Below are positions 1 to 64,000 of a stretch of DNA of 64,000 bases, piece after piece (the stretch's first letter is position 1; each line of letters starts with the position of its first letter). The position numbers and the translations under genes are program-made. Below the pieces are notes generated by a model. The model saw nothing but the letters and a program-made list of their open reading frames with translations. It was not told the origin of the DNA and ran no database searches. This stretch comes from a virus: positions 1 to 64,000 of the IMG/VR virus record IMGVR_UViG_3300023236_000006; one strand, written 5' to 3'.

Positions 1-225
1 CTGGTCAACGCTTACTTCTCCGAAGTCTGGCTGGAACTGTAGCTCCAGTCCGTTGCTGGTGTAACCAACATTTCGGAAGTCAGCATCTGCCTCAAGCGTA
101 TCCTTTAGGGATTCGTTATCAACGTAGGCTGGCATGGCTGCGTCATTCAACTCGCCAAGTTCGTATGTAAATAGAGCTGCTGCACCAACAATGATGTTTG
201 CACTCGTACCACGTGTATATGCCAT
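1..225 (-). CDS. Major tail (tube) protein, partial
   Basis: The first 75 codons of a gene that runs off the left edge. The start is set by a good ribosome-binding site (gaggtgaaag) 5 nt before the ATG. Small N-terminal residues followed by a beta-rich segment (ALFTYELGEL, LQFQPDFGEV) and the position after the neck genes fit a tail-tube subunit. A TATAAT at 283-288 would start transcription about 50 nt upstream, giving this abundant product its own promoter. The assignment rests mainly on gene order and cannot be confirmed from the N-terminus alone. Confidence 0.6.
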   Translation of the reverse strand, partial: MAYTRGTSANIIVGAAALFTYELGELNDAAMPAYVDNESLKDTLEADADFRNVGYTSNGLELQFQPDFGEVSVDQ

Positions 226-296
226 ATTTCTTTCACCTCTTTTTCTTAATAGATAGAAAGGGCGTTTGTTTCCTCAATTACAATTATACCAGAGGT

Positions 297-854
297 TTAT
301 GAAGAACTACTCTTATGCCAGTCATAGTCAATAATTATTTTATTACCTGCAAAGGTTCTGGCTGTGCCAAAATCAACAATATCTCTGCTCTCTTCAAGCT
401 GGTAAATTTTTATCTTGTGAAAGAATGGAAGGGGGAGTGGGGTTCCTGAATCATCGACTAGAGGTGATGCTGAAGACTGCTTTGCTTTTATCCAAGCATT
501 AAGATCTTGAGCAGACTCATCCTCATTGTCTAGAAGGTCTTGAACCTTTTGAGCTAGCTCGATCATGAACGGAATGGGATTTTCTCCAGTTGCATAGAAG
601 TAATAAAGCAGCTGCTCTGACTTGATGTGTGGGAATGGGGACCTTCTCATTTTCATCATTCTATCGTAGACTGCGAACTGCCCACCACCATCTGGAAAGC
701 TTGCTGTCAAGTCTTCTATAGCTGTAGGACTGGTGGGGAAAAAGGGCAGGTTAGTGTCACCCGTAAACCCGTTGAGGGGATTCTCAGAAAAGTAATCCGT
801 AATCTTTTCTTTCATGTATCCATTAATAAAAGCTGGTGGATAAAAAATTGTCAT
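297..854 (-). CDS. Putative tail terminator / neck protein
   Basis: 185 aa, no motif I can name. It lies between a tail-completion-like gene and the major tail protein, where siphovirus and myovirus genomes usually carry the tail terminator. Its start overlaps the upstream stop (coordinates meet at 854), so it is translationally coupled. The Pro-rich N-terminus and central helical part with FYATGENPIPFMIEL are compatible with a neck component. Function is inferred from synteny. Confidence 0.5.
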   Translation of the reverse strand: MTIFYPPAFINGYMKEKITDYFSENPLNGFTGDTNLPFFPTSPTAIEDLTASFPDGGGQFAVYDRMMKMRRSPFPHIKSEQLLYYFYATGENPIPFMIELAQKVQDLLDNEDESAQDLNAWIKAKQSSASPLVDDSGTPLPLPFFHKIKIYQLEESRDIVDFGTARTFAGNKIIIDYDWHKSSSS

Positions 855-1531
855 TATAGAGCTCCCTTTGATACGTTAACGATCCAGCGATAGCCTGTCT
901 CAATACCTTTTGGCTTACCTAGACTCTTGCCCGATCTCATGTTATTCTTAAACATGGTGCCATTGCTAAAGTGTTTTGCTATACCACTATTATACAGGAA
1001 TGCTTGAGTAAAGTATTGTCTCATAAACATGTCTAGCGTTCTTTCCAAAGATCCTTGGACTTCTACTCCACCTGGATTTTCTACTCTGATTTCTTTTTTT
1101 GTAAACACAGTCTCTCCATCCACGTCAAAAACTAGAACTTGAGATGAGACGGGCCTTATGGTAACAGGAATGCCCTCTTCCATGATTCTCGCCTTGTCAT
1201 AAAATGGTACTTTCGATCCAGCTTTTACTGATGAAGACTGGCTAAGTGATGACTTAAAAGAGAGTCCCAAGTTACTAACTGTATAGTTTATATCAAAGAG
1301 TCTGGCTTCTGGGCTGCCGTTCTTGTACCACTCATATACGTGGTGAAGAGACTCTGGATTTATCCTAGCACTTGAGTCCACGAACTCTTTCATTATCTCT
1401 GTGGCGTTCTCTCCTAGGTTCCTCAGGAACATGGTCTTTCCCTTTTGGGCACCCTCGAGAAAGCCTATGGAGTAGTCTATGATGTTATTCATCTCTCTGG
1501 CAAACTTTGCCGTGTTATACGAGACCTTCAT
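854..1531 (-). CDS. Putative tail completion / neck protein (HK97 gp10-like position)
   Basis: 225 aa, basic, with an N-terminal helical part and a central beta region. It follows the connector genes directly (1 nt from 1532) and overlaps the next gene. A protein of this size at this position in HK97-like modules is usually the neck/tail-completion protein. No catalytic motif is visible, so the call is synteny-based. Confidence 0.5.
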   Translation of the reverse strand: MKVSYNTAKFAREMNNIIDYSIGFLEGAQKGKTMFLRNLGENATEIMKEFVDSSARINPESLHHVYEWYKNGSPEARLFDINYTVSNLGLSFKSSLSQSSSVKAGSKVPFYDKARIMEEGIPVTIRPVSSQVLVFDVDGETVFTKKEIRVENPGGVEVQGSLERTLDMFMRQYFTQAFLYNSGIAKHFSNGTMFKNNMRSGKSLGKPKGIETGYRWIVNVSKGAL

Positions 1532-1981
1532 TTAAATATCTACTGACTGGTTCTCAGATCTTTTAAGCATAACCTTGTAATACTCTACGTTGCCGAAAGG
1601 TCCTAGGAATGGCTCTTGACCAGCTACCTCAAATATGGTTGACTTCCCTATCCTAATGCCTGCTGTCTCGATATAGATCTGATTCCCATTCTTGTCACAA
1701 AAATTACTAACTACGATGTTTGTTATTGAAGTCTTTGCAAGCTTACTGGAGACTCTCAGGTCTGTCTTCGTTCTTCCCACGAGGGTAACTTCTTGGGTGA
1801 TGTTTACGTTTGGCTTGACATCCTCGCTCATGGCAGATCCCTGGCTGTTCATGCTCACAGCAACTATCCTGTCGGCTATCCACTGTTTCTTAATGTTTCC
1901 GTAGGCCCCCTGCTCAACTAAGGGGTAGAAAACTGTTGCCAATGTGGGGTACAAGAAATCTGGAGTCTCATTTACGGACAT
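1532..1981 (-). CDS. Putative head-closure (stopper) protein
   Basis: 149 aa, small and beta-rich, third gene after the major capsid protein. The order capsid, Ca-loop protein, connector, this gene, neck protein, tail tube places it as the head-closure or stopper subunit. It is separated by 1 nt from the upstream connector gene, so it belongs to the same translational unit. No diagnostic motif is seen. Confidence 0.45.
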   Translation of the reverse strand: MSVNETPDFLYPTLATVFYPLVEQGAYGNIKKQWIADRIVAVSMNSQGSAMSEDVKPNVNITQEVTLVGRTKTDLRVSSKLAKTSITNIVVSNFCDKNGNQIYIETAGIRIGKSTIFEVAGQEPFLGPFGNVEYYKVMLKRSENQSVDI

Positions 1982-1982
1982 G

Positions 1983-2870
1983 CTACAGGACCCCTAGTCT
2001 AGTGATAGACTTGTAATACTTTGAAAGTATTTTATCTACCATTATGTTTCCTGTTCCTTCGAATACTCGGTTATCAAACTTTATCTTAAACTGGTCAGTG
2101 CTGTAATCTGATATGTACCTTTTGTAATAGTCCAACTTGCCACACGAAATATCCTCTACTAAAAGCTCGGTGGCTTTTACGATGTCTGATGGTACGTTTT
2201 TGTATCCTGCTGCCAAGATAACCTTATAGTCTGAATTCTTAACAAAGCCACTGTTGTAATATGTCATGTGGTTGGAGTCTGTAGCTGCTAGTGGGATCGT
2301 GATTACCGCACTTTCTAAACGATTTACGCTTCCAGCGTCATAAGTAGTTTCTATGACCGAGGTCTTATCTGCAGAGATTGCAAATGCTCTGGAGTATGAG
2401 GAGGGGGCAGAGGCATCAAAGATAAGAACGTTGTTCTCGTACACCTGCAAAACTTTTCTTGACTCTACCCATATAGGCAAGTAGTCTGAACCCATTCCTA
2501 TCATCTCTAGAACATGCTTTTTGTAATAGAATCCTTCTTTTATGATCGAGTCAATTATTGCTCTTGCGATCTCTTCGTTACCTGCATACTCTGCGATTGC
2601 TGATGCGGTGTCGGCTTTAGTCTTTGGGTTTACGTATGGTCTTGTAACTTCTACTTGGTGCTCTTCTTCATCTATCTGTAACAAAAACTCTGAGTCATAG
2701 TCTGAAGGTAGCGGAATAGCAACTTTTGAATTTGCTGATGCTACTACTGTGACTGTTGATAAAGAGGAGTCCACCATATTAATAATAGACACCTCGTAGG
2801 AATCTCCTGCGACAGAGACATCTATCGATGCACTAATGGTGTTATATGGTGGAACCCTCAATATCTCCAT
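1983..2870 (-). CDS. Head-tail connector (adaptor) protein
   Basis: 295 aa. The C-terminal third (residues about 215-290) is helical, with a segment reading YKNVPSDIVKATELLVEDI, resembling adaptor proteins that bind the portal base. The N-terminal half is beta-rich with repeated Ser/Val stretches. It starts 4 nt after the upstream stop. Longer than a minimal HK97 gp6, so it probably carries an extra N-terminal domain. Confidence 0.6.
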   Translation of the reverse strand: MEILRVPPYNTISASIDVSVAGDSYEVSIINMVDSSLSTVTVVASANSKVAIPLPSDYDSEFLLQIDEEEHQVEVTRPYVNPKTKADTASAIAEYAGNEEIARAIIDSIIKEGFYYKKHVLEMIGMGSDYLPIWVESRKVLQVYENNVLIFDASAPSSYSRAFAISADKTSVIETTYDAGSVNRLESAVITIPLAATDSNHMTYYNSGFVKNSDYKVILAAGYKNVPSDIVKATELLVEDISCGKLDYYKRYISDYSTDQFKIKFDNRVFEGTGNIMVDKILSKYYKSITRLGVL

Positions 2871-2874
2871 GAGG

Positions 2875-3363
2875 TTAGCCTAGTTCCCTAGAAACCTCTT
2901 CTGGAGTAGCAAGTCTAACGTGAGACAGCTTACCGATCCATAGATCTGCAGTCTCAGGGTCTAAGATGTTGTAACCCTTGTTGATCTTTCCGACACCTTC
3001 CCAGCGGACATTACGACCAGAGTAGATAGCTACTGTCTTGTCTGTAATGTTCTTTACCTGGTTGGTAACCTTGGCTTTTGGCTTTGACGGAACATCGGTT
3101 CCAATTACTCCGTCAGCTACTGAAGTCATAGCTTTCTTTTTTGAGCCCTTATCTGACTTATAAGTAGGAGTACTGATTACTGACTCTTCCTCTACAGCTT
3201 CTGAAACAGAAGCCTCAAGTCCTAGCTCTTCTGCGAACAGTTCAGCTTCTGACTCTTTTTGAGCCTCTTCGGCCTCTTCTGCCACTGGACGTTCCCATTC
3301 TGTACCGTCCTGAACTAGACCGTCTCCGTCGCCATCACGGGCGTGTTCTTTGAAATCTGACAT
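2875..3363 (-). CDS. Acidic virion-associated protein with DxDxDG calcium-like loop
   Basis: 162 aa. Residues 10-20 read DGDGDGLVQDG, an EF-hand/dockerin-like acidic loop followed by TEWERPV, a combination I have seen in actinobacteriophage structural proteins. The middle is acidic and low-complexity and the C-terminus forms a compact beta domain. Strong RBS (aaaggag) 7 nt before the ATG. It has its own TATAAT (3392-3397) behind the terminator that follows the capsid gene. Role unknown: minor capsid, decoration or connector. Confidence 0.55.
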   Translation of the reverse strand: MSDFKEHARDGDGDGLVQDGTEWERPVAEEAEEAQKESEAELFAEELGLEASVSEAVEEESVISTPTYKSDKGSKKKAMTSVADGVIGTDVPSKPKAKVTNQVKNITDKTVAIYSGRNVRWEGVGKINKGYNILDPETADLWIGKLSHVRLATPEEVSRELG

Positions 3364-3411
3364 TTGATTCTCCTTTGCTTTCTATATGATAATTATATCA
3401 CTGAATTAAGT

Positions 3412-3449
3412 AAAAAAAAGAGGGCCAGGGCGAGATGCCCCAGCCCCCC
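3412..3449 (-). terminator. Intrinsic terminator after the capsid gene
   Basis: On the minus strand a 10-bp stem GGGCTGGGGC / GCCCTGGCCC (two G-U pairs) with loop ATCTC is followed by eight U. It lies 20 nt after the capsid stop and probably limits read-through into the neck genes. Confidence 0.85.
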
Positions 3450-3470
3450 TTAAGGTTATTTAGTTATAGA

Positions 3471-4592
3471 TTATGCATCTGCTGCAGCGTCAGCCCAAGC
3501 AATTGCGTCCTCTTCTTCCCACTGAATACCGAAACGTACGAATACGGTGTACTCAATGGTGTCCTTCTTAGCCTTGTACTCACGGTTTACAGTGATGTCT
3601 CTCTGGAAACCCCAAACACGGTTCTGTGGGAAGGTTAGATCAACGAAGCCAGCTGGGTAGTAAGGTACCTCTTGTACCTGCACACCAAGAACACGGGTAG
3701 AGCGAGCTCCACCGAATGTCTGGTCTGCGCCGTCTAGGTAACGGTCACGTCCCGATGGAGTACCAGCAGCGCCTGGATGAGATCCGAAGGCCTCAGCAAT
3801 AGCGTCTGCAAGTGTTCCGTTGTTCTTAACGATACCCTGGAATGCGTCTGTACCTGCATAGAACTTTAGGTTGTTCTTGATAGCACGGTACTTACGTGGC
3901 ATAGCCAGGATAAGGTTCTGCATGACCTCTGGGGTCCATGAGTTGTTCTCTACAGTAACTATTGACTCGTGTGCTCCACCAGTCTTAGACCTGTTTACGA
4001 ACCCGTCCATGATTGACAAGAAGTCACCAGTAGTACCGTCACCGTTGATGGCTAGGTCCTCGATGTCATTTGCAAAAGCACCTGTCATTAGACGTACTAG
4101 GTGATCCTCTAGGGCTGCGCCCTCGACTCCATCCTCTAGTGATTCAGCAGAGACTTCCCAGTCCAAACGAATCTTCTTTGTGGTTAGCTCTACCTTTGTA
4201 AAGGTAGCGCCTGTGTTGTTGTAGTCGCCAGTTGCCTGTGCTGCTGCACGGATAACACGCTCTCCAACATTAACCTTTTCTAGCTCCATGGTGTTCGCTC
4301 GCATTGTAACACGACGACCATCCTTGGCGAGAACTGTTGCATCCCATACGTAGTCAATAAAACGACGTGCCTGTTCAGGGCGTAGGATACCACTACCAGC
4401 ATCACCAGAAGGGTTGACGGCATTACCACCGCTTGTTACTCCCATGTTTGCAGTTGGAATATTTCCTAGAGTTGAAGCTCCAGGAGTAGTTACTCCTCCA
4501 ATACCTCCAGAAGCAAAAGCACCTTCTCCGTTATATAGTCCTGAGTCGTCGCCAGCTGTGTCTGGGTTGTTCTTGATAATTTCTTCCGACAT
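3471..4592 (-). CDS. Major capsid protein (HK97 fold)
   Basis: 373 aa. It follows the protease-scaffold gene, as in HK97-like head modules, and has the C-terminal beta-rich pattern of capsid proteins (DITVNREYKAKKDTIEYTVF, then FGIQWEEEDAIAWAD). The start is set at 4592 rather than the upstream in-frame ATG at 4628 because AGGAGGTGA lies 5 nt before it, the strongest RBS in the region and apt for a very abundant protein. The Gly-rich N-terminus (residues 15-60) is low-complexity. Followed by a strong terminator. Confidence 0.9.
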   Translation of the reverse strand: MSEEIIKNNPDTAGDDSGLYNGEGAFASGGIGGVTTPGASTLGNIPTANMGVTSGGNAVNPSGDAGSGILRPEQARRFIDYVWDATVLAKDGRRVTMRANTMELEKVNVGERVIRAAAQATGDYNNTGATFTKVELTTKKIRLDWEVSAESLEDGVEGAALEDHLVRLMTGAFANDIEDLAINGDGTTGDFLSIMDGFVNRSKTGGAHESIVTVENNSWTPEVMQNLILAMPRKYRAIKNNLKFYAGTDAFQGIVKNNGTLADAIAEAFGSHPGAAGTPSGRDRYLDGADQTFGGARSTRVLGVQVQEVPYYPAGFVDLTFPQNRVWGFQRDITVNREYKAKKDTIEYTVFVRFGIQWEEEDAIAWADAAADA

Positions 4593-4624
4593 ATTGTCAC
4601 CTCCTAAGTGATTGTTTAGTTTAT

Positions 4625-5992
4625 TCATTTAAATAAATCGGCAGTTTTGAGGAAACGACCGCCCCATAGGGATTGCTCAGATTTTTCCATCTGAGTTTCC
4701 TGTACAATCTCGCCGAGATCGCCAGATTTGCGGAAAGCGGTGTCAGACTCAACTGCGTCTACCCTCTTCCCAAGCTCATTAAAACCAACTTCTGCATCCT
4801 CAAGTTTTGCAGTTGCTAGGCCTAGTGATTTCTTCAGATCAGCAATCTCCTCATTTAGAGATTTTACGACTGCTGTCAGATCGCTAAAGGCTGATGTAAC
4901 TGTGGAGGTTAGCTCTGCTATCCCACTTGATACATCATCTGATTTTGATACCTCTTCAGTTACTTCAACAGTGGCTTCTGGAGAATCTGACTTTGCAGTC
5001 TTCATTTCTTCTTCTTCCTCATCCATAGTTTCAGACTTCTTGTTTTCTTCCTCATCATCTGAGTAAGACTTTTCTTCGTCTTCTTCCATGTTCTCTGTCT
5101 TTGCAACCTCTGGTGTGTCTGCTTTTGCTACATCTTCTGTAGCTACTGCTTCTACTAGGGCATCTGCCTCTGGAGCGACCTCATCTGACTTTGTTACGGC
5201 AGCTTCTGCTACCTCATTCATTTTGTCAGTCATAGGACTTACCTCCTTTGTCATCTTAGAAAGATTAATGCCTTTAGCACTATCAACTAAGAACTTCATC
5301 ATTTCTGTTTTTTCGTTATCATTCTTTTCAACGAAACCTATGTTCTTCATTTCAGAACCATCAATAGGGGTTTGAGCTGTCTCTTCTGTTGAGAGAACAA
5401 CGAGTCCAGACTCTTCATCGTAGAAGACATTTTCTATCTCGATGTCTACAAACTCGCCTTTAAGAACGTCAGCTCCGTCTACTTTTTCAACGGACAGAAT
5501 GTTTGCAAACTGGTTTGCTGGGGTATCTACCAAGGAGAGCTCTACTAAGTCGTACTCTTTAATAATACGAATAGGCTTGTCCATCTTTGCATCATAAGCG
5601 TCGTCCCACTTGTTCATTCTCCCACCAATGGAAAAACCAGAAAGGGTTCCGTCTAGAACCTTTTCCCAAGTGTCTTGTGCACCCTTAGATACGTAAGCAG
5701 AAACGTAAACTCCAGAAAAGAACTTGTTGCTTTCTGGGTCAAAGTATTTGTCTTCTTTAAAAGCTACCATCTTGCCAACTGCCAGTGGCTGGTGCATCTC
5801 TCTAATATTCCCACGAAATCTTTTAAATGCGTCGAGGCTGGCATTGGCAGTGACTATGTCATCTTGCTTGTCTACGTTGTCTAAAGTGGCAAAACCAGAC
5901 ACAATTCTACGCTCTTTATCAACCTTGGAAAAGGGCATTGAAAGTCGCAGCTTATCGCCGTCAGAATCCCACTGTGCTTTTGAAATAGTCAT
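4625..5992 (-). CDS. Prohead protease fused to scaffold
   Basis: 455 aa. Residues 1-170 form an HK97-type (U35/S78-like) prohead protease with His67 in REMHQP, the nucleophile Ser121 in GFSIGG, and the typical LVELSLVDTPAN segment near 150-160. The remaining 280 residues are strongly acidic, Glu/Lys/Ser-rich and coiled-coil (LNEEIADLKKSLG near 385), as expected of a scaffold. One gene therefore appears to supply both maturation protease and internal scaffold. A TATAAT sits 8 nt before the ATG (6001-6006), giving a nearly leaderless mRNA. Confidence 0.9.
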   Translation of the reverse strand: MTISKAQWDSDGDKLRLSMPFSKVDKERRIVSGFATLDNVDKQDDIVTANASLDAFKRFRGNIREMHQPLAVGKMVAFKEDKYFDPESNKFFSGVYVSAYVSKGAQDTWEKVLDGTLSGFSIGGRMNKWDDAYDAKMDKPIRIIKEYDLVELSLVDTPANQFANILSVEKVDGADVLKGEFVDIEIENVFYDEESGLVVLSTEETAQTPIDGSEMKNIGFVEKNDNEKTEMMKFLVDSAKGINLSKMTKEVSPMTDKMNEVAEAAVTKSDEVAPEADALVEAVATEDVAKADTPEVAKTENMEEDEEKSYSDDEEENKKSETMDEEEEEMKTAKSDSPEATVEVTEEVSKSDDVSSGIAELTSTVTSAFSDLTAVVKSLNEEIADLKKSLGLATAKLEDAEVGFNELGKRVDAVESDTAFRKSGDLGEIVQETQMEKSEQSLWGGRFLKTADLFK

Positions 5993-6011
5993 ACTACTAT
6001 ATTATAGACCC

Positions 6012-6051
6012 TTTTTGCTAAATTGTTACGCTTTTGTAATATTAGCAAAAA
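6012..6051 (-). terminator. Inverted repeat between portal and protease genes
   Basis: Perfect 10-bp inverted repeat TTTTTGCTAA / TTAGCAAAAA at 6012-6021 and 6042-6051, starting right after the portal stop. Its A/T ends give U runs on both strands, so it may act as a weak bidirectional terminator just before the protease promoter. Confidence 0.6.
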
Positions 6052-7653
6052 CTAGTTACTGGCCCTACCCTCTCCTTGTGCATTCCTACCATCTATTGTA
6101 CCAGATGAATCTGCCTGGTTATTAGATCTTTCACTATCTCTTTCACGGTTTTGTGCAAGGTTGGCTCTTGCGTCGGTTGCTTGGCGAGGAGATAAGTCAA
6201 ACATTTCATCTCCATCTGGTCGTTGTGGCAATCCTAAGGCCTCTCTTGCTTCGTTAGGAGTCATGACCTGAGTCTTTACATATGTCTCTAGAATCTGTGA
6301 CTGAGCAATTTCATCCGTCAGAGTTAGTTCGTTAAAAGCTAATTCTAAGATGTCTGTCTTTTCACGAACAATCCTGTTGAGCATTTTTTCTAGATTTGTC
6401 TGTGCTGGTCTGGCTACCTGCTCTTTAAACGTACGGTCTTGAGCGAGAGCTGCTGCAATGCTTGCTCCGTCTCCTCCTCCAATCTTAGAAAGAGGTACCT
6501 GGTGGGCTACAAGGATATCGTCACGATTTCGCATTCGGTACTCATTGAATGAGGCTTCCTGGACACCGTTCTCTATGGGTTCCATCTTAAACTCTACCTT
6601 GCTATTCTCTGTATCTCCTGGTAGAGGAATGTACAGTGTTCTGTGGGACTGACCTTTTAGGCTAGTCTGTAAGAATCTGAATAGCTTATCTTCGGCATCT
6701 CCCGATAGCTTTGCACCCTTAAGAGTAACAATGTATCTTGGAGTTGCTTTGTTAGCAAAGTAATCAATGTTGTACTGACTTGCAAGTTGATCTCCGTGTA
6801 AGGAAGATATGGCAGACATTATGTCTGGAATACCGTAAAACGTATTAAGAGGCGAGTACTCTTTGTAATGAAGAATTTCATTGGGCCTTGGGTCAGTGGT
6901 TATAGGGTTCTTGTTCTTTGCCCCAAAGTTTCTGAAGTACACAATCTTTTGACCAATAATCTGTACGTAACCATCACGGAGTCTACGTACTCTCATGGTC
7001 GTAGCTGGGATGTGTCCCACATAACCAATGTCTCCGTTTGTTTTACGACCTACTTCTAGGTAGCCATTTCCAGTTGCTTGCACATCTGTATAGAACTTCA
7101 TGAGTGTGTGAGTCATTGAGTCTTGATCGTTTAGGTTCTCTAGCCAATCTCTAAGCTCAACCTTTACTCTCTGAATTCTCTTCCTAGCTCTTGCTGTGGC
7201 CTCTTTGTCGTTGTTCATCTCAAGCTTCAGCATTGTTCTCTGGTTTGTCTCAAAATCATAACCCAGGCCCACAATGTTTTCGACCTTTGCGTCAATAGCT
7301 GCGTGGTTCGCAAACGAGGTATCATAGTAGTTCGCTAGCTCGTAAAGATTCCATGGTGGTGTGATTACGTCAAAGAGTCCGTAGCCATTATTGTATACAC
7401 TTCCAGGATTAATCTCTTTTGAGGCTGCGCCTTCACCTGTAGGAATTGCTCTTGCTGTTGCGAGATAGTTGTCTGTAGGTGGTGCAATCTTGGAGATTCT
7501 GCTAGTTCTACGCTTAAAATTTGGCTCTATGTTGATCAAGCCCTTAAGCATGTCCCAGCTTTTGTTAAACGGGTCTTGCTTTTTAAATAAGTCTTCGGAC
7601 TTTTGTTCTTGATCTAAGTTTGCCTGAATAAATGGAACTTCGTAGTCAGTCAT
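6052..7653 (-). CDS. Portal protein
   Basis: 533 aa, usual length for a PBSX/HK97-type portal. Recognisable are HYKEYSPLNTFYGIPDI near 265, the clip/stem region with SLKGQSHRTLYIPLPGD, and the hallmark HQVPLSKIGGGDGAS near 385-400. The Asn/Ser/Gln-rich C-terminus is flexible. Forms the dodecameric DNA channel at the capsid vertex. The gene begins at the stop of the preceding small gene. Unusually, no terminase lies upstream in this window: tail-fibre genes do. Confidence 0.9.
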   Translation of the reverse strand: MTDYEVPFIQANLDQEQKSEDLFKKQDPFNKSWDMLKGLINIEPNFKRRTSRISKIAPPTDNYLATARAIPTGEGAASKEINPGSVYNNGYGLFDVITPPWNLYELANYYDTSFANHAAIDAKVENIVGLGYDFETNQRTMLKLEMNNDKEATARARKRIQRVKVELRDWLENLNDQDSMTHTLMKFYTDVQATGNGYLEVGRKTNGDIGYVGHIPATTMRVRRLRDGYVQIIGQKIVYFRNFGAKNKNPITTDPRPNEILHYKEYSPLNTFYGIPDIMSAISSLHGDQLASQYNIDYFANKATPRYIVTLKGAKLSGDAEDKLFRFLQTSLKGQSHRTLYIPLPGDTENSKVEFKMEPIENGVQEASFNEYRMRNRDDILVAHQVPLSKIGGGDGASIAAALAQDRTFKEQVARPAQTNLEKMLNRIVREKTDILELAFNELTLTDEIAQSQILETYVKTQVMTPNEAREALGLPQRPDGDEMFDLSPRQATDARANLAQNRERDSERSNNQADSSGTIDGRNAQGEGRASN

Positions 7654-8021
7654 TATTCCTCATCTCCATAAAGAGATATGGTGTCTTTGGCTGCTTGGAC
7701 AGCTCCTAAGTCATTAAGGTTTGGAAGGAGTCCTTGCTTCATTCGATCTACCTGCTCAGAATACTCTTCTTCTGAAACTCGGCCAGCACCTGCTATAAAC
7801 TCGTAAGATCCATCACCATGGCCGAGGGCTGTCGCTTCGTTTGTTAGCTTCTGAAGCTGAAGAACGTCACCTTTGTGTGAAGGAATGTTTAAAACACTTC
7901 CGTGGCCGTCTGTATAAGGCTTCCCGTTTGCTTTCTTCCAAAAATAAATACCCCAGGGGTAGTCCTTGTTTAAGACTGTAATCTTTGATTTACCAATTTG
8001 CCCGTTATTATTCTCTTCCAT
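7653..8021 (-). CDS. Conserved small protein preceding portal
   Basis: 122 aa, unrecognised. Aromatic N-terminal half (YPWGIYFWKKANGKPYTDG) and a helical acidic C-terminus. The start is placed at the ATG at 8021 (a TTG at 8027 is also open): a TTGCCA-16 nt-TATACT promoter places the transcript 5' end at this ATG, so it would be leaderless and head the portal-protease-capsid transcript. Its stop overlaps the portal start. Confidence 0.6.
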   Translation of the reverse strand: MEENNNGQIGKSKITVLNKDYPWGIYFWKKANGKPYTDGHGSVLNIPSHKGDVLQLQKLTNEATALGHGDGSYEFIAGAGRVSEEEYSEQVDRMKQGLLPNLNDLGAVQAAKDTISLYGDEE

Positions 8022-8028
8022 GTACAAT

Positions 8029-8056
8029 AGTATACCACATTATACGGGAGTGGCAA
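8029..8056 (-). promoter_or_regulatory. Promoter of the head module (leaderless)
   Basis: Minus strand TTGCCA, 16-nt spacer, TATACT. The predicted start lies at or 1 nt before the ATG at 8021. An overlapping TATAAT occurs in the spacer. Confidence 0.6.
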
Positions 8057-11000
8057 CAGATGTGGCCCACTTGATGTCAGCATAAGCTGAATACTCGTAA
8101 TTTCCTATAGATATTGATTGATTGTCGTCAACGATTATCTTATTTGTCCCTATGTAAGTCCTATATATATCGTCAGGCGTTATTCCATAGATGTTTGTGG
8201 AGGACTTTACCAGAACCCCATTCCAAATATATGTATTGCTCCAGAACTTCCAGCCAAGTCCTGATATGTCTGCTGGGCTAGTGGCGACCTCAGACCATTG
8301 CCTAAAATCTTGTTCCTGAATTTCCTGTAGGTTTGTAGACTGATACTGCGAAACATTATTAACCATTAGAGGACCAGTAATTCTGATACCCCCAGAGTAT
8401 GAGTCAAAATTGAGAACTGTCGAGAATGTTACTCCTAGCATGTTCCATTGGTCTAGATTGATCACAGGTTGACGGACAAGCTTTCCATTAAGATAAAAGG
8501 CGACACCGTCGTTCACTGCGCCTGTTGCTGCATTAACGGCATACAGCTTTGCCCTCTTTCCTGAAGTCCCAACCTTGGCTAAGTAAAACTTAATGTATGA
8601 GTTCTTTGCTTCAACCTCAAACACTCTGACCTTGTCGGGAAAAGACTCTTCGTCAAACCTCATTGCCATTTGCATAGATACTACCCTATACTTTTCTGAT
8701 AGGTTTAAGTTAACTGGTATTGAAAGCCCTCTGTCTGTGACCCTCTCTTGCTCCCCCACCTTTTTGATTCCGCTGTCTGACGTCAAGTAAAGATAAGGAG
8801 AGCTCCTCTTGTATATCTTGTATGGGTTCCTAGTCTTGTAGTCGTAGTAAAGGTTGTATTTTCTGTAGGGAAACACAGGGAGACCAAACCGAGTCCCAAT
8901 AGGGTTTGAGGTGTCTCCATTGAAAGCCTGAGAGGCATACTCTAGGCTCTTTATCTTTATCTTATCTAAACTGATGCCCTGGGAAACTATCTCTAAGCTT
9001 GTCACCAAAGCTATGTCTAAAAAGTCTATGTTCTTTGGAAGGTAGATGATCGAACCATTGACAACCTCGTACCTTGTTGTCATCCAGTTATCTCCAGGCT
9101 CTACAATACCGCTCTGTGGTGCGCTCATGGTCTCTGTAAAGTATCCTGGTTGCGCTGTCGCTCCTGTAGCTAAGTACTGAAAAGTTATATAACTCTTTAC
9201 GGAGCTATTAGACGTATCAAAACTTCCAGCTAAGAACTTTCTAATTGCTGGGTATCCCACGTTAAACTGCAAAAAATCCAAGTCATAATAAGATCCTGAG
9301 TCACTGTTGGTGACATACTGTGCAAAATGCTTTAGGGGAATGTAATCTTCCCAATAAGAATCTGCTAGGATGTCTATAGAGTAATTATCAAAAATGCTTT
9401 TAGCTCTTAGGCTATAACTCGCTATGTGGCTGGCTGCTCCATCTAGGCTAAAAGAATCTGCAAAGCCTCCGTCAAAGGTTCTGAACCATGTCGATGCGTC
9501 AGTGCCAAAGTGGTTATCTCCTGCATCAGCAACAAAGTCTGTGCTAATGATCTCTGGATCTTGGAAAAAGGCTGAGACCTTCTGAAAGTTTTTGTTGGTA
9601 CAGAAATTTATAGAGTAAATCTTTCCTGAGAATGGGCTCTCAAAGTCTTTGTCTGATCCAACATAAACACTGAGGCGTGACTTGTTCCCAAAGAATGCAG
9701 TAAAGGTTCTTCCGAAATACTTTGCCAAACCGTCTATGTCTATCCCTGCAAAGGCTTTTGTGTTTGCTATCAGGTCTGACTCCGTATACAGAGAAGTCTC
9801 TACTCCTTCGTAGTTTAGGGTGTAAGACACATCCGATCCAGTAACAGATACCTCGAAGTTGTTGGTTGTCAAATTGTCTTCAACTCTAAGCAATACCTGC
9901 TTGTTCTCTGAGTATCCTGAGGTTTCAAAAACCATATAAATAGCCCTGGTATCTTGAGTAAGCATTCTAAGTTTTTCAAAGTATAGGTAGCCAGGTGAGC
10001 TAAAGCTGAAGAACAAGTCTTCGTCTACCACCTGATTACTAGAGTTTTCAGAAACCCAATCCGTATAAGTTGTCTCATCCTGCATAACTAACTGTGGGAG
10101 TCCATAGCTTGGTGTTGAGAGCACGTCATTGTCAAAAACAAGGTTGTCTGAAATTCCCTGATACCATCTTCCGACATTTGGGTATGAATAATTGTTTGTG
10201 TAATCTGCAAAGTTATAATCGAAGTACGCTGTTGTCCCACTGTATGCCGTGTTTACGTTTTCTGGAAACTCTACAGCTTGGCCGTAGGCCATTCGCCTTT
10301 TAGCTACTAAGGAAGGGACTGAGTATGAGTAGATAGCCACGCAGTCTACATCAATCTGAGGAACAGCGTCTGAAGTATAGAATGCTAGAAAGTCTTGGTT
10401 CTTTCCATTAAGTTTAGGAGCTGGTAGAGGGATAGTGGCTGAGTCAAACGTTAGAGTGGCTACCGACTCTCCGTTAATAAGCAAGGAGGCTGAGTCTTTT
10501 AGCGTTTTTATGTTTACGAGCATAGGCCTGAAAGAATCGCCTACATAGTGTGATGCTACAGAGCCTCCTAGCTTTAACCTTAAGAATGCTCCATCGATGT
10601 AGATACCGTCATTTGAGGCTACTGGTCCAAAAATCCTAGTGGAAGATGTTGCAAAAGAGTTTGGCCTAAACCACATTTCAAAAGTGTACTCCTTGTTTCT
10701 TCCTGAATCATTCATAAACCCATACCCTGGTATCAATAGGTTGGGGGTTCCCTGAGAATTTGTCATGACTGTAGCATTCTGAGCCCCATAAACAAGAGGC
10801 ATTCCTGAGTTTTGAGCGACTAGGTTGTCTCCGCCTTTTACGACATAGTAAGCTTTTCTCCCTACTATCCCATACTGATCGGACGGAACTAGGATGTCGC
10901 TGGGTTCTACACCAAAGATATTTTCTTCTTGACCAGATGGGGAAATTCCTAATGACCCGTAGTTGAACTCTTCTGCGTTTTGCCCTACGGTAAGACCATT

Positions 11001-11576
11001 GACATAGACTAGGTGAGTTATTGGACCTGTAATTGATTCTGGGTGGGCCGAGACTACAGAGATTGAGGGGTAGAACGACTCTGAGTTTATTTCTGAAACG
11101 GAAAAGGTTTCTGATATGAAAGACCAGTTAGTGTTTGACGATACTGGAAAGGACGTTGCCTTGGTAACGGGCAGGCCTGTCTCTGAGTCTACATAAGTGT
11201 ACCCTACTGAAATAGAGAGCACTGTTTCACTGACCGCTAGAAGATGAATGCCTATGCAGAAGGTGTCCTTCGTAGAAGAAAACGAATCAACCATAACTGG
11301 ATATACCAGGGGGGACGCTGCGCCAAAAGACGTGAACCCAGAGGTGCTTGTCGTTAACGACATTAGACCCAAGGGTGAAAGTGGGTAAGGAGCTGGATAA
11401 TCTAGGGCTGAACTATCTGGTGACAAGACTTCAGAATTTACTGGCTGCCATTGGGAGAAGTCTCTTTGGGGGTCAGAGACTAATGATAGATAGTCTACCT
11501 GCTCTTCTAGGGCCCAGAGAGCTAGGGGGTGTTCTGCAAATATCTTTTCTGCATAAAGATTCGAGGGTTGAGACAT
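8040..11576 (-). CDS. Large tail/baseplate adhesin with lectin-like domains
   Basis: 1178 aa, the largest gene of the window. Residues about 290-420 look like a concanavalin A/LamG-type fold (EYTFEMWFRPNSF, later LLINGESVATLTF), and a second copy lies near 950-1090 (FYLNGKLVRQPVINLDQWN). The rest is beta-rich and Ser/Tyr/Asp-rich, without transmembrane segments, compatible with a receptor-binding or side tail-fibre protein. TAAAAT sits 6 nt before the ATG, predicting a leaderless mRNA. Carbohydrate binding is inferred from the fold, not demonstrated. Confidence 0.65.
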   Translation of the reverse strand: MSQPSNLYAEKIFAEHPLALWALEEQVDYLSLVSDPQRDFSQWQPVNSEVLSPDSSALDYPAPYPLSPLGLMSLTTSTSGFTSFGAASPLVYPVMVDSFSSTKDTFCIGIHLLAVSETVLSISVGYTYVDSETGLPVTKATSFPVSSNTNWSFISETFSVSEINSESFYPSISVVSAHPESITGPITHLVYVNGLTVGQNAEEFNYGSLGISPSGQEENIFGVEPSDILVPSDQYGIVGRKAYYVVKGGDNLVAQNSGMPLVYGAQNATVMTNSQGTPNLLIPGYGFMNDSGRNKEYTFEMWFRPNSFATSSTRIFGPVASNDGIYIDGAFLRLKLGGSVASHYVGDSFRPMLVNIKTLKDSASLLINGESVATLTFDSATIPLPAPKLNGKNQDFLAFYTSDAVPQIDVDCVAIYSYSVPSLVAKRRMAYGQAVEFPENVNTAYSGTTAYFDYNFADYTNNYSYPNVGRWYQGISDNLVFDNDVLSTPSYGLPQLVMQDETTYTDWVSENSSNQVVDEDLFFSFSSPGYLYFEKLRMLTQDTRAIYMVFETSGYSENKQVLLRVEDNLTTNNFEVSVTGSDVSYTLNYEGVETSLYTESDLIANTKAFAGIDIDGLAKYFGRTFTAFFGNKSRLSVYVGSDKDFESPFSGKIYSINFCTNKNFQKVSAFFQDPEIISTDFVADAGDNHFGTDASTWFRTFDGGFADSFSLDGAASHIASYSLRAKSIFDNYSIDILADSYWEDYIPLKHFAQYVTNSDSGSYYDLDFLQFNVGYPAIRKFLAGSFDTSNSSVKSYITFQYLATGATAQPGYFTETMSAPQSGIVEPGDNWMTTRYEVVNGSIIYLPKNIDFLDIALVTSLEIVSQGISLDKIKIKSLEYASQAFNGDTSNPIGTRFGLPVFPYRKYNLYYDYKTRNPYKIYKRSSPYLYLTSDSGIKKVGEQERVTDRGLSIPVNLNLSEKYRVVSMQMAMRFDEESFPDKVRVFEVEAKNSYIKFYLAKVGTSGKRAKLYAVNAATGAVNDGVAFYLNGKLVRQPVINLDQWNMLGVTFSTVLNFDSYSGGIRITGPLMVNNVSQYQSTNLQEIQEQDFRQWSEVATSPADISGLGWKFWSNTYIWNGVLVKSSTNIYGITPDDIYRTYIGTNKIIVDDNQSISIGNYEYSAYADIKWATSVATPV

Positions 11577-11599
11577 AACTCTATTTTAGCATACTAAAA

Positions 11600-11860
11600 C
11601 TATTTTTCATTGCCTTCTGGCTCTGCTGCTCCCCATTTGCCGATTGGGCAGGTAGCATGTGGCAGCTTTGTTTTTGCGTCCATTAGGCATCCACATTTTC
11701 TGCACTGTCTGCTGAGCTTAAACAAGAACTCACAGCCGAGGCATGCGTCCATTCTTGACTTTGAAACTTCTTTTGACACTCTACCAATAGAAGGGTTCAG
11801 GAGATCCCAGGGGCGAGCGGTCTTCCCCAGCTTTGGGATATTCGGAAGATCTTCGCTCAT
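11600..11860 (-). CDS. Small Cys4+ zinc-binding protein, tail region (paralog 1)
   Basis: 86 aa. Pattern C-x2-C near 40 (CLGCEF), C-x2-C-x-C (CRKCGCLM) and CPIGKW near the end, with an N-terminal ARPWDLLNP motif. The same architecture occurs at 23567-23818 and 30965-31171. Probably binds one or two zinc ions; biological role unknown. Its ATG overlaps the upstream stop (TAATG), so it is co-translated. Confidence 0.7.
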   Translation of the reverse strand: MSEDLPNIPKLGKTARPWDLLNPSIGRVSKEVSKSRMDACLGCEFLFKLSRQCRKCGCLMDAKTKLPHATCPIGKWGAAEPEGNEK

Positions 11861-12294
11861 TATTTTTCAGACTCTTTAGGTTTTGCAAAGTTTTCCTTTT
11901 CGTAAAGATATCCTAGTTTTACGTCAGTCTCTGATGGACTAAAGACTACGAACTTTGGACTTGCCAAAAGGTAGTCGGCTATTCTTTCGTCTGCTCTTAT
12001 AACGTCCACAACTTTGGAGTCTAACACCATGGCTAGGTGATAAACAGATATGTCTTTTGGTGCAGGATTATAGTTTGGGTCCTTTAAGTTTTTCTTTTCT
12101 TGAATCTCATTCTTTAGCTTTTCCAGTTCTACGGGGGCATTTTTCCCTAGAAGCAACTTGTCTATCAGGAATAGCTTTAGGACCTGGACTGTTGTCAGCT
12201 GGACATAGTCTGCATCCCACTTAGGATTGATCTTTGCCTTTTCTGGCTTACGGACGTCGTCTTTAATACTGTTAATAAAATCTTTAATACTCAT
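11860..12294 (-). CDS. Unknown tail-region protein
   Basis: 144 aa, Lys/Asp-rich with a helical centre (LTTVQVLKLFLIDKLLLG) and an acidic helix (VELEKLKNEIQEKKNL). Coupled to both neighbours by overlapping start/stop codons. No family recognised; a virion assembly factor is a reasonable guess from context only. Confidence 0.55.
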   Translation of the reverse strand: MSIKDFINSIKDDVRKPEKAKINPKWDADYVQLTTVQVLKLFLIDKLLLGKNAPVELEKLKNEIQEKKNLKDPNYNPAPKDISVYHLAMVLDSKVVDVIRADERIADYLLASPKFVVFSPSETDVKLGYLYEKENFAKPKESEK

Positions 12295-12983
12295 TAGTCA
12301 AACTTCTTTCTATGCCATGCTATTTTACTGTAGGGAGTGTCTGGGTTTCTGACAATTGTAGATTTTATCTCCACAGTATCTTTCATCCCCTTGTCAAACA
12401 CCATCTTCCAAGAAGATCTCTTGACTGGCAAGATCTGTGCGATGGGGGTTCCAGCTTTGATAGTCCCCGAAAACCCCTCCTCAATAAAAAAAGGAATGTT
12501 TCCTCCACTGGAGTATGCGTCTGAGTCCATTATGGCCGACACTGTTCTAAAAGGCAAGTCGTCCCTGTTCAGGGGATGAGTTACGAGGGTCGACCAGCCT
12601 CTTGGAGTCTTCCAAGCCCATTTCCCTGAGAATACCAAATGGTTGGGAGCAAAGCCTTTAGGTCTTGGCATTGTAGCTCCTAGCCCACCTGGTCTTTCGT
12701 TGATAAAATTGCCAAAGGGAGTCTTTCTGTCCCAGGATAAGCTCAGGTCTCCGTCTTCATCCGTAGAGACTTCGACGTCAGTTGGAAAAGTTATAACGTA
12801 GCCAGAAATCATAGCATCCATGTACGGCATGCACTTTTTTAGCCCTGCGGACTTGGTTCCGTCTTTGTCTGTAAAAAAACTTTCTGCCTTTTTAAACCAG
12901 TCTGGAAGGACTCTCTTAGCTGGTAAAGGTAGGCCAAAGTTGCGAGTACGCTCATTTACGTAAAACTTAATTATTTTCATCAT
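12294..12983 (-). CDS. DUF6065-like protein
   Basis: 229 aa. The motifs KKCMPYMDAMISGYVITFP, KWAWKTPRGWSTLVTHPLN and AGTPIAQILPVKR match, as I remember them, an uncharacterised phage family (DUF6065-like), often near tail fibre genes. Function unknown. A TATACT promoter precedes it with a short leader of roughly 16 nt and no strong RBS. The gene starts with tandem ATGs. Confidence 0.6.
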   Translation of the reverse strand: MMKIIKFYVNERTRNFGLPLPAKRVLPDWFKKAESFFTDKDGTKSAGLKKCMPYMDAMISGYVITFPTDVEVSTDEDGDLSLSWDRKTPFGNFINERPGGLGATMPRPKGFAPNHLVFSGKWAWKTPRGWSTLVTHPLNRDDLPFRTVSAIMDSDAYSSGGNIPFFIEEGFSGTIKAGTPIAQILPVKRSSWKMVFDKGMKDTVEIKSTIVRNPDTPYSKIAWHRKKFD

Positions 12984-13009
12984 AGAGTCCGATCTCTATC
13001 TAGTATACA

Positions 13010-13240
13010 CTATTCTGCGTTAGAGAATGTACCCGTGGAAGCATCATAGAGTTGACCTACGGTTGTGGCACCATTGGCAACTTGAACAAAAGTCGGGTTT
13101 GACATGTACAACGCAGCGGACTGGCCTTCACAATTAAGAACCTGATAAACAACACCCTCGTGTACGACTGCTAGGTAGAATTCGTGAAGGGGACGCTTCA
13201 GCTCGAGTACGGGGTCTAGGTCTGGTAATGGCAATGTCAT
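13010..13240 (-). CDS. Small unknown tail-region protein
   Basis: 76 aa, beta-rich (FYLAVVHEGVVYQVLNCEG). Unrecognised. The start is well supported: TATAAT at 13247-13252 lies 6 nt before the ATG, so the mRNA should begin at the start codon. Confidence 0.6.
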   Translation of the reverse strand: MTLPLPDLDPVLELKRPLHEFYLAVVHEGVVYQVLNCEGQSAALYMSNPTFVQVANGATTVGQLYDASTGTFSNAE

Positions 13241-13247
13241 ACTTTAA

Positions 13248-14219
13248 TTATACACCCCTTTCTATATTAATTTCGGAAACAGTTTTAGACTCATTGTAGC
13301 TGGAGGGGGACACCACGATTCCAAATTTAGTGGACTCTACAGCCGTAGATGCGTTATGAGAATCTGTGCGAATTGGAGAATACAGCGAGGCATCAGAAAA
13401 GGACTCTACAGTTATCATTTTATTCGAAGTCTTAACCCTTAATGAGCGTAAGACAGTCGTGATTTTCCAGCTCACTATCTCAGACACGGAACTTGCTATA
13501 GACTGCAAGACTCTAATGTACTGTGGGTAGCAGGTCTCGCAAGAAGTTCCGCTACAGGTGCCACAATTACAGGAAAAGTAGTAGGTAACCGAGCAACATC
13601 CGTAGCTAGTACCACAGTGGGGTTGGAAGCACGCAGTGGATCCAGGAGAGTAGGCTGTGCAATCTTGCCAGGATATCTGGGTATACCCCGAGCAGTTACC
13701 ATTTGCGTATCGAGAGGAGCAGTAGTTTCCGTACTGTGTACTCCAGCTTGAGCAATAGGGTGGGTTCTGATAACAGATCGGTGTGGGGCAATAGTATCCA
13801 GTGACACAATCGTAGCCATTACAATAGCTGCCAGAACATGTGGAGCAACCGCAGGAATAAGTGTACCCCGTACAGTTGCAACTTTCCGTGATTTGCTCTG
13901 ATGAGACTGACCACCAGTTACCTGCATCGGTAACCCATAGAGCTGCGCCAATGCCTTGTCCCATATCTTTTATTTCTATCTTGACGTCAGGGACTAGGGC
14001 GTCAACAACAACTAGGGGGTACGTAGAAGAAGAGGCAGAAGTTGTTAGTTTTGAAGAAGATATTCCCCACACTCCACGAAGGAAGGACCACTTTCTTTTG
14101 TTACTCTGTCCCAGGATGGCAGAGCTTAAGGAAGACCCAGAAAACTCAGAGGCAAAAATAGTTCTTATAGCTTTTGGGAGTGATTGCTGGTTGGCTCGCA
14201 AGATTGCTTTTATGCCCAT
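13248..14219 (-). CDS. Tail protein with a 22-cysteine central domain
   Basis: 323 aa. Residues 114-230 carry about 22 Cys, many as C-x-C or C-x2-C, with an internal repeat: SCNC..SCGCSTCSG near 114-130 and SCNCGTCSG near 217-224. Flanking parts are ordinary Ser/Val-rich beta segments. This could be a disulfide-stabilised receptor-binding tip or a metal-binding domain. It directly follows a fibre gene (stop and start 1 nt apart). A second Cys-rich protein is at 24060-24875. No known family recognised. Confidence 0.65.
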   Translation of the reverse strand: MGIKAILRANQQSLPKAIRTIFASEFSGSSLSSAILGQSNKRKWSFLRGVWGISSSKLTTSASSSTYPLVVVDALVPDVKIEIKDMGQGIGAALWVTDAGNWWSVSSEQITESCNCTGYTYSCGCSTCSGSYCNGYDCVTGYYCPTPICYQNPPYCSSWSTQYGNYCSSRYANGNCSGYTQISWQDCTAYSPGSTACFQPHCGTSYGCCSVTYYFSCNCGTCSGTSCETCYPQYIRVLQSIASSVSEIVSWKITTVLRSLRVKTSNKMITVESFSDASLYSPIRTDSHNASTAVESTKFGIVVSPSSYNESKTVSEINIERGV

Positions 14220-14220
14220 A

Positions 14221-15906
14221 TTACTCTAGGTCCCCCATCAAGTACCAGACATTCGTATCTCTCTTTATTAGAGTTGCTGAAGAGTACTGGGTCCTTGTTT
14301 TGTTGCTAGGGGTGAAGTTCAGAGATACCCCAGAAGCTCCCACAATAGTAATTTGACCAGAACCTTTCTGCATAACAGTTATCGTTGATCCAATTGGAAA
14401 GGCTACTGAAGAGTTGTTGGGTACCGTGAAGGTAACCTCCGATGTACATTCTACCATCTTGTCTTTGTCTGTGATCTCAAAAGTGTAGGGTCCGTACCTG
14501 GGGTTAAAATCTACAAGACTTGGAGCTATGTCTATAGACGTAGCTTCCCACTTATCCGATGAAGAAGAGTACTGTAACAGGGATTTATCAATCATGCCTG
14601 TTAGGTCTACGTCGGAAAGTTGGGCTACAGATGATGCTGCAGAACCTGGTAGCCAAGTTCCAGAGGCTAGATCATAAGCTAAGACATCCGTGTCTGACAA
14701 TCCAGTTAAATCTACGTCAGTTAATTCTGATAGTGCTGCTGCTGCAGGAAGCACTGGGGTGTAAGTAAGAAGTCCGTCGTCGTAAGCTAAGCCACCAGTG
14801 GTGCTTCCAGTACCCTCAACGGCTACGGATATGTCTGGGCTTGTGGGCTGTCCTCCCAAGGCCCCAGCTACTTCTTGAACATGAAATTGAACATCAGCGT
14901 TTTGACCAATGTACGAGGTACCTGATGACGCCTGGCCTTTAATTCTATAGGTAACTATTGTTCCTACGTCTAGATTATGCTGATCGTAGTACGTCCAGCC
15001 AAAGTCCCTAGTCCCTAGGATTGGCCAAGTGAAGAGATCTGTCTCTACAGAGTCAACCACCCGAACAAGCTTTACCGAGGACGAGCCGAAGTGGTCGCTG
15101 GTCAGGCTTATTAGGTTTACGTAACTAGAAGTCGTAGTTATGGACACTTCTAGTTTCTTTGCTCCATCCCAATAAGTATATACAGATCCTGTGGATGCAG
15201 CAAAAGTGGTTGTACTATTCAATACCCCAAAAGATCCTGCTGTAACTCCAGTTATGGCTGGAGCAAAACTGAAAGCCCCTGTGTTGGAGTTATAGGATAG
15301 CTCTCCTGCTCCTGTGGGGACTCCAGTAGTTACAGTTATGGCATCGATGCCTACAAGTTCTTTTGGCTTCCAGGTTTGATCGGAGTTGTCGAAAAACAGA
15401 ACATCGTTTAAATTAGCTCCTGAGGGGTCTACATTTGTTAGGTCGGAGAGGGTATGCGTGTGGTCGGTAGCAGCTTTTGTATCTAAAGCTGCAAGAATTG
15501 TGCCGATGTCTCCGTCGTTCTCAGCAATGGCTTCTGCTATTTCTTTAAGAGTGTTTAGAGTTTCTGGTGCTGAATCAATTAGAGAGGCTATCTCGGTATC
15601 CGTGTAAGTGTTTGATGCCGTCTCTGAGTCGCTGATGGCTTGTGAGAGGGTACTCTCAGTTGATAAGATAGCTGCATCAAGCTCTGTGTCAGAGTATACG
15701 TTTGCGCTTGCTAAGACGGCTAGTCTGATTGCTTCTATGTCTTCTGCATTCTGGAAATATGGTAACAAGGACCAAGCCGTTACTCCATCACCCATCCTGA
15801 ATGTTTGGTCATCGGTAGATAGGGCAATCTCTCCAGCAGCAAGAACGGGGTCTGAGGAAGACCACTGAGTGTCTGTACCTCTTCTTTGTTGAAGCCTAAT
15901 TAGCAA
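14221..15906 (-). CDS. Tail fibre with Mtd-like N-terminus
   Basis: 561 aa. Starts at a TTG (15906) 6 nt after AGGAG. Residues 1-50 (LQQRRGTDTQW, PVLAAGEIALSTDDQTFRMG) match the N-terminal attachment domain of major-tropism-determinant-like fibres. A coiled-coil follows (near 65-140). The last ~90 residues are a module shared with 17631-19625 and 24884-25519, with consensus (T/S)IPxNxSxxxPIG...GxGxI/V...WxxxGDL. Probably a trimeric host-contact fibre. Confidence 0.75.
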   Translation of the reverse strand: MLIRLQQRRGTDTQWSSSDPVLAAGEIALSTDDQTFRMGDGVTAWSLLPYFQNAEDIEAIRLAVLASANVYSDTELDAAILSTESTLSQAISDSETASNTYTDTEIASLIDSAPETLNTLKEIAEAIAENDGDIGTILAALDTKAATDHTHTLSDLTNVDPSGANLNDVLFFDNSDQTWKPKELVGIDAITVTTGVPTGAGELSYNSNTGAFSFAPAITGVTAGSFGVLNSTTTFAASTGSVYTYWDGAKKLEVSITTTSSYVNLISLTSDHFGSSSVKLVRVVDSVETDLFTWPILGTRDFGWTYYDQHNLDVGTIVTYRIKGQASSGTSYIGQNADVQFHVQEVAGALGGQPTSPDISVAVEGTGSTTGGLAYDDGLLTYTPVLPAAAALSELTDVDLTGLSDTDVLAYDLASGTWLPGSAASSVAQLSDVDLTGMIDKSLLQYSSSSDKWEATSIDIAPSLVDFNPRYGPYTFEITDKDKMVECTSEVTFTVPNNSSVAFPIGSTITVMQKGSGQITIVGASGVSLNFTPSNKTRTQYSSATLIKRDTNVWYLMGDLE

Positions 15907-15962
15907 TATGATCTCCTATCTGGCATAAAAATACCAGGATAGTTAAGTATAACATTGTTTTG

Positions 15963-16082
15963 TTAGCTAAAGGACATGCCACTGTCTTTTTTGTGAGAGT
16001 CTCCAAAGTCACACCTGGTACAGGACTTGGCCTCTGCTTTAGTAAATGGGCATGTAGCTATGACTATATCGTGCTTTCCCAT
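15963..16082 (-). CDS. Tiny Cys-containing protein
   Basis: 39 aa. Contains ATCPFTKAEAKSCTRCDF, a C-x10-C-x2-C pattern suggesting metal binding. It sits 17 nt downstream of the oxygenase gene in the same operon. No clear RBS, so translation may depend on coupling. Moderately supported by the Cys pattern and fit in the gap. Confidence 0.5.
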   Translation of the reverse strand: MGKHDIVIATCPFTKAEAKSCTRCDFGDSHKKDSGMSFS

Positions 16083-16099
16083 AAAGCATAAAATCTTTT

Positions 16100-16771
16100 T
16101 TAGATTAGAGGTATCCAATGTTGCTCCTGGCCTGGTCCTCCTGGTATCAAGTGCTCCATAGGAAGAACATCATATGCGATTGTTATCCTTGGGCCTTCCC
16201 AAGCCCAATCTGCCATAGCGTGTGGGTGGGCCATCTCTGATAAGATTGCACGATTGTTGACATTATGATTAATTCTTTTTTCCTGGTTCGTTACGATATA
16301 GTGTGTCTCAGAAGGCTCTGCTGCTACGGAATAGTATCCGTGAAATAGAGGGGCCCCTCCAGGGCCATGGTCGTGCCAATCTAGCTTCCCAGTCTTTGTG
16401 TGGTTAATATTGAACCAGCCTTGGACTACAAATTTCTGTGACTCAAAATCTATTCCATAGTAATTACAGGCTTCGTGAACCATCTCAGACAAAGCCTTGT
16501 AAAGGTTATGAACACCAGGAATGTTAAACTGGAAGACGTTGTATTGTTGCCACTTCATAGTTGAAACACTGCCAGAGTCTATCCAACCATCTGCTTCGGT
16601 GACAGGGGTGACACCTCTAATCTCAACGTTTTCAATTAGCTGGTACCTGGCCTGTAACTCATTTGCTAAAGACTCCAAGTCATTGTCTAGAAATGACTCA
16701 AAGAACTTATGTGGCTGAGTTGACTTGGAATGGCTTTGCATTGGTTGTGGCATGGCTTTTTCAGGTTGCAT
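16100..16771 (-). CDS. 2OG-Fe(II) oxygenase-like protein
   Basis: 223 aa. The facial-triad pattern is WHDHGPGG (H-x-D) near 130, a distal His in MAHPHA near 185 and an Arg in GPRITIAYD near 200, typical of phage 2-oxoglutarate/Fe(II) dioxygenases of the prolyl-hydroxylase superfamily. Substrate unknown: it lies among tail fibre genes, so hydroxylation of a virion protein is a possibility. Transcribed from TATAAT at the 3' side of 16790 with a short leader containing aaggg. Confidence 0.75.
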   Translation of the reverse strand: MQPEKAMPQPMQSHSKSTQPHKFFESFLDNDLESLANELQARYQLIENVEIRGVTPVTEADGWIDSGSVSTMKWQQYNVFQFNIPGVHNLYKALSEMVHEACNYYGIDFESQKFVVQGWFNINHTKTGKLDWHDHGPGGAPLFHGYYSVAAEPSETHYIVTNQEKRINHNVNNRAILSEMAHPHAMADWAWEGPRITIAYDVLPMEHLIPGGPGQEQHWIPLI

Positions 16772-16816
16772 CGGTAAGACCCTTCTCTATTTAATAATTA
16801 TATCACACAGGTGGAA

Positions 16817-17608
16817 TTACCTGGGTGAAAAGTTAAACGGAGCAAACCCAAAAGGAGCAAAGTTAAACGGGGTAAACCCAAAAGCTCCAAAGGGGGTAAA
16901 CCCAAAAGCTCCAAAGGGGGTAAAGCTAAATGGAGTAAAGCTGAATGGTGTAAACCCAAAAGGAGCAAAACTGAATGGAGTAAATCCAAAAGTGGTTATG
17001 CTTGAAGAGTTGTTTGAGTAAGATCCAGATCCGTTGGAGTTCTCTGCACGAACAGAATATGTTTGAGCAGAGCCACCCTCTTGGCTTACTGACACAGATG
17101 TTCCAGTTGTTGTTCCCGTCTTTCCATCAGAGGATGTCCAGCGATAAGTGGTTATTGAGGATCCACCATTGTTTGGTGCACTCCAGGATACTGAGTCTGT
17201 AGATGTTCCTGTTTGGTTTGTGCTTGATGAAGGAGTTGGAGTGCTAACGGATGGTGCTGCCATGGTTGCTGGAACTGTGGTTATTGTAATAGCCGTTGTA
17301 GCGGATGAGGAACCTGAGTCGCCAGATGCGTTAGAAGCTACAACTGTAAAAGTTGGAGTGCTGGAAGAACCCAGCCCTTCTACCGTTACTGGAGATGAAG
17401 ATCCAGTCCCCGTTTGTCCAGTAGAGGCTGTAACTAAATAAGAAGTTGCAGCTGGTGAGTTAGCTGGAAGTGAAAATGAAACTGTGGCAGCTCCATCGTT
17501 GTATACTCGGCTTGTGCCGACATTGGAAGCTGTTACGCTTACTGGTGTTAGTGGCTCCAGGAAGTCATTCTGTGATGCTGACCTACCGCCTGCTTCTTTT
17601 TTTGCCAT
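16817..17608 (-). CDS. Fibronectin III-like tail protein with FxF(T/A)P repeats
   Basis: 263 aa. Two Ig/fibronectin type III-like domains (about 21-105 and 110-205, with SYLVTAST and TYRWTSSDGKTG strands) are followed by a C-terminal tail of ten pentapeptides FxF(T/A/S)P, x = G, S or N, interrupted by two FGA spacers. The DNA of the repeat is a near-perfect 15-bp tandem array (16817-16990). FN3-like domains are common on phage surfaces; the aromatic-proline repeat is unusual. RBS GGAGA lies 9-10 nt upstream. Confidence 0.75.
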   Translation of the reverse strand: MAKKEAGGRSASQNDFLEPLTPVSVTASNVGTSRVYNDGAATVSFSLPANSPAATSYLVTASTGQTGTGSSSPVTVEGLGSSSTPTFTVVASNASGDSGSSSATTAITITTVPATMAAPSVSTPTPSSSTNQTGTSTDSVSWSAPNNGGSSITTYRWTSSDGKTGTTTGTSVSVSQEGGSAQTYSVRAENSNGSGSYSNNSSSITTFGFTPFSFAPFGFTPFSFTPFSFTPFGAFGFTPFGAFGFTPFNFAPFGFAPFNFSPR

Positions 17609-17630
17609 GTCTTTTCTCTTCTCCTAGTTA

Positions 17631-19625
17631 TTAAGCTGTTAGGTCGCCGTAGACAACCCATGAGTCTGCAGACCTTTTAAGTATTGTAGCAGATGACCAC
17701 TGAGTGCGTAACTTATTTCCAGGAGTAAAGTTTAGAGTTACTCCGCTTGCTGGGGAAATAGTTACCTGACCAGAGCCAGTCTGAAGAATATCCATTGAAG
17801 CTCCTACTGGCCAGGCCAAGGAGGCGTTCGTTGGGATAGTAAATGTAGTTGCACTACCAGAGTTTACCTCAACCAAGTTGTCCTTGTAGTCGATGGTGTC
17901 TAGAGTGTAACTAGCAGTCTTTTCTGAGAATACTGTCAGGGAAGGCACTGCTGCTACAGTTTGAGTTGTTCCGTCTGCAAATACCACAGAAGCAGCACTT
18001 ACGACAGCAGCAGACAAATCTTTAACTGATAGGTCATCCAAGGATCCCTGGGCGAAGTTAATAGTTGTAGTTGGAACGTCAGTAACTCCCTTAAACAACT
18101 TCCAAGTATCAGAGGATGCATCTCTGGCAAAACCAGTTATTTGCTGAACTCCGTCATTGAATGTTGAGACAAAACCAAGGTCAACTGCATTTGTGACGTT
18201 TCCTTCTCCAAGTGCAATCAAAGGGTCAGTTGTTTCAAAATTTGCAGTATCGATTGTGGTTGTCGTTCCCGAAACAGTCAGATCTCCAGTAACAGTAAAG
18301 TCTCCAGTTATTGTCTGGCTTGCAGCCTCTGTAAGAACTAGCTTTGAGGTATCTGTAATTCCGTGCACCGAGGTAGTCTCGTCATTATGCGCTGTCAGAG
18401 CTAAAGCTGCAGTAGACTCTGCTGCATTCTGAGCTGTAGAAGCTGAGCCTGCTGCATCGTAGTTACCTGAAAGACCATCTGCATAACTCTCAGCATTTGT
18501 CTGTGCCGTACTCACGTCTGTGTTTGTGGCAAGCACCGAGGTGTCTGCAATACCGTGCACAGACGTAGTAGCGTCATTGTGAGACGTCAAAGCTGTTGAA
18601 GCTGTTAGCTCTGCAGCTGATTGTGCGTCATCTGCTTTGCTGCTTGCGTCTGTCGAAGAGGTCGCAATTGCATCAGATTCGGCTGTATCGGCGTAGGCCT
18701 GATATGCTGTAGTTATCGTTGTGCCTAGGTCGGTGATTGCTGCTTCTCTAGCCGTTGCCTCGGCAGCTACTGCCAAAGTGTACGCATCTAGGGTGTCTGA
18801 GCTATCTGCTGCGATGGCTAAGCCTCTGGCAGTTGTCTCCAGGTCTACAGCTTCTGAGATTGCATTGTCTCTGTTTATTACTTCATCTGCGATTTCAGAG
18901 TCAATATCTGCTCCCAGATCTGTTCTGGCAAGGGCTATACCTTCGTTAAGAGACGTTGTTGCGTCAATTACGCTTTGCTGGATGTCAGAGACAATCTGTG
19001 TTATGGTTGCTGCATAGTCTGAGTCATCGCCAAGTGCTGCTGCGAGCTCGTTTAGAGTGTCTAGTGCTCCAGGTGCACCACCAATAAGGTCACTGATCGC
19101 AGATTGAATTCTGGATGTTACTGTGTTTCCAGAAGTTCCGTCGATAGTTACGTCTCCAAGAAGCAAGTCTGCGGTCGCTGTGTAGCTTTGGTATGCCGAA
19201 GTAATAGCTGATTCACGGGCATCTGTGTAGGATGCTGCTGAAGTCTCTGCATCTGATTGGGCTAGATCTGCATAAGACTGCAAGGCAGTTTGCAAAGTAG
19301 AGACTTCTCCATCTGTATAAGAACCTGCAGCGGATATAGCTTCGGTCTTTGCGGTTGAGACTGCTAGACCGACGTTTGTGTAGAAGCTGGGGTCGTCATT
19401 TATAGCTGCTGCCAGCTCATTTAGAGTATTAAGAGTTTCTGGGGCTGCGTCAAGAATTGAGTCTATAGAACCGTAAGTGTACAGGTTCTCCCAATTGTTT
19501 GTTCCATCGCCCATTTTGAAACGGCCAGTGTCTGTCTCATAGCCGATCTCTCCGCCAGCTAAAACTGGGTTAATGCTGGTCCACTCTGCTGCGGTACCAC
19601 GCCTCTGTTGCATCCTTGTTGCCAT
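17631..19625 (-). CDS. Long coiled-coil tail fibre, Mtd-like N-terminus
   Basis: 664 aa. The N-terminus (MQQRRGTAAEWTSINPVLAG, then GEIGYETDTGRFKMG) is homologous to the fibre at 14221-15906. Residues 90-420 are Ala/Ser/Thr/Asp-rich heptad-like repeats (e.g. YADLAQSDAETSAASYTDAR), with a later repeated ALTSHNDATTSVHGIADTS unit. The C-terminal 90 residues are the shared terminal module. Likely a homotrimeric fibre. RBS AGGAG precedes the ATG. Confidence 0.8.
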   Translation of the reverse strand: MATRMQQRRGTAAEWTSINPVLAGGEIGYETDTGRFKMGDGTNNWENLYTYGSIDSILDAAPETLNTLNELAAAINDDPSFYTNVGLAVSTAKTEAISAAGSYTDGEVSTLQTALQSYADLAQSDAETSAASYTDARESAITSAYQSYTATADLLLGDVTIDGTSGNTVTSRIQSAISDLIGGAPGALDTLNELAAALGDDSDYAATITQIVSDIQQSVIDATTSLNEGIALARTDLGADIDSEIADEVINRDNAISEAVDLETTARGLAIAADSSDTLDAYTLAVAAEATAREAAITDLGTTITTAYQAYADTAESDAIATSSTDASSKADDAQSAAELTASTALTSHNDATTSVHGIADTSVLATNTDVSTAQTNAESYADGLSGNYDAAGSASTAQNAAESTAALALTAHNDETTSVHGITDTSKLVLTEAASQTITGDFTVTGDLTVSGTTTTIDTANFETTDPLIALGEGNVTNAVDLGFVSTFNDGVQQITGFARDASSDTWKLFKGVTDVPTTTINFAQGSLDDLSVKDLSAAVVSAASVVFADGTTQTVAAVPSLTVFSEKTASYTLDTIDYKDNLVEVNSGSATTFTIPTNASLAWPVGASMDILQTGSGQVTISPASGVTLNFTPGNKLRTQWSSATILKRSADSWVVYGDLTA

Positions 19626-19692
19626 AGTCTATTCTCCTACTTTTAGGGTGTCACGTTTAAGCCTTTTACTATTATACCAACTTTTTTTTAGG

Positions 19693-20151
19693 CTAATTGA
19701 AGTTATCTGAAACTGAGCCACCGTCAAGTACTGAATCCCATGATGTGGTTGAAACTCCTCCGCCATCCACTGGTGCTCCCTGTGGACTGGTGGGGGATGC
19801 TGCATCTGTAAATCTTGAAACTATCAGCCCAGAACCGTCAATCGAAGTGTCGTGAATGTGTTGTGGGATATTCTGGGTATCTTCTACTGAGGCCATAGTT
19901 ATCCAGGAGCCATCGTAAAAAACGTTTAGTCTCTGGGTAGCAGTGTCGAAGTAGTGGTCTCCATTAGTAGGGGAAACAGGAGCAATAGATTGTGCCTTAA
20001 AGCTAGAGTTTGCATTCTCTGTAAAATATTCCAAAGTTACAACATGGCTGCCCAATGTTGGAGATGCTGCGGTTATAGTTCCACCAATTACAGCGTCTCC
20101 AGATACCTGGATTCCATTTTTGACCTTAAAGTCTTTTTCGCTTAGCGCCAT
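19693..20151 (-). CDS. Short fibre/attachment protein
   Basis: 152 aa. The N-terminus KDFKVKNGIQVSGDAVIGG is shared with the next gene (KDFKVKAGLVVEG), so both may dock to the same baseplate site. Contains a PTNGDHYFDTATQRLNVFYDG strand pair common in phage fibres. Strong AGGAGG RBS. Role inferred from similarity to its neighbour. Confidence 0.7.
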   Translation of the reverse strand: MALSEKDFKVKNGIQVSGDAVIGGTITAASPTLGSHVVTLEYFTENANSSFKAQSIAPVSPTNGDHYFDTATQRLNVFYDGSWITMASVEDTQNIPQHIHDTSIDGSGLIVSRFTDAASPTSPQGAPVDGGGVSTTSWDSVLDGGSVSDNFN

Positions 20152-20186
20152 CTATTGCTTCCTCCTGCCTCTATTGTTGTGTGAAA

Positions 20187-21743
20187 CTATACTACTAGTG
20201 TACCAACAACTGTAACATCTGTGCCGTTGTTAAGGGTTGTAACTAGTAGCTGAACTGTGTTCCCATCCATACCTGCAGAAAGAGTTGATAGAGAACCATT
20301 AGTTCCTACTACTCCGTACTCGGTAATGGAAATGTTGTTTGCTGTGTCCAAAGTTAAAAGAACCTTTGAAACTTCTGTGTGCACACCTGAAGCAGATTTT
20401 ACTACAAATTCTGCTGTCCTGTAGGAAGTACCGCTAAAGGAATATCCTACGACTTGACTTGCGGTAGAGACTGTTTGAGTAGCAGCTACTTGAGTTGCAA
20501 CTGAGTTAAGGTCTACCTCTGTAAAGTTAGGGACTACTGCTTCCAGAGCGGTAACCGCACGTGCACTTGAGAAGTACAAGTTTGTGGAACCTTCTACCAA
20601 ATCGTCCGTGTCAGAATCTGCTACTCCGTTTTCTGCAACAAGAGTCAGAGAACCAAGAGCATCATCGTAAGTCACGGTAATGTTTTGGTGTGAACCAGCA
20701 GCAATGGAGGCTGCAACAGCATCCTGAGCTCTTTCATCAGTGAAATAGAAGTTTGAAGAACCTTCTTCTATAGCGTCTGTATCTAGGGCGTCAACAGCTG
20801 TAGTAATAGCTGTGTTACGACTGCTAACCTCTGTGGCAATTTCGGTGTCAGTGTAGCTATTTGCTTCTGACTCTGCTGTGTCGGCTTTAGCAGTTGCATC
20901 TGAAGCTGCGGTAGAGATCGCATCGGCTTCAGCGGTGTCTGCATAAGCTTGGTAGGCTGTAGTGATAAGACCTTCACGGGTGTCTGTGTAGTCCTTAGCT
21001 GTTACAAGACCTGCTGCAATGTCGTTAACTACTGTTGCTGAGAAGTTTTGGTCATCGGCAATAGCCTCTGCTAGTTCATTAAGAGTGTCTAGAAGCTCTG
21101 GGGCTCCTCCGACTAGAGCTGCGATTGCAGAGTCTGCATATGTGTTTGCATCAGCTTCTGCTGTATCTGTGTAGCTTTGGTATGCAGAAGTAATAGCTGA
21201 TTCACGAGCGTCTGTGTAAGAGGCAGCAGAAGTCTCTGCATCTGACTGAGCTAGATCGGCATAAGACTGCAAGGAAGTTTCTAGAGTAGAAATTTCTCCG
21301 TCTGTGTAAGAAGCAGCTTCGGTTACAGCTTCACTCTTAGAGGTACCAACCTCTACATCGGTAGCAAATGCTGAGTCTAAGGTGATTGCAATTGATACGT
21401 CAGATGTTCCATCAAAAGATACAGAACCGACAGCATCTCCACTTACGGAGATAGTCCTCGGAGTCTCTAAAGCTGTTGAGGTATCAGAGTTTCCAGTTAC
21501 GTCACCAGTAAGGCTTCCGACTATGTCTGCAGTTATTACTCCTGCTGAAAAGTCTGAGTTCTCGTCACGCTTCACTACAGTATTTGGAGTCGATGCTGAT
21601 GTAGCTGTTCCCCCAATAGTGTTTACGATGAAGTCTATGCTGGCCTGAGCCTCTGTTAGTACGCTATAGCCATTAATGGTACCTGAGGCACCCTCAACGA
21701 CTAAGCCAGCTTTTACCTTAAAATCTTTATTAACTGTTGCCAT
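20187..21743 (-). CDS. Coiled-coil tail fibre
   Basis: 518 aa. N-terminal docking segment as in 19693-20151. Residues 125-330 are coiled-coil repeats nearly identical to those of 17631-19625 (SYTDARESAITSAYQSYTDT occurs in both, with slight changes), indicating recombination or duplication. The C-terminus (about 420-518: ISITEYGVVGTNGSLSTL) resembles the whole C-terminal half of 21762-22208. RBS ggaga 9 nt before the ATG. Confidence 0.8.
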   Translation of the reverse strand: MATVNKDFKVKAGLVVEGASGTINGYSVLTEAQASIDFIVNTIGGTATSASTPNTVVKRDENSDFSAGVITADIVGSLTGDVTGNSDTSTALETPRTISVSGDAVGSVSFDGTSDVSIAITLDSAFATDVEVGTSKSEAVTEAASYTDGEISTLETSLQSYADLAQSDAETSAASYTDARESAITSAYQSYTDTAEADANTYADSAIAALVGGAPELLDTLNELAEAIADDQNFSATVVNDIAAGLVTAKDYTDTREGLITTAYQAYADTAEADAISTAASDATAKADTAESEANSYTDTEIATEVSSRNTAITTAVDALDTDAIEEGSSNFYFTDERAQDAVAASIAAGSHQNITVTYDDALGSLTLVAENGVADSDTDDLVEGSTNLYFSSARAVTALEAVVPNFTEVDLNSVATQVAATQTVSTASQVVGYSFSGTSYRTAEFVVKSASGVHTEVSKVLLTLDTANNISITEYGVVGTNGSLSTLSAGMDGNTVQLLVTTLNNGTDVTVVGTLVV

Positions 21744-21761
21744 TTTTTTTTAATCTCCTAG

Positions 21762-22208
21762 TTAGGCCTTGAGACCCATGCGAGCAAATCGCACGGTCAC
21801 TGGCTTGATTACTGAATCAGGGGTCACCGTCAATGCAACGGTATCTCCAGTTCTAGAAACATCGATGGTGCCCATATTCCCATCATTGTCTATTACTCCG
21901 TACTCTGTGACAGATATATCTGTGCCGTCTACCAGTATGGAAAGTTCTGTTGCGTAAAACTTATTGTCTCCGAATGAAGTCTTTGAGATTGAAACCAAGT
22001 ACTTAACAAGTCTCCACTGACTAGCGTCAAAGCTGTCAATTACCGTGATGTTTTCAATACCAGCAATAGTGTTCTCGTTGTTTCCAGCGGTTCCCAGATC
22101 AGTTGCCTGGCCTGCTGCTGTGTCTATCAGGTCTTGATAGTCCGCCTGTTCTGGGCGGTCGCCAGTCTCGAACCTGGTCTTTACATAAGGGATTGATACT
22201 CTAGCCAT
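21762..22208 (-). CDS. Fibre tip-like protein
   Basis: 148 aa. Residues 55-148 (YLVSISK...ATELSILVDG, ISVTEYGVIDNDGNMGTIDV) are homologous to the C-terminal domain of the adjacent fibre, so it may be a separate tip subunit. TATAAT is exactly 6 nt before the ATG (22215-22220), predicting a leaderless mRNA. Confidence 0.7.
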   Translation of the reverse strand: MARVSIPYVKTRFETGDRPEQADYQDLIDTAAGQATDLGTAGNNENTIAGIENITVIDSFDASQWRLVKYLVSISKTSFGDNKFYATELSILVDGTDISVTEYGVIDNDGNMGTIDVSRTGDTVALTVTPDSVIKPVTVRFARMGLKA

Positions 22209-22240
22209 GTATATATTATAGTGGGTATTTTTTAAAGTTT

Positions 22241-22546
22241 TTAAAGTATATAGTTGTTCAGACCCAGTATGGCAATTCCAATGGGAGCAGGGTGGCTGGG
22301 GCCGTAAGCCACTCCCAAATTGGTTATTCTCACCCGAAATGGGAGTCTTTCAGATACTAAAGCTGCTCTTTCGTTAGCGAAGGATTTTGAGTTTGAAAAA
22401 TGTGCGGACTGGACCTTTTCGGTGTTATGGACAAGGTCTGTTATCTTCAGAGATGTTGACTCACCAGAAAGTAATGTGGCTTTAGGGAAGAACTTTGTCT
22501 GCATCTCAACTTTTTGAGTTTGCTTAAGAATAGCTGATGAAGCCAT
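22241..22546 (-). CDS. Unknown small baseplate-region protein
   Basis: 101 aa. Helical Lys/Gln-rich N-terminus, beta C-terminus (FRVRITNLGVAYGPS, PIGIAILGLNNYIL). Start overlaps the upstream stop at 22546. Not recognised. Confidence 0.55.
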   Translation of the reverse strand: MASSAILKQTQKVEMQTKFFPKATLLSGESTSLKITDLVHNTEKVQSAHFSNSKSFANERAALVSERLPFRVRITNLGVAYGPSHPAPIGIAILGLNNYIL

Positions 22547-22920
22547 TATTTTGTTACATCCTCAAAGATTACTAAGCTGCCACTTGCAACTGTCCATACG
22601 TAGAGTGCTGGGTTGGACGTTAGCTGTATATCGAAGACATCTCCTGTTTCTAAAATTTCTGACTGAGAGGACAGAAGAGAAACCGTAAACTCTCCTGGGG
22701 CCTCTCCTAAGATTGCTGAGGGGTTCAAAGACATAACCAAGGTCCCAGCTCTTTTTATGTCCATCTTTATGTCCCAGTCGGGAATGTTTAAGGAAACCCT
22801 ATTGTCGTCAGTTACGTATACCCGAAATGACGCCGTGTCACCACGGACAACCGTCCAAGATACTTTTGGTGGAGTGTTTCCTACTTCGTATGAGTTCGTT
22901 GATCCTCTTTGGGTTGCCAT
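22546..22920 (-). CDS. BppU-like baseplate protein (paralog 1)
   Basis: 124 aa. Pattern VRGDTASFRVYVTDD ... NIPDWDIKMDIKR ... VFDIQLTSN ... GSLVIFEDVTK, an Ig-like fold seen at the N-terminus of phage baseplate upper proteins. Two paralogs lie at 27089-27466 and 28911-29297. The ATG at 22920 is preferred over an upstream in-frame ATG because TATAAT (22927-22932) lies exactly 6 nt before it. Confidence 0.75.
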   Translation of the reverse strand: MATQRGSTNSYEVGNTPPKVSWTVVRGDTASFRVYVTDDNRVSLNIPDWDIKMDIKRAGTLVMSLNPSAILGEAPGEFTVSLLSSQSEILETGDVFDIQLTSNPALYVWTVASGSLVIFEDVTK

Positions 22921-22961
22921 AGTAAAATTATACCATAATACTTTAAGATTACATCGCAAGG

Positions 22962-22990
22962 TTGATTTAGGACCATAATCCTGGTATAAT
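22962..22990 (+). promoter_or_regulatory. Promoter of the lysozyme-like gene
   Basis: TTGATT, 17-nt spacer, TATAAT. The predicted start is within 2 nt of the ATG at 22999. It is divergent to the minus-strand promoter at 22927-22932 and lets this gene be expressed independently of the tail genes. Confidence 0.8.
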
Positions 22991-22998
22991 GTTATCTT

Positions 22999-23586
22999 AT
23001 GGACAAAAAAGCCATTGTTTCCCTTGGTCTCGTCGCAGGAATTTTGACTGGTGTTAGCCAGTGTAACGAAATTGAAACCCCACGAGCCTTTGCTAAAGAA
23101 TTAGAAATCACACAAACACTTTCTGTCGGCAACAGAATGAACCTTATAGAAGTATTACCAGAATCTAGAAGTTTTTCCAGGCTAGAGGTTTCTATCAAAA
23201 CAACCCAGCCCTGGCTTAGAGAAGATTTTCAGAAGATGGTCTTGTCTGACACAGATCTTATATCAGTTTTAGAGAACGCTGGATTTTCTGGTAAAGGGTT
23301 GCAGATGGCTTGGGCTGTAGTAAAGCTTGAATCAACAAACAGGCTCTATGCTCATAACCAAAACTCAAGTACTGGAGACAACTCTTACGGTCTTTTTCAG
23401 ATCAACATGATTGGGAGCATGGGTCCAGCAAGACTTAAGCAACATGGTCTTAAAACTAATGAAGAACTCTTTAGCCCTGAAGTAAACTCTAGAGTTGCAT
23501 ATGTAATCTCTGACGGAGGCTCTTCCTGGAGTGCTTGGACTACTAGCGAAAAAGCTAAGGCTATGCTTAATCAGTTTCCTGGTTAG
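22999..23586 (+). CDS. Secreted lysozyme/transglycosylase-like muralytic enzyme
   Basis: 195 aa. A hydrophobic N-terminus (AIVSLGLVAGILTGV) with a possible cleavage site after PRAFA suggests export. Residues 95-190 form a lysozyme-superfamily domain: catalytic-type Glu in VVKLESTNRLYAHN, then GDNSYGLFQINMIG, the SLT/goose-lysozyme signature. Likely endolysin or virion-associated peptidoglycan hydrolase. It is the only plus-strand gene inside the tail cluster and its 3' end overlaps the convergent gene by 20 bp. Confidence 0.8.
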   Translation: MDKKAIVSLGLVAGILTGVSQCNEIETPRAFAKELEITQTLSVGNRMNLIEVLPESRSFSRLEVSIKTTQPWLREDFQKMVLSDTDLISVLENAGFSGKGLQMAWAVVKLESTNRLYAHNQNSSTGDNSYGLFQINMIGSMGPARLKQHGLKTNEELFSPEVNSRVAYVISDGGSSWSAWTTSEKAKAMLNQFPG

Positions 23587-23818
23587 ACTTACCCCATTTA
23601 TGTAATGGGCATTCTGCTTCTGCAAGAGTAACCTTAACTTTCATAAAGCACTTACATTCGTCGCATTGTTTTGTTGGTAAAAGTTTTGGGCAGGCCTTGC
23701 AGATGCTGTATCTCTCTTGGGCAACAGACTTGTCTGCGTAAACTGTGTTGGGGTTTAAAAGATCCCAAGGTCTGGTGTCTCCTAGTTTTTCTTTGTACCT
23801 GTCCCACGCATTAGTCAT
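23567..23818 (-). CDS. Small zinc-binding protein (paralog 2)
   Basis: 83 aa. TRPWDLLNPN, then CKACPKL, CDECKCFM and CPLHKW: the same Cys layout as 11600-11860 and 30965-31171. In CPLHKW the Gly of CP(I/V)GKW is His. Located directly downstream, convergent with the lysozyme-like gene. Its start overlaps the end of the next upstream gene. Confidence 0.7.
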   Translation of the reverse strand: MTNAWDRYKEKLGDTRPWDLLNPNTVYADKSVAQERYSICKACPKLLPTKQCDECKCFMKVKVTLAEAECPLHKWGKSNQETD

Positions 23819-24041
23819 CTATCTCGTACCCTGGCCCCTCATCATCACCTAAAAACGGAGGAAGAAACTCTCCATCTCGATACTTCCAACCTAAAGAAAC
23901 TTGAGACTCATCTGTCTCTATGATTACGGGTCCTGAGCGCAAGCCAGCGATAACCGCTTTATTGTATGATTGCTCGTCGTCTACAGCAAAGACTGTTGAA
24001 ACATCTTCTCCCACTACAAATGCAAAATATCTAATACCCAT
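23811..24041 (-). CDS. Conserved small tail-region protein
   Basis: 76 aa. Features FAFVVGEDVSTVFAVDD and a C-terminal GEFLPPFLGD, a combination I recall from short proteins near phage fibre genes. Function unknown. TATACT (24048-24053) lies 6 nt before the ATG, so the mRNA is leaderless. Confidence 0.65.
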   Translation of the reverse strand: MGIRYFAFVVGEDVSTVFAVDDEQSYNKAVIAGLRSGPVIIETDESQVSLGWKYRDGEFLPPFLGDDEGPGYEIDD

Positions 24042-24059
24042 ATACAGAGTATAACATAT

Positions 24060-24875
24060 CTAGCAGGGGTTGGTCCAGCTTCGTACAGATGAGCTACAGT
24101 CACAGGCTGTGCACCTTATGGCTTGGACTTGGGTGCCGCCAGTGCAGGCACCACTCCAGGTAGCCCCACAGCCAGCCGTGCATTTGCATCTTACGGGCTC
24201 TGGTGGACGTGGAACTGGGACACAGTTTCTAGATGTTGATGAGGCTGGTTGGCAGCCAGAGTTAAAGATACAGACGCTGTACCAGGCGTTACCAGAGGCG
24301 CAACCTGAATCAGAGCCCGAGTAAGTATAGCTTCCATTGGTGCATGATGTACAGTTAGAGGGGACAGGCGGTGGGGGCGGTGGGGCATTTTGATCAGCAC
24401 AGGCTTGAGAGGGTACTGATGATTCTTGCTGTCCTGAAAAGCAAACTGAGTATCCAGAGGAGGAGGTTCCATCGGAGTAATTATAGCGGTACGTTGTTAC
24501 GTTCTGAGTTCCTACAATAGTTACATAATTGTTTCCCACACAGGTTTGTGAAATGATTCCTGTTGCAAGAACTGTACCACAGTTAGGACCAGTGTTTGTA
24601 GATACTAGGTAAGGTCCTGAGGGGGCGCTTGGGGCAGTATAGAGGTATACAGCAAACCCTATGGTGCTTTCGTAATCTACAAGAGTTCCAGAAGGCGTTG
24701 TTTGAGAGGCTAGTTTTCCGTTTTGACTTGAGGACCCACTAGTGCTTCCCTGAGTCCCAATTTCAAGTCCAGAATTCTGGATTGCTATGTGAGCTTGGGA
24801 TACTGTCAATCCTATAATTGAAGGTACTGCGACCATACCTTTAGAGGATGCAAACTTTCCACCTATGCCTATCAT
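24060..24875 (-). CDS. Tail protein with PASTA and Cys-rich domains
   Basis: 271 aa. Residues 16-75 form a PASTA-like domain (VPSIIGLTVSQAHIAIQNSG, then TPSGTLVDYESTIGFAVYL). PASTA modules bind peptidoglycan and beta-lactams in actinobacterial and firmicute kinases. A Pro8 stretch (near 165) leads to a C-terminal domain with about 15 Cys in C-x2-C and C-x-C patterns. A cell-wall-binding tail tip is the simplest reading. RBS GGAGG 5 nt before the ATG. Confidence 0.75.
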   Translation of the reverse strand: MIGIGGKFASSKGMVAVPSIIGLTVSQAHIAIQNSGLEIGTQGSTSGSSSQNGKLASQTTPSGTLVDYESTIGFAVYLYTAPSAPSGPYLVSTNTGPNCGTVLATGIISQTCVGNNYVTIVGTQNVTTYRYNYSDGTSSSGYSVCFSGQQESSVPSQACADQNAPPPPPPVPSNCTSCTNGSYTYSGSDSGCASGNAWYSVCIFNSGCQPASSTSRNCVPVPRPPEPVRCKCTAGCGATWSGACTGGTQVQAIRCTACDCSSSVRSWTNPC

Positions 24876-24883
24876 CTTGCCTC

Positions 24884-25519
24884 CTAGGCAGTAAGGTCGC
24901 CCATCAGCATCCAGACGTCTGCTTCTTTTTTGACCAGAATAGCCTGAGAGATCTGTGATGCTGTTTTCCTATTATTGTTCTTGCTTAAGATTGTAGTTGT
25001 ATTAGTCTCTATAGGGGAGAAGACAATGCTTCCAGTTCCAGTTTGGATAAAAGCAAATTGAGTTCCTATAGGGTATGAAACGGAAGCGTTGGTAGGAATA
25101 GAAACTCCAACTTGGGAAGAAGATGTCATCATAAATGTCTTACCTCCGTCCCCCAACGTCAAGGAGTAGTTTGAGGTTTTTTCTACAAGGTTTGCGTTGT
25201 CTCCATAAACTCTCCAAGTACCGTTGTGGTAATACTGAATGTTGTTTACCTGTTTTCCTGAAGTATCGGTTCTTAAGAAAGCTACTACACCATTGACGGG
25301 TGTGGGGATAGCTATGTCTCTTTCTGCTGGTCCCGAGAAATTGTTAACTCCAGCTTTGGACCCAACAACTTGGTCAAAGGATACGGAATTAGAAAACCTG
25401 TGGCTTCCTGACCAGCTATAGTCTTCTGAAGTGTTTGCAGAGCCAGCTACGGGGAACCACGTATCAGTTCCTTCGTCATATACATATGCAACTTTTCCTG
25501 CTGAGCTAACTGTTGACAT
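24884..25519 (-). CDS. Short fibre with the shared C-terminal module
   Basis: 211 aa. N-terminal half reads like a fibre head-group (FDQVVGSKAGVNNFSGPA, RVYGDNANLVEK). The last 90 residues (SIPTNASVSYPIGTQFAFIQ ... WMLMGDLTA) are the terminal module found in the fibres at 14221 and 17631. Overlaps the upstream gene. Confidence 0.75.
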   Translation of the reverse strand: MSTVSSAGKVAYVYDEGTDTWFPVAGSANTSEDYSWSGSHRFSNSVSFDQVVGSKAGVNNFSGPAERDIAIPTPVNGVVAFLRTDTSGKQVNNIQYYHNGTWRVYGDNANLVEKTSNYSLTLGDGGKTFMMTSSSQVGVSIPTNASVSYPIGTQFAFIQTGTGSIVFSPIETNTTTILSKNNNRKTASQISQAILVKKEADVWMLMGDLTA

Positions 25520-26439
25520 TATGCAACCTCCTTGGCAATAGCCTGAATTATATAGTTTCCGTCAAAAGTTATAGTCTCTGTAGTTGAGTTAAACATTACA
25601 TAGGAAATAACTGAGCCTTCTACTTGTCCATGCGTGTCTACCAACACTACATGAGGAGGGGTAGCTCCTCCAGAAAAGTAAACTTTTCCAACAGGTGTGG
25701 GAGCAGCAAAGTTTCCGTTTAGGACACGAGCTATCTGGATGTCTCCTGCGGTTGTTGAAGTGGACTGAAAGCCAAAAGAAAACTGGACTTCTATTTTTGT
25801 CATTCCGTTTGTAACGGGTAGCGTTGCAGCAAAAGGCACTCCATCTGCACCTTCTATATACCCAAAAATTGTCGAGACTCCGAATCCTGTGGCAGTCGTT
25901 GCGTCTAGACCTATGACGTCAGTACCCAAGCCCGAAAGGCTTTTTTCTGTATAGGATCCTGGAGCAGTGGCTGAGCCACCTTGTGAAGATACGGGCACGA
26001 ACTCTACTCCTGTGTAGATGCTTAGCTCTGCTGGGCTAAGAGATGAATCTGCCCATAGCATTCCTGCTATTAAGTTTTCTGTTGGCTCTACAGGGTCATA
26101 GATGGCTGATAGCTGGGTATTTGAGAAAACTGCTGCAGTGGAATTTGACTTTACGAATACGAACCCGTCTTCAGGGGTTGGGGGCAGTGTAGGCCCAAAG
26201 TCTGAACCTATCCCTCTGCTAGCTTGTACCTGGACTTGCGTCTTAAGATTTTTTAAGTGACCAGCCAGAGAGTTTTCCAAAATTTCTGAGTTTTGAGTTG
26301 GGGTTGTTAAAGTCCCATAGTGAAAATACTTTAGGGCCTCTTGAATGTTTGCATCTTCTGACAACTCTGGAATCTGAGTGTTGTAAAGCTCTCCAGTTTC
26401 TTCAACTGGGTCATAGTTAGAATTTATGTTTTCAGACAT
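25519..26439 (-). CDS. Tail fibre / baseplate protein
   Basis: 306 aa. N-terminal NIQEALKYFHYGTLTTP segment, then Ser/Thr/Gly-rich beta structure. Overlaps both neighbours by start/stop contact. No catalytic motif. Placed among baseplate and fibre proteins by context and composition. Confidence 0.65.
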   Translation of the reverse strand: MSENINSNYDPVEETGELYNTQIPELSEDANIQEALKYFHYGTLTTPTQNSEILENSLAGHLKNLKTQVQVQASRGIGSDFGPTLPPTPEDGFVFVKSNSTAAVFSNTQLSAIYDPVEPTENLIAGMLWADSSLSPAELSIYTGVEFVPVSSQGGSATAPGSYTEKSLSGLGTDVIGLDATTATGFGVSTIFGYIEGADGVPFAATLPVTNGMTKIEVQFSFGFQSTSTTAGDIQIARVLNGNFAAPTPVGKVYFSGGATPPHVVLVDTHGQVEGSVISYVMFNSTTETITFDGNYIIQAIAKEVA

Positions 26440-27089
26440 TAGGTTGCTCGGCCTCCAATAGTTATGAATGTGTGTACGTAGTATTCACCGTTAAGAGGCT
26501 GCCAGCCATTTGTTGGATGTAACTCTTGAGCTACCAGGGAAAGAGGCAAGTGACTACTACCTAATGGAACTGTAACTCCACTGAATTCATATGTGGCAGT
26601 AATGTCAGAAACCGTAAGGCCTGAGGCCACGGGGTTTGAACAAAGAATATTGTGCTGAATACTAAAGTCTAAGGCTTCAATGTCTCCAAGTATATCAATA
26701 GAAAAGAATGTCGCTAAGGGGAACAGAATTGTCGGAATCTGTATCCCATTAAGTTCGTAGACCGCTTGACCGCTTACAAAAGTTATTAGTGGGTTGTACA
26801 AGGCTGTATTAGGAACAATCCTAATCGTCCTTTGCCAGGAGGCTACTCCATTTACAGATGTATACTGATACAGGAAAAGGTATTCTGTGTCTGCTGGCTT
26901 TAGGTTTATGTAGAGATCATTAATGGCAGCAACAAACCCTAGCTCTGTGTTTGGGTCGTCTGGTTTCCCGTCTCCAGTAAAGATAAAGCTTCCCCGTTTT
27001 CCCTGTGTGCCAATGTCCACATTAACTGTCAAAGAGGATGGTCCTCCAAGTACTGTTAGGTCGTTGGTGGCAAGGACTACGTCGACCAC
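26439..27089 (-). CDS. Baseplate/tail beta-rich protein
   Basis: 216 aa, no named family. Beta-rich (LYINLKPADTEYLFLYQYTS). Directly follows the BppU-like paralog at 27089-27466 and is coupled to it. Probably part of the same baseplate subassembly. Confidence 0.6.
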   Translation of the reverse strand: MVDVVLATNDLTVLGGPSSLTVNVDIGTQGKRGSFIFTGDGKPDDPNTELGFVAAINDLYINLKPADTEYLFLYQYTSVNGVASWQRTIRIVPNTALYNPLITFVSGQAVYELNGIQIPTILFPLATFFSIDILGDIEALDFSIQHNILCSNPVASGLTVSDITATYEFSGVTVPLGSSHLPLSLVAQELHPTNGWQPLNGEYYVHTFITIGGRAT

Positions 27090-27466
27090 TAGACTGCTCC
27101 TGTTACCTGGTCAGTTACTGAAAGTGTTCCTGTAAGAAGTGTGTAGGTAAAGTCGTAGTCCGATACTCCTACTTTTGAAATCTCTATGTCATACACGTAC
27201 TGAGATAGGGCATTAAGGAGGTTACCAGAGCTGGGTAGGATTGCACATGAAATATAGGTTCTGTCTATTGAAATTTCTGCAAAAGCTTCAATTTGGCTAG
27301 CAGCTCCTGAAGAACCTCGGGAGGGAGCAATCGTAAACTTTGCCCCTGCAGCTAAGTCATAACCATCTAGTGGAAATACTGCTCCTGAAGAGTCTTTGGG
27401 GTATATTCTAAATTCAAAGGTGTCACCTTTGTAGTAAGCTATGTTATAGGTTCCTGGAAATGCCAT
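27089..27466 (-). CDS. BppU-like baseplate protein (paralog 2)
   Basis: 125 aa. YYKGDTFEFRIYPKD ... PLDGYDLAAGAKF ... YVYDIEISK ... TLLTGTLSVTDQVT matches the paralogs at 22546 and 28911. Likely Ig-like baseplate subunit. TATAAT (27474-27479) is 7 nt before the ATG. Confidence 0.75.
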   Translation of the reverse strand: MAFPGTYNIAYYKGDTFEFRIYPKDSSGAVFPLDGYDLAAGAKFTIAPSRGSSGAASQIEAFAEISIDRTYISCAILPSSGNLLNALSQYVYDIEISKVGVSDYDFTYTLLTGTLSVTDQVTGAV

Positions 27467-27484
27467 AGCTATTATTATAGCATG

Positions 27485-28207
27485 TTAAGATACAAAAATA
27501 GTGACACTTTCAAGTGAGGCCATAGCGCTCATATCAGTTAGCATTTCTGGGATTGCTCCTGACACTCGATCAGACTCGTTTTCAATTACGAAGTCCTGAG
27601 TTACGTCAAAACTGTAAGTGTGAACATATTTTGTAGTGCCCACCAAGGTAAGGACTTGCTTCTTTGTTTGTGGGAAATAAGATCTCAATAGGATTTCGGT
27701 ATTGGGGCTTAAGGTTGTGACTGAAAGCTTGTAGGTCACAGAAACTCTTGCCCCTATTTTTAAACCTTTGAAGTTAAGTCTTCTTGAGCCTGGAGAATAA
27801 AGTCCTGCAGAGCCTAGTGGCAAAAAGTTATTAAACTCTACGGTATTCGATGTTTTAAAGGATAAGTCTACCCAGCCGTCAGTCCCTCTTGTTGCTCCAG
27901 TAATAACCTCTTCTATTTTTTTAGGAGAATACCTAGCCCACCCTATACCCTGGCCCGAAGAGGGGAGATGACCAGGTGCATCTTTTCCTGGATTTCCTTC
28001 TTTGCCTTTAGGTCCAGTTTTTCCATCTTTTCCTGGAAGGCCTATGGGCCCTTGGCTTCCTATATTTCCTGTGTCACCTTTTGGACCTACTGGACCTGGA
28101 ACGGGAAGGTAGGTGACAACAGAAGGCTCTAAGGTGTTAGCCTGAGCTACTTGATCGACATACCTTGTCTTTTTTGAGGAAGGAAAATCCATCTCTTTAG
28201 ATATCAT
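27485..28207 (-). CDS. Collagen-like fibre protein
   Basis: 240 aa. Residues 35-85 are G-x-y repeats (GPVGPKGDTGNIGSQGPIG and following), predicting a triple helix. A globular beta domain of about 140 residues follows. Such proteins form trimeric phage fibres. GATAAT lies 6 nt before the ATG, consistent with a leaderless mRNA. Confidence 0.8.
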   Translation of the reverse strand: MISKEMDFPSSKKTRYVDQVAQANTLEPSVVTYLPVPGPVGPKGDTGNIGSQGPIGLPGKDGKTGPKGKEGNPGKDAPGHLPSSGQGIGWARYSPKKIEEVITGATRGTDGWVDLSFKTSNTVEFNNFLPLGSAGLYSPGSRRLNFKGLKIGARVSVTYKLSVTTLSPNTEILLRSYFPQTKKQVLTLVGTTKYVHTYSFDVTQDFVIENESDRVSGAIPEMLTDMSAMASLESVTIFVS

Positions 28208-28249
28208 AGATATATTATCTCAGACTATTCAAGATATCCTTAGGGTGTT

Positions 28250-28468
28250 CTACTCTATAGCTGAAAGTCTTGAAGCTATTTGGTCTAAAGCTGTAGCAAT
28301 TGTTGTAGGCTGAGGTTCCATCCAGTCTGAAGGCTCTGAAGGAACGTAGGGAGAGGCAACGGATCCGATTGGCCCCGTAAGGCCAACCTCTCCCTGAATA
28401 CCTTGAGCTCCTGTTGCACCACGAGGTCCTAAGACTCCTGGAAACGGCACTATTTTAATTTTTGGCAT
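28250..28468 (-). CDS. Short collagen-like protein
   Basis: 72 aa. Starts MPKIKIVPFPG, then about seven G-x-y triplets and a C-terminal helix. The KIKI(V/I)PxPG opening is shared with the next upstream gene. RBS AAAGGAAAG precedes the ATG. Confidence 0.75.
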   Translation of the reverse strand: MPKIKIVPFPGVLGPRGATGAQGIQGEVGLTGPIGSVASPYVPSEPSDWMEPQPTTIATALDQIASRLSAIE

Positions 28469-28485
28469 TTATGCTTTCCTTTATA

Positions 28486-28911
28486 TTAGGTCATATCTAT
28501 ATACTGTATACCTGGAGCAGCCGTAATGGCAATTACTCCTGGAGTCACACAGTCATACTCTAGGTCAGAGTAGGCAGCAACGTGTGATAGACCGCCGTAG
28601 ACGGGGCTTGAGGCAGCTACACCAGCAACGTTTACGACGTTTAACTTGGCAGCACCCGATGGCCCTGCTACCGTAGATGTTGCTCCTACGGAACCTTGTA
28701 ATCCCTGTTCACCCTGTACACCTTGTGGGCCCTTAACGGTACTGTCAGCGCCTCTAGGACCCTCGACGGTGCTATCTAATCCTGCTTCTCCCTGTGGTCC
28801 TTGTGGGCCTTGTTGTCCTGGCATAGGGACAATCTTGAATTTTGACATTACGAGAGGGGAATCTGGGGCAGAAGAGCCTGGAAGTGGAATAATCTTTATT
28901 TTTGCAACCAT
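28486..28911 (-). CDS. Collagen-like fibre protein with duplicated N-terminus
   Basis: 141 aa from the ATG at 28911, which overlaps the upstream stop as TAATG. The opening [10 protein letters not shown] recurs 20 residues later as KFKIVPMPG, suggesting a partial fusion of two genes like 28250-28468. G-x-y repeats ([20 protein letters not shown]) are broken by Ser-Thr-Val inserts. A C-terminal globular domain follows. An in-frame ATG upstream (28971) is less likely. Confidence 0.7.
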
Positions 28912-29297
28912 TAGAGAGCGCTTCCCGTCACATCTCCGATTACAGAGATTGTTCCTATGACAGGAGTCCAAACTGTAGTTTCGTCAATGGTTATCTGTAG
29001 GTCAAAAGGTAGCTCTGCAACAATCTTATTATAACCAGTTCCCCAGAGGGCTGTAACAGCTGCCGAGGCACTAATCTCTATAAATCCTTCTCCAGCAACG
29101 ACGTCTAGCTCATCAATGGCGTCACCTTTGTAGTCATAAGCAGACGCTTGGTAGGTCCAGCCAGTCATGTCGTAAAAAGTTACTTCATCATTTTGATAAA
29201 ACTCAATCCTCAGGGGAGAGGTATCTCCTCTAACAATGTTCCATTTAAGAATAGCAGGGTTAGCGCCAAGCATTTCAGGAGAGCAAAGTGAAGTCAT
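28911..29297 (-). CDS. BppU-like baseplate protein (paralog 3)
   Basis: 128 aa. [17 protein letters not shown] ... [13 protein letters not shown] ... PFDLQITID ... [12 protein letters not shown], as in the two paralogs. First gene of the long minus-strand structural transcript. TATAAT is 9 nt before the ATG. Confidence 0.75.
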
Positions 29298-29348
29298 AGT
29301 AGTTATATTATAACATGCTTAAATAAAAATCAAGAGGTAACGGTATTG

Positions 29349-29410
29349 AAAAAAATAATAGCTGATACCTAGAAGGGTGGGTATGAGAGACCTCCTAGAT
29401 ACCAGCTATT
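29349..29410 (-). terminator. Hairpin with U-tract upstream of the structural operon
   Basis: Inverted repeat arms 29357-29372 and 29395-29410 (16 bp, two mismatches), followed on the minus strand by ATTATTTTTTT. It would terminate transcription from 29607-29888. A TATACT (29413-29418, minus) abuts the stem, so a short RNA made only of this hairpin is also possible. The surrounding 29298-29606 is AT-rich and non-coding, with repeated TTAGGTTCTA words. Confidence 0.65.
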
Positions 29411-29606
29411 AAAGTATATCACATCAAGTAATAGAAGGCTTGTTATAAGTCTGTTATCTAATAGTTATAATATTGTTATCAAAATAAGTGTTGACAAGAT
29501 CAAAATCTGTGCTACCATATATTTATTATTAATTAGGTTCTAATATAGCTAGTTAGGTTTTATTACTTATTAGGTTCTATATTATATAGTAGTTATATAT
29601 AATTAT

Positions 29607-29888
29607 CTAGTGTTCTTTTTTGTTTCCAATGTATTCGATCATTAATGTATATAAGTTATCTATTTTTTTATGCATTGCTTGTCGCTTATCATCTGCTTCA
29701 TCCATTCTTTGTTCTAAACGGTTAACCTGGTCCTTTATTGATCCTCCGCCGTTTGGCTTAAGCTCGTGCTTAATTTCCTCTAGGTAGTGTTTAACCATCC
29801 ATCTTATCGCAAGACCTAGCATCGAGATTGTAGTGCCTAATCCTACTGATATTGCTACTACATAGTTAAGGCTCTCGAGGTTTGTCAT
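29607..29888 (-). CDS. Holin-like / DUF2746-like membrane protein
   Basis: 93 aa. One N-terminal membrane helix (residues 8-28, VVAISVGLGTTISMLGLAI), then a GGGSIKDQVNRLEQRMDE coiled coil. This layout matches actinophage DUF2746-type proteins proposed as holins or holin partners. TATACT upstream with a leader of a few nt. Confidence 0.65.
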   Translation of the reverse strand: MTNLESLNYVVAISVGLGTTISMLGLAIRWMVKHYLEEIKHELKPNGGGSIKDQVNRLEQRMDEADDKRQAMHKKIDNLYTLMIEYIGNKKEH

Positions 29889-29930
29889 GATAGTAACAAG
29901 TATAAGGGGTTTTTTTTGGTATAATAGACT

Positions 29931-30821
29931 ATGTTACATAGGGAAAAACACGGTAAACACAAGGGTCACTCGCTTGATATTTATCTCGATATACCCTTCC
30001 CCATTCATTCTGTTGGCGGACAGATAAGAGATTCGCATATCGTTGAGCATTCTAGAGCAACAATAGAATATTTTGTTAACAAGCAAGGATACCGATCTGA
30101 GGACTTTGACAATTTAGTTTCTAAGGATACAATTTACGTTGGTGGGTGTTCTGTTACTTTTGGATTGGGACTGGAAGAAAATGTTAGGTGGTCTACTCTG
30201 TTAAAGGATAAGCTGTCTGCAAAATATCTTGCTGATGTTTCCGCACCAGGAAATTCTTGTTCTAGAATCTTCCAAGATGTGTACAAATACATTAATCGTT
30301 ACGGTAAACCTAAAATTGTTATGCTTTTGTTACCAAATGTAAGCAGGTATTATTCTATAGACATTGATAACGGTAGATTGACGACTGCTCCATACAGTTT
30401 AGAGGTATTTGTGCCCTCAACAGAACAGCCACTAGAGAACCAAGAAGAATTAGACATCGTAAACTCTGTTATTACGAACAAGAACTTAATGAGTGATTTT
30501 ATGAACGAAGCCAAACAGCTTGAGATGTACCTCGAAGCCGTCGGTGTGCCACTAATGTATACTACTTGGGATCCAGGATTTGAACATGAGCTAAATAAAA
30601 CCAAACGCTTAAACAGCTACTTTTCATACAGGAAAAAATACGGAGAGGCCTATTTTGGCGACAAGTTTGAGGACCCAGAGCCTGGGCAGGAAGAGTTCTG
30701 GCTATTTGCTGCAGATGGAGTAGGCGCCGATGCGCACCCTGGCATCTTAGATCATATGTCATACGCTGATGCTTTCCACCAAGAGGCGATAGCCAAGTTC
30801 GGCGATGAGTTCTTCGCTTAG
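29931..30821 (+). CDS. SGNH-hydrolase-like protein
   Basis: 296 aa. GGCSVTFGLG (block I-like, Cys in place of the usual Asp), SAPGNS (block with Gly/Asn) and the C-terminal DAHPGILDH (Asp-x-x-His type) suggest the SGNH/GDSL esterase fold. Such phage proteins may de-esterify surface polysaccharides, and the deviant first block leaves activity open. TATAAT lies 5 nt before the ATG. First gene of the rightward region. Confidence 0.65.
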   Translation: MLHREKHGKHKGHSLDIYLDIPFPIHSVGGQIRDSHIVEHSRATIEYFVNKQGYRSEDFDNLVSKDTIYVGGCSVTFGLGLEENVRWSTLLKDKLSAKYLADVSAPGNSCSRIFQDVYKYINRYGKPKIVMLLLPNVSRYYSIDIDNGRLTTAPYSLEVFVPSTEQPLENQEELDIVNSVITNKNLMSDFMNEAKQLEMYLEAVGVPLMYTTWDPGFEHELNKTKRLNSYFSYRKKYGEAYFGDKFEDPEPGQEEFWLFAADGVGADAHPGILDHMSYADAFHQEAIAKFGDEFFA

Positions 30822-30964
30822 GTACTCGGCGGTTTTGAGTCGGCGTTTAAGTTCGACGATATAGAGATCCTCAATCAGCATTTCCACCAACATATGTCTA
30901 ATAAATATTAAAAAATATGGTAAAGACGAAAGCGGTGGGGTATCTGATGGTGTATAATATAACC

Positions 30965-31171
30965 ATGGGTAAAGATGATGATGTATCATTTTCCGATCTA
31001 TTTAATCCTAAGCAACCAAGAAGCGATAAGGACTTATACGATGAGAGAATGGCTATCTGTAAACTCTGTGAGCATTTTAACAGTAAAGCTCAGAAATGTA
31101 AAAAGTGTGGATGCTTTATGAGATTAAAAACAACACTATTAGCAGCTAAATGTCCAGTGGGAAAGTGGTAA
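30965..31171 (+). CDS. Small zinc-binding protein (paralog 3)
   Basis: 68 aa. CKLCEHF, CKKCGCFM, KTTLLAAKCPVGKW: same pattern as 11600 and 23567. The start at 30965 is chosen over an upstream in-frame ATG at 30917 because TATAAT lies exactly 6 nt before it. Confidence 0.75.
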   Translation: MGKDDDVSFSDLFNPKQPRSDKDLYDERMAICKLCEHFNSKAQKCKKCGCFMRLKTTLLAAKCPVGKW

Positions 31172-31174
31172 GAG

Positions 31175-31366
31175 ATGAATAGAGAAGCAGTTATAGACGA
31201 GATGTCTGATGCTATCAATAAGATGAATAAAGAAATAGCGTGGTCAAATGGTGTTCCAGCTGATCAGGTTGATGAGGTTATCTCCGCTATGCAGGGAGAG
31301 CTTAGACATGGTAATGGTTTGATCTATGATAAGCTCGTTGAGCTTGGTTTGATCAAAGAAGAGTGA
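31175..31366 (+). CDS. Small unknown protein
   Basis: 63 aa, acidic, helical (EVISAMQGELRHGNGLIYDKLVE). Follows the zinc protein by 3 nt in the same operon. RBS aagag. Not recognised. Confidence 0.6.
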   Translation: MNREAVIDEMSDAINKMNKEIAWSNGVPADQVDEVISAMQGELRHGNGLIYDKLVELGLIKEE

Positions 31367-31370
31367 TTCC

Positions 31371-31526
31371 TTGTTCCGTCGAAAATACCATAGCTATCCT
31401 GATAACGAATTAGACAGTTATTACGTAGATAAAATAAAAAAGACTACCAAAGAGTTATGGATCATTCCTCCTACAGCAGCCTTAATTATTTTGTTATGTT
31501 TATATATCTATGAGTGGACTACTTAG
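31371..31526 (+). CDS. Small membrane protein (TTG start)
   Basis: 51 aa. Basic/acidic N-terminal half and one C-terminal membrane helix (IIPPTAALIILLCLYIY). Starts at TTG, 4 nt after the previous stop. Its stop overlaps the stop of the convergent microprotein on the other strand. Confidence 0.5.
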   Translation: MFRRKYHSYPDNELDSYYVDKIKKTTKELWIIPPTAALIILLCLYIYEWTT

Positions 31527-31573
31527 TTCTTTCCACACTTACAGCTAGTGCACTTGCATTCAGGCTTTGACAT
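31523..31573 (-). CDS. Metallothionein-like microprotein
   Basis: 16 aa: MSKPECKCTSCKCGKN. Four Cys as C-x-C-x2-C-x-C, the metal-thiolate arrangement of metallothioneins. A strong GGGGGA RBS lies 5 nt before the ATG and TATAGT lies further upstream, which argues against chance. Antisense-convergent to the membrane protein gene. Too short for family assignment. Confidence 0.45.
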   Translation of the reverse strand: MSKPECKCTSCKCGKN

Positions 31574-31706
31574 GTATTCCCCCCTTCTTTACTATAAGGA
31601 TAGCACTATATATTGTTTATACTTAGGATATCCTTACTAGATATTAATGTTATATCTACTATGGGATATTGTGTATGTTATAGATACCCTTTTGGATCAG
31701 AGATAT

Positions 31707-31740
31707 GATGGATATTGGTATACGATGGATATTGGTATAC
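31707..31740. repeat. 17-bp perfect tandem duplication
   Basis: GATGGATATTGGTATAC occurs twice head-to-tail. It lies in the non-coding stretch 31574-31951, which otherwise holds AT-rich sequence with several TATA-like words and the promoter at 31878. Could be an operator pair. Confidence 0.85.
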
Positions 31741-31877
31741 CGCCTAAATCTGAAAAAATCTATTTTTAGCAATATCTGAATATTTTATAGTTATGTACGA
31801 TACACGATCTGGGTGAATAAGCAACCATAATTAGTGAGCACACTGGTGCCACCTTATGAGAAAAGTTTTCCAAACAT

Positions 31878-31918
31878 CGGCGTGTCGTCTTGACTTTTGA
31901 ATGTCTATCCTGTATAGT
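31878..31918 (+). promoter_or_regulatory. Promoter with CGGCGTGTCG upstream element (copy 1)
   Basis: CGGCGTGTCGTCTTGAC: the last bases form the -35 TTGACT (31890), 17-nt spacer, -10 TATAGT (31913-31918). Drives 31952. Copies at 32593, 32848 and, without a -10, 33061. Confidence 0.85.
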
Positions 31919-31951
31919 GTAACTATACAAAGAAAGATAAAGGATAAAGAA

Positions 31952-32092
31952 ATGAAGAAGATTTTTGTTAGCAAAGATAACGACCCAATGATTAGCTTTA
32001 GCGCAAGAGCGGATAATGTTGATAACGCTATCGCTAAGCTTGAGGGGATGGGCTACACCATCCTAATGGTAACTAGCAATGAGTCCATCTAA
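31952..32092 (+). CDS. Small early protein
   Basis: 46 aa, MKKIFVSKDNDPMISF..., ending in a beta strand (YTILMVTSN). The start is set by AAAGGAT 6 nt upstream, the standard RBS of this region. Leader about 27 nt. Unknown function. Confidence 0.6.
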   Translation: MKKIFVSKDNDPMISFSARADNVDNAIAKLEGMGYTILMVTSNESI

Positions 32093-32116
32093 AATGTCAG
32101 ACCCCTATGGTAAGGT
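32091..32116 (+). promoter_or_regulatory. TGTCTGACCCC-type promoter box 1
   Basis: AAAATGTCAGACCCC, then TAAGGT placed 10 nt after TGTCAG. Predicted start is the A of the ATG at 32123. Confidence 0.75.
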
Positions 32117-32122
32117 ATAACT

Positions 32123-32257
32123 ATGAAGAAATCAAGAATGAATAAAGAAGAAAAAATGTTTTACTCAACAGTCCTAGCAGGAATCAAGTCTGGCAATAAG
32201 CCAGTAGGTGCAGCTTGGCTTAGGTGGATAGACTTGCAGCTTAGCAAGACATTCTAA
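32123..32257 (+). CDS. Small early basic protein, leaderless
   Basis: 44 aa, Lys-rich N-terminus then GIKSGNKPVGAAWLRWIDL. The predicted transcription start (7 nt after box 1's -10) coincides with its ATG. Unknown function. Confidence 0.55.
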   Translation: MKKSRMNKEEKMFYSTVLAGIKSGNKPVGAAWLRWIDLQLSKTF

Positions 32258-32281
32258 ACTGTCTGACCCTAGTGTTAGTAT
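32256..32281 (+). promoter_or_regulatory. TGTCTGACCCC-type promoter box 2
   Basis: AAACTGTCTGACCCT, then TAGTAT at 10 nt. Overlaps the stop of 32123-32257 and precedes 32308. Confidence 0.7.
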
Positions 32282-32307
32282 CATAGTATAAACAGTAAAG
32301 GATAATA

Positions 32308-32472
32308 ATGAATAGATTCAAAGAATTAGATACCCTCTCACTTTCAGACATAGAGGTTGAAATTGAGACAATGCTGTCAATTGTCAATGATGACCCTAGC
32401 GATAGTGAAATCAAATACATTAGCGGTCTAATGGTAATGGCTAACGCCCTAGGTTCAACGAGAGGTTGGTAA
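32308..32472 (+). CDS. Small acidic early protein
   Basis: 54 aa. LSLSDIEVEIETMLSIVNDD resembles the short proteins at 33870 (LEELIFKIELMLSD) and 40389 (LTKEQLDELAEMLKD), suggesting a family of short helical proteins. RBS AAAGGAT. Confidence 0.6.
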   Translation: MNRFKELDTLSLSDIEVEIETMLSIVNDDPSDSEIKYISGLMVMANALGSTRGW

Positions 32473-32476
32473 CATA

Positions 32477-32572
32477 ATGATAACGCTTACTTTTGACACT
32501 TGGGAAGAGTATGACAATGCTATTGCTGGAATTGCTAGTGTTGTAACCGAAATGAATACCCCAGAACAATAG
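32477..32572 (+). CDS. Tiny acidic early protein
   Basis: 31 aa, MITLTFDTWEEYDNAIAGIA... Its stop codon lies inside the terminator stem that follows. Four nt after the preceding gene. Unknown. Confidence 0.45.
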   Translation: MITLTFDTWEEYDNAIAGIASVVTEMNTPEQ

Positions 32573-32584
32573 GGGTATTTTTTT
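32555..32584 (+). terminator. Intrinsic terminator
   Basis: AATACCCC, loop AGAACAATA, GGGGTATT, then seven T. It overlaps the last codons of 32477-32572. Confidence 0.85.
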
Positions 32585-32592
32585 CTATTCTT

Positions 32593-32633
32593 CGGCGTGT
32601 CGTGTTGATAATGTCTCACCTATGCACTAAGCT
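32593..32633 (+). promoter_or_regulatory. Promoter combining CGGCGTGTCG element and TGTC box (copy 2 / box 3)
   Basis: CGGCGTGTCGTGTTGAT gives -35 TTGATA (32605), 17-nt spacer containing ATGTCTCACC, -10 TAAGCT (32628-32633). Links the two motif families. Confidence 0.8.
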
Positions 32634-32660
32634 ATAGATATACAAACAAAGGATAAAGAA

Positions 32661-32810
32661 ATGACAAAGTCAAAAAGAATTAGCGTATACGCAATTTGCC
32701 TAGCAGGTACAGCTTACCTAGCCTACCTATTGCTTAGGGTTGCATCACTAGGCTATACCTGGAACTGGATCTGGAACGAAGACTTTGCCAGCCGTCTAGG
32801 TAGCCTATAA
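32661..32810 (+). CDS. Small membrane protein
   Basis: 49 aa. One membrane helix (VYAICLAGTAYLAYLLLRVA), Trp-rich C-terminus (YTWNWIWNEDF). RBS AAAGGAT. Possible effector of host membrane; unknown. Confidence 0.6.
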   Translation: MTKSKRISVYAICLAGTAYLAYLLLRVASLGYTWNWIWNEDFASRLGSL

Positions 32811-32847
32811 CCGTTACCGTTTTGTTATAAAGAACTTTCGCCAAACA

Positions 32848-32888
32848 CGGCGTGTCGTCTTGACTTTTGGGGGTGTAGGGTATAGACT
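32848..32888 (+). promoter_or_regulatory. Promoter with CGGCGTGTCG upstream element (copy 3)
   Basis: CGGCGTGTCGTCTTGAC, -35 TTGACT, 17 nt, TAGACT (an overlapping TATAGA also fits). Together with flanks it matches copy 1 over about 27 bp. Confidence 0.75.
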
Positions 32889-32933
32889 AATAGTATAAAT
32901 AAAGATAAAGAATAAATAGAAAGGATGTAAAAA

Positions 32934-33044
32934 ATGATTGATTTCAAATTTTGCGAAATATGTTCAAACACTGTTCCAACTGTAGAGGTTGAAGGTGAAA
33001 CGGCTTGCGTAAATTGCTACGAAGCCTATGGCGAGATAAACTAA
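32934..33044 (+). CDS. Tiny zinc-ribbon protein
   Basis: 36 aa: FCEICSN ... ACVNCYE, two C-x2-C knuckles 19 residues apart. RBS GAAAGGAT. Probably structural zinc; may bind nucleic acid or a host protein. Confidence 0.6.
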   Translation: MIDFKFCEICSNTVPTVEVEGETACVNCYEAYGEIN

Positions 33045-33060
33045 ATAGTTTATTTCTCCA

Positions 33061-33293
33061 CGGCGTGTCGCTTGACATTTGCCGATTTTTTTTCGAGCGC
33101 CCACTATAGATTTATTTCCCAAATAAGCTTAAGAATGTATTTAAGATCTCCCAAATTAAGATGGGAAAAGTTTATTCCCAAAACTAATAGATGTTACCTA
33201 AACGTTACATAAACGTTACCTAACTGTTACCTAATAGACTTGCTATTGGGTCAGATGTGTGATAGGTTATACCTATAACGCAAAGGATGATCA
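33061..33293. other. Regulatory intergenic region with cassette A
   Basis: 250 bp with no gene. Contains CGGCGTGTCG-CTTGAC (copy 4), a short hairpin with T8, CGAGCG (33094), TTAAGAT (33141 and 33156), TTCCCA (33175), the four 11-bp repeats (33193-33236), and a promoter TTGCTA-17 nt-TAGGTT for 33294. Confidence 0.7.
33193..33236. repeat. Four 11-bp direct repeats
   Basis: GTTACCTAAAC, GTTACATAAAC, GTTACCTAACT, GTTACCTAATA in tandem, one helical turn each. Similar phased units occur at 32813, 36263 and 37763. Candidate protein-binding array or iterons. Confidence 0.85.
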
Positions 33294-33488
33294 ATGACAA
33301 AAATGTATCGCAAGACCACCTGCAACGGCTGTGGATTTACTCAGGAACTAAGCACCACCTACTATCTTGACGCTAAGGCGTGGAAGACTAGCCACACACT
33401 ATCCGTTCACAACAAGCTTTGGGAACATAACAACGATTTGGCTAGGGAAGAAGAAATTGACTATCTTCTTTCTGGCAGAGCAACCTAA
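33294..33488 (+). CDS. Small zinc-knuckle protein
   Basis: 64 aa. CNGCGF near residue 10 and paired His (THTLSVHNKLWEH) suggest a zinc site. Acidic C-terminus. RBS AAAGGAT 6 nt upstream. Unknown. Confidence 0.6.
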   Translation: MTKMYRKTTCNGCGFTQELSTTYYLDAKAWKTSHTLSVHNKLWEHNNDLAREEEIDYLLSGRAT

Positions 33489-33512
33489 AATGTCAGACCC
33501 CTGTGCTAAGAT
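33486..33512 (+). promoter_or_regulatory. TGTCTGACCCC-type promoter box 4
   Basis: AAAATGTCAGACCCC, TAAGAT at 10 nt (33507-33512). Overlaps the stop of 33294-33488, precedes 33538. Confidence 0.75.
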
Positions 33513-33537
33513 AAACCTGTAACGAAAAGGATGATAA

Positions 33538-33669
33538 ATGAACTGTGGATTTTGTAAGTTTGCCAAGGCAACCGAAGCTGTATTGCTAATAGACGACACA
33601 GTGAACGCCCTGTGCCCAAAGTGTGCCTTTAGCGTTGAAGAATTTACTGTGAACGTGGGCTGTCTATAA
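33538..33669 (+). CDS. Tiny zinc-ribbon protein
   Basis: 43 aa: NCGFCKF near the start and LCPKCAF near 27, two C-x2-C knuckles. RBS AAAGGAT. Unknown. Confidence 0.6.
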   Translation: MNCGFCKFAKATEAVLLIDDTVNALCPKCAFSVEEFTVNVGCL

Positions 33670-33691
33670 TGTCAGTACCCCGTGCTAAGCT
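33668..33691 (+). promoter_or_regulatory. TGTCTGACCCC-type promoter box 5
   Basis: AATGTCAGTACCCC, TAAGCT at 10 nt (33686-33691). Precedes 33719. Confidence 0.7.
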
Positions 33692-33718
33692 AAGCTTATA
33701 ACAACGAAAGGATAAGTA

Positions 33719-33877
33719 ATGAATGAAATGAAATTGTGCGTGTATTGCCTAGACACAGTAGAGTTCTATGTGTGTTCTGGCTGCAACGAGTATGACGGAG
33801 TAATGCTAGTGTTAGACGCTGTAGACTATCTAGGTGAAGACTTTCCCGTAGAGCTTAGAGAGCTTGGTTATGCCTGA
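33719..33877 (+). CDS. Tiny zinc-ribbon protein
   Basis: 52 aa: LCVYCLD and VCSGCNE, then an acidic helix. RBS GAAAGGAT. One of a run of short double C-x2-C proteins (32934, 33538, 33719). Confidence 0.6.
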   Translation: MNEMKLCVYCLDTVEFYVCSGCNEYDGVMLVLDAVDYLGEDFPVELRELGYA

Positions 33878-33977
33878 GCGCCTAAGCACAGAAACCCTTG
33901 AGGAGCTAATCTTCAAGATAGAGCTAATGTTGTCTGATACCCCTGATAAACTATTCACAACGAAAGAAGGTAACTAA
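33870..33977 (+). CDS. Tiny helical protein
   Basis: 35 aa, TLEELIFKIELMLSDTP, resembling part of 32308-32472. Overlaps the previous gene by 8 bp. Confidence 0.45.
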   Translation: MPERLSTETLEELIFKIELMLSDTPDKLFTTKEGN

Positions 33978-34108
33978 TGATTTTTTACAATGGTTTCAAC
34001 TTGCTAGTAGACTTAGTCCTAGTGTCTGTGGCAGTCCTTGTCACTCTTGGCTATGCTAAGCGTAAGTATTTCTCAACTAAGCGTTCAAGTTTTATTCCTC
34101 CTAATTAG
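33977..34108 (+). CDS. Small membrane protein
   Basis: 43 aa with one helix (LLVDLVLVSVAVLVTLGYA) and a basic C-terminus, N-out/C-in type. Start overlaps the previous stop (TAATG), RBS GAAGG. Confidence 0.55.
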   Translation: MIFYNGFNLLVDLVLVSVAVLVTLGYAKRKYFSTKRSSFIPPN

Positions 34109-34161
34109 GGGAATAATTGGGTGAGGTCCTGAAACGATCTAACCAAGCCACCCAGAAGAAG

Positions 34162-34209
34162 TAGTGCCCAGGGAGTTTCTAATCCTTTCACCTTGGGTGC
34201 TATTTTTTT
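34162..34209 (+). ncRNA. Hairpin with anti-RBS loop (copy 1), also terminator
   Basis: 12-bp stem TAGTGCCCAGGG / CCTTGGGTGCTA (G-U pairs), 17-nt loop AGTTTCTAATCCTTTCA, then T7. The identical loop with a different stem occurs at 36533-36575. The loop contains ATCCTTTC, complementary to the early RBS GAAAGGAT. Confidence 0.7.
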
Positions 34210-34280
34210 CTGCCCGAGCGTTTATAACGATTAGACAACTAATTAAGATGAGTTAATTAAGATAGGCAAAATTCCTTCCC

Positions 34281-34306
34281 AAAATGTCTGACCCCTGTGT
34301 TATAGT
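34281..34306 (+). promoter_or_regulatory. TGTCTGACCCC-type promoter box 6
   Basis: AAAATGTCTGACCCC, TATAGT at 10 nt. Predicted start falls on the A of the ATG at 34313. Preceded by cassette B: CGAGCG 34215, TTAAGAT 34243 and 34257, TTCCCA 34276. Confidence 0.85.
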
Positions 34307-34312
34307 TTCACT

Positions 34313-34480
34313 ATGAGCAAATTAGGAAGATACAACGAGGCAAGGCGCAAGGTTGAAAGCCAAGCGTTATTTTACAACATACTGAAGAACCCTCACCTAG
34401 TAGCGCAAGTTGATAAGTATAAGGGTTCAAGGCAGTCTAACAACTATAAAGCTATCAAAGAAAGTAGGAGTGATGACTGA
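34313..34480 (+). CDS. Small basic protein, leaderless
   Basis: 55 aa, Lys/Arg-rich (YNEARRKVESQALFYNIL). -10 is 6 nt before the ATG and there is no RBS. Possibly nucleic acid binding. Confidence 0.6.
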   Translation: MSKLGRYNEARRKVESQALFYNILKNPHLVAQVDKYKGSRQSNNYKAIKESRSDD

Positions 34481-34673
34481 ATACAAGAGGGTATTGGTTG
34501 AATGGAAAGATACTCCAGGAGAGGGTTCCATAGCTACCGTCGCTATTGATGCCGAGTGGACTGAGGGTGAGGATGATGACGGTATCTTCTTTTATTTTAG
34601 TAATCAAAATGAGTTTGAACACGCTCTCGCAGGTGGCGATGAGTATGACTTTACCCTAGAGGAGATAAAATGA
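34473..34673 (+). CDS. Small acidic protein
   Basis: 66 aa. Start at 34473 (ATGACTGA overlap with the previous stop, RBS TAGGAG). Beta-rich N-terminus, acidic centre (EGEDDDGIFFYF). A longer frame to 34410 lacks an RBS. Unknown. Confidence 0.6.
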   Translation: MTEYKRVLVEWKDTPGEGSIATVAIDAEWTEGEDDDGIFFYFSNQNEFEHALAGGDEYDFTLEEIK

Positions 34674-34816
34674 GAGAAGAATTTTGGGAAATGTCACTTC
34701 CAATGAGTGAAGTGAAAGAAATGGATCTAGAACAGCGTGATGCGTTGATGGCGGATCTTCAGAAACTTGATGATGCTTTTGATAGGGTGCTCTTGAAATA
34801 TGACCTAGAGTTCTAG
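34670..34816 (+). CDS. Tiny helical protein
   Basis: 48 aa, acidic helices (LEQRDALMADLQKLDDAFD). RBS GAGGAG, overlaps the previous stop by 4 nt. Confidence 0.55.
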   Translation: MREEFWEMSLPMSEVKEMDLEQRDALMADLQKLDDAFDRVLLKYDLEF

Positions 34817-34818
34817 GT

Positions 34819-34844
34819 AAAATGTCTGACCCCTGATGTAAGCT
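34819..34844 (+). promoter_or_regulatory. TGTCTGACCCC-type promoter box 7
   Basis: AAAATGTCTGACCCC, TAAGCT at 10 nt (34839-34844). Precedes 34870. Confidence 0.75.
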
Positions 34845-34869
34845 TATCTTATAACCGAAAGGATACAAA

Positions 34870-35064
34870 ATGGCAAAATACGATGTAGTAGTTCAACTAA
34901 CAGGTCGTGATGGAAACGCTTTTGCGGTAATGGGAGCGGTAAAGTCTGCACTAAAAAAGTCTGGAGCAACCGCTTCAGAAATTAGCGAGTATCTTTCTGC
35001 CAGTATGTCGGGAGACTACGACAACCTTTTGAGGGTTGCTATGGAATACGTGGAGGTAAAATAA
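34870..35064 (+). CDS. Conserved small actinophage-type protein
   Basis: 64 aa. YDVVVQLTGRDGNAFAVMGAV ... SGDYDNLLRVAMEYVEV. I recognise this V-x-L-x-G-x-DGNA ... SGDYD-x-LL signature as a widespread small phage/actinobacterial family of unknown function. RBS AAAGGAT. Confidence 0.75.
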   Translation: MAKYDVVVQLTGRDGNAFAVMGAVKSALKKSGATASEISEYLSASMSGDYDNLLRVAMEYVEVK

Positions 35065-35333
35065 TGGGAATGTTGACAGCTATAGAATTGCAAGAACAGG
35101 GCATGAGCCTAGAGAATCAGATAGCTATTCACTTTAGTAGTAATTGCTATCCCCCAATTCCGCATCAAATGATACCTACGGCAATAACAGCTATTGACGC
35201 TTATTGGGAAGATGAATTAGATAAACTAATACCGTTGCCGCAAGGTGTAAGCTTTAGGGGCAATACCGAGGTGTCTGCCAGGAACGTAATCAATTCATAC
35301 TACTTAGGCGCATGGTGTTCGGAAGATAGTTGA
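35064..35333 (+). CDS. Conserved phage hypothetical protein
   Basis: 89 aa. NCYPPIPHQMIPTAITAID, a conserved Pro/His segment of phage hypotheticals often next to the preceding family. Overlaps it by 1 nt. Unknown. Confidence 0.65.
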   Translation: MGMLTAIELQEQGMSLENQIAIHFSSNCYPPIPHQMIPTAITAIDAYWEDELDKLIPLPQGVSFRGNTEVSARNVINSYYLGAWCSEDS

Positions 35334-35358
35334 CAAACAGCTGAAAACATGCTAAGCT
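35330..35358 (+). promoter_or_regulatory. Promoter TTGACA-17-TAAGCT
   Basis: TTGACA starts in the stop region of 35064-35333; 17-nt spacer; TAAGCT followed by ATAATCT. Leader of about 30 nt to 35394. Confidence 0.75.
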
Positions 35359-35393
35359 ATAATCTATAACCCCTACAGAGAGACTTACCCCAA

Positions 35394-35918
35394 ATGCTAG
35401 AAACTTACATTGAGAAATACTCCAAGCTTGTATCCCAAGCAACCCTAGGCCAAGTTGAGCAGGCAGCAATTTGGTACATGGACGCTGAGCGCATTGCTGA
35501 AAAAGTGGCAATAAACTTAGGGACCACCTTAGAGATAGGGGCCAGTGTTGTAAGTTCATTCTCACCTCGTGAGCGTTGGACCATGAACATCGCTAGGGCC
35601 ATAGCATTCTCACTAGGGCAAGAAGTACGCTGCCTAAAGAATAACATCCGCATGGCAGAGAAATCACTCACTGACGGGTTCAGTGCCCTAAAAGGCCTAA
35701 AGACTAATGCATTCGCCAAGGCTATTGCAGGTGACCAAGAGCAAGTTGTGATAGACGTCTGGATGATGAAAGCCGTTGACCATGTCAAGTCCTCACCTAG
35801 CCAAAGTGACTATCATGCACTTAGCCAAGCCGTAAAGGCAGTTGCCAAAATCCATGGCCTAACACCTAGAACAACCCAAGCAATTATCTGGATAGTAAAG
35901 AGAGGTTCACATGAATAA
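35394..35918 (+). CDS. Conserved phage protein (DUF7178-like)
   Basis: 174 aa. GASVVSSFSPRERWTMNIARA ... KTNAFAKAIAGD ... VVIDVWMMKAVDH matches a phage/mobile-element family whose members share S-x-L/F-S-P-R-x-x-W and V-V-(I/V)-D-x-W. Helical, possibly DNA-binding; function unproven. RBS agaga 10 nt upstream. Confidence 0.7.
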   Translation: MLETYIEKYSKLVSQATLGQVEQAAIWYMDAERIAEKVAINLGTTLEIGASVVSSFSPRERWTMNIARAIAFSLGQEVRCLKNNIRMAEKSLTDGFSALKGLKTNAFAKAIAGDQEQVVIDVWMMKAVDHVKSSPSQSDYHALSQAVKAVAKIHGLTPRTTQAIIWIVKRGSHE

Positions 35919-36057
35919 GGTAACTCCAATTAGGACAGAGAGTCAACACCCAGCATTGCTAAGCATGCGCAATAAGATAGTTAGCCTAGAGGAAAGCATC
36001 GTTGATATGCAACGTCAACTAGACTTCATGAGAATAGAAATCACTAAGCTTCAGTAG
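35911..36057 (+). CDS. Small coiled-coil protein
   Basis: 48 aa. KIVSLEESIVDMQRQLDFMR is a heptad repeat. Overlaps the previous gene by 8 bp. Confidence 0.55.
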   Translation: MNKVTPIRTESQHPALLSMRNKIVSLEESIVDMQRQLDFMRIEITKLQ

Positions 36058-36069
36058 GGGTACTGACGT

Positions 36070-36102
36070 CCTGGCCATGACGAGAAACTGGCTGTTTTTT
36101 TT
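36070..36102 (+). terminator. Hairpin with U-tract
   Basis: GGCCA ... TGGCT stem followed by T8 (36095-36102). The CGAGCG of cassette C lies just after at 36113, with TTAAGAT at 36139. The stretch 36058-36371 has no gene. Confidence 0.7.
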
Positions 36103-36276
36103 CTTCTGTGGCCGAGCGCACAGATCCTATAAAGTCAATTAAGATACCTACAAAAAATCTCGTAAATCTTTGTAGGTTTAAGAGTTGCAATTCCTATCCC
36201 ACTCAGGTATAGTTATAGTAGTTGGAAAAGAGAAGACAAAACCTAGAAGTTGTTATCCTTTTGTTACCTAATAGGC

Positions 36277-36305
36277 TTGACTTTCACTCTCCTTTCAGCT
36301 ACAAT
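36277..36305 (+). promoter_or_regulatory. Promoter TTGACT-17-TACAAT
   Basis: Preceded by a GTTACCTAATA unit (36263-36273) like the array at 33193. Leader about 60 nt to 36372. Confidence 0.7.
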
Positions 36306-36371
36306 AGAACTATCAACAAGTCGTTGGTAACTAATCAAGATAGTCCCTCTGGGGCAAGAACGGAAGCAATT

Positions 36372-36524
36372 ATGTCAAATGCAACTCTAACTGTTGGCTC
36401 ACAGTTCACCACAGCTAAGTCAGGCGTTACTGGAGTAATTCAGGAAGTTATTCAGAACAAGAACGGCACAAGTCGTGTTCGTCTAGATGTATCTGGACAG
36501 CCTCGCTGGACTACTGTAAAGTAG
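36372..36524 (+). CDS. Small early protein
   Basis: 50 aa, beta-rich SH3-like strand pattern (LTVGSQFTTAKSGVTGVIQE, SRVRLDVSG). The start at 36372 has GGAAG 7 nt upstream. The frame is open to 36222 but lacks signals. Unknown. Confidence 0.6.
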   Translation: MSNATLTVGSQFTTAKSGVTGVIQEVIQNKNGTSRVRLDVSGQPRWTTVK

Positions 36525-36532
36525 TATAGTCT

Positions 36533-36575
36533 TTAGGGGGAGTAGAGTTTCTAATCCTTTCACTATTCCCCCTAA
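36533..36575 (+). ncRNA. Hairpin with anti-RBS loop (copy 2)
   Basis: 13-bp stem TTAGGGGGAGTAG / CTATTCCCCCTAA (one G-U) with loop AGTTTCTAATCCTTTCA, identical over 17 nt to copy 1 although the stem sequence differs. No U-tract; the 3' arm runs into promoter box 8. Confidence 0.7.
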
Positions 36576-36599
36576 AATGTCCTACCCCTATTGTATAAT
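36574..36599 (+). promoter_or_regulatory. TGTCTGACCCC-type promoter box 8
   Basis: AAAATGTCCTACCCC, TATAAT at 10 nt. Precedes 36643. Confidence 0.8.
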
Positions 36600-36642
36600 T
36601 ACTAAGTAAGCAAATAACCCCTAACGAAAGTAGAACCCTGTA

Positions 36643-37089
36643 ATGGCTAGAAGTATTTCCGTAAAGATTCCAACAGCTCTCCTAATCGCAGAAATTGAAG
36701 CAAAGATTGCAAGCATTGACGCATCAGTTGAAAGCTATGAAGATGACTTGGCAAAGTATGAGGTGGACAAAGAGCAGTATCGCAAAGACCTAGCTGTGGC
36801 AATTAGCAAAGTTATGTTGAATAGCGATACCATTGGTTATGAGTATGACGCTCCAATTCGTGTTGTTACCTATGGAGATAATCGTATTCAGATTGAGTTC
36901 AAGACAAGTGCGGTAGCTGGATTGCCTGAGATGCCGAAGCAGCCAGAAGAACCAAACCGCAGAACTTGGTATGGTCGTGACCACTACTCTCCAAAAGAAA
37001 TGCTCCAGAAAAACCTCAAGGTATTGCGTATGACCACCCAAGAGGAAGTATCTGGCTCAACCTATGGGGCGTTGATAGAGTTCCTATAA
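36643..37089 (+). CDS. Unknown early protein
   Basis: 148 aa. N-terminal coiled coil (IEAKIASIDASVESYEDDLAKYE), Pro-rich middle, C-terminal YGALIEFL. Resembles hypotheticals of actinophages by layout only. RBS GAAAG with long spacing. Confidence 0.6.
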   Translation: MARSISVKIPTALLIAEIEAKIASIDASVESYEDDLAKYEVDKEQYRKDLAVAISKVMLNSDTIGYEYDAPIRVVTYGDNRIQIEFKTSAVAGLPEMPKQPEEPNRRTWYGRDHYSPKEMLQKNLKVLRMTTQEEVSGSTYGALIEFL

Positions 37090-37145
37090 ACCTGCAAAGG
37101 TTTAGGGAAAATGACCTGAGCAAGTCTAGGTAAACTGCTCACCCC

Positions 37146-37171
37146 AAAGTGTCTGACCCCAATGCTAGTCT
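37146..37171 (+). promoter_or_regulatory. TGTCTGACCCC-type promoter box 9
   Basis: AAAGTGTCTGACCCC, TAGTCT at 10 nt. Precedes 37203. Confidence 0.7.
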
Positions 37172-37202
37172 GTATGTATAACCAAGGAAGTAGGTATCCC
37201 AA

Positions 37203-37706
37203 ATGGGAACACGCAACATAACTAAGGTAATCAAAGATGGCAACACAGTAGTTTCTCAGTATGGACAATGGGATGGCTACCCTGCTGGACAGGGCGTTAC
37301 CGCTCTAAACTTTATCCGTAACCCTGAGATGATTGAACTACTAACCCATAACATTGACAACCTATACACGATGAGTGATACAGTCTGGGAGTTAGAAATT
37401 GCTAGGATTGAGAAAGCAAATCTTGACGATAAGGAGTTTGAAAAGCTCTGGCCTACTATGTCAAGAAACACTTGCGCTGACATTCTAGAAGTGATTGCTA
37501 CTAGTGATGGAATGTTGCCTATTGTTCTAGACTTAGAGTTTGAGTTTGATGAGCTAATGTGTGAAGGTATCTATACCCTCAATTTAGATAACAGAACCTT
37601 TGTTTCTACCTATGAAGGAATTACCCTCGTTCTCACCTTTGATGAGATACAGGCAGGACTAACCAACGATGACTATGTTTGGGCGTTCACTTTAGAAAAA
37701 GCATAA
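37203..37706 (+). CDS. Conserved phage protein (MGTRNxT...QYGQWDGYP family)
   Basis: 167 aa. MGTRNITKVIKDG ... VSQYGQWDGYPAGQGV is a signature of a family common in phages. Acidic C-terminal half. Function unknown. Confidence 0.75.
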   Translation: MGTRNITKVIKDGNTVVSQYGQWDGYPAGQGVTALNFIRNPEMIELLTHNIDNLYTMSDTVWELEIARIEKANLDDKEFEKLWPTMSRNTCADILEVIATSDGMLPIVLDLEFEFDELMCEGIYTLNLDNRTFVSTYEGITLVLTFDEIQAGLTNDDYVWAFTLEKA

Positions 37707-37809
37707 CCAACACGCTGATCCCCTGGGTTGACACCTGGGGGTTCGCTGTGCTCGAGCGTTTCGTTATCTAACTGTTACATAAAACCCTTTAAGAAGGTGC
37801 ATTAAGACC

Positions 37810-37838
37810 TTGATAATGTCTGACCCCTAGTGTATAGT
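37810..37838 (+). promoter_or_regulatory. TGTCTGACCCC-type promoter box 10 with -35
   Basis: TTGATA, 17-nt spacer ATGTCTGACCCCTAGTG, TATAGT. The clearest copy: it shows the conserved box is the spacer of a sigma-70-like promoter. Preceded by cassette D (hairpin at 37717, CGAGCG 37753, GTTAC units 37763, TTAAGA 37802). Confidence 0.9.
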
Positions 37839-37870
37839 TATACTATCAACCAAAGAAAGAGAGACCCCTT

Positions 37871-38866
37871 ATGTCGCACGAAATTGAAACAGTAAATGGC
37901 CAGTCCGCATTCGCATCCCTACGTCAGCCTGCTTGGCATGGATTGGGAACCGTATTTGATGAGGAAGTCACAACGAAGGAAATGCTAGACCTAGCACACC
38001 TTTCAGATTGGAACGTACGTCTAGAAGATGTTGCAATTCCTGAAGGCTTTGCAAGTGACAAGAGCTTTTCTTTTGTTACACGCACTAACCCTTTTGACAA
38101 AGAGCAGAACGATGTTCTAGGCGTGGTTGGTGAGCGTTATGTTCCATTGCAGAACGAAGATTTGTTTGACTTTGGAGACCTAATGCTAGATGGTGGTGGA
38201 CGTTGGGAGACAGCAGGGTCCATCAAAGGTGGCCGACAGGTATTTGGTTCCCTAGCCCTAGAACGTCAGACAGTGCTAGACCCTAATGGTGTAGGCGATA
38301 AAGTCAACACGTATTTACTAATCAACACTAGCCACGATGGTTCAGTTGCCATCCAAGCTTCTATTACTCCAGTACGTGTTGTATGTTCCAATACCTTGAA
38401 CGTTGCCCTAAAGGGTAAGGCTAAGCAGTCATTCAAGATTAGACACACAGCAACCGCTTCTGGCAAGGTTCAGCAAGCCAGAGAGGCTCTTGGCCTAGCT
38501 AACAAATACATGGATGAATTTGACATCATGGCTAAGCAGATGATTGAGCAGACTATCTCTAAGGATAAGTTTGACAAGATTGTTGCTCTAGCATACCCAG
38601 CCCCAGTTGGCGAGGACAAGAAGGGTTCATTCAAGAAGTATGGAAATAAGGTTGACCTTATCCAAGCGATTTATGTGGGTGACTATAACAACACTATTTC
38701 AGGAACCGCTTGGGGTGCTTTCAATGCTATGACAGAACGTTTGGATTGGTATCGCACAGCTCGTGGTGGTTCCAATGAGTCTATCTTGGCTTCCGCTTCT
38801 GGCTTTGACCCAATGATAAATGCAGAGAAAAACCGTTTGCTTCAGTTGGTTTTGGCAAACGCCTAA
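37871..38866 (+). CDS. DUF932 family protein
   Basis: 331 aa. SAFASLRQPAWHGLGTVFDE near 15-35, VVGERYVPLQNEDLFDF near 95, and SFKIRHT(A/T) near 190 are hallmarks of DUF932 (phage/plasmid-like, TIGR03299). Function uncharacterised; usually early or replication-region genes. Conserved length. Driven by box 10; weak RBS gaaagagag. The best-recognised protein of the early region. Confidence 0.9.
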   Translation: MSHEIETVNGQSAFASLRQPAWHGLGTVFDEEVTTKEMLDLAHLSDWNVRLEDVAIPEGFASDKSFSFVTRTNPFDKEQNDVLGVVGERYVPLQNEDLFDFGDLMLDGGGRWETAGSIKGGRQVFGSLALERQTVLDPNGVGDKVNTYLLINTSHDGSVAIQASITPVRVVCSNTLNVALKGKAKQSFKIRHTATASGKVQQAREALGLANKYMDEFDIMAKQMIEQTISKDKFDKIVALAYPAPVGEDKKGSFKKYGNKVDLIQAIYVGDYNNTISGTAWGAFNAMTERLDWYRTARGGSNESILASASGFDPMINAEKNRLLQLVLANA

Positions 38867-38994
38867 TTTCACGACACGCCTGCCCTCAGTTTGACACTGG
38901 GGGTAGAGTGTGGTCGATCGCCAGGACATTCTAAAATATACCTACTAGCATAAATAACCTATTAAGATAGCTAGAAAAAACTCCCAAAAGTAGC

Positions 38995-39024
38995 TTGCAT
39001 AATGTCTCACCCCAATGGTAGTAT
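38995..39024 (+). promoter_or_regulatory. TGTCTGACCCC-type promoter box 11
   Basis: TTGCAT, ATGTCTCACCCC in the spacer, TAGTAT at 10 nt after TGTCTC. Preceded by cassette E (hairpin with TTGAC loop at 38882, CGATCG 38915, TTAAGAT 38962, TCCCA 38982). Confidence 0.75.
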
Positions 39025-39053
39025 TGATTTATCAAAGAAAGAGAGACCCCCTA

Positions 39054-39251
39054 ATGACCTATGCACTCAGACCAGAATCATACATCTCAGAAGATGGGAA
39101 CTATGGTAGTGGTATGCTACTTACTTTTAAATATCACCAGCTAACAGAAGACCAGTGGGGAGTTGTTGAGACCCTAGCTGACAGAGACAAAATGTCATAC
39201 GCCGTTGCTATACTAAAGGGACACGAAGACCTATCAGAATGGGAAGACTAA
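39054..39251 (+). CDS. Small early protein
   Basis: 65 aa, LTFKYHQLTEDQWGVVETLA..., start at 39054 with gaaagagag upstream. Unknown. Confidence 0.6.
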   Translation: MTYALRPESYISEDGNYGSGMLLTFKYHQLTEDQWGVVETLADRDKMSYAVAILKGHEDLSEWED

Positions 39252-39346
39252 TGGCTGAAGTAACTATGGGCAGCACCTGGACTAATTTCTTTAGTATGCC
39301 AGTTATAACTAATAACGATACCCTGGAGGATGAAGATGAATCTTGA
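39251..39346 (+). CDS. Tiny protein
   Basis: 31 aa, MAEVTMGSTWTNFFSMP, acidic end. Start overlaps the previous stop (TAATG). Confidence 0.45.
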   Translation: MAEVTMGSTWTNFFSMPVITNNDTLEDEDES

Positions 39347-39458
39347 ATACTGGCAAGGGGTGTATGATACCTGTGAGTATCTTAGAGATGAATTGGGCCT
39401 TGAGGGTATGATGGATACTCATATGGCTGTTCAGGCTATTGAGGAGCTAGGGCTATGA
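39336..39458 (+). CDS. Tiny acidic helical protein
   Basis: 40 aa, GVYDTCEYLRDELGLEGMM. Overlaps neighbours; RBS GGAGGATGA. Confidence 0.5.
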   Translation: MNLEYWQGVYDTCEYLRDELGLEGMMDTHMAVQAIEELGL

Positions 39459-39568
39459 GTAAGCACTTTAGGTGTGACACAAGGATAAGCTTTGAAGATG
39501 TATCAGAGGGTTACTATGCCCAATGCCCAAGTTGCGATGAAGACCTATTTAGTTTTGAGGTGGTATAA
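39455..39568 (+). CDS. Tiny zinc-binding protein
   Basis: 37 aa; RCD near 6 and QCPSCDEDLF near 24 suggest a C...C-x2-C site. Overlaps the previous gene (ATGA). Confidence 0.5.
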   Translation: MSKHFRCDTRISFEDVSEGYYAQCPSCDEDLFSFEVV

Positions 39569-39760
39569 ATGAGTAAGGTTATAAGAGCTAGTATTGCTTT
39601 TGAATACTTTGTGGATGAGGATGAGGTTCTTAGCGAGCTCACTCCAGAGGACCAGATAGACTACGTCAGGGAGAACACCGTGGAAGACATAATGGCTATG
39701 GGCCTTGGTAATTCTTTTAACTTACTGAACGCTATCAACATTGAAGTAATAAATGTCTGA
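39569..39760 (+). CDS. Small acidic protein
   Basis: 63 aa, IRASIAFEYFVDEDEVL then ELTPEDQIDYVRENTVEDI. Adjacent to the previous stop. Unknown. Confidence 0.6.
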   Translation: MSKVIRASIAFEYFVDEDEVLSELTPEDQIDYVRENTVEDIMAMGLGNSFNLLNAINIEVINV

Positions 39761-39775
39761 CCCCAATGCTATAGT
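39751..39775 (+). promoter_or_regulatory. TGTCTGACCCC-type promoter box 12
   Basis: AAATGTCTGACCCC, TATAGT at 10 nt (39770-39775). Last copy seen, precedes 39801. Confidence 0.8.
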
Positions 39776-39800
39776 GTAACTATCAAACAAAAGGAGAGAT

Positions 39801-39992
39801 GTGCCTAGATACAATGTTGAAATGAGAATTGACTTCTCTGGAGTTGTTGAAGCAGATTCTCAAGATGAGGCAGAACAGCTTGCTTGGACTTCTTGGGGAG
39901 ACACACTAGACAATGACATAACCTATGATGGTGTTCATGACATTAGTGTTGATGAGATAGAAGAAGAAGATGAGGATGAAGAAGATGAGTAA
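39801..39992 (+). CDS. Small acidic protein (GTG start)
   Basis: 63 aa. GTG start 4-5 nt after AAAGGAGA. YNVEMRIDFSGVVEADSQDEAEQLAW resembles the beta-alpha pattern of short phage proteins with a domain often annotated as 'DpnD/PcfM-like'; that resemblance is weak. Poly-Asp/Glu C-terminus. Confidence 0.6.
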   Translation: MPRYNVEMRIDFSGVVEADSQDEAEQLAWTSWGDTLDNDITYDGVHDISVDEIEEEDEDEEDE

Positions 39993-40149
39993 TTGGCAAC
40001 CAATTCCAGGAGGACCATGGGAGACTATCTTCCGCTTACCACCCATTGAAACTATGAAAACAACAAAGCCATGTCCCAACCACGAAGGTGCCTTTGATTG
40101 CACACCATTCTGTAACAAGTGTGAAGGAGAGCAAGAGTATAATGTCTGA
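39985..40149 (+). CDS. Small Cys/His-rich protein
   Basis: 54 aa. PCPNHEGAFDCTPFCNKCEGE: C-x2-H ... C-x4-C-x2-C, probable zinc site. Overlaps both neighbours. Confidence 0.55.
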   Translation: MSNWQPIPGGPWETIFRLPPIETMKTTKPCPNHEGAFDCTPFCNKCEGEQEYNV

Positions 40150-40207
40150 GGGTAATGATAAGCTAGAGCTAACAGACGAAGAACTACTACACTTAGGGAG
40201 AAGCTAA
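40142..40207 (+). CDS. Very small acidic protein
   Basis: 21 aa, MSEGNDKLELTDEELLHLGRS. Overlaps both neighbours with ATG/stop contact. Could be a leader peptide for 40207. Confidence 0.35.
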   Translation: MSEGNDKLELTDEELLHLGRS

Positions 40208-40392
40208 TGTCAGAAACAGGATACTTTTTTAGTAAGGAACAGGCTGCTATGATTGCAGAGCTAATTGCTCAGAAGGTAGAGGAAGACCATTCCAAATACC
40301 ACTGTCTAGTAGAAGCGTATGACAAGCTAACTAGAGGTTGGACTTGGAAATCAGATGACCACGAAGCAAGAAAGCTAGAGGATGCAAAATGA
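40207..40392 (+). CDS. Small helical protein
   Basis: 61 aa, FFSKEQAAMIAELIAQKVEED. Coupled to 40142 (TAATG). Unknown. Confidence 0.55.
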   Translation: MSETGYFFSKEQAAMIAELIAQKVEEDHSKYHCLVEAYDKLTRGWTWKSDDHEARKLEDAK

Positions 40393-40490
40393 GTGCTTGG
40401 ACAGACGGTAGCATAATCAACGAAGATGTGTTGAATAGCCTAACCAAAGAGCAACTAGATGAACTAGCAGAGATGCTCAAAGACGTATAA
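40389..40490 (+). CDS. Tiny helical protein
   Basis: 33 aa, LNSLTKEQLDELAEMLKDV, a short helix like those of 32308 and 33870. Confidence 0.45.
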   Translation: MSAWTDGSIINEDVLNSLTKEQLDELAEMLKDV

Positions 40491-40496
40491 CCCAAG

Positions 40497-40769
40497 ATGA
40501 AAATTCGCAAAAGACAAAGTAGGGAGACTACATTGACGTTCATGACTAAAGAGTTCACTAAGCTTGACCAGTTCCTAGACTACATGGTTATTCATCTCTA
40601 TACTCTCTATGATGAGGTAGACCAGATAACTTGGGAAGACATTGAGTTTGAATACCTGAGTGGTAGCATTGACACTACCCAACACTACCTTGCAAAATGT
40701 GGTAAGGAGTACATGGCCCTCAACCAATACCAAGAAATCTTGGAGGAACAGAAATGGAAGAAGTCATAG
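40497..40769 (+). CDS. Small early protein
   Basis: 90 aa, basic start then acidic; FLDYMVIHLYTLYDEVDQIT. An internal ATG (codon 16) is an alternative start. Unknown. Confidence 0.55.
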   Translation: MKIRKRQSRETTLTFMTKEFTKLDQFLDYMVIHLYTLYDEVDQITWEDIEFEYLSGSIDTTQHYLAKCGKEYMALNQYQEILEEQKWKKS

Positions 40770-40807
40770 AGACTTTGGATAACCAACAGAATGAGACACA
40801 CAATTAG
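40754..40807 (+). CDS. Possible 17-aa leader peptide
   Basis: MEEVIETLDNQQNETHN, preceded by GGAGG 7 nt upstream. Overlaps the end of 40497 and the start of 40791. May only serve translational coupling. Confidence 0.3.
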   Translation: MEEVIETLDNQQNETHN

Positions 40808-41060
40808 CAAGCAAGCAGCACTTAGGAAAGCACAGCAGACAGGATTTACCATACGGTTTGATTCAGACGGAATGATTATCTTGTTTCCTCCAAAGGGTCA
40901 CACCTTTGACGGACAGCACTCCTCGTGCTTTTTTGCTGGAGGCCCAGACGGACACCCAATGGCGGAAATTTGGAAATCCTTTATCGGAGATATGTTTATA
41001 ACTCCGCAGGTTTGCGACGAGGCCACAGGCTTCGGCAACGACCTTTCCTGCAACTGCTAA
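40791..41060 (+). CDS. Small protein with Cys-rich C-terminus
   Basis: 89 aa. Glycine/His-rich centre (FFAGGPDGHPMAEIW) and C-terminal DLSCNC. Its 5' region is a diverged copy of the leader at 41062-41085, where the ATG corresponds to the RBS of that copy. Unknown. Confidence 0.55.
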   Translation: MRHTISKQAALRKAQQTGFTIRFDSDGMIILFPPKGHTFDGQHSSCFFAGGPDGHPMAEIWKSFIGDMFITPQVCDEATGFGNDLSCNC

Positions 41061-41083
41061 CGACCAACAGAAGGAGACACACA

Positions 41084-41206
41084 ATGGAAGATGAATACGT
41101 CGTAGAGCTATTTGAGATGGCTGAGAAGGGTGAGATCTCTTACCAAGAGCTGAACATGGAATTGGAGACAGGTGGCTTTGACGGCGATCTCATTGATTTC
41201 CTCTAG
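41084..41206 (+). CDS. Tiny acidic protein
   Basis: 40 aa, MEDEYVVELFEMAEKGEISYQ. RBS AAGGAG 8 nt before the ATG. Followed by the cassette F hairpin. Confidence 0.55.
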   Translation: MEDEYVVELFEMAEKGEISYQELNMELETGGFDGDLIDFL

Positions 41207-41207
41207 T

Positions 41208-41320
41208 AGGACCCTTCGGGGCTCGAGCGCATCTATATATAGACCGTCAAACATAGATATATCTTTAAGATGATGCTATTTCTTTCCCAGAAGTACTTGA
41301 CAAATAGGTGTTTGTCTGTC
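41208..41320 (+). promoter_or_regulatory. Cassette F and promoter
   Basis: Short GC hairpin ACCCTTCGGGG, CTCGAGCG (41222), TTAAGAT (41265), TTTCCCAGAAG (41283), then TTGACA (41297) with CATACT 17 nt downstream. Drives 41357. Confidence 0.65.
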
Positions 41321-41356
41321 ATACTTTATACATAACCCCAATAGATAGGAAACCCC

Positions 41357-41890
41357 TTGCACGTACTTCAAAACATAGCCATTCAGGCAGACGACTCCGT
41401 ACATGCTTTTCGTTCCGTACAAGAGGGACTAGAAGCAAAACTAGGAAATGACCCCTACTCCGATAGCAATACATGGTTTGATTGGTTTGTTACTGGTGGT
41501 GGACGGTTCTCTAGTAGTGAGGACCCTTACAACGATAGTTACATGGATGATGTTGTAATTCAAGATACCCCAGAGTTTGTGGAGAGGCTGACTCAGTCTA
41601 TGACTAATCGCAGTACAGAGATGTCTGAGTATCTAGTTAGTGCAGAGAAGATTGACTACAAGGCTCTGTTGGCCTCTTTGAAGCATTCAAGCTCTGGTGA
41701 CCCTGACTACAAGATAATGTCTGACCTCTACTCTATCAAGAAGCTCTATGACATGGCTGGTGGTCTTTGGGACTTCAACTCATACTTCTATGACATGCAT
41801 AACGATAGCACAAGTATGCAGTACATGCAGAAAAGTATTGACAATGGCGACAAAACGTGGTACATTGTACCTGTAGACTTCCATTTCTAA
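41357..41890 (+). CDS. Conserved phage protein (TTG start)
   Basis: 177 aa. TTG start with ataGGAaac upstream. TWFDWFVTGGGRFSS near 40-55 is a motif I recall from actinophage early hypotheticals. Acidic, soluble. Function unknown. Confidence 0.65.
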   Translation: MHVLQNIAIQADDSVHAFRSVQEGLEAKLGNDPYSDSNTWFDWFVTGGGRFSSSEDPYNDSYMDDVVIQDTPEFVERLTQSMTNRSTEMSEYLVSAEKIDYKALLASLKHSSSGDPDYKIMSDLYSIKKLYDMAGGLWDFNSYFYDMHNDSTSMQYMQKSIDNGDKTWYIVPVDFHF

Positions 41891-41900
41891 AGGAGACCCC

Positions 41901-42281
41901 ATGACTAATTTTGTAGAGATAACCTATTCAGAGTGGGAAGAGAAGTTCAAGCCTACGACTAATCATATTGCTAGGTATCCAGACGGAATAAACTTCGAGA
42001 CCTATGGTGCTGAAGTGGAGTTTGTTCAATCAAAGATTGATGAGCGTTTGGTCTGGACTTGGTTGGACGCTGACATGTGTTCCGTCATTGCTAACGGTTA
42101 CCACTATGTCAACAGGCTAAACTATTTTGTTTGTGAGGTTCCTTATGAGGAAGACACTGACTATCAGATTATTACTAGCACTGAGACAGAATGTGTGTGC
42201 TATGATGAGGAGACTGGGGATGGCAAAGAGGACTGCGATTCCTGTGAGGGCTACGGATTGGTGACGGTATACAATGACTAG
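41901..42281 (+). CDS. Early protein with zinc-finger C-terminus
   Basis: 126 aa. Residues 1-95 (TYSEWEEKFKP ... VWTWLDADMCSVIANGYHYVN) are paralogous to the next gene. C-terminal C-x-C...C-x2-C (ECVCYDEETG, CDSCEGYG) is a DnaJ-type-like half knuckle. RBS AAAGGAG. Confidence 0.65.
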   Translation: MTNFVEITYSEWEEKFKPTTNHIARYPDGINFETYGAEVEFVQSKIDERLVWTWLDADMCSVIANGYHYVNRLNYFVCEVPYEEDTDYQIITSTETECVCYDEETGDGKEDCDSCEGYGLVTVYND

Positions 42282-42552
42282 TATGACATTCAGTGAATGG
42301 GCAACAGAGTTTGCTCCTATAGCTAATAGGTTTGATAGTGATACATACATGTTTGATACTGAAGGTGAACAGCTGGACTATGTACAGTCTCAAGACAGAG
42401 ACGTCGTATGGTCTTACGTGTATGCTGACCTAGCTACCGTGATTACTAACGGGTACGCTAGTGCCAATGTTATTGGTTACTACATAACTCAGTTCCCTTA
42501 CAAGAACGAAGACTTTTACATGGTTGACTATCAGGAAGAGGAAGAAGACTAA
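42274..42552 (+). CDS. Paralog of the preceding gene without zinc finger
   Basis: 92 aa. TFSEWATEFAP ... VVWSYVYADLATVITNGYASAN aligns with 41901-42281 but stops before the Cys region. Tandem duplication with domain loss or gain. Overlaps by 8 bp. Confidence 0.65.
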   Translation: MTSMTFSEWATEFAPIANRFDSDTYMFDTEGEQLDYVQSQDRDVVWSYVYADLATVITNGYASANVIGYYITQFPYKNEDFYMVDYQEEEED

Positions 42553-42935
42553 TGCAGACCAATGAGTATGATCTAAATATCTATGTAGCAGATGGCCGTT
42601 TAAAGCTATTGTGTTATGAGATGGGTGTGGATGAATACAACAACTTTGTTAGTACTAATACACTGAAGACACCTCATAAGCTGGAGATAGAAATTGAGAC
42701 CTCTGACCCTATGCATGTTAGTATAGTTCAACATGCCTTAGGTACAGATGCTTATTGGGATGTCCCTCATGACTGGATTAACGAGAACAAGTCCTGGTCC
42801 ACATACTGGGAAGATCACGACGACTGGACGGGATCCGCAGAGCTTGCAAAAGGAGCACCTGCATTGTTGGCATCCTGGATAGAGAGCTTACCCATGTACG
42901 AGAGTCCGCTAACACAAGAAGCAGGCATGCTGTAA
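42552..42935 (+). CDS. Unknown early protein
   Basis: 127 aa; YDLNIYVADGRLKLLCYEM, SWSTYWEDHDDWTG. Acidic with many Trp. Start abuts the previous stop. Last gene before the hairpin region. Confidence 0.6.
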   Translation: MQTNEYDLNIYVADGRLKLLCYEMGVDEYNNFVSTNTLKTPHKLEIEIETSDPMHVSIVQHALGTDAYWDVPHDWINENKSWSTYWEDHDDWTGSAELAKGAPALLASWIESLPMYESPLTQEAGML

Positions 42936-42947
42936 TTAAATAAAGAT

Positions 42948-43055
42948 TGATATGGGTTGTAGCGAAAGTTCCTCATATCAGTATGGAGGCTAAGGGGTTG
43001 GCTATCCATACACGAGGGTGTTGAGAAGATTCCTACTTTTCTACTTGACACCCTC
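42948..43055 (+). ncRNA. Candidate structured RNA: three consecutive hairpins
   Basis: Arms TGATATG/CATATCA (42948, 42974), GTATGGA/TCCATAC (42981, 43005) and GAGGGTGT/ACACCCTC (43014, 43048) follow each other directly, all perfect, in a gene-free gap. The third stem lies just before TTTTT and may be a terminator. The first two are unexplained. Confidence 0.5.
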
Positions 43056-43073
43056 ACACATTTTTGATACAAT
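43045..43073 (+). promoter_or_regulatory. Promoter TTGACA-17-TACAAT overlapping a hairpin arm
   Basis: Consensus -35 lies within the 3' arm of the third hairpin. Start near 43080, short leader with AGGAG before 43091. Confidence 0.85.
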
Positions 43074-43090
43074 GGACAATAGGAGTCTAA

Positions 43091-43288
43091 ATGGGAAAGA
43101 AACACGAATTAGCCGTAGAAGCAAAAGTAGCTAAAAGCATAGGAGCGTTGGTGAATGATGTCACATTAGATTTAGATGAGGTTGGAAAGTATCTGGCACA
43201 CATACAGCCAAGAACAAGTTACAATAGGGTATTGCTTGTCGCAGAAGCGGCAGTGGAAGAAGTGGAGAAATTACTTGGAAGAGAATAG
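43091..43288 (+). CDS. Small early protein
   Basis: 65 aa, basic N-terminus and helices (VAKSIGALVNDVTLDLDEVG). RBS AGGAG. Unknown. Confidence 0.65.
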   Translation: MGKKHELAVEAKVAKSIGALVNDVTLDLDEVGKYLAHIQPRTSYNRVLLVAEAAVEEVEKLLGRE

Positions 43289-43550
43289 CGGTAACAGAAC
43301 AACCATAGAAAAGAAAGCAGAGATACTAGCTGACCTATGGATGAACTACAGGGGAGATGATGAGTTTCAAGACTTCATTAGCTACAACGATTTAGGCTTG
43401 CCTCTTGCTTATCTAATTACTCAGGACTTAGTCAAGCCACAGAAAGTAGGCATAACCCTATTGGAAGAAACCTTTGACCTACTATTGGCTTCAATGGAGC
43501 TACCAGAAGATGAGGGCTTTGACTCTCTAGATGACTTATTCTCAATTTGA
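43275..43550 (+). CDS. Conserved actinophage-type early protein
   Basis: 91 aa from a TTG at 43275 with GGAG upstream, overlapping the previous gene. KKAEILADLWMNYRGDDEFQ, FISYNDLGLPLAYLI and GFDSLDDLF form a pattern I recognise from many actinobacteriophage hypotheticals. The frame extends further upstream without start signals. Confidence 0.7.
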   Translation: MEENSGNRTTIEKKAEILADLWMNYRGDDEFQDFISYNDLGLPLAYLITQDLVKPQKVGITLLEETFDLLLASMELPEDEGFDSLDDLFSI

Positions 43551-43557
43551 CAAAGGA

Positions 43558-43660
43558 CCCCTTTGGGGGTCGAGCACACTCTATCCTAAATGTCAAGTAT
43601 ATGTTTGTAAATAATACATTAAGATGATCGATATTTTTTTCCAGAAGTTTTGGGGTATTT
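43558..43660 (+). promoter_or_regulatory. Cassette G
   Basis: Hairpin GACCCCTTTGGGGGTC, CGAGCA (43571), TTAAGAT (43619), TTTCCAGAAG (43638). Same order as at 41208. Lies before the leaderless gene 43702. Confidence 0.6.
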
Positions 43661-43701
43661 AAACATGATCATCATATACACATAGGTAGTATAATAGATA
43701 T

Positions 43702-43884
43702 ATGACACGATATCACTTTTTCAATGCTATGTATCCTATGGAGGCTAAGAAGATATCAGAAGGTTACTCTACTATAGGTAAAGCTATATGGAGTACGTTT
43801 GCTACTATAACTATGTTAGATAAGTTATTTGTATTTACCCCGAAAGAATTGATCCTGGATCCAGACGAAGTCTCTGGCGAATAG
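43702..43884 (+). CDS. Small protein, leaderless
   Basis: 60 aa, MTRYHFFNAMYPMEAKKISEG. TATAAT is exactly 6 nt before the ATG. Unknown. Confidence 0.6.
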   Translation: MTRYHFFNAMYPMEAKKISEGYSTIGKAIWSTFATITMLDKLFVFTPKELILDPDEVSGE

Positions 43885-44426
43885 CCAGGGTATAAATAGA
43901 TCACCCCCCTCCTCTCCTTTTGATCCCATATCCCCCTAGTAGAAACATACATACATTTCTGATATGGTTTTGATATAAATCATTACGATAGGGGATATTA
44001 TTTCCAGAAATTCATAGCTTTTATATATGTTTATATACTTTTATACAGGGATATATAGATAGATATCTATGCTCATATGAGGTTATCAGGGATAGGAGAT
44101 ACCTGGTAGGGTTAGATATGGAGATATGTATTATACACCTATATGGTAGATATGTCAAGTAATGTAGGGGAAAAGTTATTACGTTTTCATAACAATGTGG
44201 CCCATTACCCATACACTATATCTATACATATCTATCCACTATCCAACTATCTATTCAGTAAGATATAAACACACTATCAACTATATGTCACATAGGTCTA
44301 ATTAGCTATATATGGCTATATGGGAGGGTATAAAGTTCTCCTGATATCTCAGATAGGTAGTTATGGGAGAAAGGCTTCTAGAGCTTCTAAGACTTAATTC
44401 TATAAACTCTTATAGTATTTGATCAT
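43885..44426. other. AT-rich non-coding region, possible origin
   Basis: About 540 bp without a convincing ORF, dense in TATATA, ATCTAT and CTATC words (44010-44070, 44210-44310). It lies where the plus-strand early block ends and minus-strand genes begin. No canonical DnaA boxes recognised; origin status is a guess from composition and position. Confidence 0.4.
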
Positions 44427-44573
44427 ATGTCTGATAACGTAGTTAACCAGAAAGCCTACTATAATAATATTAAGAATCACTTCATGTTCTTTCTACTAGG
44501 TATGTTTATACTAGGGATAATGTTTGTTCTATTTCTTGATACCGCTCAAGATCACAGATACCCTGGTACTTGA
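44427..44573 (+). CDS. Small membrane protein
   Basis: 48 aa. One helix (FMFFLLGMFILGIMFVLFL). TATAGT about 10 nt before the ATG. Overlaps the convergent gene 44506-44724 by 68 bp, so one of the two could be spurious, although both have signals. Confidence 0.5.
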   Translation: MSDNVVNQKAYYNNIKNHFMFFLLGMFILGIMFVLFLDTAQDHRYPGT

Positions 44574-44724
44574 TACCGTGATATTTATCATAGGTAGCTT
44601 CTACTGATCTGATAGTACTATCCTTAGTCTTCCCATTGACGAATACAGTTACTTTATGATCTTCACAATGTATCTGTCCGCTAAAACCTGATAGGGTTTC
44701 CTCTATAGTTGTCTTATTCACCAT
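44506..44724 (-). CDS. Small unknown protein
   Basis: 72 aa, beta-rich (QIHCEDHKVTVFVNGKTKD). Start overlaps the upstream zinc-ribbon gene; RBS ATAAGG. Unknown. Confidence 0.55.
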   Translation of the reverse strand: MVNKTTIEETLSGFSGQIHCEDHKVTVFVNGKTKDSTIRSVEATYDKYHGIKYQGICDLERYQEIEQTLSLV

Positions 44725-44893
44725 TAGCCTTATCTCTAAAATGTTCTGGGGGATGTGTTTCTATTTCTATATCTTCCAAGATAGCTATTATCCTTATCTT
44801 ATTGTTTATGTCTACTAATCGTAATGATCCACATTTACAGGTGCTTGGAGCTACCAGCGGTAGCCTATCTTTGCACCATTTGCATAATACCAT
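44714..44893 (-). CDS. Small zinc-ribbon protein, leaderless
   Basis: 59 aa. MVLCKWCKDRLP and TCKCGSLRL: C-x2-C ... C-x-C. TATAAT (44900-44905) 6 nt before the ATG. Stop overlaps the next start. Confidence 0.65.
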   Translation of the reverse strand: MVLCKWCKDRLPLVAPSTCKCGSLRLVDINNKIRIIAILEDIEIETHPPEHFRDKANGE

Positions 44894-44967
44894 AGTTATA
44901 TTATACCAGGTATCGGGAGGATATCAAGTCGGAAGACTTGGAGTGATCTCCTATTTACCGCCGAACT

Positions 44968-45438
44968 TTAATCTCTATTTTTTCGGCGAACTCCAGCGCC
45001 GATGACAAAGGCTGAGCCAATGATAACTAAGTTCTTTACGATGTACTGTCCCTCAAGAGTTAGTCCAAAGGGGATAACCGTAAAGCAGATCTCAGGTAAG
45101 AGGATTAGTGGTAGGAAGGTTCCTGGCATCTGGAACGCTAGGAGGATAAGTCCTATCCTGTTTAAAGATGGTATTAAGAAGGCAATGCCGATAGCCACTT
45201 CCCATAGACCCAAGAGGGGAACAATGATCTCTGGTGTTAGCCAATAGATTGTTGCTGCTACAAGATCGTATGCAGGGGATAGCTCTCCTATAGTCTTTAG
45301 TGCTCCAAACCAGATGAAGATAATACCAATAGAGAATCTTAGAAAGGGGACTCCATACTTACCCGAAAAGTTAATCATTACCAGATCAAACATGTCCGTG
45401 TATCTGGAGATACTATCTATAATTGCTGACTTATTCAT
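44968..45438 (-). CDS. DoxX-like membrane protein
   Basis: 156 aa with four predicted membrane helices (PFLRFSIGIIFIWFGALK; IIVPLLGLWEVAIGIAFLIP; IGLILLAFQMPGTFLPLILL; IVKNLVIIGSAFVIGAG), matching the DoxX/DUF417-type fold. DoxX proteins are cellular; a phage copy is unusual. May affect host redox or membrane physiology. Hairpin TCGGCG/CGCCGA lies inside the 3' end. Confidence 0.75.
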   Translation of the reverse strand: MNKSAIIDSISRYTDMFDLVMINFSGKYGVPFLRFSIGIIFIWFGALKTIGELSPAYDLVAATIYWLTPEIIVPLLGLWEVAIGIAFLIPSLNRIGLILLAFQMPGTFLPLILLPEICFTVIPFGLTLEGQYIVKNLVIIGSAFVIGAGVRRKNRD

Positions 45439-45469
45439 TGTGTCTTCTTACCTATCTATTGTTATTATT

Positions 45470-45583
45470 TTACTTGGAGTGACAGGTGCATGAGCATATT
45501 ACTCCATTGGATATCTCTTGTTGACATAGGCTGTGCTGATTAGTCATACACCAACCAAACCTACCTTCGGTCCTACGCCCCAT
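45470..45583 (-). CDS. Tiny Cys-rich protein
   Basis: 37 aa ending in VICSCTCHSK, with further Cys near 12 and 20. Overlaps the upstream gene in another frame. Likely metal-binding if real. Confidence 0.4.
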   Translation of the reverse strand: MGRRTEGRFGWCMTNQHSLCQQEISNGVICSCTCHSK

Positions 45584-45734
45584 TACGAAGCATCTTCATT
45601 ATTAGGATAGCATCTAGGCAAATTGCGTGTTGGCATTTGTGTATGCATATCCTCTCTTGTATGAGATCAATTATCTTCTTACGCTCTGCTTGGCTACCGT
45701 CTCGGAATCCTAACTTATAAGTATTGCCACCCAT
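45573..45734 (-). CDS. Small unknown protein
   Basis: 53 aa; YKLGFRDGSQAERKKIIDLI, then a C/H-containing helix (RICIHKCQHAIC). The opening resembles the short 'GFQxGVxAGxxAERxRI' proteins at 46768 and 46944. Start overlaps the upstream stop. Confidence 0.55.
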   Translation of the reverse strand: MGGNTYKLGFRDGSQAERKKIIDLIQERICIHKCQHAICLDAILIMKMLRNGA

Positions 45735-46051
45735 TAGATCAACCCTGAGTCACTGTCTTCCACTATAATGGACGACTTTCCACTTTTGTGGACTGCCTCC
45801 TCTATAGATACTATCTTAGTCGAAATTATCCAACCGTCCTTACCGCTTATGTACATGCGCTTCCCAACTTGAAGTGGAAGCATCCTGCCAGAATCCTGGT
45901 CCTTGTACGGCTGTGGAATCTCAGAGGTAGGGCTTCCCTCCTCATAATCAAAACAATACTTGTACCAATACTTAAATTCGAACTGGCCATTGCGTATGCA
46001 ATAACCGCTAGTTAGGTCATAGACAGTCCCAGACTCAGTTGTAATTATCAT
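45734..46051 (-). CDS. Unknown protein
   Basis: 105 aa; beta-rich with aromatic cluster (FEFKYWYKYCFDYEEG). Coupled by overlap to both neighbours. Unknown. Confidence 0.6.
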   Translation of the reverse strand: MIITTESGTVYDLTSGYCIRNGQFEFKYWYKYCFDYEEGSPTSEIPQPYKDQDSGRMLPLQVGKRMYISGKDGWIISTKIVSIEEAVHKSGKSSIIVEDSDSGLI

Positions 46052-46200
46052 TTGGTATTCCTGTCACAGAAGAGCACAAATACCCTCTTGCCAATAATGA
46101 TGTCCAGAGTTGGTTGGGTCTTAATGTCATACAGGTTGATGCCGAACACATACTCAGCCCCTATCGTGCCAGAGTGCTTGTAGCTTCTAAACTTAATCAT
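46048..46200 (-). CDS. Small beta-rich protein
   Basis: 50 aa from the ATG at 46200 (GAAAGG RBS, overlaps the exonuclease stop as ATGA). The frame is open 10 codons further. Unknown. Confidence 0.55.
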   Translation of the reverse strand: MIKFRSYKHSGTIGAEYVFGINLYDIKTQPTLDIIIGKRVFVLFCDRNTK

Positions 46201-46757
46201 CGCATTGCACCTTTCAAAAATTCGAAACAATAAATATGCATCAGTGAGTCCCAGCCAGCATCGTGCTGATTCTCCATGCCGATCTTTTCAATGGCATAAG
46301 CCTTGGCTCTTTTCTTCCAAGTTGCGGATTTTACGGGCATCCCGTTCTCCTCTTTATAGTCCAGAGCGAAGCAGAGTGCGTTCAGGTCAACAGTTCTTCT
46401 TGAGAAGAGCGAATAGCTTTTAGGTAGAGAGTCCTTCACAAAGGGCATGTCAAATGCGCCAACGTTAAACCCGACAGGGATAGTTTTACCCCTGCTGTTA
46501 GTATCGACTCCTACTGCAATCAACCAATCGTAAACTTGGCTGTCAACCTCATCTGGCAAAGGCGCACTTTGTAGAGACTCTAGTGTGATGCCGTGAACCT
46601 CAAAAGCACGTTCTGACCACTGGCACTCACCTGGATTCATATTCATGGAGATTTGATACCCGTCCTCGGTGGATAGGCCAATCTGAATAAGCTTGCCACC
46701 TTCAGCTAGCTCACTGGAGGACATCTCTCCGTCTAGTCCTATAAATAGGAAACTCAT
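46197..46757 (-). CDS. DEDDh 3'-5' exonuclease
   Basis: 186 aa. GLDGE (Asp9, Glu11, Exo I), GFNVGAFDMPFV (Exo II Asp) and QHDAGWDSL (Exo III, H-D-A-x2-D) give the DEDDh set of RNase T/DnaQ-type nucleases. Small size and no other domain suggest a stand-alone RNA or DNA trimming enzyme. Confidence 0.8.
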   Translation of the reverse strand: MSFLFIGLDGEMSSSELAEGGKLIQIGLSTEDGYQISMNMNPGECQWSERAFEVHGITLESLQSAPLPDEVDSQVYDWLIAVGVDTNSRGKTIPVGFNVGAFDMPFVKDSLPKSYSLFSRRTVDLNALCFALDYKEENGMPVKSATWKKRAKAYAIEKIGMENQHDAGWDSLMHIYCFEFLKGAMR

Positions 46758-46767
46758 CTCTCTCCTT

Positions 46768-46947
46768 TTAGTCTTCCTGGTCTCTCATGATTGTAGCTTC
46801 TAGCTCTTCCGCTAAGTATGGGTAGGCTAGGGCTTCCATGATTGACCTGTTGGCTGCCTCCGATTTAAGGGCTTCGATGATCCTTTGTCGCTCAGCTTTC
46901 ATGCCTGCCAATACGCCTACCTGGAAGCCCTCTTCCCAATTCATCAT
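46768..46947 (-). CDS. Small helical protein
   Basis: 59 aa; WEEGFQVGVLAGMKAERQRIIEAL, similar to the next gene (AYEAGVLDERLRIIRAL). Starts at tandem ATGs overlapping the upstream stop. Precedes the exonuclease. Confidence 0.6.
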   Translation of the reverse strand: MMNWEEGFQVGVLAGMKAERQRIIEALKSEAANRSIMEALAYPYLAEELEATIMRDQED

Positions 46948-47123
46948 AGCTCACCTATGTCAAGATACTGAACAGTTGAGTCTTGGGTATCCTCTGCTAC
47001 CAACTTGTTGACCTCAGATGTATTGCCTAGGTCCTTTCTTAAAGCCCGTATGATTCTTAGTCTTTCGTCTAAGACTCCAGCTTCGTAAGCTTTCTTTAAG
47101 TCATGAGCATCAAAGTGAGACAT
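46944..47123 (-). CDS. Small helical protein, paralog
   Basis: 59 aa; HDLKKAYEAGVLDERLRIIRAL. Shares its helix pattern with 46768-46947. Coupled via CTATGATG. Confidence 0.6.
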   Translation of the reverse strand: MSHFDAHDLKKAYEAGVLDERLRIIRALRKDLGNTSEVNKLVAEDTQDSTVQYLDIGEL

Positions 47124-47124
47124 C

Positions 47125-47271
47125 TCAGCCTCCTGACATCATTACAAATAGAATGAGTGCTGGTAGCCATACCACACAGGATATTAGCAAGAATCCAACA
47201 CCCTTGTTGGCCGTGTTCTCTGCCTTGTGGAATTCCCACTCCTGGGACTGTAGCGTTCTTTTACTTTTCAT
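47125..47271 (-). CDS. Small membrane protein, leaderless
   Basis: 48 aa; basic start, C-terminal helix (VGFLLISCVVWLPALILFVM). TATAAT 6 nt before the ATG; its promoter is back-to-back with that of 47306. Confidence 0.6.
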   Translation of the reverse strand: MKSKRTLQSQEWEFHKAENTANKGVGFLLISCVVWLPALILFVMMSGG

Positions 47272-47305
47272 ATCTATATTATAGCAAAAGTGCTATACTA
47301 TGTCA

Positions 47306-47473
47306 ATGAACAATAACTTTAGATACCTGCTATCTCCTGACAACATATACAAAGTGACTATAGAGGATTATGATGGCTTACCATTTACCATTGAAGTATC
47401 TGGACAAGAGATCTTGGATCAAATTAGAAGGACTTACCTTTTAGATAAAGCTCTTGACAATCCCCAGGACTAG
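47306..47473 (+). CDS. Small protein, leaderless
   Basis: 55 aa; MNNNFRYLLSPDNIYKVTIEDYDG. TATACT is 6 nt before this second ATG (the one at 47300 touches the -10), so 47306 is preferred. Confidence 0.6.
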   Translation: MNNNFRYLLSPDNIYKVTIEDYDGLPFTIEVSGQEILDQIRRTYLLDKALDNPQD

Positions 47474-47482
47474 TGGTAAAAT
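47455..47482 (+). promoter_or_regulatory. Consensus promoter TTGACA-17-TAAAAT
   Basis: TTGACA (47454-47459), 17-nt spacer, TAAAAT (47477-47482), 7 nt before the ATG at 47490. Textbook sigma-70-like, leaderless. Confidence 0.9.
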
Positions 47483-47489
47483 ATCTACT

Positions 47490-47666
47490 ATGGATGAAAT
47501 TAATAATACAGAATCAGAGAAACTGAAGGTTACTGAGGCTGCTATCGAAGACTTGCAAAAGTTCTTAGCTACTGCTGGACGTAACACTACCCAAGAAACC
47601 TTGGAAGCTTGGCAGGCTGGGTACATATCTGGAGTAAACCGAACGATGGGAATTGACCTTGGATAA
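47490..47666 (+). CDS. Small AWxAGYISG protein 1
   Basis: 58 aa. Ends LEAWQAGYISGVNRTMG; the next gene ends VAWRSGYISGYTRAN, so they are tandem paralogs. Start fixed by the promoter above. Confidence 0.65.
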   Translation: MDEINNTESEKLKVTEAAIEDLQKFLATAGRNTTQETLEAWQAGYISGVNRTMGIDLG

Positions 47667-47823
47667 GGAATCAAGCAAGGCAGACCTAGTTAAGGCTGTT
47701 AACGAAGATGTTAACCTTTACTTATCTTCTGGGGAACGTGAAAACATTACCGAAGAGGAAATGGTTGCATGGCGTTCAGGATACATCTCTGGCTATACCA
47801 GAGCAAATGCGAACAAGGAGTAG
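47659..47823 (+). CDS. Small AWxSGYISG protein 2 (TTG start)
   Basis: 54 aa, TTG start overlapping the previous stop. EEMVAWRSGYISGYTRAN motif as in 47490. Acidic. Unknown. Confidence 0.55.
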   Translation: MDKESSKADLVKAVNEDVNLYLSSGERENITEEEMVAWRSGYISGYTRANANKE

Positions 47824-47824
47824 A

Positions 47825-48211
47825 TTGAACTTTCAAGCAGAGTCTAAACGAGCTGGAGATGAATTTGAAGCGATTGTTGAGCAGCACCTATCAAAGACCT
47901 CTAAGATTACAGCCAGAAACTATGAAATCCCTGAAACGGGAGTTGAAGTTGATTTTGTTGCGGATAACAAGGTACGCACTGAGTTTGTTGAGGCTAAGGG
48001 TGGTAGGTCTGGTGGCAAGAAAAGACCAGGAGCGGAAAGAACCGATAACGTAAAGAAGGCTGTAGCCAATGGAGCAATACTAAAGGCTGTTGATCCTAAT
48101 ACTTATTACGTTGTGTATTTTTCTGCACCTCCAAAGACTGGCAGCTATGCAGATAATATGATAAAGATAGCACTGTCTGCTAAATACATAGACGAAATCC
48201 GTTATCTATAA
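47825..48211 (+). CDS. PD-(D/E)XK nuclease-like protein
   Basis: 128 aa from a TTG with AAGGAG 5 nt upstream. GDEFEAIV (Glu14), GVEVDFVAD (Asp43), EFVEAKGG (Glu56, Lys58) give the E...D...ExK core of restriction-endonuclease-like folds. Could be a homing-like, junction-resolving or DNA-degrading nuclease. An earlier in-frame ATG at 47807 is possible. Confidence 0.7.
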   Translation: MNFQAESKRAGDEFEAIVEQHLSKTSKITARNYEIPETGVEVDFVADNKVRTEFVEAKGGRSGGKKRPGAERTDNVKKAVANGAILKAVDPNTYYVVYFSAPPKTGSYADNMIKIALSAKYIDEIRYL

Positions 48212-48397
48212 TTAGATACGGTAAGGATCCCCACAGCTATAACAATAGTGTGTGGGGTTTTCTTTGTCCATCTTTGTTCCTCCAAGAGCGATGATGTCTT
48301 GCTGAGCCATCTCAACCATGTGAGTGGTAGGGAATCCATAGATTACTGGAGCCATATCTTTTGAACAGACAGGGCATGGGTGAGTGTTGTAGTTCAT
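48212..48397 (-). CDS. Small zinc-ribbon protein, leaderless
   Basis: 61 aa; CPVCSKD and YCYSCGD, with HMVEMAQQ helix between. TATAAT 7 nt before the ATG. Convergent with the nuclease gene, ends touching. Confidence 0.7.
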   Translation of the reverse strand: MNYNTHPCPVCSKDMAPVIYGFPTTHMVEMAQQDIIALGGTKMDKENPTHYCYSCGDPYRI

Positions 48398-48501
48398 AAG
48401 ATTAATTATAACACGATTATAATGAGATATGCTCTCAATTCATCACTTTTACAAAAAATGTTTAATAAAACTTTAAGGCATTGATCACCAGGAACTGATG
48501 G

Positions 48502-49116
48502 TTACGATGGGCACTCATCGCTGTGCCACTTAACTTCGTAGTCAGGGTTATCAGTAACCCAGAATAGCATAGAGTACCTCTCCTGACTTATGGCCTTTAC
48601 CTCATGGTCTAGGTTTTCCCCCTGTGATGGGAAGCTAACCATTGAGCCAGCAGGTGGCTTAATCCCAAACCCTAAGCTTACAAACTCCAACTCTCCATCT
48701 GTTGGGTTTGCATTAAGATAGCAGATCACACTGTACTTAAACTGTGGGTTCATTCCAGAGTGAGAGTCATGATGAGGTCCTACAAAGCCACCAGCGTCTT
48801 GCTTAGCTAGCCAGAAGGAGTTGATGAAGAGATCTGAGTCATCGTTGTACAGCTTTTTAAGATGCTCAGTTACCTTCTTGAAGTATGGTCTACATGTTTT
48901 TTCGATATCCTCTACCCCACGTATGTCGTGAGGAGACGTATCCCAGAATATTTGATCTTTACCAAATCTAATGGCATGCCTGTCTGGATTGTTTTGGAAT
49001 TCATAGATTAAGAAGTTATCTATATTATTATCTATCCAGGCACTGATCTCCATGGAGTCCTCGTATGATACGAAGGCCAGGGTGTTAACTATTCCATTAC
49101 CGTAATCTTTAATCAT
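48502..49116 (-). CDS. 2OG-Fe(II) oxygenase (prolyl-hydroxylase-like)
   Basis: 204 aa. PHHDSHSG (H-x-D), NLDHEV (distal His) and ERYSM (2OG-binding Arg) with PPAGSMVSFPS. The start at 49116 is chosen because TATAAT lies 6 nt before it; an in-frame ATG at 49137 lies upstream of that box. Substrate unknown. Confidence 0.8.
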   Translation of the reverse strand: MIKDYGNGIVNTLAFVSYEDSMEISAWIDNNIDNFLIYEFQNNPDRHAIRFGKDQIFWDTSPHDIRGVEDIEKTCRPYFKKVTEHLKKLYNDDSDLFINSFWLAKQDAGGFVGPHHDSHSGMNPQFKYSVICYLNANPTDGELEFVSLGFGIKPPAGSMVSFPSQGENLDHEVKAISQERYSMLFWVTDNPDYEVKWHSDECPS

Positions 49117-49122
49117 GTAACA

Positions 49123-49152
49123 ATTATACCATGTCAAGTATTCTGTTATAAT
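49123..49152. promoter_or_regulatory. Symmetric divergent promoter pair
   Basis: ATTATA, 18 bp, TATAAT: the -10 of each gene occupies the -35 position of the other. Both starts (49116 minus, 49159 plus) lie 6 nt beyond. Confidence 0.75.
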
Positions 49153-49158
49153 AAAGTC

Positions 49159-49842
49159 ATGGAATTAAAGAAAGAAATTATAACTTTATTCGAGGATGAC
49201 TTCTGTAGAATAAGCATGATAGATGGAGATGGTGACATCGTAACCCTCTCTATCTCTAGCTCACCAAGGATAGGCGAAGACTTCTCAAGTGAAGAGTTCA
49301 TTAAGACCTCAACCAAAGATGGTAAGGGTGTATTCTTAATAGACAAGACCAACTCTTTTGGCAACAGGCTGGATTGGGATGTCGTTATAGATACCCTATC
49401 TCCACACCTGGTAGATAAGGACGTGAGGGCTGTGGGGTTCTGCTTAGGAGGCTTCCTAGCTACCGTTCTTTCTAAGCACTTTAGGATCCATTCTGTAGTG
49501 GCGATAACCCCTCAGTACAGTGTGATGCCAGAGTACATGCCTGAAGATAGCTTTATGTTAGGAATGTATACCAATAGCATTACGGAGTGGAAGATACCTA
49601 GTCTCGAAGGATACTTCCAGGAGGATACAAACTACTATGTTTTTGCCAGCTGTGAGGCTGATGACAAGATCCAGATAGCTCACTTCCCCATCCAAGACAA
49701 TGTGTTCATCTTTGACTTTGGAGATGATTACGATCACGGTTTGCCTGGTCAGCTAGGAATAGACCTGGAAACACTTGTTGAGGCTTGCTTTGAGCATGAG
49801 CCATGGGTTGTAACTGATTTTATAGAAGACCATTACGCATAA
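49159..49842 (+). CDS. Alpha/beta hydrolase-like protein (dienelactone hydrolase type)
   Basis: 227 aa. Nucleophile elbow GFCLGG with Cys, as in dienelactone hydrolases, an acid near FASCEADDKIQ, and His in DYDHGLPG. An N-terminal DGDGDIVTLSIS segment precedes. Substrate unknown. Leaderless. It overlaps the convergent dehydrogenase gene by 10 bp. Confidence 0.65.
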   Translation: MELKKEIITLFEDDFCRISMIDGDGDIVTLSISSSPRIGEDFSSEEFIKTSTKDGKGVFLIDKTNSFGNRLDWDVVIDTLSPHLVDKDVRAVGFCLGGFLATVLSKHFRIHSVVAITPQYSVMPEYMPEDSFMLGMYTNSITEWKIPSLEGYFQEDTNYYVFASCEADDKIQIAHFPIQDNVFIFDFGDDYDHGLPGQLGIDLETLVEACFEHEPWVVTDFIEDHYA

Positions 49843-50933
49843 GAAACTATCTTAGACTCACTAATCATAGATAGGTGCAGCTCTTCATGCCTTACAGTCA
49901 CAAGGACTACATCAAAGCTGTTAGATGGCTTTACAGACTTAGTTGTTCCGTAAGTCTTAACTACTTCGTCATGCCACTTGACATCATACCCAAGGTGCTT
50001 CATTAGGTTATATATCTGACTACCTGAAGAGTTCCTGGTGTCATCAGTATTAGCCTTATATGACATACCTACAATTAAGATCTTCTTATCCTGTAGTCCG
50101 TTGAACTTCTTATTAAGATCATCTACAATCTCATTAGGCATTGAGTCATTAATCTCTATGGCTGTTTCGAGAAGAGTAATTGGTACTCCAAGTTCCCTCA
50201 TATGGTTAGACAAGAACTCAGGATCAACTGGGATGCAGTGGCCACCAGCACCAGCACTAGGATAGAATGCTTGAAATCCAAACTCCTTAGTACTTGCCAA
50301 CTGAATGACTTCACTTGAATCTATCCCAGCAGCAAGGCAAGACCTAGCAAACTCATTGACAAAAGATACATTAAGAAGCCTGTAAGAATTTTCCAGAAGT
50401 TTTGCTGCCTCGGCAACTCTTACGTCGCTGGCGCTTACAACTTTCTTAATAAACTTAGTATAGAAAGCCATAGCTGCTTTTAAGGCTAAAGGCGTAGCTC
50501 CTGATACAACCTTAGTAGTATTACTAATGTTATACTTCTCAGAGCCTGGGTCAATTCGTTCTGGTGAATAGGCTACTAAGACTCCTGCTTTAGTTAGTGG
50601 TGGGAAGAAGATCTTTTCGGTTACCCCTATTCCTACCGTGGACTCTAGGATAGCTAGAGCCCCCTCTTTTGCTACAGAAGCTATCTCCTGCGCTGCTTTG
50701 GCTACGTAGTCTTCTCCAGATAATGGAGTAGCCACACATACGATAAAGACGTCAGCGTTCTTTGCATCATTGATGTCTGAGGTAACGGAGTACCCAAGGT
50801 CATCTGACATTATGGGTAGTAGAACACTTTTGCTCTTTTCTACACCTATAACACTAAAGCCTTTGACTTTTGACACACGGCTCGCCAGTGCTTGTCCAAC
50901 GTAACCAAGCCCTATGATCGCAACTTCAGTCAA
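49833..50933 (-). CDS. UDP-sugar 6-dehydrogenase (UDP-Glc/UDP-ManNAc type)
   Basis: 366 aa, TTG start after gaGGGAT. Rossmann GLGYVGQALA at 8-17, YSPERIDPG near 150, active-site Cys in GAGGHCIPVDP near 240, and a C-terminal dehydrogenase domain with GMSYKANTDDTRNS. Oxidises a nucleotide sugar to the uronate with two NAD+. Somewhat short but complete. It opens the glycan gene region. Confidence 0.85.
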   Translation of the reverse strand: MTEVAIIGLGYVGQALASRVSKVKGFSVIGVEKSKSVLLPIMSDDLGYSVTSDINDAKNADVFIVCVATPLSGEDYVAKAAQEIASVAKEGALAILESTVGIGVTEKIFFPPLTKAGVLVAYSPERIDPGSEKYNISNTTKVVSGATPLALKAAMAFYTKFIKKVVSASDVRVAEAAKLLENSYRLLNVSFVNEFARSCLAAGIDSSEVIQLASTKEFGFQAFYPSAGAGGHCIPVDPEFLSNHMRELGVPITLLETAIEINDSMPNEIVDDLNKKFNGLQDKKILIVGMSYKANTDDTRNSSGSQIYNLMKHLGYDVKWHDEVVKTYGTTKSVKPSNSFDVVLVTVRHEELHLSMISESKIVSYA

Positions 50934-50953
50934 CCTATCCCTCTTGATCTATC

Positions 50954-51667
50954 TTATTCATAAAGTGCTCCAATTGTTTCAGGAAATGCATCCCTGGTCA
51001 GGTCTAGAACAGCTTGGGCATACTTTTGGATTTCCCATTGAGCGTCGTTAGGCATTCTCTGGTCAAGGAATGTTAAAACTCCCTGCAGAGACACCGTCCA
51101 ACGCCATCTAACGTACATACCATAAGCTGGAAGAAACAGTCGGGCAATCTCTGGAGCTACACCATCATTCATGGCATCGTGATACGCCTCTGTTCCGCTT
51201 ACAACGGTCTCGCATAGACGATCGAAGTACTTTTGACCTAACTCAATGTCTAGGGGCTCACCAGAGCCCTGCTTACTATTCTCTGGCTTACTCCTCCACT
51301 CATTAGGTAGAGGAATATAGAACTTTTCTTCTTCTGTAATGTAACGCCTAGAGGACTCGTTCCAACCATTCTGGTCGTCAATATGACTAGAGGCTACTGC
51401 GTACTTCCACCATTGCCTAGCAACAAATAGTGGAGCATAGACCTCAAAGGTTAGTGCTGCGTGTCTAAACGGAGATGTGTGACCCTCACGCAATAAGAAC
51501 TCAATTAGCCTAGCTTCTTTGTCTGACCACTCTGCAGCTTCCTTGTCATAAGAAACTCTTGCTGCGTTTACCGTAGCCAGATCATCTCCTAGCACATCTA
51601 CAAGACGCAAGTATCCCTCGTCTAACACCTTTATCGGTTCTGGCATGGTTCTAATATATGTAGTCAT
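50954..51667 (-). CDS. thyX: Flavin-dependent thymidylate synthase
   Basis: 237 aa. SPFRHAALTFEVYAPLFVAR and the final ESSRRYI belong to ThyX, and VRWRWTVSLQGVLTFLDQR is its C-terminal active-site region. Instead of the canonical RHR-x7-S motif the sequence reads RQWWKYAVASSHIDDQNGWN, a variant with an insertion. Makes dTMP from dUMP using FAD and methylene-THF. RBS AGGAT. Confidence 0.85.
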   Translation of the reverse strand: MTTYIRTMPEPIKVLDEGYLRLVDVLGDDLATVNAARVSYDKEAAEWSDKEARLIEFLLREGHTSPFRHAALTFEVYAPLFVARQWWKYAVASSHIDDQNGWNESSRRYITEEEKFYIPLPNEWRSKPENSKQGSGEPLDIELGQKYFDRLCETVVSGTEAYHDAMNDGVAPEIARLFLPAYGMYVRWRWTVSLQGVLTFLDQRMPNDAQWEIQKYAQAVLDLTRDAFPETIGALYE

Positions 51668-51670
51668 TAA

Positions 51671-51958
51671 TTATCCTAACACCGCATAGATTTCTCTGTA
51701 TGGGAGGATAGTGTATGTCTTAAGATCATGCTCTACCTCGGTACCAGCAAACTTTGAGTAAGCTACTTTGTCTCCTACCTTCAGGTCAAGGTCAAGCCTT
51801 GAGCCATCGCTGAATACAGTACCTGGTCCAACTGCTATTACGATTCCCTCGGTTGGAGAATCCTTGCTTGTATTAGTTAAAATAAGTCCTGATGAAGAGG
51901 CTACTTCTGCTTCTACAATCGGCTCTACAATTACTTTATCCTCTAATGGTCTTAACAT
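51671..51958 (-). CDS. groES: GroES co-chaperonin
   Basis: 95 aa, full length. LRPLEDKVIVEPI, SSGLIL, EGIVIAVGPGT, KVGDKVAYSKFAGTEV and a C-terminal REIYAVLG. Phage GroES homologs cap host GroEL to fold capsid proteins (T4 gp31). Start immediately follows the upstream stop. Confidence 0.9.
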   Translation of the reverse strand: MLRPLEDKVIVEPIVEAEVASSSGLILTNTSKDSPTEGIVIAVGPGTVFSDGSRLDLDLKVGDKVAYSKFAGTEVEHDLKTYTILPYREIYAVLG

Positions 51959-52213
51959 TTAGTACCCTTCATCGTGCTCTATGCCGTGCTTAGTGTCAAT
52001 GTACTTGTGCGCTTTACGCAAAGCAAATCCTCTTGTAATAAAGAAAGTTAGGGCTACGAAGATACCATTCCAGAAAAACTCTGCAACAACATGCTCAAAG
52101 CCAAACATCACCTCTAGGAGACCATCGACTCCACTATGCTCTGCATGCTCTGCGATATCTAAGTGTTCTGCATGCTCACCATGGTCATCGTGGCTATCAG
52201 TAAATATATTCAT
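51959..52213 (-). CDS. His-rich membrane protein
   Basis: 84 aa. The N-terminus has repeated H/E/D units (HDDHGEHAEH, AEHAEHSG), likely metal-binding, then a hydrophobic helix (FFWNGIFVALTFFITRGFAL). Possibly host-membrane associated. Upstream of groES in the same unit. Confidence 0.6.
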   Translation of the reverse strand: MNIFTDSHDDHGEHAEHLDIAEHAEHSGVDGLLEVMFGFEHVVAEFFWNGIFVALTFFITRGFALRKAHKYIDTKHGIEHDEGY

Positions 52214-52279
52214 TAGTCTTAGTCTCTCGTTAAGGTTATTTGTGTAAGGTTTCTATTATATCTTAAAGCTTACTTGCTG

Positions 52280-52501
52280 TCAAGCAGCAATCATGGAAAG
52301 TCTATCTGGCTGGAAGCCTGACCAGGAATCCTGACTGGTTACGACAACAGGAGCTGCACTAAAGCCCAACCCCTTTATGTACTCATAGGCCTTAGAATCA
52401 GTGCTGAGATCCACTGTATCATATGGTAGGCCATTCTTTGTTAGAAATCGTTTTGTTGCATCACACTGAACGCAGGATGGTAATGTGTAAACTGTGGTCA
52501 T
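52280..52501 (-). CDS. nrdH: NrdH-like glutaredoxin
   Basis: 73 aa. CVQC active site at 9-12 (SCVQCDATKRFL), GFSAAPVVV cis-Pro loop, GFQPDRL end: NrdH-redoxin type, electron donor for ribonucleotide reductase. No reductase gene is in the window. RBS GGAG. Confidence 0.85.
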   Translation of the reverse strand: MTTVYTLPSCVQCDATKRFLTKNGLPYDTVDLSTDSKAYEYIKGLGFSAAPVVVTSQDSWSGFQPDRLSMIAA

Positions 52502-52586
52502 GCTTTGGGGCTCCTTCTTAAGTAATATTCTATTATAGTTGTTGTTTGCTATAAAGCTAAGGGTTTTTTATTACATTTTGGTAACA

Positions 52587-54218
52587 TTAAAACGTAATTA
52601 TTGATTCGATCTCTGGACAATAAAGGTATGGGATCCCAGACTGAAGACATGTTCTTATAGCATCGTCCATTGTTTGAACCAGAGTGTCTCCAGCTAGATT
52701 AAACGATGTATTTAAGATCATAGGAACACCCGTAAGGCTGTCAAACTCACTGATTAAAGCATGATAGTTCGGGTTCTGACTCTCATTAATGGTCTGTATC
52801 CTAGAAGTCCCGTCGTTGTGCATTAACCCTGGGATAAGTGCTGCGGTCCCGTCCTGGGAGTCAACAGCATACAGCATATAGGGGCTAGACTTTAGTGTGT
52901 ACATGTCAAACCACTGAGATGCCTTCTCTTCAAGCACAGTGCCTCCAAAAGGCCTAAAGCTCTCACGCTTCTTGATCATGTTGAGAACATCTCTTGCATC
53001 TCTGTCTCTTGGGTCATAAAGTATTGACCTATTGCCGAGGGCCCTTGGTCCAGCTTCTGCTTTGCCCTGATATATGGCGACCACGTTTCTCTCGGAAAGA
53101 AGCTTTGCCACGTCTTTGGGCGAAGCCTGTACGATGTCTCTTATGTCTCTCGAATCAAATCTGTGGTCGGCTGGGCCACTAAGGTATAGGGTCTCAAGCT
53201 CCCTTATATCGTGGTCTCCGCTAAGCGTGTGCCACCAATACTTTGCTGCCCCCAAGGCAGTTCCTGCGTCTGAGGAGTTAGGCTCTATGTAAAAGTTTGC
53301 ATGAGGGAATAGCTTTAGCAGCTTGTAGTTATTCACACAGTTAAGGAAGTATCCTCCAGAGAGGCAAACGTTATCGTGTTTTGAGTTATCTAATGCTTCT
53401 CTAACTAAGTTAACTATGGGGATTAGAGAGTCGTTCTGAATCCTAAAAGCCAGGTCCTCGTTAGACATCCCATGTGTAAATATTCCTGGGTTAGCATCGT
53501 CTTCTATAAAAGCTCTTGGATCCTCCTTCTGGTCTACCCCGTATGCCGATAGACCCATGACCTTGCCTGCTTGGTGATAGTCTCCAAAGATATCAATACC
53601 AGCCTTACTAAACATCTTGCCAATGCTCATATCTGCGTCGTGGACCTTGACTTCATACTCAGTAGGCAATGGGCTAGCACATGGAGAAAGGTAGGTCTTG
53701 TCTGCCAGCTCTCCAGAAAGCTGCTGGTAGTTGAGTAGGGTATGCTGCTTGATTACTTTTTTTAGCTTTACGTCAAAGTTGTTATATTTTGCAGAGAAGA
53801 TAGTCTCTGTCTCTCTATATAGGTATTCATCATCGATAAAGGCTTGGCCAGCACCGTCTACAACCAAAACTGAGGCCTCGTCGAACCCTGAGTTGTAGAA
53901 GGCTGCTGCTGCGTGGGCTAAGTGGTGATCTCTCATGAAGTGAATCTCTGGCATGACATAGTCCTCAAAGTGATTGAGCTTGCCATGTGCTCCCATTAAG
54001 CTTGCAAAAAGGTCTTTTACTTTTATCTCATACGGTGTTGCAGAGGTAAAGACGACGTGGGTAGGGTTAAACTTCATACCAGCTACGAAGCTATGAATTA
54101 CCCCAGTGGTATGCTTCTCGTGAGTGACTCTCTCTTCTTCTTGGTAGAAGACAACCTTGCCCTTATCTAAAACACAGACACTTCCGTCATGTGATAAGTT
54201 CACGCCCATGATTATCAT
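52587..54218 (-). CDS. NodU/TobZ-type carbamoyltransferase
   Basis: 543 aa. GVNLSHDGSVCVL and MRDHHLAHAAAAFYNSGFDEA (metal-binding His) mark the Kae1-like domain (about 1-350); GPRALGNRSIL and ESFRPFGGTVL mark the YrdC-like C-terminal domain. Such enzymes transfer carbamoyl from carbamoyl phosphate via carbamoyl-AMP to a hydroxyl, often of a sugar. The complete domain set suggests activity. Overlaps the deacetylase gene (ATGA). Confidence 0.88.
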   Translation of the reverse strand: MIIMGVNLSHDGSVCVLDKGKVVFYQEEERVTHEKHTTGVIHSFVAGMKFNPTHVVFTSATPYEIKVKDLFASLMGAHGKLNHFEDYVMPEIHFMRDHHLAHAAAAFYNSGFDEASVLVVDGAGQAFIDDEYLYRETETIFSAKYNNFDVKLKKVIKQHTLLNYQQLSGELADKTYLSPCASPLPTEYEVKVHDADMSIGKMFSKAGIDIFGDYHQAGKVMGLSAYGVDQKEDPRAFIEDDANPGIFTHGMSNEDLAFRIQNDSLIPIVNLVREALDNSKHDNVCLSGGYFLNCVNNYKLLKLFPHANFYIEPNSSDAGTALGAAKYWWHTLSGDHDIRELETLYLSGPADHRFDSRDIRDIVQASPKDVAKLLSERNVVAIYQGKAEAGPRALGNRSILYDPRDRDARDVLNMIKKRESFRPFGGTVLEEKASQWFDMYTLKSSPYMLYAVDSQDGTAALIPGLMHNDGTSRIQTINESQNPNYHALISEFDSLTGVPMILNTSFNLAGDTLVQTMDDAIRTCLQSGIPYLYCPEIESIITF

Positions 54219-54817
54219 TTGATTACCTGGTTACCGACAGCGAACACTTCTGCATACTTGGTGTCAAGGTATGAGCCTCGCCATACGTCATGGTGCATGA
54301 CTCCTCTTACCCATTTATTTGGTATGTTGTCGTATGCCTTGACGGCATTGAGCTTGGACTTGTATGACCATGAACCAATGTCAATATATAGGTCTGGTGT
54401 AAAGTGCTTATATTTTAGGTTGTATGGGTGAGCAGACATGTACCATAGGTCCATAGGTTGCTTCCTGGCTAAAATATTTCCTATTTCATGACATGCCTGG
54501 TGGTCCTGGTGCCAGTCTTCGTTCCAGTGCGTTATGATTAAGTCCACTGTAGAAAAGTCAACCATTACCTCTAACTCTTTGATTACATTTTTGTCTACTT
54601 TGACTGAGTTGGACATGGAAAATATGATAGGATCTATCCCTAGATAACCTGATGCTCTATTTAGATACTCTAGGTGAGGAACCCCCCCTGCCATGACTAT
54701 GCTAGTCACCTTATTACCATCTTCTACAAATTTTGCAACTGTTCCTCCGCAGGACATCTCTAGGTCATCGGGGTGAGCAGAAAGGATAACTATATGTTTT
54801 TCTTTTAAAGTCTGCAT
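54215..54817 (-). CDS. PIG-L/LmbE-type deacetylase
   Basis: 200 aa. SAHPDDLEMSCGG (H-P-D-D zinc site) and HWNEDWHQDHQAC (H-x2-D-H). Removes N-acetyl groups from GlcNAc-type substrates, as in mycothiol or GPI synthesis. Leaderless (TATACT 6 nt before the ATG). Next to the carbamoyltransferase, so both may act on one glycan. Confidence 0.85.
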   Translation of the reverse strand: MQTLKEKHIVILSAHPDDLEMSCGGTVAKFVEDGNKVTSIVMAGGVPHLEYLNRASGYLGIDPIIFSMSNSVKVDKNVIKELEVMVDFSTVDLIITHWNEDWHQDHQACHEIGNILARKQPMDLWYMSAHPYNLKYKHFTPDLYIDIGSWSYKSKLNAVKAYDNIPNKWVRGVMHHDVWRGSYLDTKYAEVFAVGNQVIK

Positions 54818-54832
54818 ATCTAAAGTATACCA

Positions 54833-55720
54833 CTAAAACTTATTTTTGTCTAGCAATGCCTTGGCACGTGTAAACTCAAAGAAAGATCTGTTTGCTGACC
54901 AGAAGTCGTCTGGAGTTCTTTCTGCGTTGGGGATTGCGTATGGCCCCGTATTATATATATAAGCCATCGTCATGTCTTCATCACTGTCGTCGATCTCTGG
55001 AACTGCCCCAAACTCCTTGGCCTTTACCTGATCAATTGACGCAACATAGATTGAATCATCGTGGGTCATAAGGTCCTGATGGTATTGGTAAGTGTCCCAA
55101 CCTGAAAGGTAAGCCCTATAACCAAGGTATGCCTGCTCCTGATTGTATTGAGACCTAGAGTCTAGCCCCACCTCTTTGATAAACCTACCGTCAAAGAATA
55201 TCTGCCCTACCCTCATAAAGGAAATCTTTTCTATCTCCTTTTCTGGTATGTACCTACCATTTACTGGTTGGGCAGCTACATTAAGAGGAAGCTTTGTGGA
55301 AGTCCTTTGCTCAATTCTGAACCTAGAGGACATAGCCTCTTTTCCGTATAGCCCTAAAGGAAACACTATAACTTTGTAGGTCTTAGTAGACTCCTGCAAT
55401 TCTTTTATGACAGATACGAGTTTTGTGTCCCAACCTTGAGTAAATTGCATATGAGAGTCTATCATCAAGAAGTAATCTTCATCTTTAAAAAGTTGAGAGA
55501 TCTCGTAACGCACTTTGACTATTCCAGGCCTAGTTCTTGGATTCCAGGAAAGGATCCTTAGCTGACTCTGGGGAAGTGAAGATAGGTCTGGTAATTCTTC
55601 GTACTGCAATCCCAATCCAAAAACCAAATCTTCGGGGTTGTCTGACCTCTGAAGAGCTCTCTCGATTGTTCTCACCAGAGTTGGGTCTTGGTATGAGGCA
55701 ATTGATATAAAGATACTCAT
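54833..55720 (-). CDS. GlcNAc-transferase-type glycosyltransferase
   Basis: 295 aa. SIFISIASYQDPTL..., YFLMIDSHMQFTQGWD (D-S-H, metal site), YNQEQAYLGYRAYLSGWDTY. This matches the eukaryote/bacteria 'glycosyltransferase (GlcNAc)' family (Skp1-type, PF11397). Acceptor unknown. Overlaps the epimerase gene. Confidence 0.8.
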   Translation of the reverse strand: MSIFISIASYQDPTLVRTIERALQRSDNPEDLVFGLGLQYEELPDLSSLPQSQLRILSWNPRTRPGIVKVRYEISQLFKDEDYFLMIDSHMQFTQGWDTKLVSVIKELQESTKTYKVIVFPLGLYGKEAMSSRFRIEQRTSTKLPLNVAAQPVNGRYIPEKEIEKISFMRVGQIFFDGRFIKEVGLDSRSQYNQEQAYLGYRAYLSGWDTYQYHQDLMTHDDSIYVASIDQVKAKEFGAVPEIDDSDEDMTMAYIYNTGPYAIPNAERTPDDFWSANRSFFEFTRAKALLDKNKF

Positions 55721-56637
55721 AACAGGTCCCTGATAATATCACCGAGGCTGAACTCTGGGCTCCAGCCTAAAGCCTTAAGCTTGCTGATGTCTGGCACACG
55801 CCTGCTAATCTCTGTATATCCAGGGTACACCTCCTCATACTCCTTGTGCCTTACGTCTGAGTGGGAGTTCGACATCCTTATCACAGTTGAGGCAAGGTTG
55901 TTTATGGAGACCTCTGTTGGGTTTCCTACGTTATACACTTCCCCTATTTTACCCTTTAAGATAATTTCACATATTCCTCGGACCGTATCTGATACATGAC
56001 AAAAAGACCTTGTCTGCGTTCCATCGCCATATACGTAAAGGCTATTATCGTTTTTGGCAGCATGAATAAACCTGGGCATAACCATCCCATACTCTCCAGA
56101 CTGTCCTGGGCCAGCGACATTGAATAGCCTGCCTATCTTAACTTTTAGTCCGTGTTCTTTTGCGTCTAGGAGTAGCAACCGCTCAGACATGGACTTGGAC
56201 TCTGCGTATCCCCAGCGGTTATCTCCCGTGCCTCCCAGTATCCTTGTAGAGTCTTCCCTCAATGGGACGTCTGGGCAAAGACCATAGACTTCGGAAGTAG
56301 AGGAGAAGAACAGTCCTGCATTGTACCTGAGGCATAGAAGAGAAACTATCTCTGTAGCCTTTAGGTTGTTCTGCATTGACCCATAGGGATTAAAGATACC
56401 CTGCTTCATACCTGCTAAAGCTGCGAGGTGAACTACGTAGTCCGCCCATTCAAAATGAGAAGAGACGTCATCCTCCAACAAGCTTTGACTAATAAGACTA
56501 ACTCCTATAGGCCACTGAGAAGTGTCTACATTTTTCTTGTTATCTAAAGCTCTAACGCTATAGCCTAAGTTATGGAGCATTCTTACAGTATGCATACCGA
56601 CAAACCCTGCAGCACCAGTTACCAAAATGTTTTTCAC
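55717..56637 (-). CDS. NAD-dependent sugar epimerase/dehydratase
   Basis: 306 aa. VTGAAGFVGMHTVRML (Rossmann), SSTSEVYG, YAESK (Y-x3-K), QTRSFCHVSD. Extended SDR; 4-epimerase or UDP-glucuronate decarboxylase are both possible. With the upstream dehydrogenase a UDP-uronate to UDP-pentose route is conceivable. GTG start at 56637, since the in-frame ATG (56646) lies inside the TATAAT. Confidence 0.85.
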   Translation of the reverse strand: MKNILVTGAAGFVGMHTVRMLHNLGYSVRALDNKKNVDTSQWPIGVSLISQSLLEDDVSSHFEWADYVVHLAALAGMKQGIFNPYGSMQNNLKATEIVSLLCLRYNAGLFFSSTSEVYGLCPDVPLREDSTRILGGTGDNRWGYAESKSMSERLLLLDAKEHGLKVKIGRLFNVAGPGQSGEYGMVMPRFIHAAKNDNSLYVYGDGTQTRSFCHVSDTVRGICEIILKGKIGEVYNVGNPTEVSINNLASTVIRMSNSHSDVRHKEYEEVYPGYTEISRRVPDISKLKALGWSPEFSLGDIIRDLL

Positions 56638-56678
56638 AATTACCATTATACCTCAGAAGGTGATGATATACTAGACCT

Positions 56679-57242
56679 ATGGACATTTTTAGTGCAAAAG
56701 AAGAAAGCAAAATATTCGTAGATAGGGGGTTGGCAGAAGTCCTTCCCTCATGGTCAGATTTTGAATCCTTGTTTGATGCTGCTCAGGGAAAAGAATCGGT
56801 TAACTGGTCATCCTTTGCGACATTTAATGTAGACAATGCCGAGGCTCTGACGGAAGTCTTTGATGACCTCTTATCCATGGCAAACGAAAGGCACTCTGGA
56901 GATCTAATAGCTGTCTTGGCTATCACGCACTTTGAGAACAGCGTTAACAATTCGATCCCAGCAGAAGCCGATAACTTCTACCAAAAGTTTACATCATCTA
57001 ATCCACAGAAAAAGCCCAGAGACTTTGACCCAACCATGATGTCTGCGACAATTCACTCTGACCCTGTAGACGGAATGTTCTTCCAGTGTGTTGGAGAAAC
57101 TCTGTGGACAGCCTATTACGGAGAGGTAGAAGAGTCTTGGACTATCAGGCCTGGTGACATGGTTTACATTCCTAGTGGGGTCGTTCATAGTGTTAAAAGT
57201 TTAATGCCCAGATGTTCCATATCTATAGGTTTTAACGACTGA
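56679..57242 (+). CDS. JmjC/cupin-type oxygenase-like protein
   Basis: 187 aa. ATIHSDPVDGMFFQ (H-x-D), SWTIRPGDMVYIPSGVVHSV (distal His) give the cupin Fe(II) triad; Lys/Arg for 2OG is uncertain. TATACT 6 nt before the ATG. Adjacent to a glycan operon on the opposite strand. Confidence 0.75.
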   Translation: MDIFSAKEESKIFVDRGLAEVLPSWSDFESLFDAAQGKESVNWSSFATFNVDNAEALTEVFDDLLSMANERHSGDLIAVLAITHFENSVNNSIPAEADNFYQKFTSSNPQKKPRDFDPTMMSATIHSDPVDGMFFQCVGETLWTAYYGEVEESWTIRPGDMVYIPSGVVHSVKSLMPRCSISIGFND

Positions 57243-57262
57243 CAATGATATAATTATAACAT

Positions 57263-57511
57263 ATGTCCATATTCTCAGAGTTTCAGGCCTACAAAGAGTC
57301 GGTTGGGTGCTTTGACTGTTTAGTTAAGTACCCCCATTACATCCTTGAGTTTGATCACAGGCCAGAGTTTAAAAAAATAGACATTGTCTACAGGGTATTG
57401 AAGAAGTTTGGACAGGAAGCAGCTTGGAATGAAGCAAAGAAGTGTGACGTTGTTTGTTCTAATTGTCACAAAGAAAGAACTTACGAGAGAGATATGAGAC
57501 TAAAAAAATGA
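57263..57511 (+). CDS. Small HNH-type endonuclease-like protein
   Basis: 82 aa. CFDC, LEFDHRP (the central H) and CDVVCSNCHKERTYER form the HNH/His-Me finger with four Cys for zinc. May be a free-standing endonuclease. Leader nearly absent (TATAAT 8 nt upstream). Confidence 0.8.
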   Translation: MSIFSEFQAYKESVGCFDCLVKYPHYILEFDHRPEFKKIDIVYRVLKKFGQEAAWNEAKKCDVVCSNCHKERTYERDMRLKK

Positions 57512-58080
57512 TTATTGTAGACAAAGACTTTGGGGACAAAGAGCTAAAAGATGAGCTTTCAGACGCAATCCTTGGTTGGGATCCTAAGTTTCAGTGGGTC
57601 TTTGCCCCTGCTAGCAACATGTCAGACATGAATGGCCATAATGCAATGCTAGACGATATGGTTTATGAGCATCTCATGTTCGTTTCTCTCGTAGGTCCAG
57701 GACATCCTTACAGGAAAAAGATTGTAGAACTATTTAATTCTTTCATAATAAAGCATAAGCTTAAGTACACAGAGATAGCAAGAATAAAGATTAACATTGT
57801 ACCAATGGCTGGTAAAGACAGTATTGGAAAATATCAGATGCCCCATGTCGATTTAAATGAAAAGCATAAGGTTTTCCTATACTATATAAATGACTCTGAT
57901 GGTGATACTTACTTGTTTAATGAGACTCTTGGAGATACCCCTCCAGAAAAGTTTACCCTTGATCAGAAGATTAGTCCTGAAGCTGGCAAGGGTGTAGTCT
58001 TTGATGGTAACATTTTCCATGCTCCTAGTGCGCCAACCGAGTCAGCGTTTAGAGCAGTTATTAATCTTGACTTTGTCTAA
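57508..58080 (+). CDS. 2OG-Fe(II) oxygenase-like protein
   Basis: 190 aa from the ATG overlapping the HNH stop. MPHVDLNEKHKVFLYYIND (H-x-D), DGNIFHAPSAP (H), FRAVINLDFV (Arg). Third to fourth non-haem iron oxygenase candidate in the window. Ends 20 bp inside the convergent gene. Confidence 0.75.
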   Translation: MIIVDKDFGDKELKDELSDAILGWDPKFQWVFAPASNMSDMNGHNAMLDDMVYEHLMFVSLVGPGHPYRKKIVELFNSFIIKHKLKYTEIARIKINIVPMAGKDSIGKYQMPHVDLNEKHKVFLYYINDSDGDTYLFNETLGDTPPEKFTLDQKISPEAGKGVVFDGNIFHAPSAPTESAFRAVINLDFV

Positions 58081-58342
58081 AGATTTCTGTCAAACTCTTT
58101 GATCGTGTAAAGTCTTTTCCCAATCCTGCAAACAGTGACTTGTCATCTTCATGGTCCTCGTTGGCCATCAATGATCCGTCGGGCATACGGTGATATCCCT
58201 CTGGGGCATTATCTTCGTCTCCGCTGTATGACTTCGTTGCAGGTACACAGTTTGGGACTTGCTTACCGTTTGCTCCTGGCTTCATACCTCGTTGGACGTA
58301 TCCATCCCAGCATGGGGACTGCTTATCTAAGTTTTCTGACAT
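58061..58342 (-). CDS. Phage protein with CWxGYxQxGMKxxxG motif
   Basis: 93 aa. PCWDGYVQRGMKPGANGK ... VPNCVPA recurs at the ends of phage structural or proteolysis-associated proteins (e.g. T4-like phages). Acidic C-terminus. Leaderless with the same TATAATATATACATG as at 22208. Confidence 0.65.
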   Translation of the reverse strand: MSENLDKQSPCWDGYVQRGMKPGANGKQVPNCVPATKSYSGDEDNAPEGYHRMPDGSLMANEDHEDDKSLFAGLGKDFTRSKSLTEIFRQSQD

Positions 58343-58354
58343 GTATATATTATA

Positions 58355-59038
58355 TCATGACTCGTTAAGAGTTTTGGTGTATATTTTTAAGGCTTCTGGA
58401 GTACCCAAGTCATGCATCCGATCTACAAAGACTGGGGATATGCTTAACCCATCATTGAGGGCATACTGATATACGGGGGCAACGTAGTATTCCCCGTGGT
58501 AGCTGTCTCTAGCTGCAAACATTCTCTTTGCGTACCTTACGAAGTCACTACCTCTCTTCCAGTAATGGACTCCTGCTAGGGCATTATGACTAATCTCTTG
58601 TTTTTCTACAACTTTTACGATCCTATCCCCCACCACATCAGCATATGACCATCGGGTTCCAGAGGATTTAAAAAGAAGTAATGCCCCATCGGTAGTGATG
58701 TCTTTTAATATTGAGGAGTCCCATTCAACTATCTGGTCAGCATTAAGGATTACTAGTGGCACGTCGCTGTCTATTAGATCTTCTGCTAACATGGCACTCG
58801 TGGCTGGCCCAGATGTCGTTGATTCTACCTCGATGATCGTAGTGGGCATTCCCCAGTCAACTAAGGATAATCTAAAACCTTTTCTGGAGACAAGAATCAG
58901 CTCCCCTTTTAGACCTAGGCTTTCTAGGGCCAGCTGATACATTGGCTTGCCATCGATTATGATTAAGGGCTTTGGAAGATTGTATTCACTATCAAAGAAT
59001 CTAGATCCTTCTCCAGACATCAGTAATAGGATGTTCAC
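58355..59038 (-). CDS. Sugar/choline nucleotidyltransferase
   Basis: 227 aa, GTG start. LLMSGEGSRF (variant of G-x-G-x-R) and KPLIIIDGKPM, then ILNADQIVEW near 100. NDP-sugar pyrophosphorylase/LicC-like fold; activates a phospho-metabolite with an NTP. Overlaps the kinase-like gene by 1 nt, so the pair may act in sequence. Confidence 0.85.
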   Translation of the reverse strand: MNILLLMSGEGSRFFDSEYNLPKPLIIIDGKPMYQLALESLGLKGELILVSRKGFRLSLVDWGMPTTIIEVESTTSGPATSAMLAEDLIDSDVPLVILNADQIVEWDSSILKDITTDGALLLFKSSGTRWSYADVVGDRIVKVVEKQEISHNALAGVHYWKRGSDFVRYAKRMFAARDSYHGEYYVAPVYQYALNDGLSISPVFVDRMHDLGTPEALKIYTKTLNES

Positions 59039-59880
59039 TAATGACCTATCTCTGTAAGAATCTCCCCTGCCCTAGTCAGAAATTGATCTACATGAGAAGT
59101 ATTTTCGTAATGAATAGGACACATAGAAAGAAACAAGGATGCTTCATACAGCCTAAGAAGATCATAGCAGATTTCTTTTTCTTCTAAGAAAGAAATAAAA
59201 ATATCCTTAAGCTCTTCATCTATTGCAATATCCTTCCCATGAACTATAAAGTCGTAACCACCAAGAATACTTTGGCTTAGCTTTGCTAGATCGTAGTATT
59301 CGTCTAAGTGCATGCTCTCGACGCCTCTGGGGTCGATGAAGGTTGCGTCTTCAAGAATATTGGAGAAGCATAGGTCTCCGTGAGATAAGACAGTTCGGAA
59401 GGTTTTTCTTTCCTTCATGAATAAGCTTTCAAAAGCTTTTCTTATTCTTGCTACGTAGTCCTCGGTGAGGGTGTCATACTTCCCAGATGATAATATAGAT
59501 AGTTCCTCTGACCTTGCCTTAGCTTTATTTACGATTAGGTCATGAGATTTAGAAAATAGCATTGGGAGCTCTATCTCTGTATAAGTCTGTGACTTGAACT
59601 CATCTATTCTTGGGAAAAGGCCTTGCACCATGTTATACGTCAGAGTGTCGTGGGCATAATGATGTCCAAAGTCGTTGCCTGGAATTAGGTTCATGATGTA
59701 ACTACAGGAATCAAGACCTTCTTTAAAGTCTCTTCCTACTGCAAAGAAGATATGGTAGGTCTCTGGGATCTCTTGGTAGTAAGCATACTCAGATTTGAGC
59801 TTATCTACGTTGGTGGATGTTTTTGTTACTATAAAATCTTCTACCGAGATTTTTGTGAAGCTTCTAGTTATATATTCCAT
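59038..59880 (-). CDS. Aminoglycoside/choline kinase-like phosphotransferase
   Basis: 280 aa. LSHGDLCFSNIL (Brenner motif) and FIDPRG (metal Asp), then EYYDLAKLSQSI. APH/choline kinase superfamily. The start at 59880 has TATACT 6 nt upstream. With the nucleotidyltransferase it resembles LicA-LicC type two-step activation. The real substrate is not evident. Confidence 0.8.
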   Translation of the reverse strand: MEYITRSFTKISVEDFIVTKTSTNVDKLKSEYAYYQEIPETYHIFFAVGRDFKEGLDSCSYIMNLIPGNDFGHHYAHDTLTYNMVQGLFPRIDEFKSQTYTEIELPMLFSKSHDLIVNKAKARSEELSILSSGKYDTLTEDYVARIRKAFESLFMKERKTFRTVLSHGDLCFSNILEDATFIDPRGVESMHLDEYYDLAKLSQSILGGYDFIVHGKDIAIDEELKDIFISFLEEKEICYDLLRLYEASLFLSMCPIHYENTSHVDQFLTRAGEILTEIGH

Positions 59881-59911
59881 AAGACAAGTATACACCACAA
59901 GAGTCCACGAA

Positions 59912-60982
59912 CTAACATTCTAGTGACTTTCTTAAAAAAAGATTATTTTCTATTTTGTCTACAATTTCGCTACCGTGTCTTAGACTAGAAGGAATAGCTA
60001 GATAGTTCATCCCCATTGCGTAGGCCAAGGTGGAGTAGTGAGGGTGATAGTCAACCATTGGGGACCCATTATCTGAAGTTGCCAATGGGGTAGCTATCTC
60101 TAAGACTAAACCTCCCCTTTTCATGAACAAGGCATTCCACAAGCCTGCGCCTGTTACTCCTGCTATCACTTTTGCCGAGGCAAAGAACCTAACCTGATCC
60201 TCATAGGACTCAAACTCCTCTGCATAAACAATGACAAACCCCAAGGACTTAAAATATTCTTCTAGCAGCTTCTCATTGTAAAGCCTTACATCGTCAAGGA
60301 TGAAAGAGTTATCTTCGTGTGGACTATTCTTGACACTCACATCTCTTGGTGTGGTCTTTGACCTGCTGACATAGATTTTCTCTGTGGGGTCTGCATGGTC
60401 AGTTACGAATGTAGATCTAAAAAGTTCTGAGGTTAACCTGAGTCCAAAGAACTTCTGCAAGAAACCTTTGACATCCCCATGAGGTGACCTGGAGGGGCTA
60501 GATATTACGAAGTTGTCTATTGATACCCTGGTCTTCTCGCTTGCTGTAATGTAACTAACTCTATGACCTTGCAATACTAAGGCTTTTTCGAGAGAATCAA
60601 ATAGTGAGTTATTCCTTAGCAATCCTTCTCTTAGATTATGAAACTTAGCCTTTTCTATTCCGTTATCAACGAAAACAATCTCTGAACTGGGGAACCAGGA
60701 GGCCATTCTGAGTAAATCCGAAAGGGTGTCTTCTATTATGTGGCTCACGGATGGTGCTATTACCGAAACTATCTTTACGTCTTGCCCCAAGAACGTATAG
60801 TCGTATGGCTCAAAAGAATCTTTCTTTACGTCACTGATAATCACTCCCTCAGTAGAGGATAAGTAAAAGAGCTTATTCATGTTAAAGGTTAGCTCTTTTT
60901 TCATGATATTCGGGGATACGTGATCTGGCCTAGGATCATTGTACTTTGGCTCATGATAAGGGGTTTGCCTGTGAAGTGTCAT
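59912..60982 (-). CDS. GT61-like (DUF563) glycosyltransferase
   Basis: 356 aa. KIYVSRSKTTPRDV near 205 and IAGVTGAGLWNALFMKRGG near 290-308, typical of GT61. Likely transfers a sugar to glycan or protein. Its 5' leader of about 150 nt contains the structured RNA at 61050-61136. Confidence 0.8.
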   Translation of the reverse strand: MTLHRQTPYHEPKYNDPRPDHVSPNIMKKELTFNMNKLFYLSSTEGVIISDVKKDSFEPYDYTFLGQDVKIVSVIAPSVSHIIEDTLSDLLRMASWFPSSEIVFVDNGIEKAKFHNLREGLLRNNSLFDSLEKALVLQGHRVSYITASEKTRVSIDNFVISSPSRSPHGDVKGFLQKFFGLRLTSELFRSTFVTDHADPTEKIYVSRSKTTPRDVSVKNSPHEDNSFILDDVRLYNEKLLEEYFKSLGFVIVYAEEFESYEDQVRFFASAKVIAGVTGAGLWNALFMKRGGLVLEIATPLATSDNGSPMVDYHPHYSTLAYAMGMNYLAIPSSLRHGSEIVDKIENNLFLRKSLEC

Positions 60983-61049
60983 TACTCAATCTTTCTTAAG
61001 TTTTAGACTTACGTCTACCTCTTAGTCTAGCAGATTATAGGATAGAAAT

Positions 61050-61136
61050 GTCCCCATACAGCAACCATGGCGTAACCCGATATAAAAATGGTAACTAGTC
61101 ATCCTAAAGTGGCTAATCCTTGCCCTGTATGAGGAC
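61050..61136 (-). ncRNA. Structured RNA / leader closed by a 12-bp stem
   Basis: Arms GTCCTCATACAG (61136-61125) and CTGTATGGGGAC (61061-61050) pair over 12 bp (one G-U). The predicted transcription start of TATAAT (61143-61148) is exactly the first stem base. About 63 nt are enclosed, with smaller pairings such as GGC-AAGGATTA-GCC. Either a riboswitch-like leader of the GT61 gene or an independent small RNA. No known family recognised. Confidence 0.6.
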
Positions 61137-61142
61137 TATTCT

Positions 61143-61171
61143 ATTATAGCATAAGAAAAGACGGACCACAA
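61143..61171 (-). promoter_or_regulatory. Promoter of the structured RNA / GT61 operon
   Basis: TTGTGG, 17 nt, TATAAT on the minus strand. The -35 lies in the arm of the upstream terminator. Confidence 0.75.
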
Positions 61172-61183
61172 TAGTGATCCGTC
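61152..61183 (-). terminator. Intrinsic terminator of the holin-like operon
   Basis: 10-bp stem GACGGATCAC/GTGGTCCGTC (one G-U), loop TATT, followed by TTTTCTTAT on the minus strand. 20 nt after the stop at 61203. Confidence 0.9.
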
Positions 61184-61202
61184 AATCTTAATCTTTAACT
61201 GT

Positions 61203-61574
61203 TTACTTGGTAGGGACAGCTTTTTTTGATTTTGCTGCTGCTGCTAGCGCCTTCGCTGCTAAGGCTTCTTTTCTTGCGAGTGCTTCAGATGCTTTCTTGG
61301 CTGCAGTGGCAGCTTTTGCTTCTGCTGCTAGCCTCTTGCTTACCTCCATGGCCACGCCCTCAGCGATGCGACCAAACGCAGGGTCCTTGGTATTTAGGTA
61401 ACGAATTAGTGTTGGAATTGCTGCTGCCCACACACCGTTAGCCACTAGTAGCCACTCCCCTGTGCCAAAGGCGATTGGGGACGTTACTCCAACGTTTGCC
61501 ATTGTAGTTGTTGTCAATGCTAGGAAAACTCCTAACAGGTTACGAAGATATGATTCAATCATAGCTTTATTCAT
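61203..61574 (-). CDS. Holin-like membrane protein
   Basis: 123 aa. Two hydrophobic segments (LLGVFLALTTTTMANVGVT; WLLVANGVWAAAIPTLIRYL) and an Ala/Lys-rich C-terminal helix (about 75-123). Resembles actinophage holins by topology. Followed by a strong terminator. Confidence 0.7.
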   Translation of the reverse strand: MNKAMIESYLRNLLGVFLALTTTTMANVGVTSPIAFGTGEWLLVANGVWAAAIPTLIRYLNTKDPAFGRIAEGVAMEVSKRLAAEAKAATAAKKASEALARKEALAAKALAAAAKSKKAVPTK

Positions 61575-61960
61575 TTGTTGTCTCCTTGTTTTTTATTTGA
61601 GTCTTCTTCCGTTGGAAGAAAATTTTGTAGCTCATTATAGGACTCGAGGATTTTAGCTTTGTCATTTGCTTTCATGGCTTTGACTAATCCCTGAATAGCC
61701 TGCTGGACATTCTCGATGTAAGTAAATGACCAGTCACGTGAATCTGATAAAAACTTTACGAAACCATCTGTTTTTTCAAGCTTTGCTTGGGCTTCTCGGT
61801 CGTTAGCCTTGCCTAGCTCATCCATCAAAAGAAAGCTTCTAGACATCTCTGCCTTGATCTCTTCCCTGGATTTATTAAGCTTAAGCTTTATGACAACGAA
61901 TGCGGATGTCAACGAGGCCACTAAAGTTATGGCCGTGGTCTGTAAGATGATATCTATCAT
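61571..61960 (-). CDS. Membrane-anchored coiled-coil protein (holin partner?)
   Basis: 129 aa. N-terminal helix (LQTTAITLVASLTSAFVVIKL), then coiled coil. Overlaps the holin-like gene (ATGA). Similar layout to 29607-29888. Confidence 0.65.
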   Translation of the reverse strand: MIDIILQTTAITLVASLTSAFVVIKLKLNKSREEIKAEMSRSFLLMDELGKANDREAQAKLEKTDGFVKFLSDSRDWSFTYIENVQQAIQGLVKAMKANDKAKILESYNELQNFLPTEEDSNKKQGDNK

Positions 61961-62118
61961 GATATACCTTCGTCAATAGCAGACAACAACGAGTGCTTGT
62001 CTATCTGATCTTCAAGGTTATTTACTATCAAAAGAATTCGCTCTCTTTCTGTCTTGGCTCCATGGTTCAGTAACGAGGTCACAACCTCTACCTGGGCTTC
62101 ACTTAACTCTTTGCTCAT
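61957..62118 (-). CDS. Small helical protein
   Basis: 53 aa; LSEAQVEVVTSLLNHGAKTE ... ILLIVNNLEDQID. GGAGG RBS 3-4 nt before the ATG (within the upstream gene's end). Overlaps both neighbours by 4 nt. Confidence 0.6.
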   Translation of the reverse strand: MSKELSEAQVEVVTSLLNHGAKTERERILLIVNNLEDQIDKHSLLSAIDEGIS

Positions 62119-62372
62119 AGCTCCTCCTTCCCACCTTCTCTGATAAGCAGCACAATAGCACCGTTATCCTCTAGGGCTTTCTTAACCCTAGACATATACT
62201 CTATGGCAGATCTCTTTAGGTCTGAGGGTAGCTTCATAAAAACTTTCTCTTCTGCTGCTATTGTCAAGAAGTGCTCGTTGTCCATCACCTTAAGGGAAAA
62301 ACCCCTAGGGCAGTGGCTGTCTAGAGATCTGAATGCTCTCTTCATTTCGGAAGTATACATCCTATGTCCCAT
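62115..62372 (-). CDS. Unknown protein
   Basis: 85 aa, basic; FSLKVMDNEHFLTIAAEEKV, KRSAIEYMSRVKKALED. Coupled to whiB. Unknown. Confidence 0.6.
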   Translation of the reverse strand: MGHRMYTSEMKRAFRSLDSHCPRGFSLKVMDNEHFLTIAAEEKVFMKLPSDLKRSAIEYMSRVKKALEDNGAIVLLIREGGKEEL

Positions 62373-62652
62373 CCATCGTCAGCTTTTTCCAGACCTGCGC
62401 CCAAGCTTTTTTATTACGATGCCTGCCGAACTCTCTAGATATTTTACCTTTCTCAAGGTAGATACCTCCCCAGACTCCATACTCCTTGTTTGATATTCCA
62501 TTAGCAAAGCACTCACGCCTTACTGGACAAGCAGCACAGACGTTCTCTATTGCTGGACGTAGCTGTTCATTCTCTTCGTACTTATCAAAGAATAAGTTAA
62601 CATCATAAGCTTCGCAAGCTGCGCTGTCTTTCCATGCGTTCTTATCTGCCAT
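62362..62652 (-). CDS. whiB: WhiB-family transcription factor
   Basis: 96 aa. Cys13, Cys39, Cys42, Cys48 (C...C-x2-C-x5-C, [4Fe-4S] ligands) and GVWGG at 59-63, then a basic tail. WhiB proteins bind the sigma factor and occur only in Actinobacteria and their phages. Likely controls phage or host promoters. Lies in the operon of small genes before the holins. Confidence 0.92.
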   Translation of the reverse strand: MADKNAWKDSAACEAYDVNLFFDKYEENEQLRPAIENVCAACPVRRECFANGISNKEYGVWGGIYLEKGKISREFGRHRNKKAWAQVWKKLTMDGT

Positions 62653-62861
62653 TAGCCCACAAGCTTATCTGGGATCTTCCATCCGTTCTCCATAAGCTTG
62701 AACCTATTCTGAAGGTACCACCTATTTTTCACGAACACTCCGCTAGGAGACTTCCATGCAGTTGCTGCAGGAACCCTCTTTACTACGTCCCAACCGTCCC
62801 AGGCGAGGCTCCTGTTGCTCTTTACTATGTTATCCATTTGCTTCAGTGATGAAATTATCAT
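62652..62861 (-). CDS. Unknown basic protein
   Basis: 69 aa from the ATG with AGGTGA 5 nt upstream (a GTG at 62870 overlaps the RBS). WDVVKRVPAATAWKSPSGVF, FKNRWYLQNRF-like pattern suggests DNA-binding AP2/HNH-accessory type beta segments, weakly. Confidence 0.55.
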   Translation of the reverse strand: MIISSLKQMDNIVKSNRSLAWDGWDVVKRVPAATAWKSPSGVFVKNRWYLQNRFKLMENGWKIPDKLVG

Positions 62862-62925
62862 CTTAGTCACCTATTACTATTTGGTTATTTTTTTATATAT
62901 TCTGAACATATCCGTTCAGAGTTCT

Positions 62926-63282
62926 TTAATACTGACGATATACTAAATTATCCATGTCTTTTCTATTGCATAGCTCTATAATCTCTGGAAGAGGCTCTTT
63001 AGGCATAGCAAAATAAATCATGTACTCGATTTCAGGCAGGTGGTCTTTAATCCATCTAGGAGGAACCTTGATTAGCTTAGACTTTACTCCGTGAGATCTC
63101 AAGGTGTCTTCGGATATGTTTAGGAAGCCTCTCGCCATGTCGCTGATTTTCATTGGCCCTGCAGTAAACACCAAGAACTCTTTGTCTTCTGTTTTGCTTA
63201 AAGCGTTAAGGGCTGTTCCCATAGCTCGCAGAAAGATTTCATAGCTGTCAAAAGCCTTGTTTCCCTGGATCGCTATCTTCAC
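62926..63282 (-). CDS. Unknown alpha/beta protein (GTG start)
   Basis: 118 aa; KIAIQGNKAFDSYEIFLRAM, EFLVFTAGP, VEYMIYFAM-like pattern is Rossmann-like (SLOG/DprA-like idea is speculative). GTG start with AGAGG upstream. Confidence 0.55.
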   Translation of the reverse strand: MKIAIQGNKAFDSYEIFLRAMGTALNALSKTEDKEFLVFTAGPMKISDMARGFLNISEDTLRSHGVKSKLIKVPPRWIKDHLPEIEYMIYFAMPKEPLPEIIELCNRKDMDNLVYRQY

Positions 63283-63694
63283 CGTTGTACCTCTCTGTCA
63301 GCTTGTCAACAACAAACATTATCTTATCTAATTGTACCTTATCTAACACCATAGTGTCAATAGGCTTAGCTGTATTCTGGTCCATATCTCCGTTGACTAC
63401 ATCTGCTGTATATAGAATATGCCTATCTATCCAGTAAGCTTTTGTCTCTACGATCAGGATTCTGATGGCCTGGCTGTCGTGGAAATCGGTTGCCTGTGTC
63501 TTTAGCAAAGGGGCCTCTTCGTCAGACATCCACTTTGAGCTATACCCTGCGTCAACAAGTGTCTGATGCTTGTGGCTTTGATAAGTTTTAATCTTAAGCG
63601 GATATACTTGTGAGTCCCAGATGGCCCTGCTTATAACCTTGTAGGACAGGAAGATAGCTAGGCTTGCGCTGATTGAACCCATTAAAAAATCCAT
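63248..63694 (-). CDS. Membrane-anchored unknown protein
   Basis: 148 aa. N-terminal helix (LMGSISASLAIFLSYKVI), soluble C-terminal domain. GGAGGATAA RBS. Overlaps the next gene by 35 bp. Confidence 0.6.
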   Translation of the reverse strand: MDFLMGSISASLAIFLSYKVISRAIWDSQVYPLKIKTYQSHKHQTLVDAGYSSKWMSDEEAPLLKTQATDFHDSQAIRILIVETKAYWIDRHILYTADVVNGDMDQNTAKPIDTMVLDKVQLDKIMFVVDKLTERYNGEDSDPGKQGF

Positions 63695-63727
63695 AATATT
63701 TATCCTCCATAACTATTATACATTATT

Positions 63728-64000
63728 TTACAGACCATTTTCCAGAACACGTTTAATGTGGTTTAGAGCTGTGCGTAGTCTATCGGGCAATGCGGAGATC
63801 ATCGCTTCGTCGTAAGCCGAGGAGGTCAGGCTCACAGCAGGGTTTGTTAAAGCTATATCCATATCTATAAAGCCCTTAAGCCATAGGGTGTCAATCTCCT
63901 GCAGGAATAGTTCATCTAACGTACTTTTAAAATCAGGGAAGAGCTCGTGCATCTTCTCAGTGAACTGATAAAGGAACTCCCCGCTCTCGTCAACGCCTAC
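63728..64000 (-). CDS. 3' end of an unknown gene
   Basis: Open from the right window edge without a stop; 90 residues to the stop at 63728. An internal ATG at 63952 has no RBS, so the gene probably starts outside. Acidic, helical (FKSTLDELFLQEIDTLWLKG). Not recognised. Confidence 0.6.
   Translation of the reverse strand, partial: VGVDESGEFLYQFTEKMHELFPDFKSTLDELFLQEIDTLWLKGFIDMDIALTNPAVSLTSSAYDEAMISALPDRLRTALNHIKRVLENGL

Follow-up and report, generated by a model that had tools for sequence, protein, structure and literature searches.

Background

Phages are known to alter translation in their hosts via proteins, tRNAs, and ribosomal-protein genes. Structured phage RNAs include the wcaG and manA motifs, some of which are located near sugar-nucleotide genes; the RNA described here differs from them in its gene association and gave no match to them in Rfam scans. 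Among phage antisense RNAs, c4 of P1/P7 is likewise short and structured and carries complementary sequences in its loops (PMC12197685). However, c4 and the other known phage antisense small RNAs act on mRNA, whereas the predicted target here is 23S rRNA. A review of small RNAs derived from phages, published in 2025, makes no mention of rRNA (PMC12197685), and in the literature searched, mostly open-access, we found no phage or bacterial small RNA directed against 23S rRNA and no published counterpart of the present one.

Small RNAs pairing with functional centres of rRNA are represented by the archaeal and eukaryotic box C/D and H/ACA guides. In contrast to these guides, the antisense blocks of the RNA described here lie in one closed loop, and inspection of the alignments by eye revealed no box C/D (RUGAUGA, CUGA) or H/ACA motifs conserved beside the closing stem or at the 3' end. 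PNAs against helix 69 share the target helix and the antisense principle but are man-made, whereas the present RNA is natural, structured, and virus-encoded, and its predicted target extends from H69 to H71. 6S RNA has the same stand-alone rod-like form and also starts at its own promoter; however, it is a rod of ~180 nt with a promoter-mimicking bubble, whereas the present RNA has 87 nt, a different fold, no such bubble, and no Rfam match to 6S RNA.

The small RNA gene and its surroundings

The window, that is, the whole analyzed stretch of 64,000 nt of viral DNA, contains on its minus strand (61136→61050) an 87-nt RNA gene closed by the stem P1, as deduced from the sequence and its folding (Table 1). 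The preliminary description had proposed a 12-bp stem that encloses ~63 nt and starts at the +1 of a TTGTGG-17-TATAAT promoter, with an open reading frame for a GT61-like enzyme ~70 nt past the stem, and these elements were recovered as described: P1 encloses exactly 63 nt, the two promoter boxes are separated by a 17-nt spacer, the six letters AGAATA separate the perfect TATAAT from the first G of the stem at 61136, so that P1 begins 7 nt after the box, and the GT61 frame, co-directional with the small RNA, starts at 60982, 67 nt past the stem. The MFE of a 95-nt stretch is -31.0 kcal/mol compared to -19.8 +/- 2.8 for dinucleotide shuffles (z -4.07), none of 200 shuffles being as good.

Table 1. 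Features of the small RNA locus; positions refer to the window unless another record is named
Feature	Position	Strand	Remarks
Upstream small gene, 123 aa	61203..61574	-	No Pfam match; outside the RNA element
Intrinsic terminator of upstream gene	61160..61183	-	10-bp stem, 4-nt loop, TTTTCTT; overlaps the -35 of the small RNA
-35-like TTGTGG	61166..61171	-	4/6 letters, weak
-10 box TATAAT	61143..61148	-	6 nt ahead of the stem; recurs in homologs
Small RNA, 87 nt, closed by P1	61050..61136	-	
P1, 5' strand, GUCCUCAUACAG	61125..61136	-	Compensatory changes at most stem positions, family-wide
Antisense block C, GGCAAGG (GACAAGG in other members)	61118..61124	-	Complement of 23S CCUUGUC, E. coli 1941-1947
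Antisense block B, ACUUUAGGAUG	61100..61110	-	Complement, with one U.G, of actinobacterial 23S CAUCCUAAGGU, E. coli ~1921-1931
P3, weak hairpin AGGAUG/CAUUUU	61085..61105	-	Tandem G.U pairs; 9-nt loop ACUAGUUAC presenting block A; from homolog folds
Antisense block A, UAGUUACCA	61089..61097	-	Complement of UGGUAACUA, loop and 5' stem of 23S helix 69, ~1908-1916
GGGUUACGCCAU	61067..61078	-	P2 pairing partner of bases in the 5' loop; weakly supported 9-nt complementarity to E. coli 23S 1970-1978
P1, 3' strand, CUGUAUGGGGAC	61050..61061	-	T-rich right after it in most homologs, ATTTCT in the window; weak terminator-like
Second TATAAT	61034..61039	-	Between the small RNA and the GT61 gene; -10 recurs here in 45/60 homologs
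GT61-like glycosyltransferase gene	59912..60982	-	Pfam PF04577, E 1e-16; neighbour, outside the RNA element
ROSE_3-like matches	L093:4441-4493; L108:492-545; L090:1353-1405; L149:3214-3266	+; -; -; +	

Since the terminator ends the upstream gene, the small RNA starts in a gap between transcription units. The strong -10 region (ATGCTATAAT) probably dominates over the weak -35 box, and the second TATAAT is probably the GT61 gene's own promoter. For the 123-aa product of the upstream gene, a lysis or membrane function is our guess. The GT61 gene belongs to a sugar-gene cluster on the minus strand (52587-61000) that also encodes a carbamoyltransferase, an NAD-dependent epimerase, and a nucleotidyltransferase and probably serves surface sugar synthesis.

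Close relatives of the phage carry the small RNA without any change, while the sequences around it have drifted. In one relative, L004, the small RNA is identical to that of the window (0/87 changes), whereas differences of 1.6-6% are found in the genes and flanks next to it, with 39/1068 changes in the GT61 gene, 23/372 in the upstream gene, and 3/67, 4/66, and 13/826 in the other stretches around the RNA.

An RNA family of uncultured viruses

Homologs were gathered by scanning IMG/VR with three patterns and by a search for the stem; in addition, blastn and nhmmer, applied to loci retrieved by means of the upstream gene, detected distant copies behind hsp20-like genes. The resulting family comprises 60 distinct sequences from ~80 IMG/VR contigs. 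No Rfam 15 family reached its gathering score at the RNA, whether gathering or relaxed thresholds were used, three family members compared with GenBank phages by distant blastn produced chance or promoter-like matches only, and a pattern scan of cellular genomes returned six chance matches, two of them resembling tmRNA genes. The RNA is absent from the Streptomyces phages Riptide, Bmoc, and NootNoot, which have the most closely related portals among cultured phages. In each of 17 phage records searched with a covariance model, including contigs of 70-117 kb, a single sense-strand copy was observed.

The family has two main forms: type 1, to which the window belongs, is characterized by GGRCAAGG and a longer 5' loop, and type 2 by CUACGCUUAGGAUGGAUUAGUUACCUAUUUUAUGACCGUGGCCNNCGUGCUUGAAU. 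A covariance model built from type 1 recovers most of the type 2 members on which it was tried. With helices chosen per sequence, the letters of P1 pair in 99.7% of cells, compared to 86.9 +/- 1.1% when strands are swapped between members; in a fixed alignment, 14 cells of P1 carry double changes versus 4.1 in shuffles. Examples of compensated stems are CCCCGCAUAGG/CCUAUGCGGGG, GUCUCUCACACAG/CUGUGUGAGAGAU, and CCCCGUAUAG/CUAUACGGGG. As judged from these alignments, the closing stem is conserved through compensation, and the compensatory changes that a genuine stem should display are thus abundant.

With regard to a putative four-way or kissing P2/P4 model inside the RNA, a test of own versus foreign duplexes supports some P2 pairing (p 0.002), but the alignment register varies. 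The core letters of P3 are invariant across the family. Two other candidate features of the core were rejected, namely, a short peptide ATG-ATT-AGT-TAC, the frame of which is not conserved, and a likeness between the P3 loop and the 790 loop of 16S rRNA (AUUAGAUAC versus AUUAGUUAC), in which an invariant base differs and which explains less than antisense to 23S rRNA. A member missed by the patterns, L064:5950-6036 (+), has an insertion in P3 (CCUUAGUGAUGG) and one altered P3 strand, yet both anti-helix-69 blocks, CCUUAG and UAGUUACC, are retained. A divergent member, L174:168-256, has UUUGUUACC in place of UAGUUACC and is located within a phage array of more than 10 tRNAs. Separately, four phages of this group contain sub-threshold matches to the ROSE_3 thermosensor (20-23 bits, cut-off 43).

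The window phage encodes WhiB, which has been used as an actinophage marker in lakes (PMC6802176), and its portal protein is nearest to those of Streptomyces Stanwilliamsviridae (47% identical). Both features suggest an actinobacterial host for this phage. The uncultured viruses carrying the RNA family probably infect actinobacteria.

Complementarity to 23S rRNA

The initial lead was a complementarity to E. coli rRNA that indicated 23S positions 1910-1947. The core of the loop, CUUAGGAUG(G)N·UAGUUACC, is antisense to helix 69 of actinobacterial 23S rRNA, which reads GGUGGUAACUAUAACCAUCC in Arthrobacter and Nonomuraea, and to the H69–H71 strand next to it, corresponding to E. coli 1909–1947. 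The match over the whole core is CUUAGGAUGG-AU-UAGUUACC against GGUAACUA-U-AA-CCAUCCUAAG, with U1917 left unpaired. The first 7 nt of block A sit in the loop of P3, and block B doubles as the 5' strand of this hairpin.

Complementarity was scored on Arthrobacter 23S and E. coli 16S rRNA as references, from which the 23S rRNA of the presumed host may differ. For all 50 of 50 distinct loop sequences, the best site in the 23S locus ends at 1929-1950. The loop of the window scores 46.0 versus 33.1 +/- 2.6 in shuffles (z +5.0), and its duplex with 23S rRNA has -43.1 kcal/mol. Across the 50 loops, which come from related members and so do not provide independent scores, z ranges from +2.1 to +9.7, the weakest members being L126 (2.1), L148 (2.5), L153 (2.6), and L092 (2.7). 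Reversed, complemented, and sense controls score mostly near the shuffle level. For the segment that links P1 to the core, the collinear 23S stretch 1929-1950 has a median percentile rank of 0.013; the 3' half of the loop is weakly complementary to 23S 1950-1990 (median percentile 0.095). In the members compared, the fit to helix 69 of actinobacteria is better than the fit to its E. coli counterpart, in agreement with a WhiB-bearing phage that has a Streptomyces-phage-like portal.

The scores of related members are one strong observation with partly independent extensions, which are CUAC in type 2, GACAAGG in type 1, and the variant P3 of L064. The blocks matching 23S rRNA are the most conserved bases among otherwise diverse phages, and in the sequences compared the invariant loop letters are explained by complementarity to 23S rRNA and not by the weak hairpin P3 alone. 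The predicted pairing of the RNA with 23S H69–H71 is well supported by this sequence evidence.

Transcription unit and alternative explanations

A perfect TATAAT precedes P1 in 50 of the 60 members and five of its six letters in another 9, as assigned by a script with a few corrections by hand; in the one remaining member, at a contig edge, the -10 box is discernible by eye. The usual gap between the box and the stem is exactly 6 nt, as in the window. P1 is usually followed by T over several positions, which form a weak terminator-like tail. Up to 40 nt behind the RNA, a second -10 box is present in 45/60 members, and in 34 of these 45 it is followed 3-11 nt further on by an ATG, the most frequent spacing of 6 nt being that of leaderless mRNAs; such downstream genes would be transcribed without the RNA. 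The next genes are varied (ferritin-like/Dps, HNH-like, GT61 in only ~3/60, and several without identification), and Hsp20 is often the gene before the RNA. Given its own -10 box, varied or convergent neighbours, and the second promoters behind it, the RNA appears to be an independent small-RNA gene. Of the two possibilities named in the preliminary description, a phage small RNA is therefore favoured. The other one, an orphan riboswitch or cis-acting leader controlling GT61, would agree with the start at a predicted +1, the strong fold, the co-directional frame nearby, and a next gene on the same strand in 48/58 homologs; nevertheless, we find it scarcely credible, since the next genes are unrelated and in 10/58 cases lie on the opposite strand, facing the RNA, most members have the second promoter, no alternative expression platform was seen, no Rfam riboswitch matches, and the conserved loop is accounted for by rRNA antisense. 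Nucleotide sugars, which the preliminary description named for in-line probing, received no support as ligands. The complement of the loop resembles 23S 1908-1947, and the opposite strand might thus be the product, a helix 69 mimic serving as a decoy; the probability of this is practically negligible, because the -10 box has a fixed place on the minus-strand side, 85/710 P1 pairs are G.U and would be A.C on the opposite strand, and the covariance model scores 100 bits on the sense strand versus 22 bits on the antisense strand. Thus, the product strand is the minus strand.

The action of the minus-strand product can be read in other ways than inhibition of ribosome assembly. Most known bacterial and phage antisense RNAs act on mRNA (PMC12197685), and 7-nt seeds occur by chance in any genome; the RNA might act in trans on mRNA targets, its likeness to an rRNA complement being a relic of its origin. 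We regard this as highly improbable: a relic would decay, whereas the 23S-matching blocks are the most conserved ones in diverse phages and fit helix 69 as it occurs in actinobacteria, and another, unrelated RNA family, described below, matches the other form. The same 23S complementarity could also serve to protect or mark the ribosome, the RNA pairing with H69-H71 either to shield it from a host RNase toxin or to guide cleavage or modification of rRNA. Reports of rRNA-cleaving toxin-antitoxin RNases in mycobacteria and of RNase cleavage of H69 in another system (PMC13189344) are consistent with this possibility, as is U1917, a pseudouridine site in E. coli that both RNA families leave unpaired. 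However, no partner enzyme gene travels with the RNA among the neighbour genes of its homologs, and pairing over 1909-1947 would itself disturb the ribosome. The guide version is further weakened as no box C/D or H/ACA guide machinery is known in bacteria. Overall, we consider protection or guiding unlikely, though deserving attention.

Proposed action on ribosomes

The reading that we prefer, and hold to be likely, is that of a free-standing phage antisense RNA of ~87 nt that would pair with H69–H71 of 50S subunits that are free or still immature and thereby block their maturation or the formation of 70S ribosomes. The comparison shows the RNA family, the stem, the promoter sequence, and the complementarity; from these we infer both pairing in cells and its consequence, namely, blocked 50S maturation or subunit joining. 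The following sequence of events can be envisaged: (i) the P3 loop UAGUUAC would first kiss the exposed loop of helix 69, (ii) P3, held by G.U pairs, would open, and pairing would spread to 1921-1931 and 1941-1947, while P1 would protect the ends of the RNA, and (iii) the bound RNA would block the intersubunit bridge B2a and hence 50S maturation or 70S formation. Pairing would require a free helix 69, which would restrict it to nascent 23S rRNA, late pre-50S particles, and free 50S subunits. Helix 69 is buried in 70S ribosomes, and E. coli U1915 is a methylated pseudouridine; thus, pairing would be hindered in mature ribosomes, and unmodified new 23S rRNA would be favoured. The phage may in this way halt new host ribosomes or hold subunits back, with translating 70S ribosomes continuing to work. 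As the phage itself requires ribosomes, a broad inhibitor would need timing or restriction.

Several published observations concern the same site. A PNA against helix 69 stops growth of E. coli (Kulik 2017, as cited in PMC7038079), H69 mutants are impaired in translation or 70S formation (PMC1190176), and in late pre-50S particles of cells treated with chloramphenicol, both H69 and H71 show poor order (PMC11505724). If the proposed reading is true, RNA pairing with rRNA of the subunit interface would represent a new means of viral control over ribosomes and the natural equivalent of antisense agents directed at helix 69. An orphan structured RNA of many uncultured, apparently actinobacterial phages would thereby gain a meaning, and a direct test becomes possible, with one RNA, one target site, and clear predictions for mutants of both partners.

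A second, unrelated RNA family

A search of IMG/VR with the proteobacterial-type antisense pattern CTTAGGACCG(N0-2)TAGTTACGG identified 13 contigs versus ~1 expected by a rough estimate. Nine of the 13 contigs, together with two more, share a second structured RNA; its carriers are L186, L187, L188, L189, L190, L192, L194, L196, L197, L198, and L199, and an example is L192:2931-3040 (+). This RNA contains 13-14 and 9 nt of exact antisense (22 nt) to E. coli-type 23S 1908-1931, with U1917 as the sole base skipped, and a 10-11 nt complement of the 530 loop of 16S rRNA. It also has a recurrent AGUGAGC, antisense to 23S 1099-1105 in the GTPase centre, the match being 11 nt in L198. Besides the H69-H71 family, the second family thus carries antisense segments to helix 69, the 16S 530 loop, and, by a shorter match, the GTPase centre. 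It may be that structured RNAs complementary to functional centres of host ribosomes, and acting as ribosome effectors, arose more than once in phages, a generalization to which we assign roughly even chances.

At two loci annotated by eye, the second RNA follows a GIY-YIG-like frame (L189) and a nuclease-like frame (L192). In the other four of the 13 contigs, the related L185, L191, L193, and L195, the anti-helix-69 match CTTAGGACCGTAGTTACGG is located in a different, possibly coding stretch and may be due to chance.
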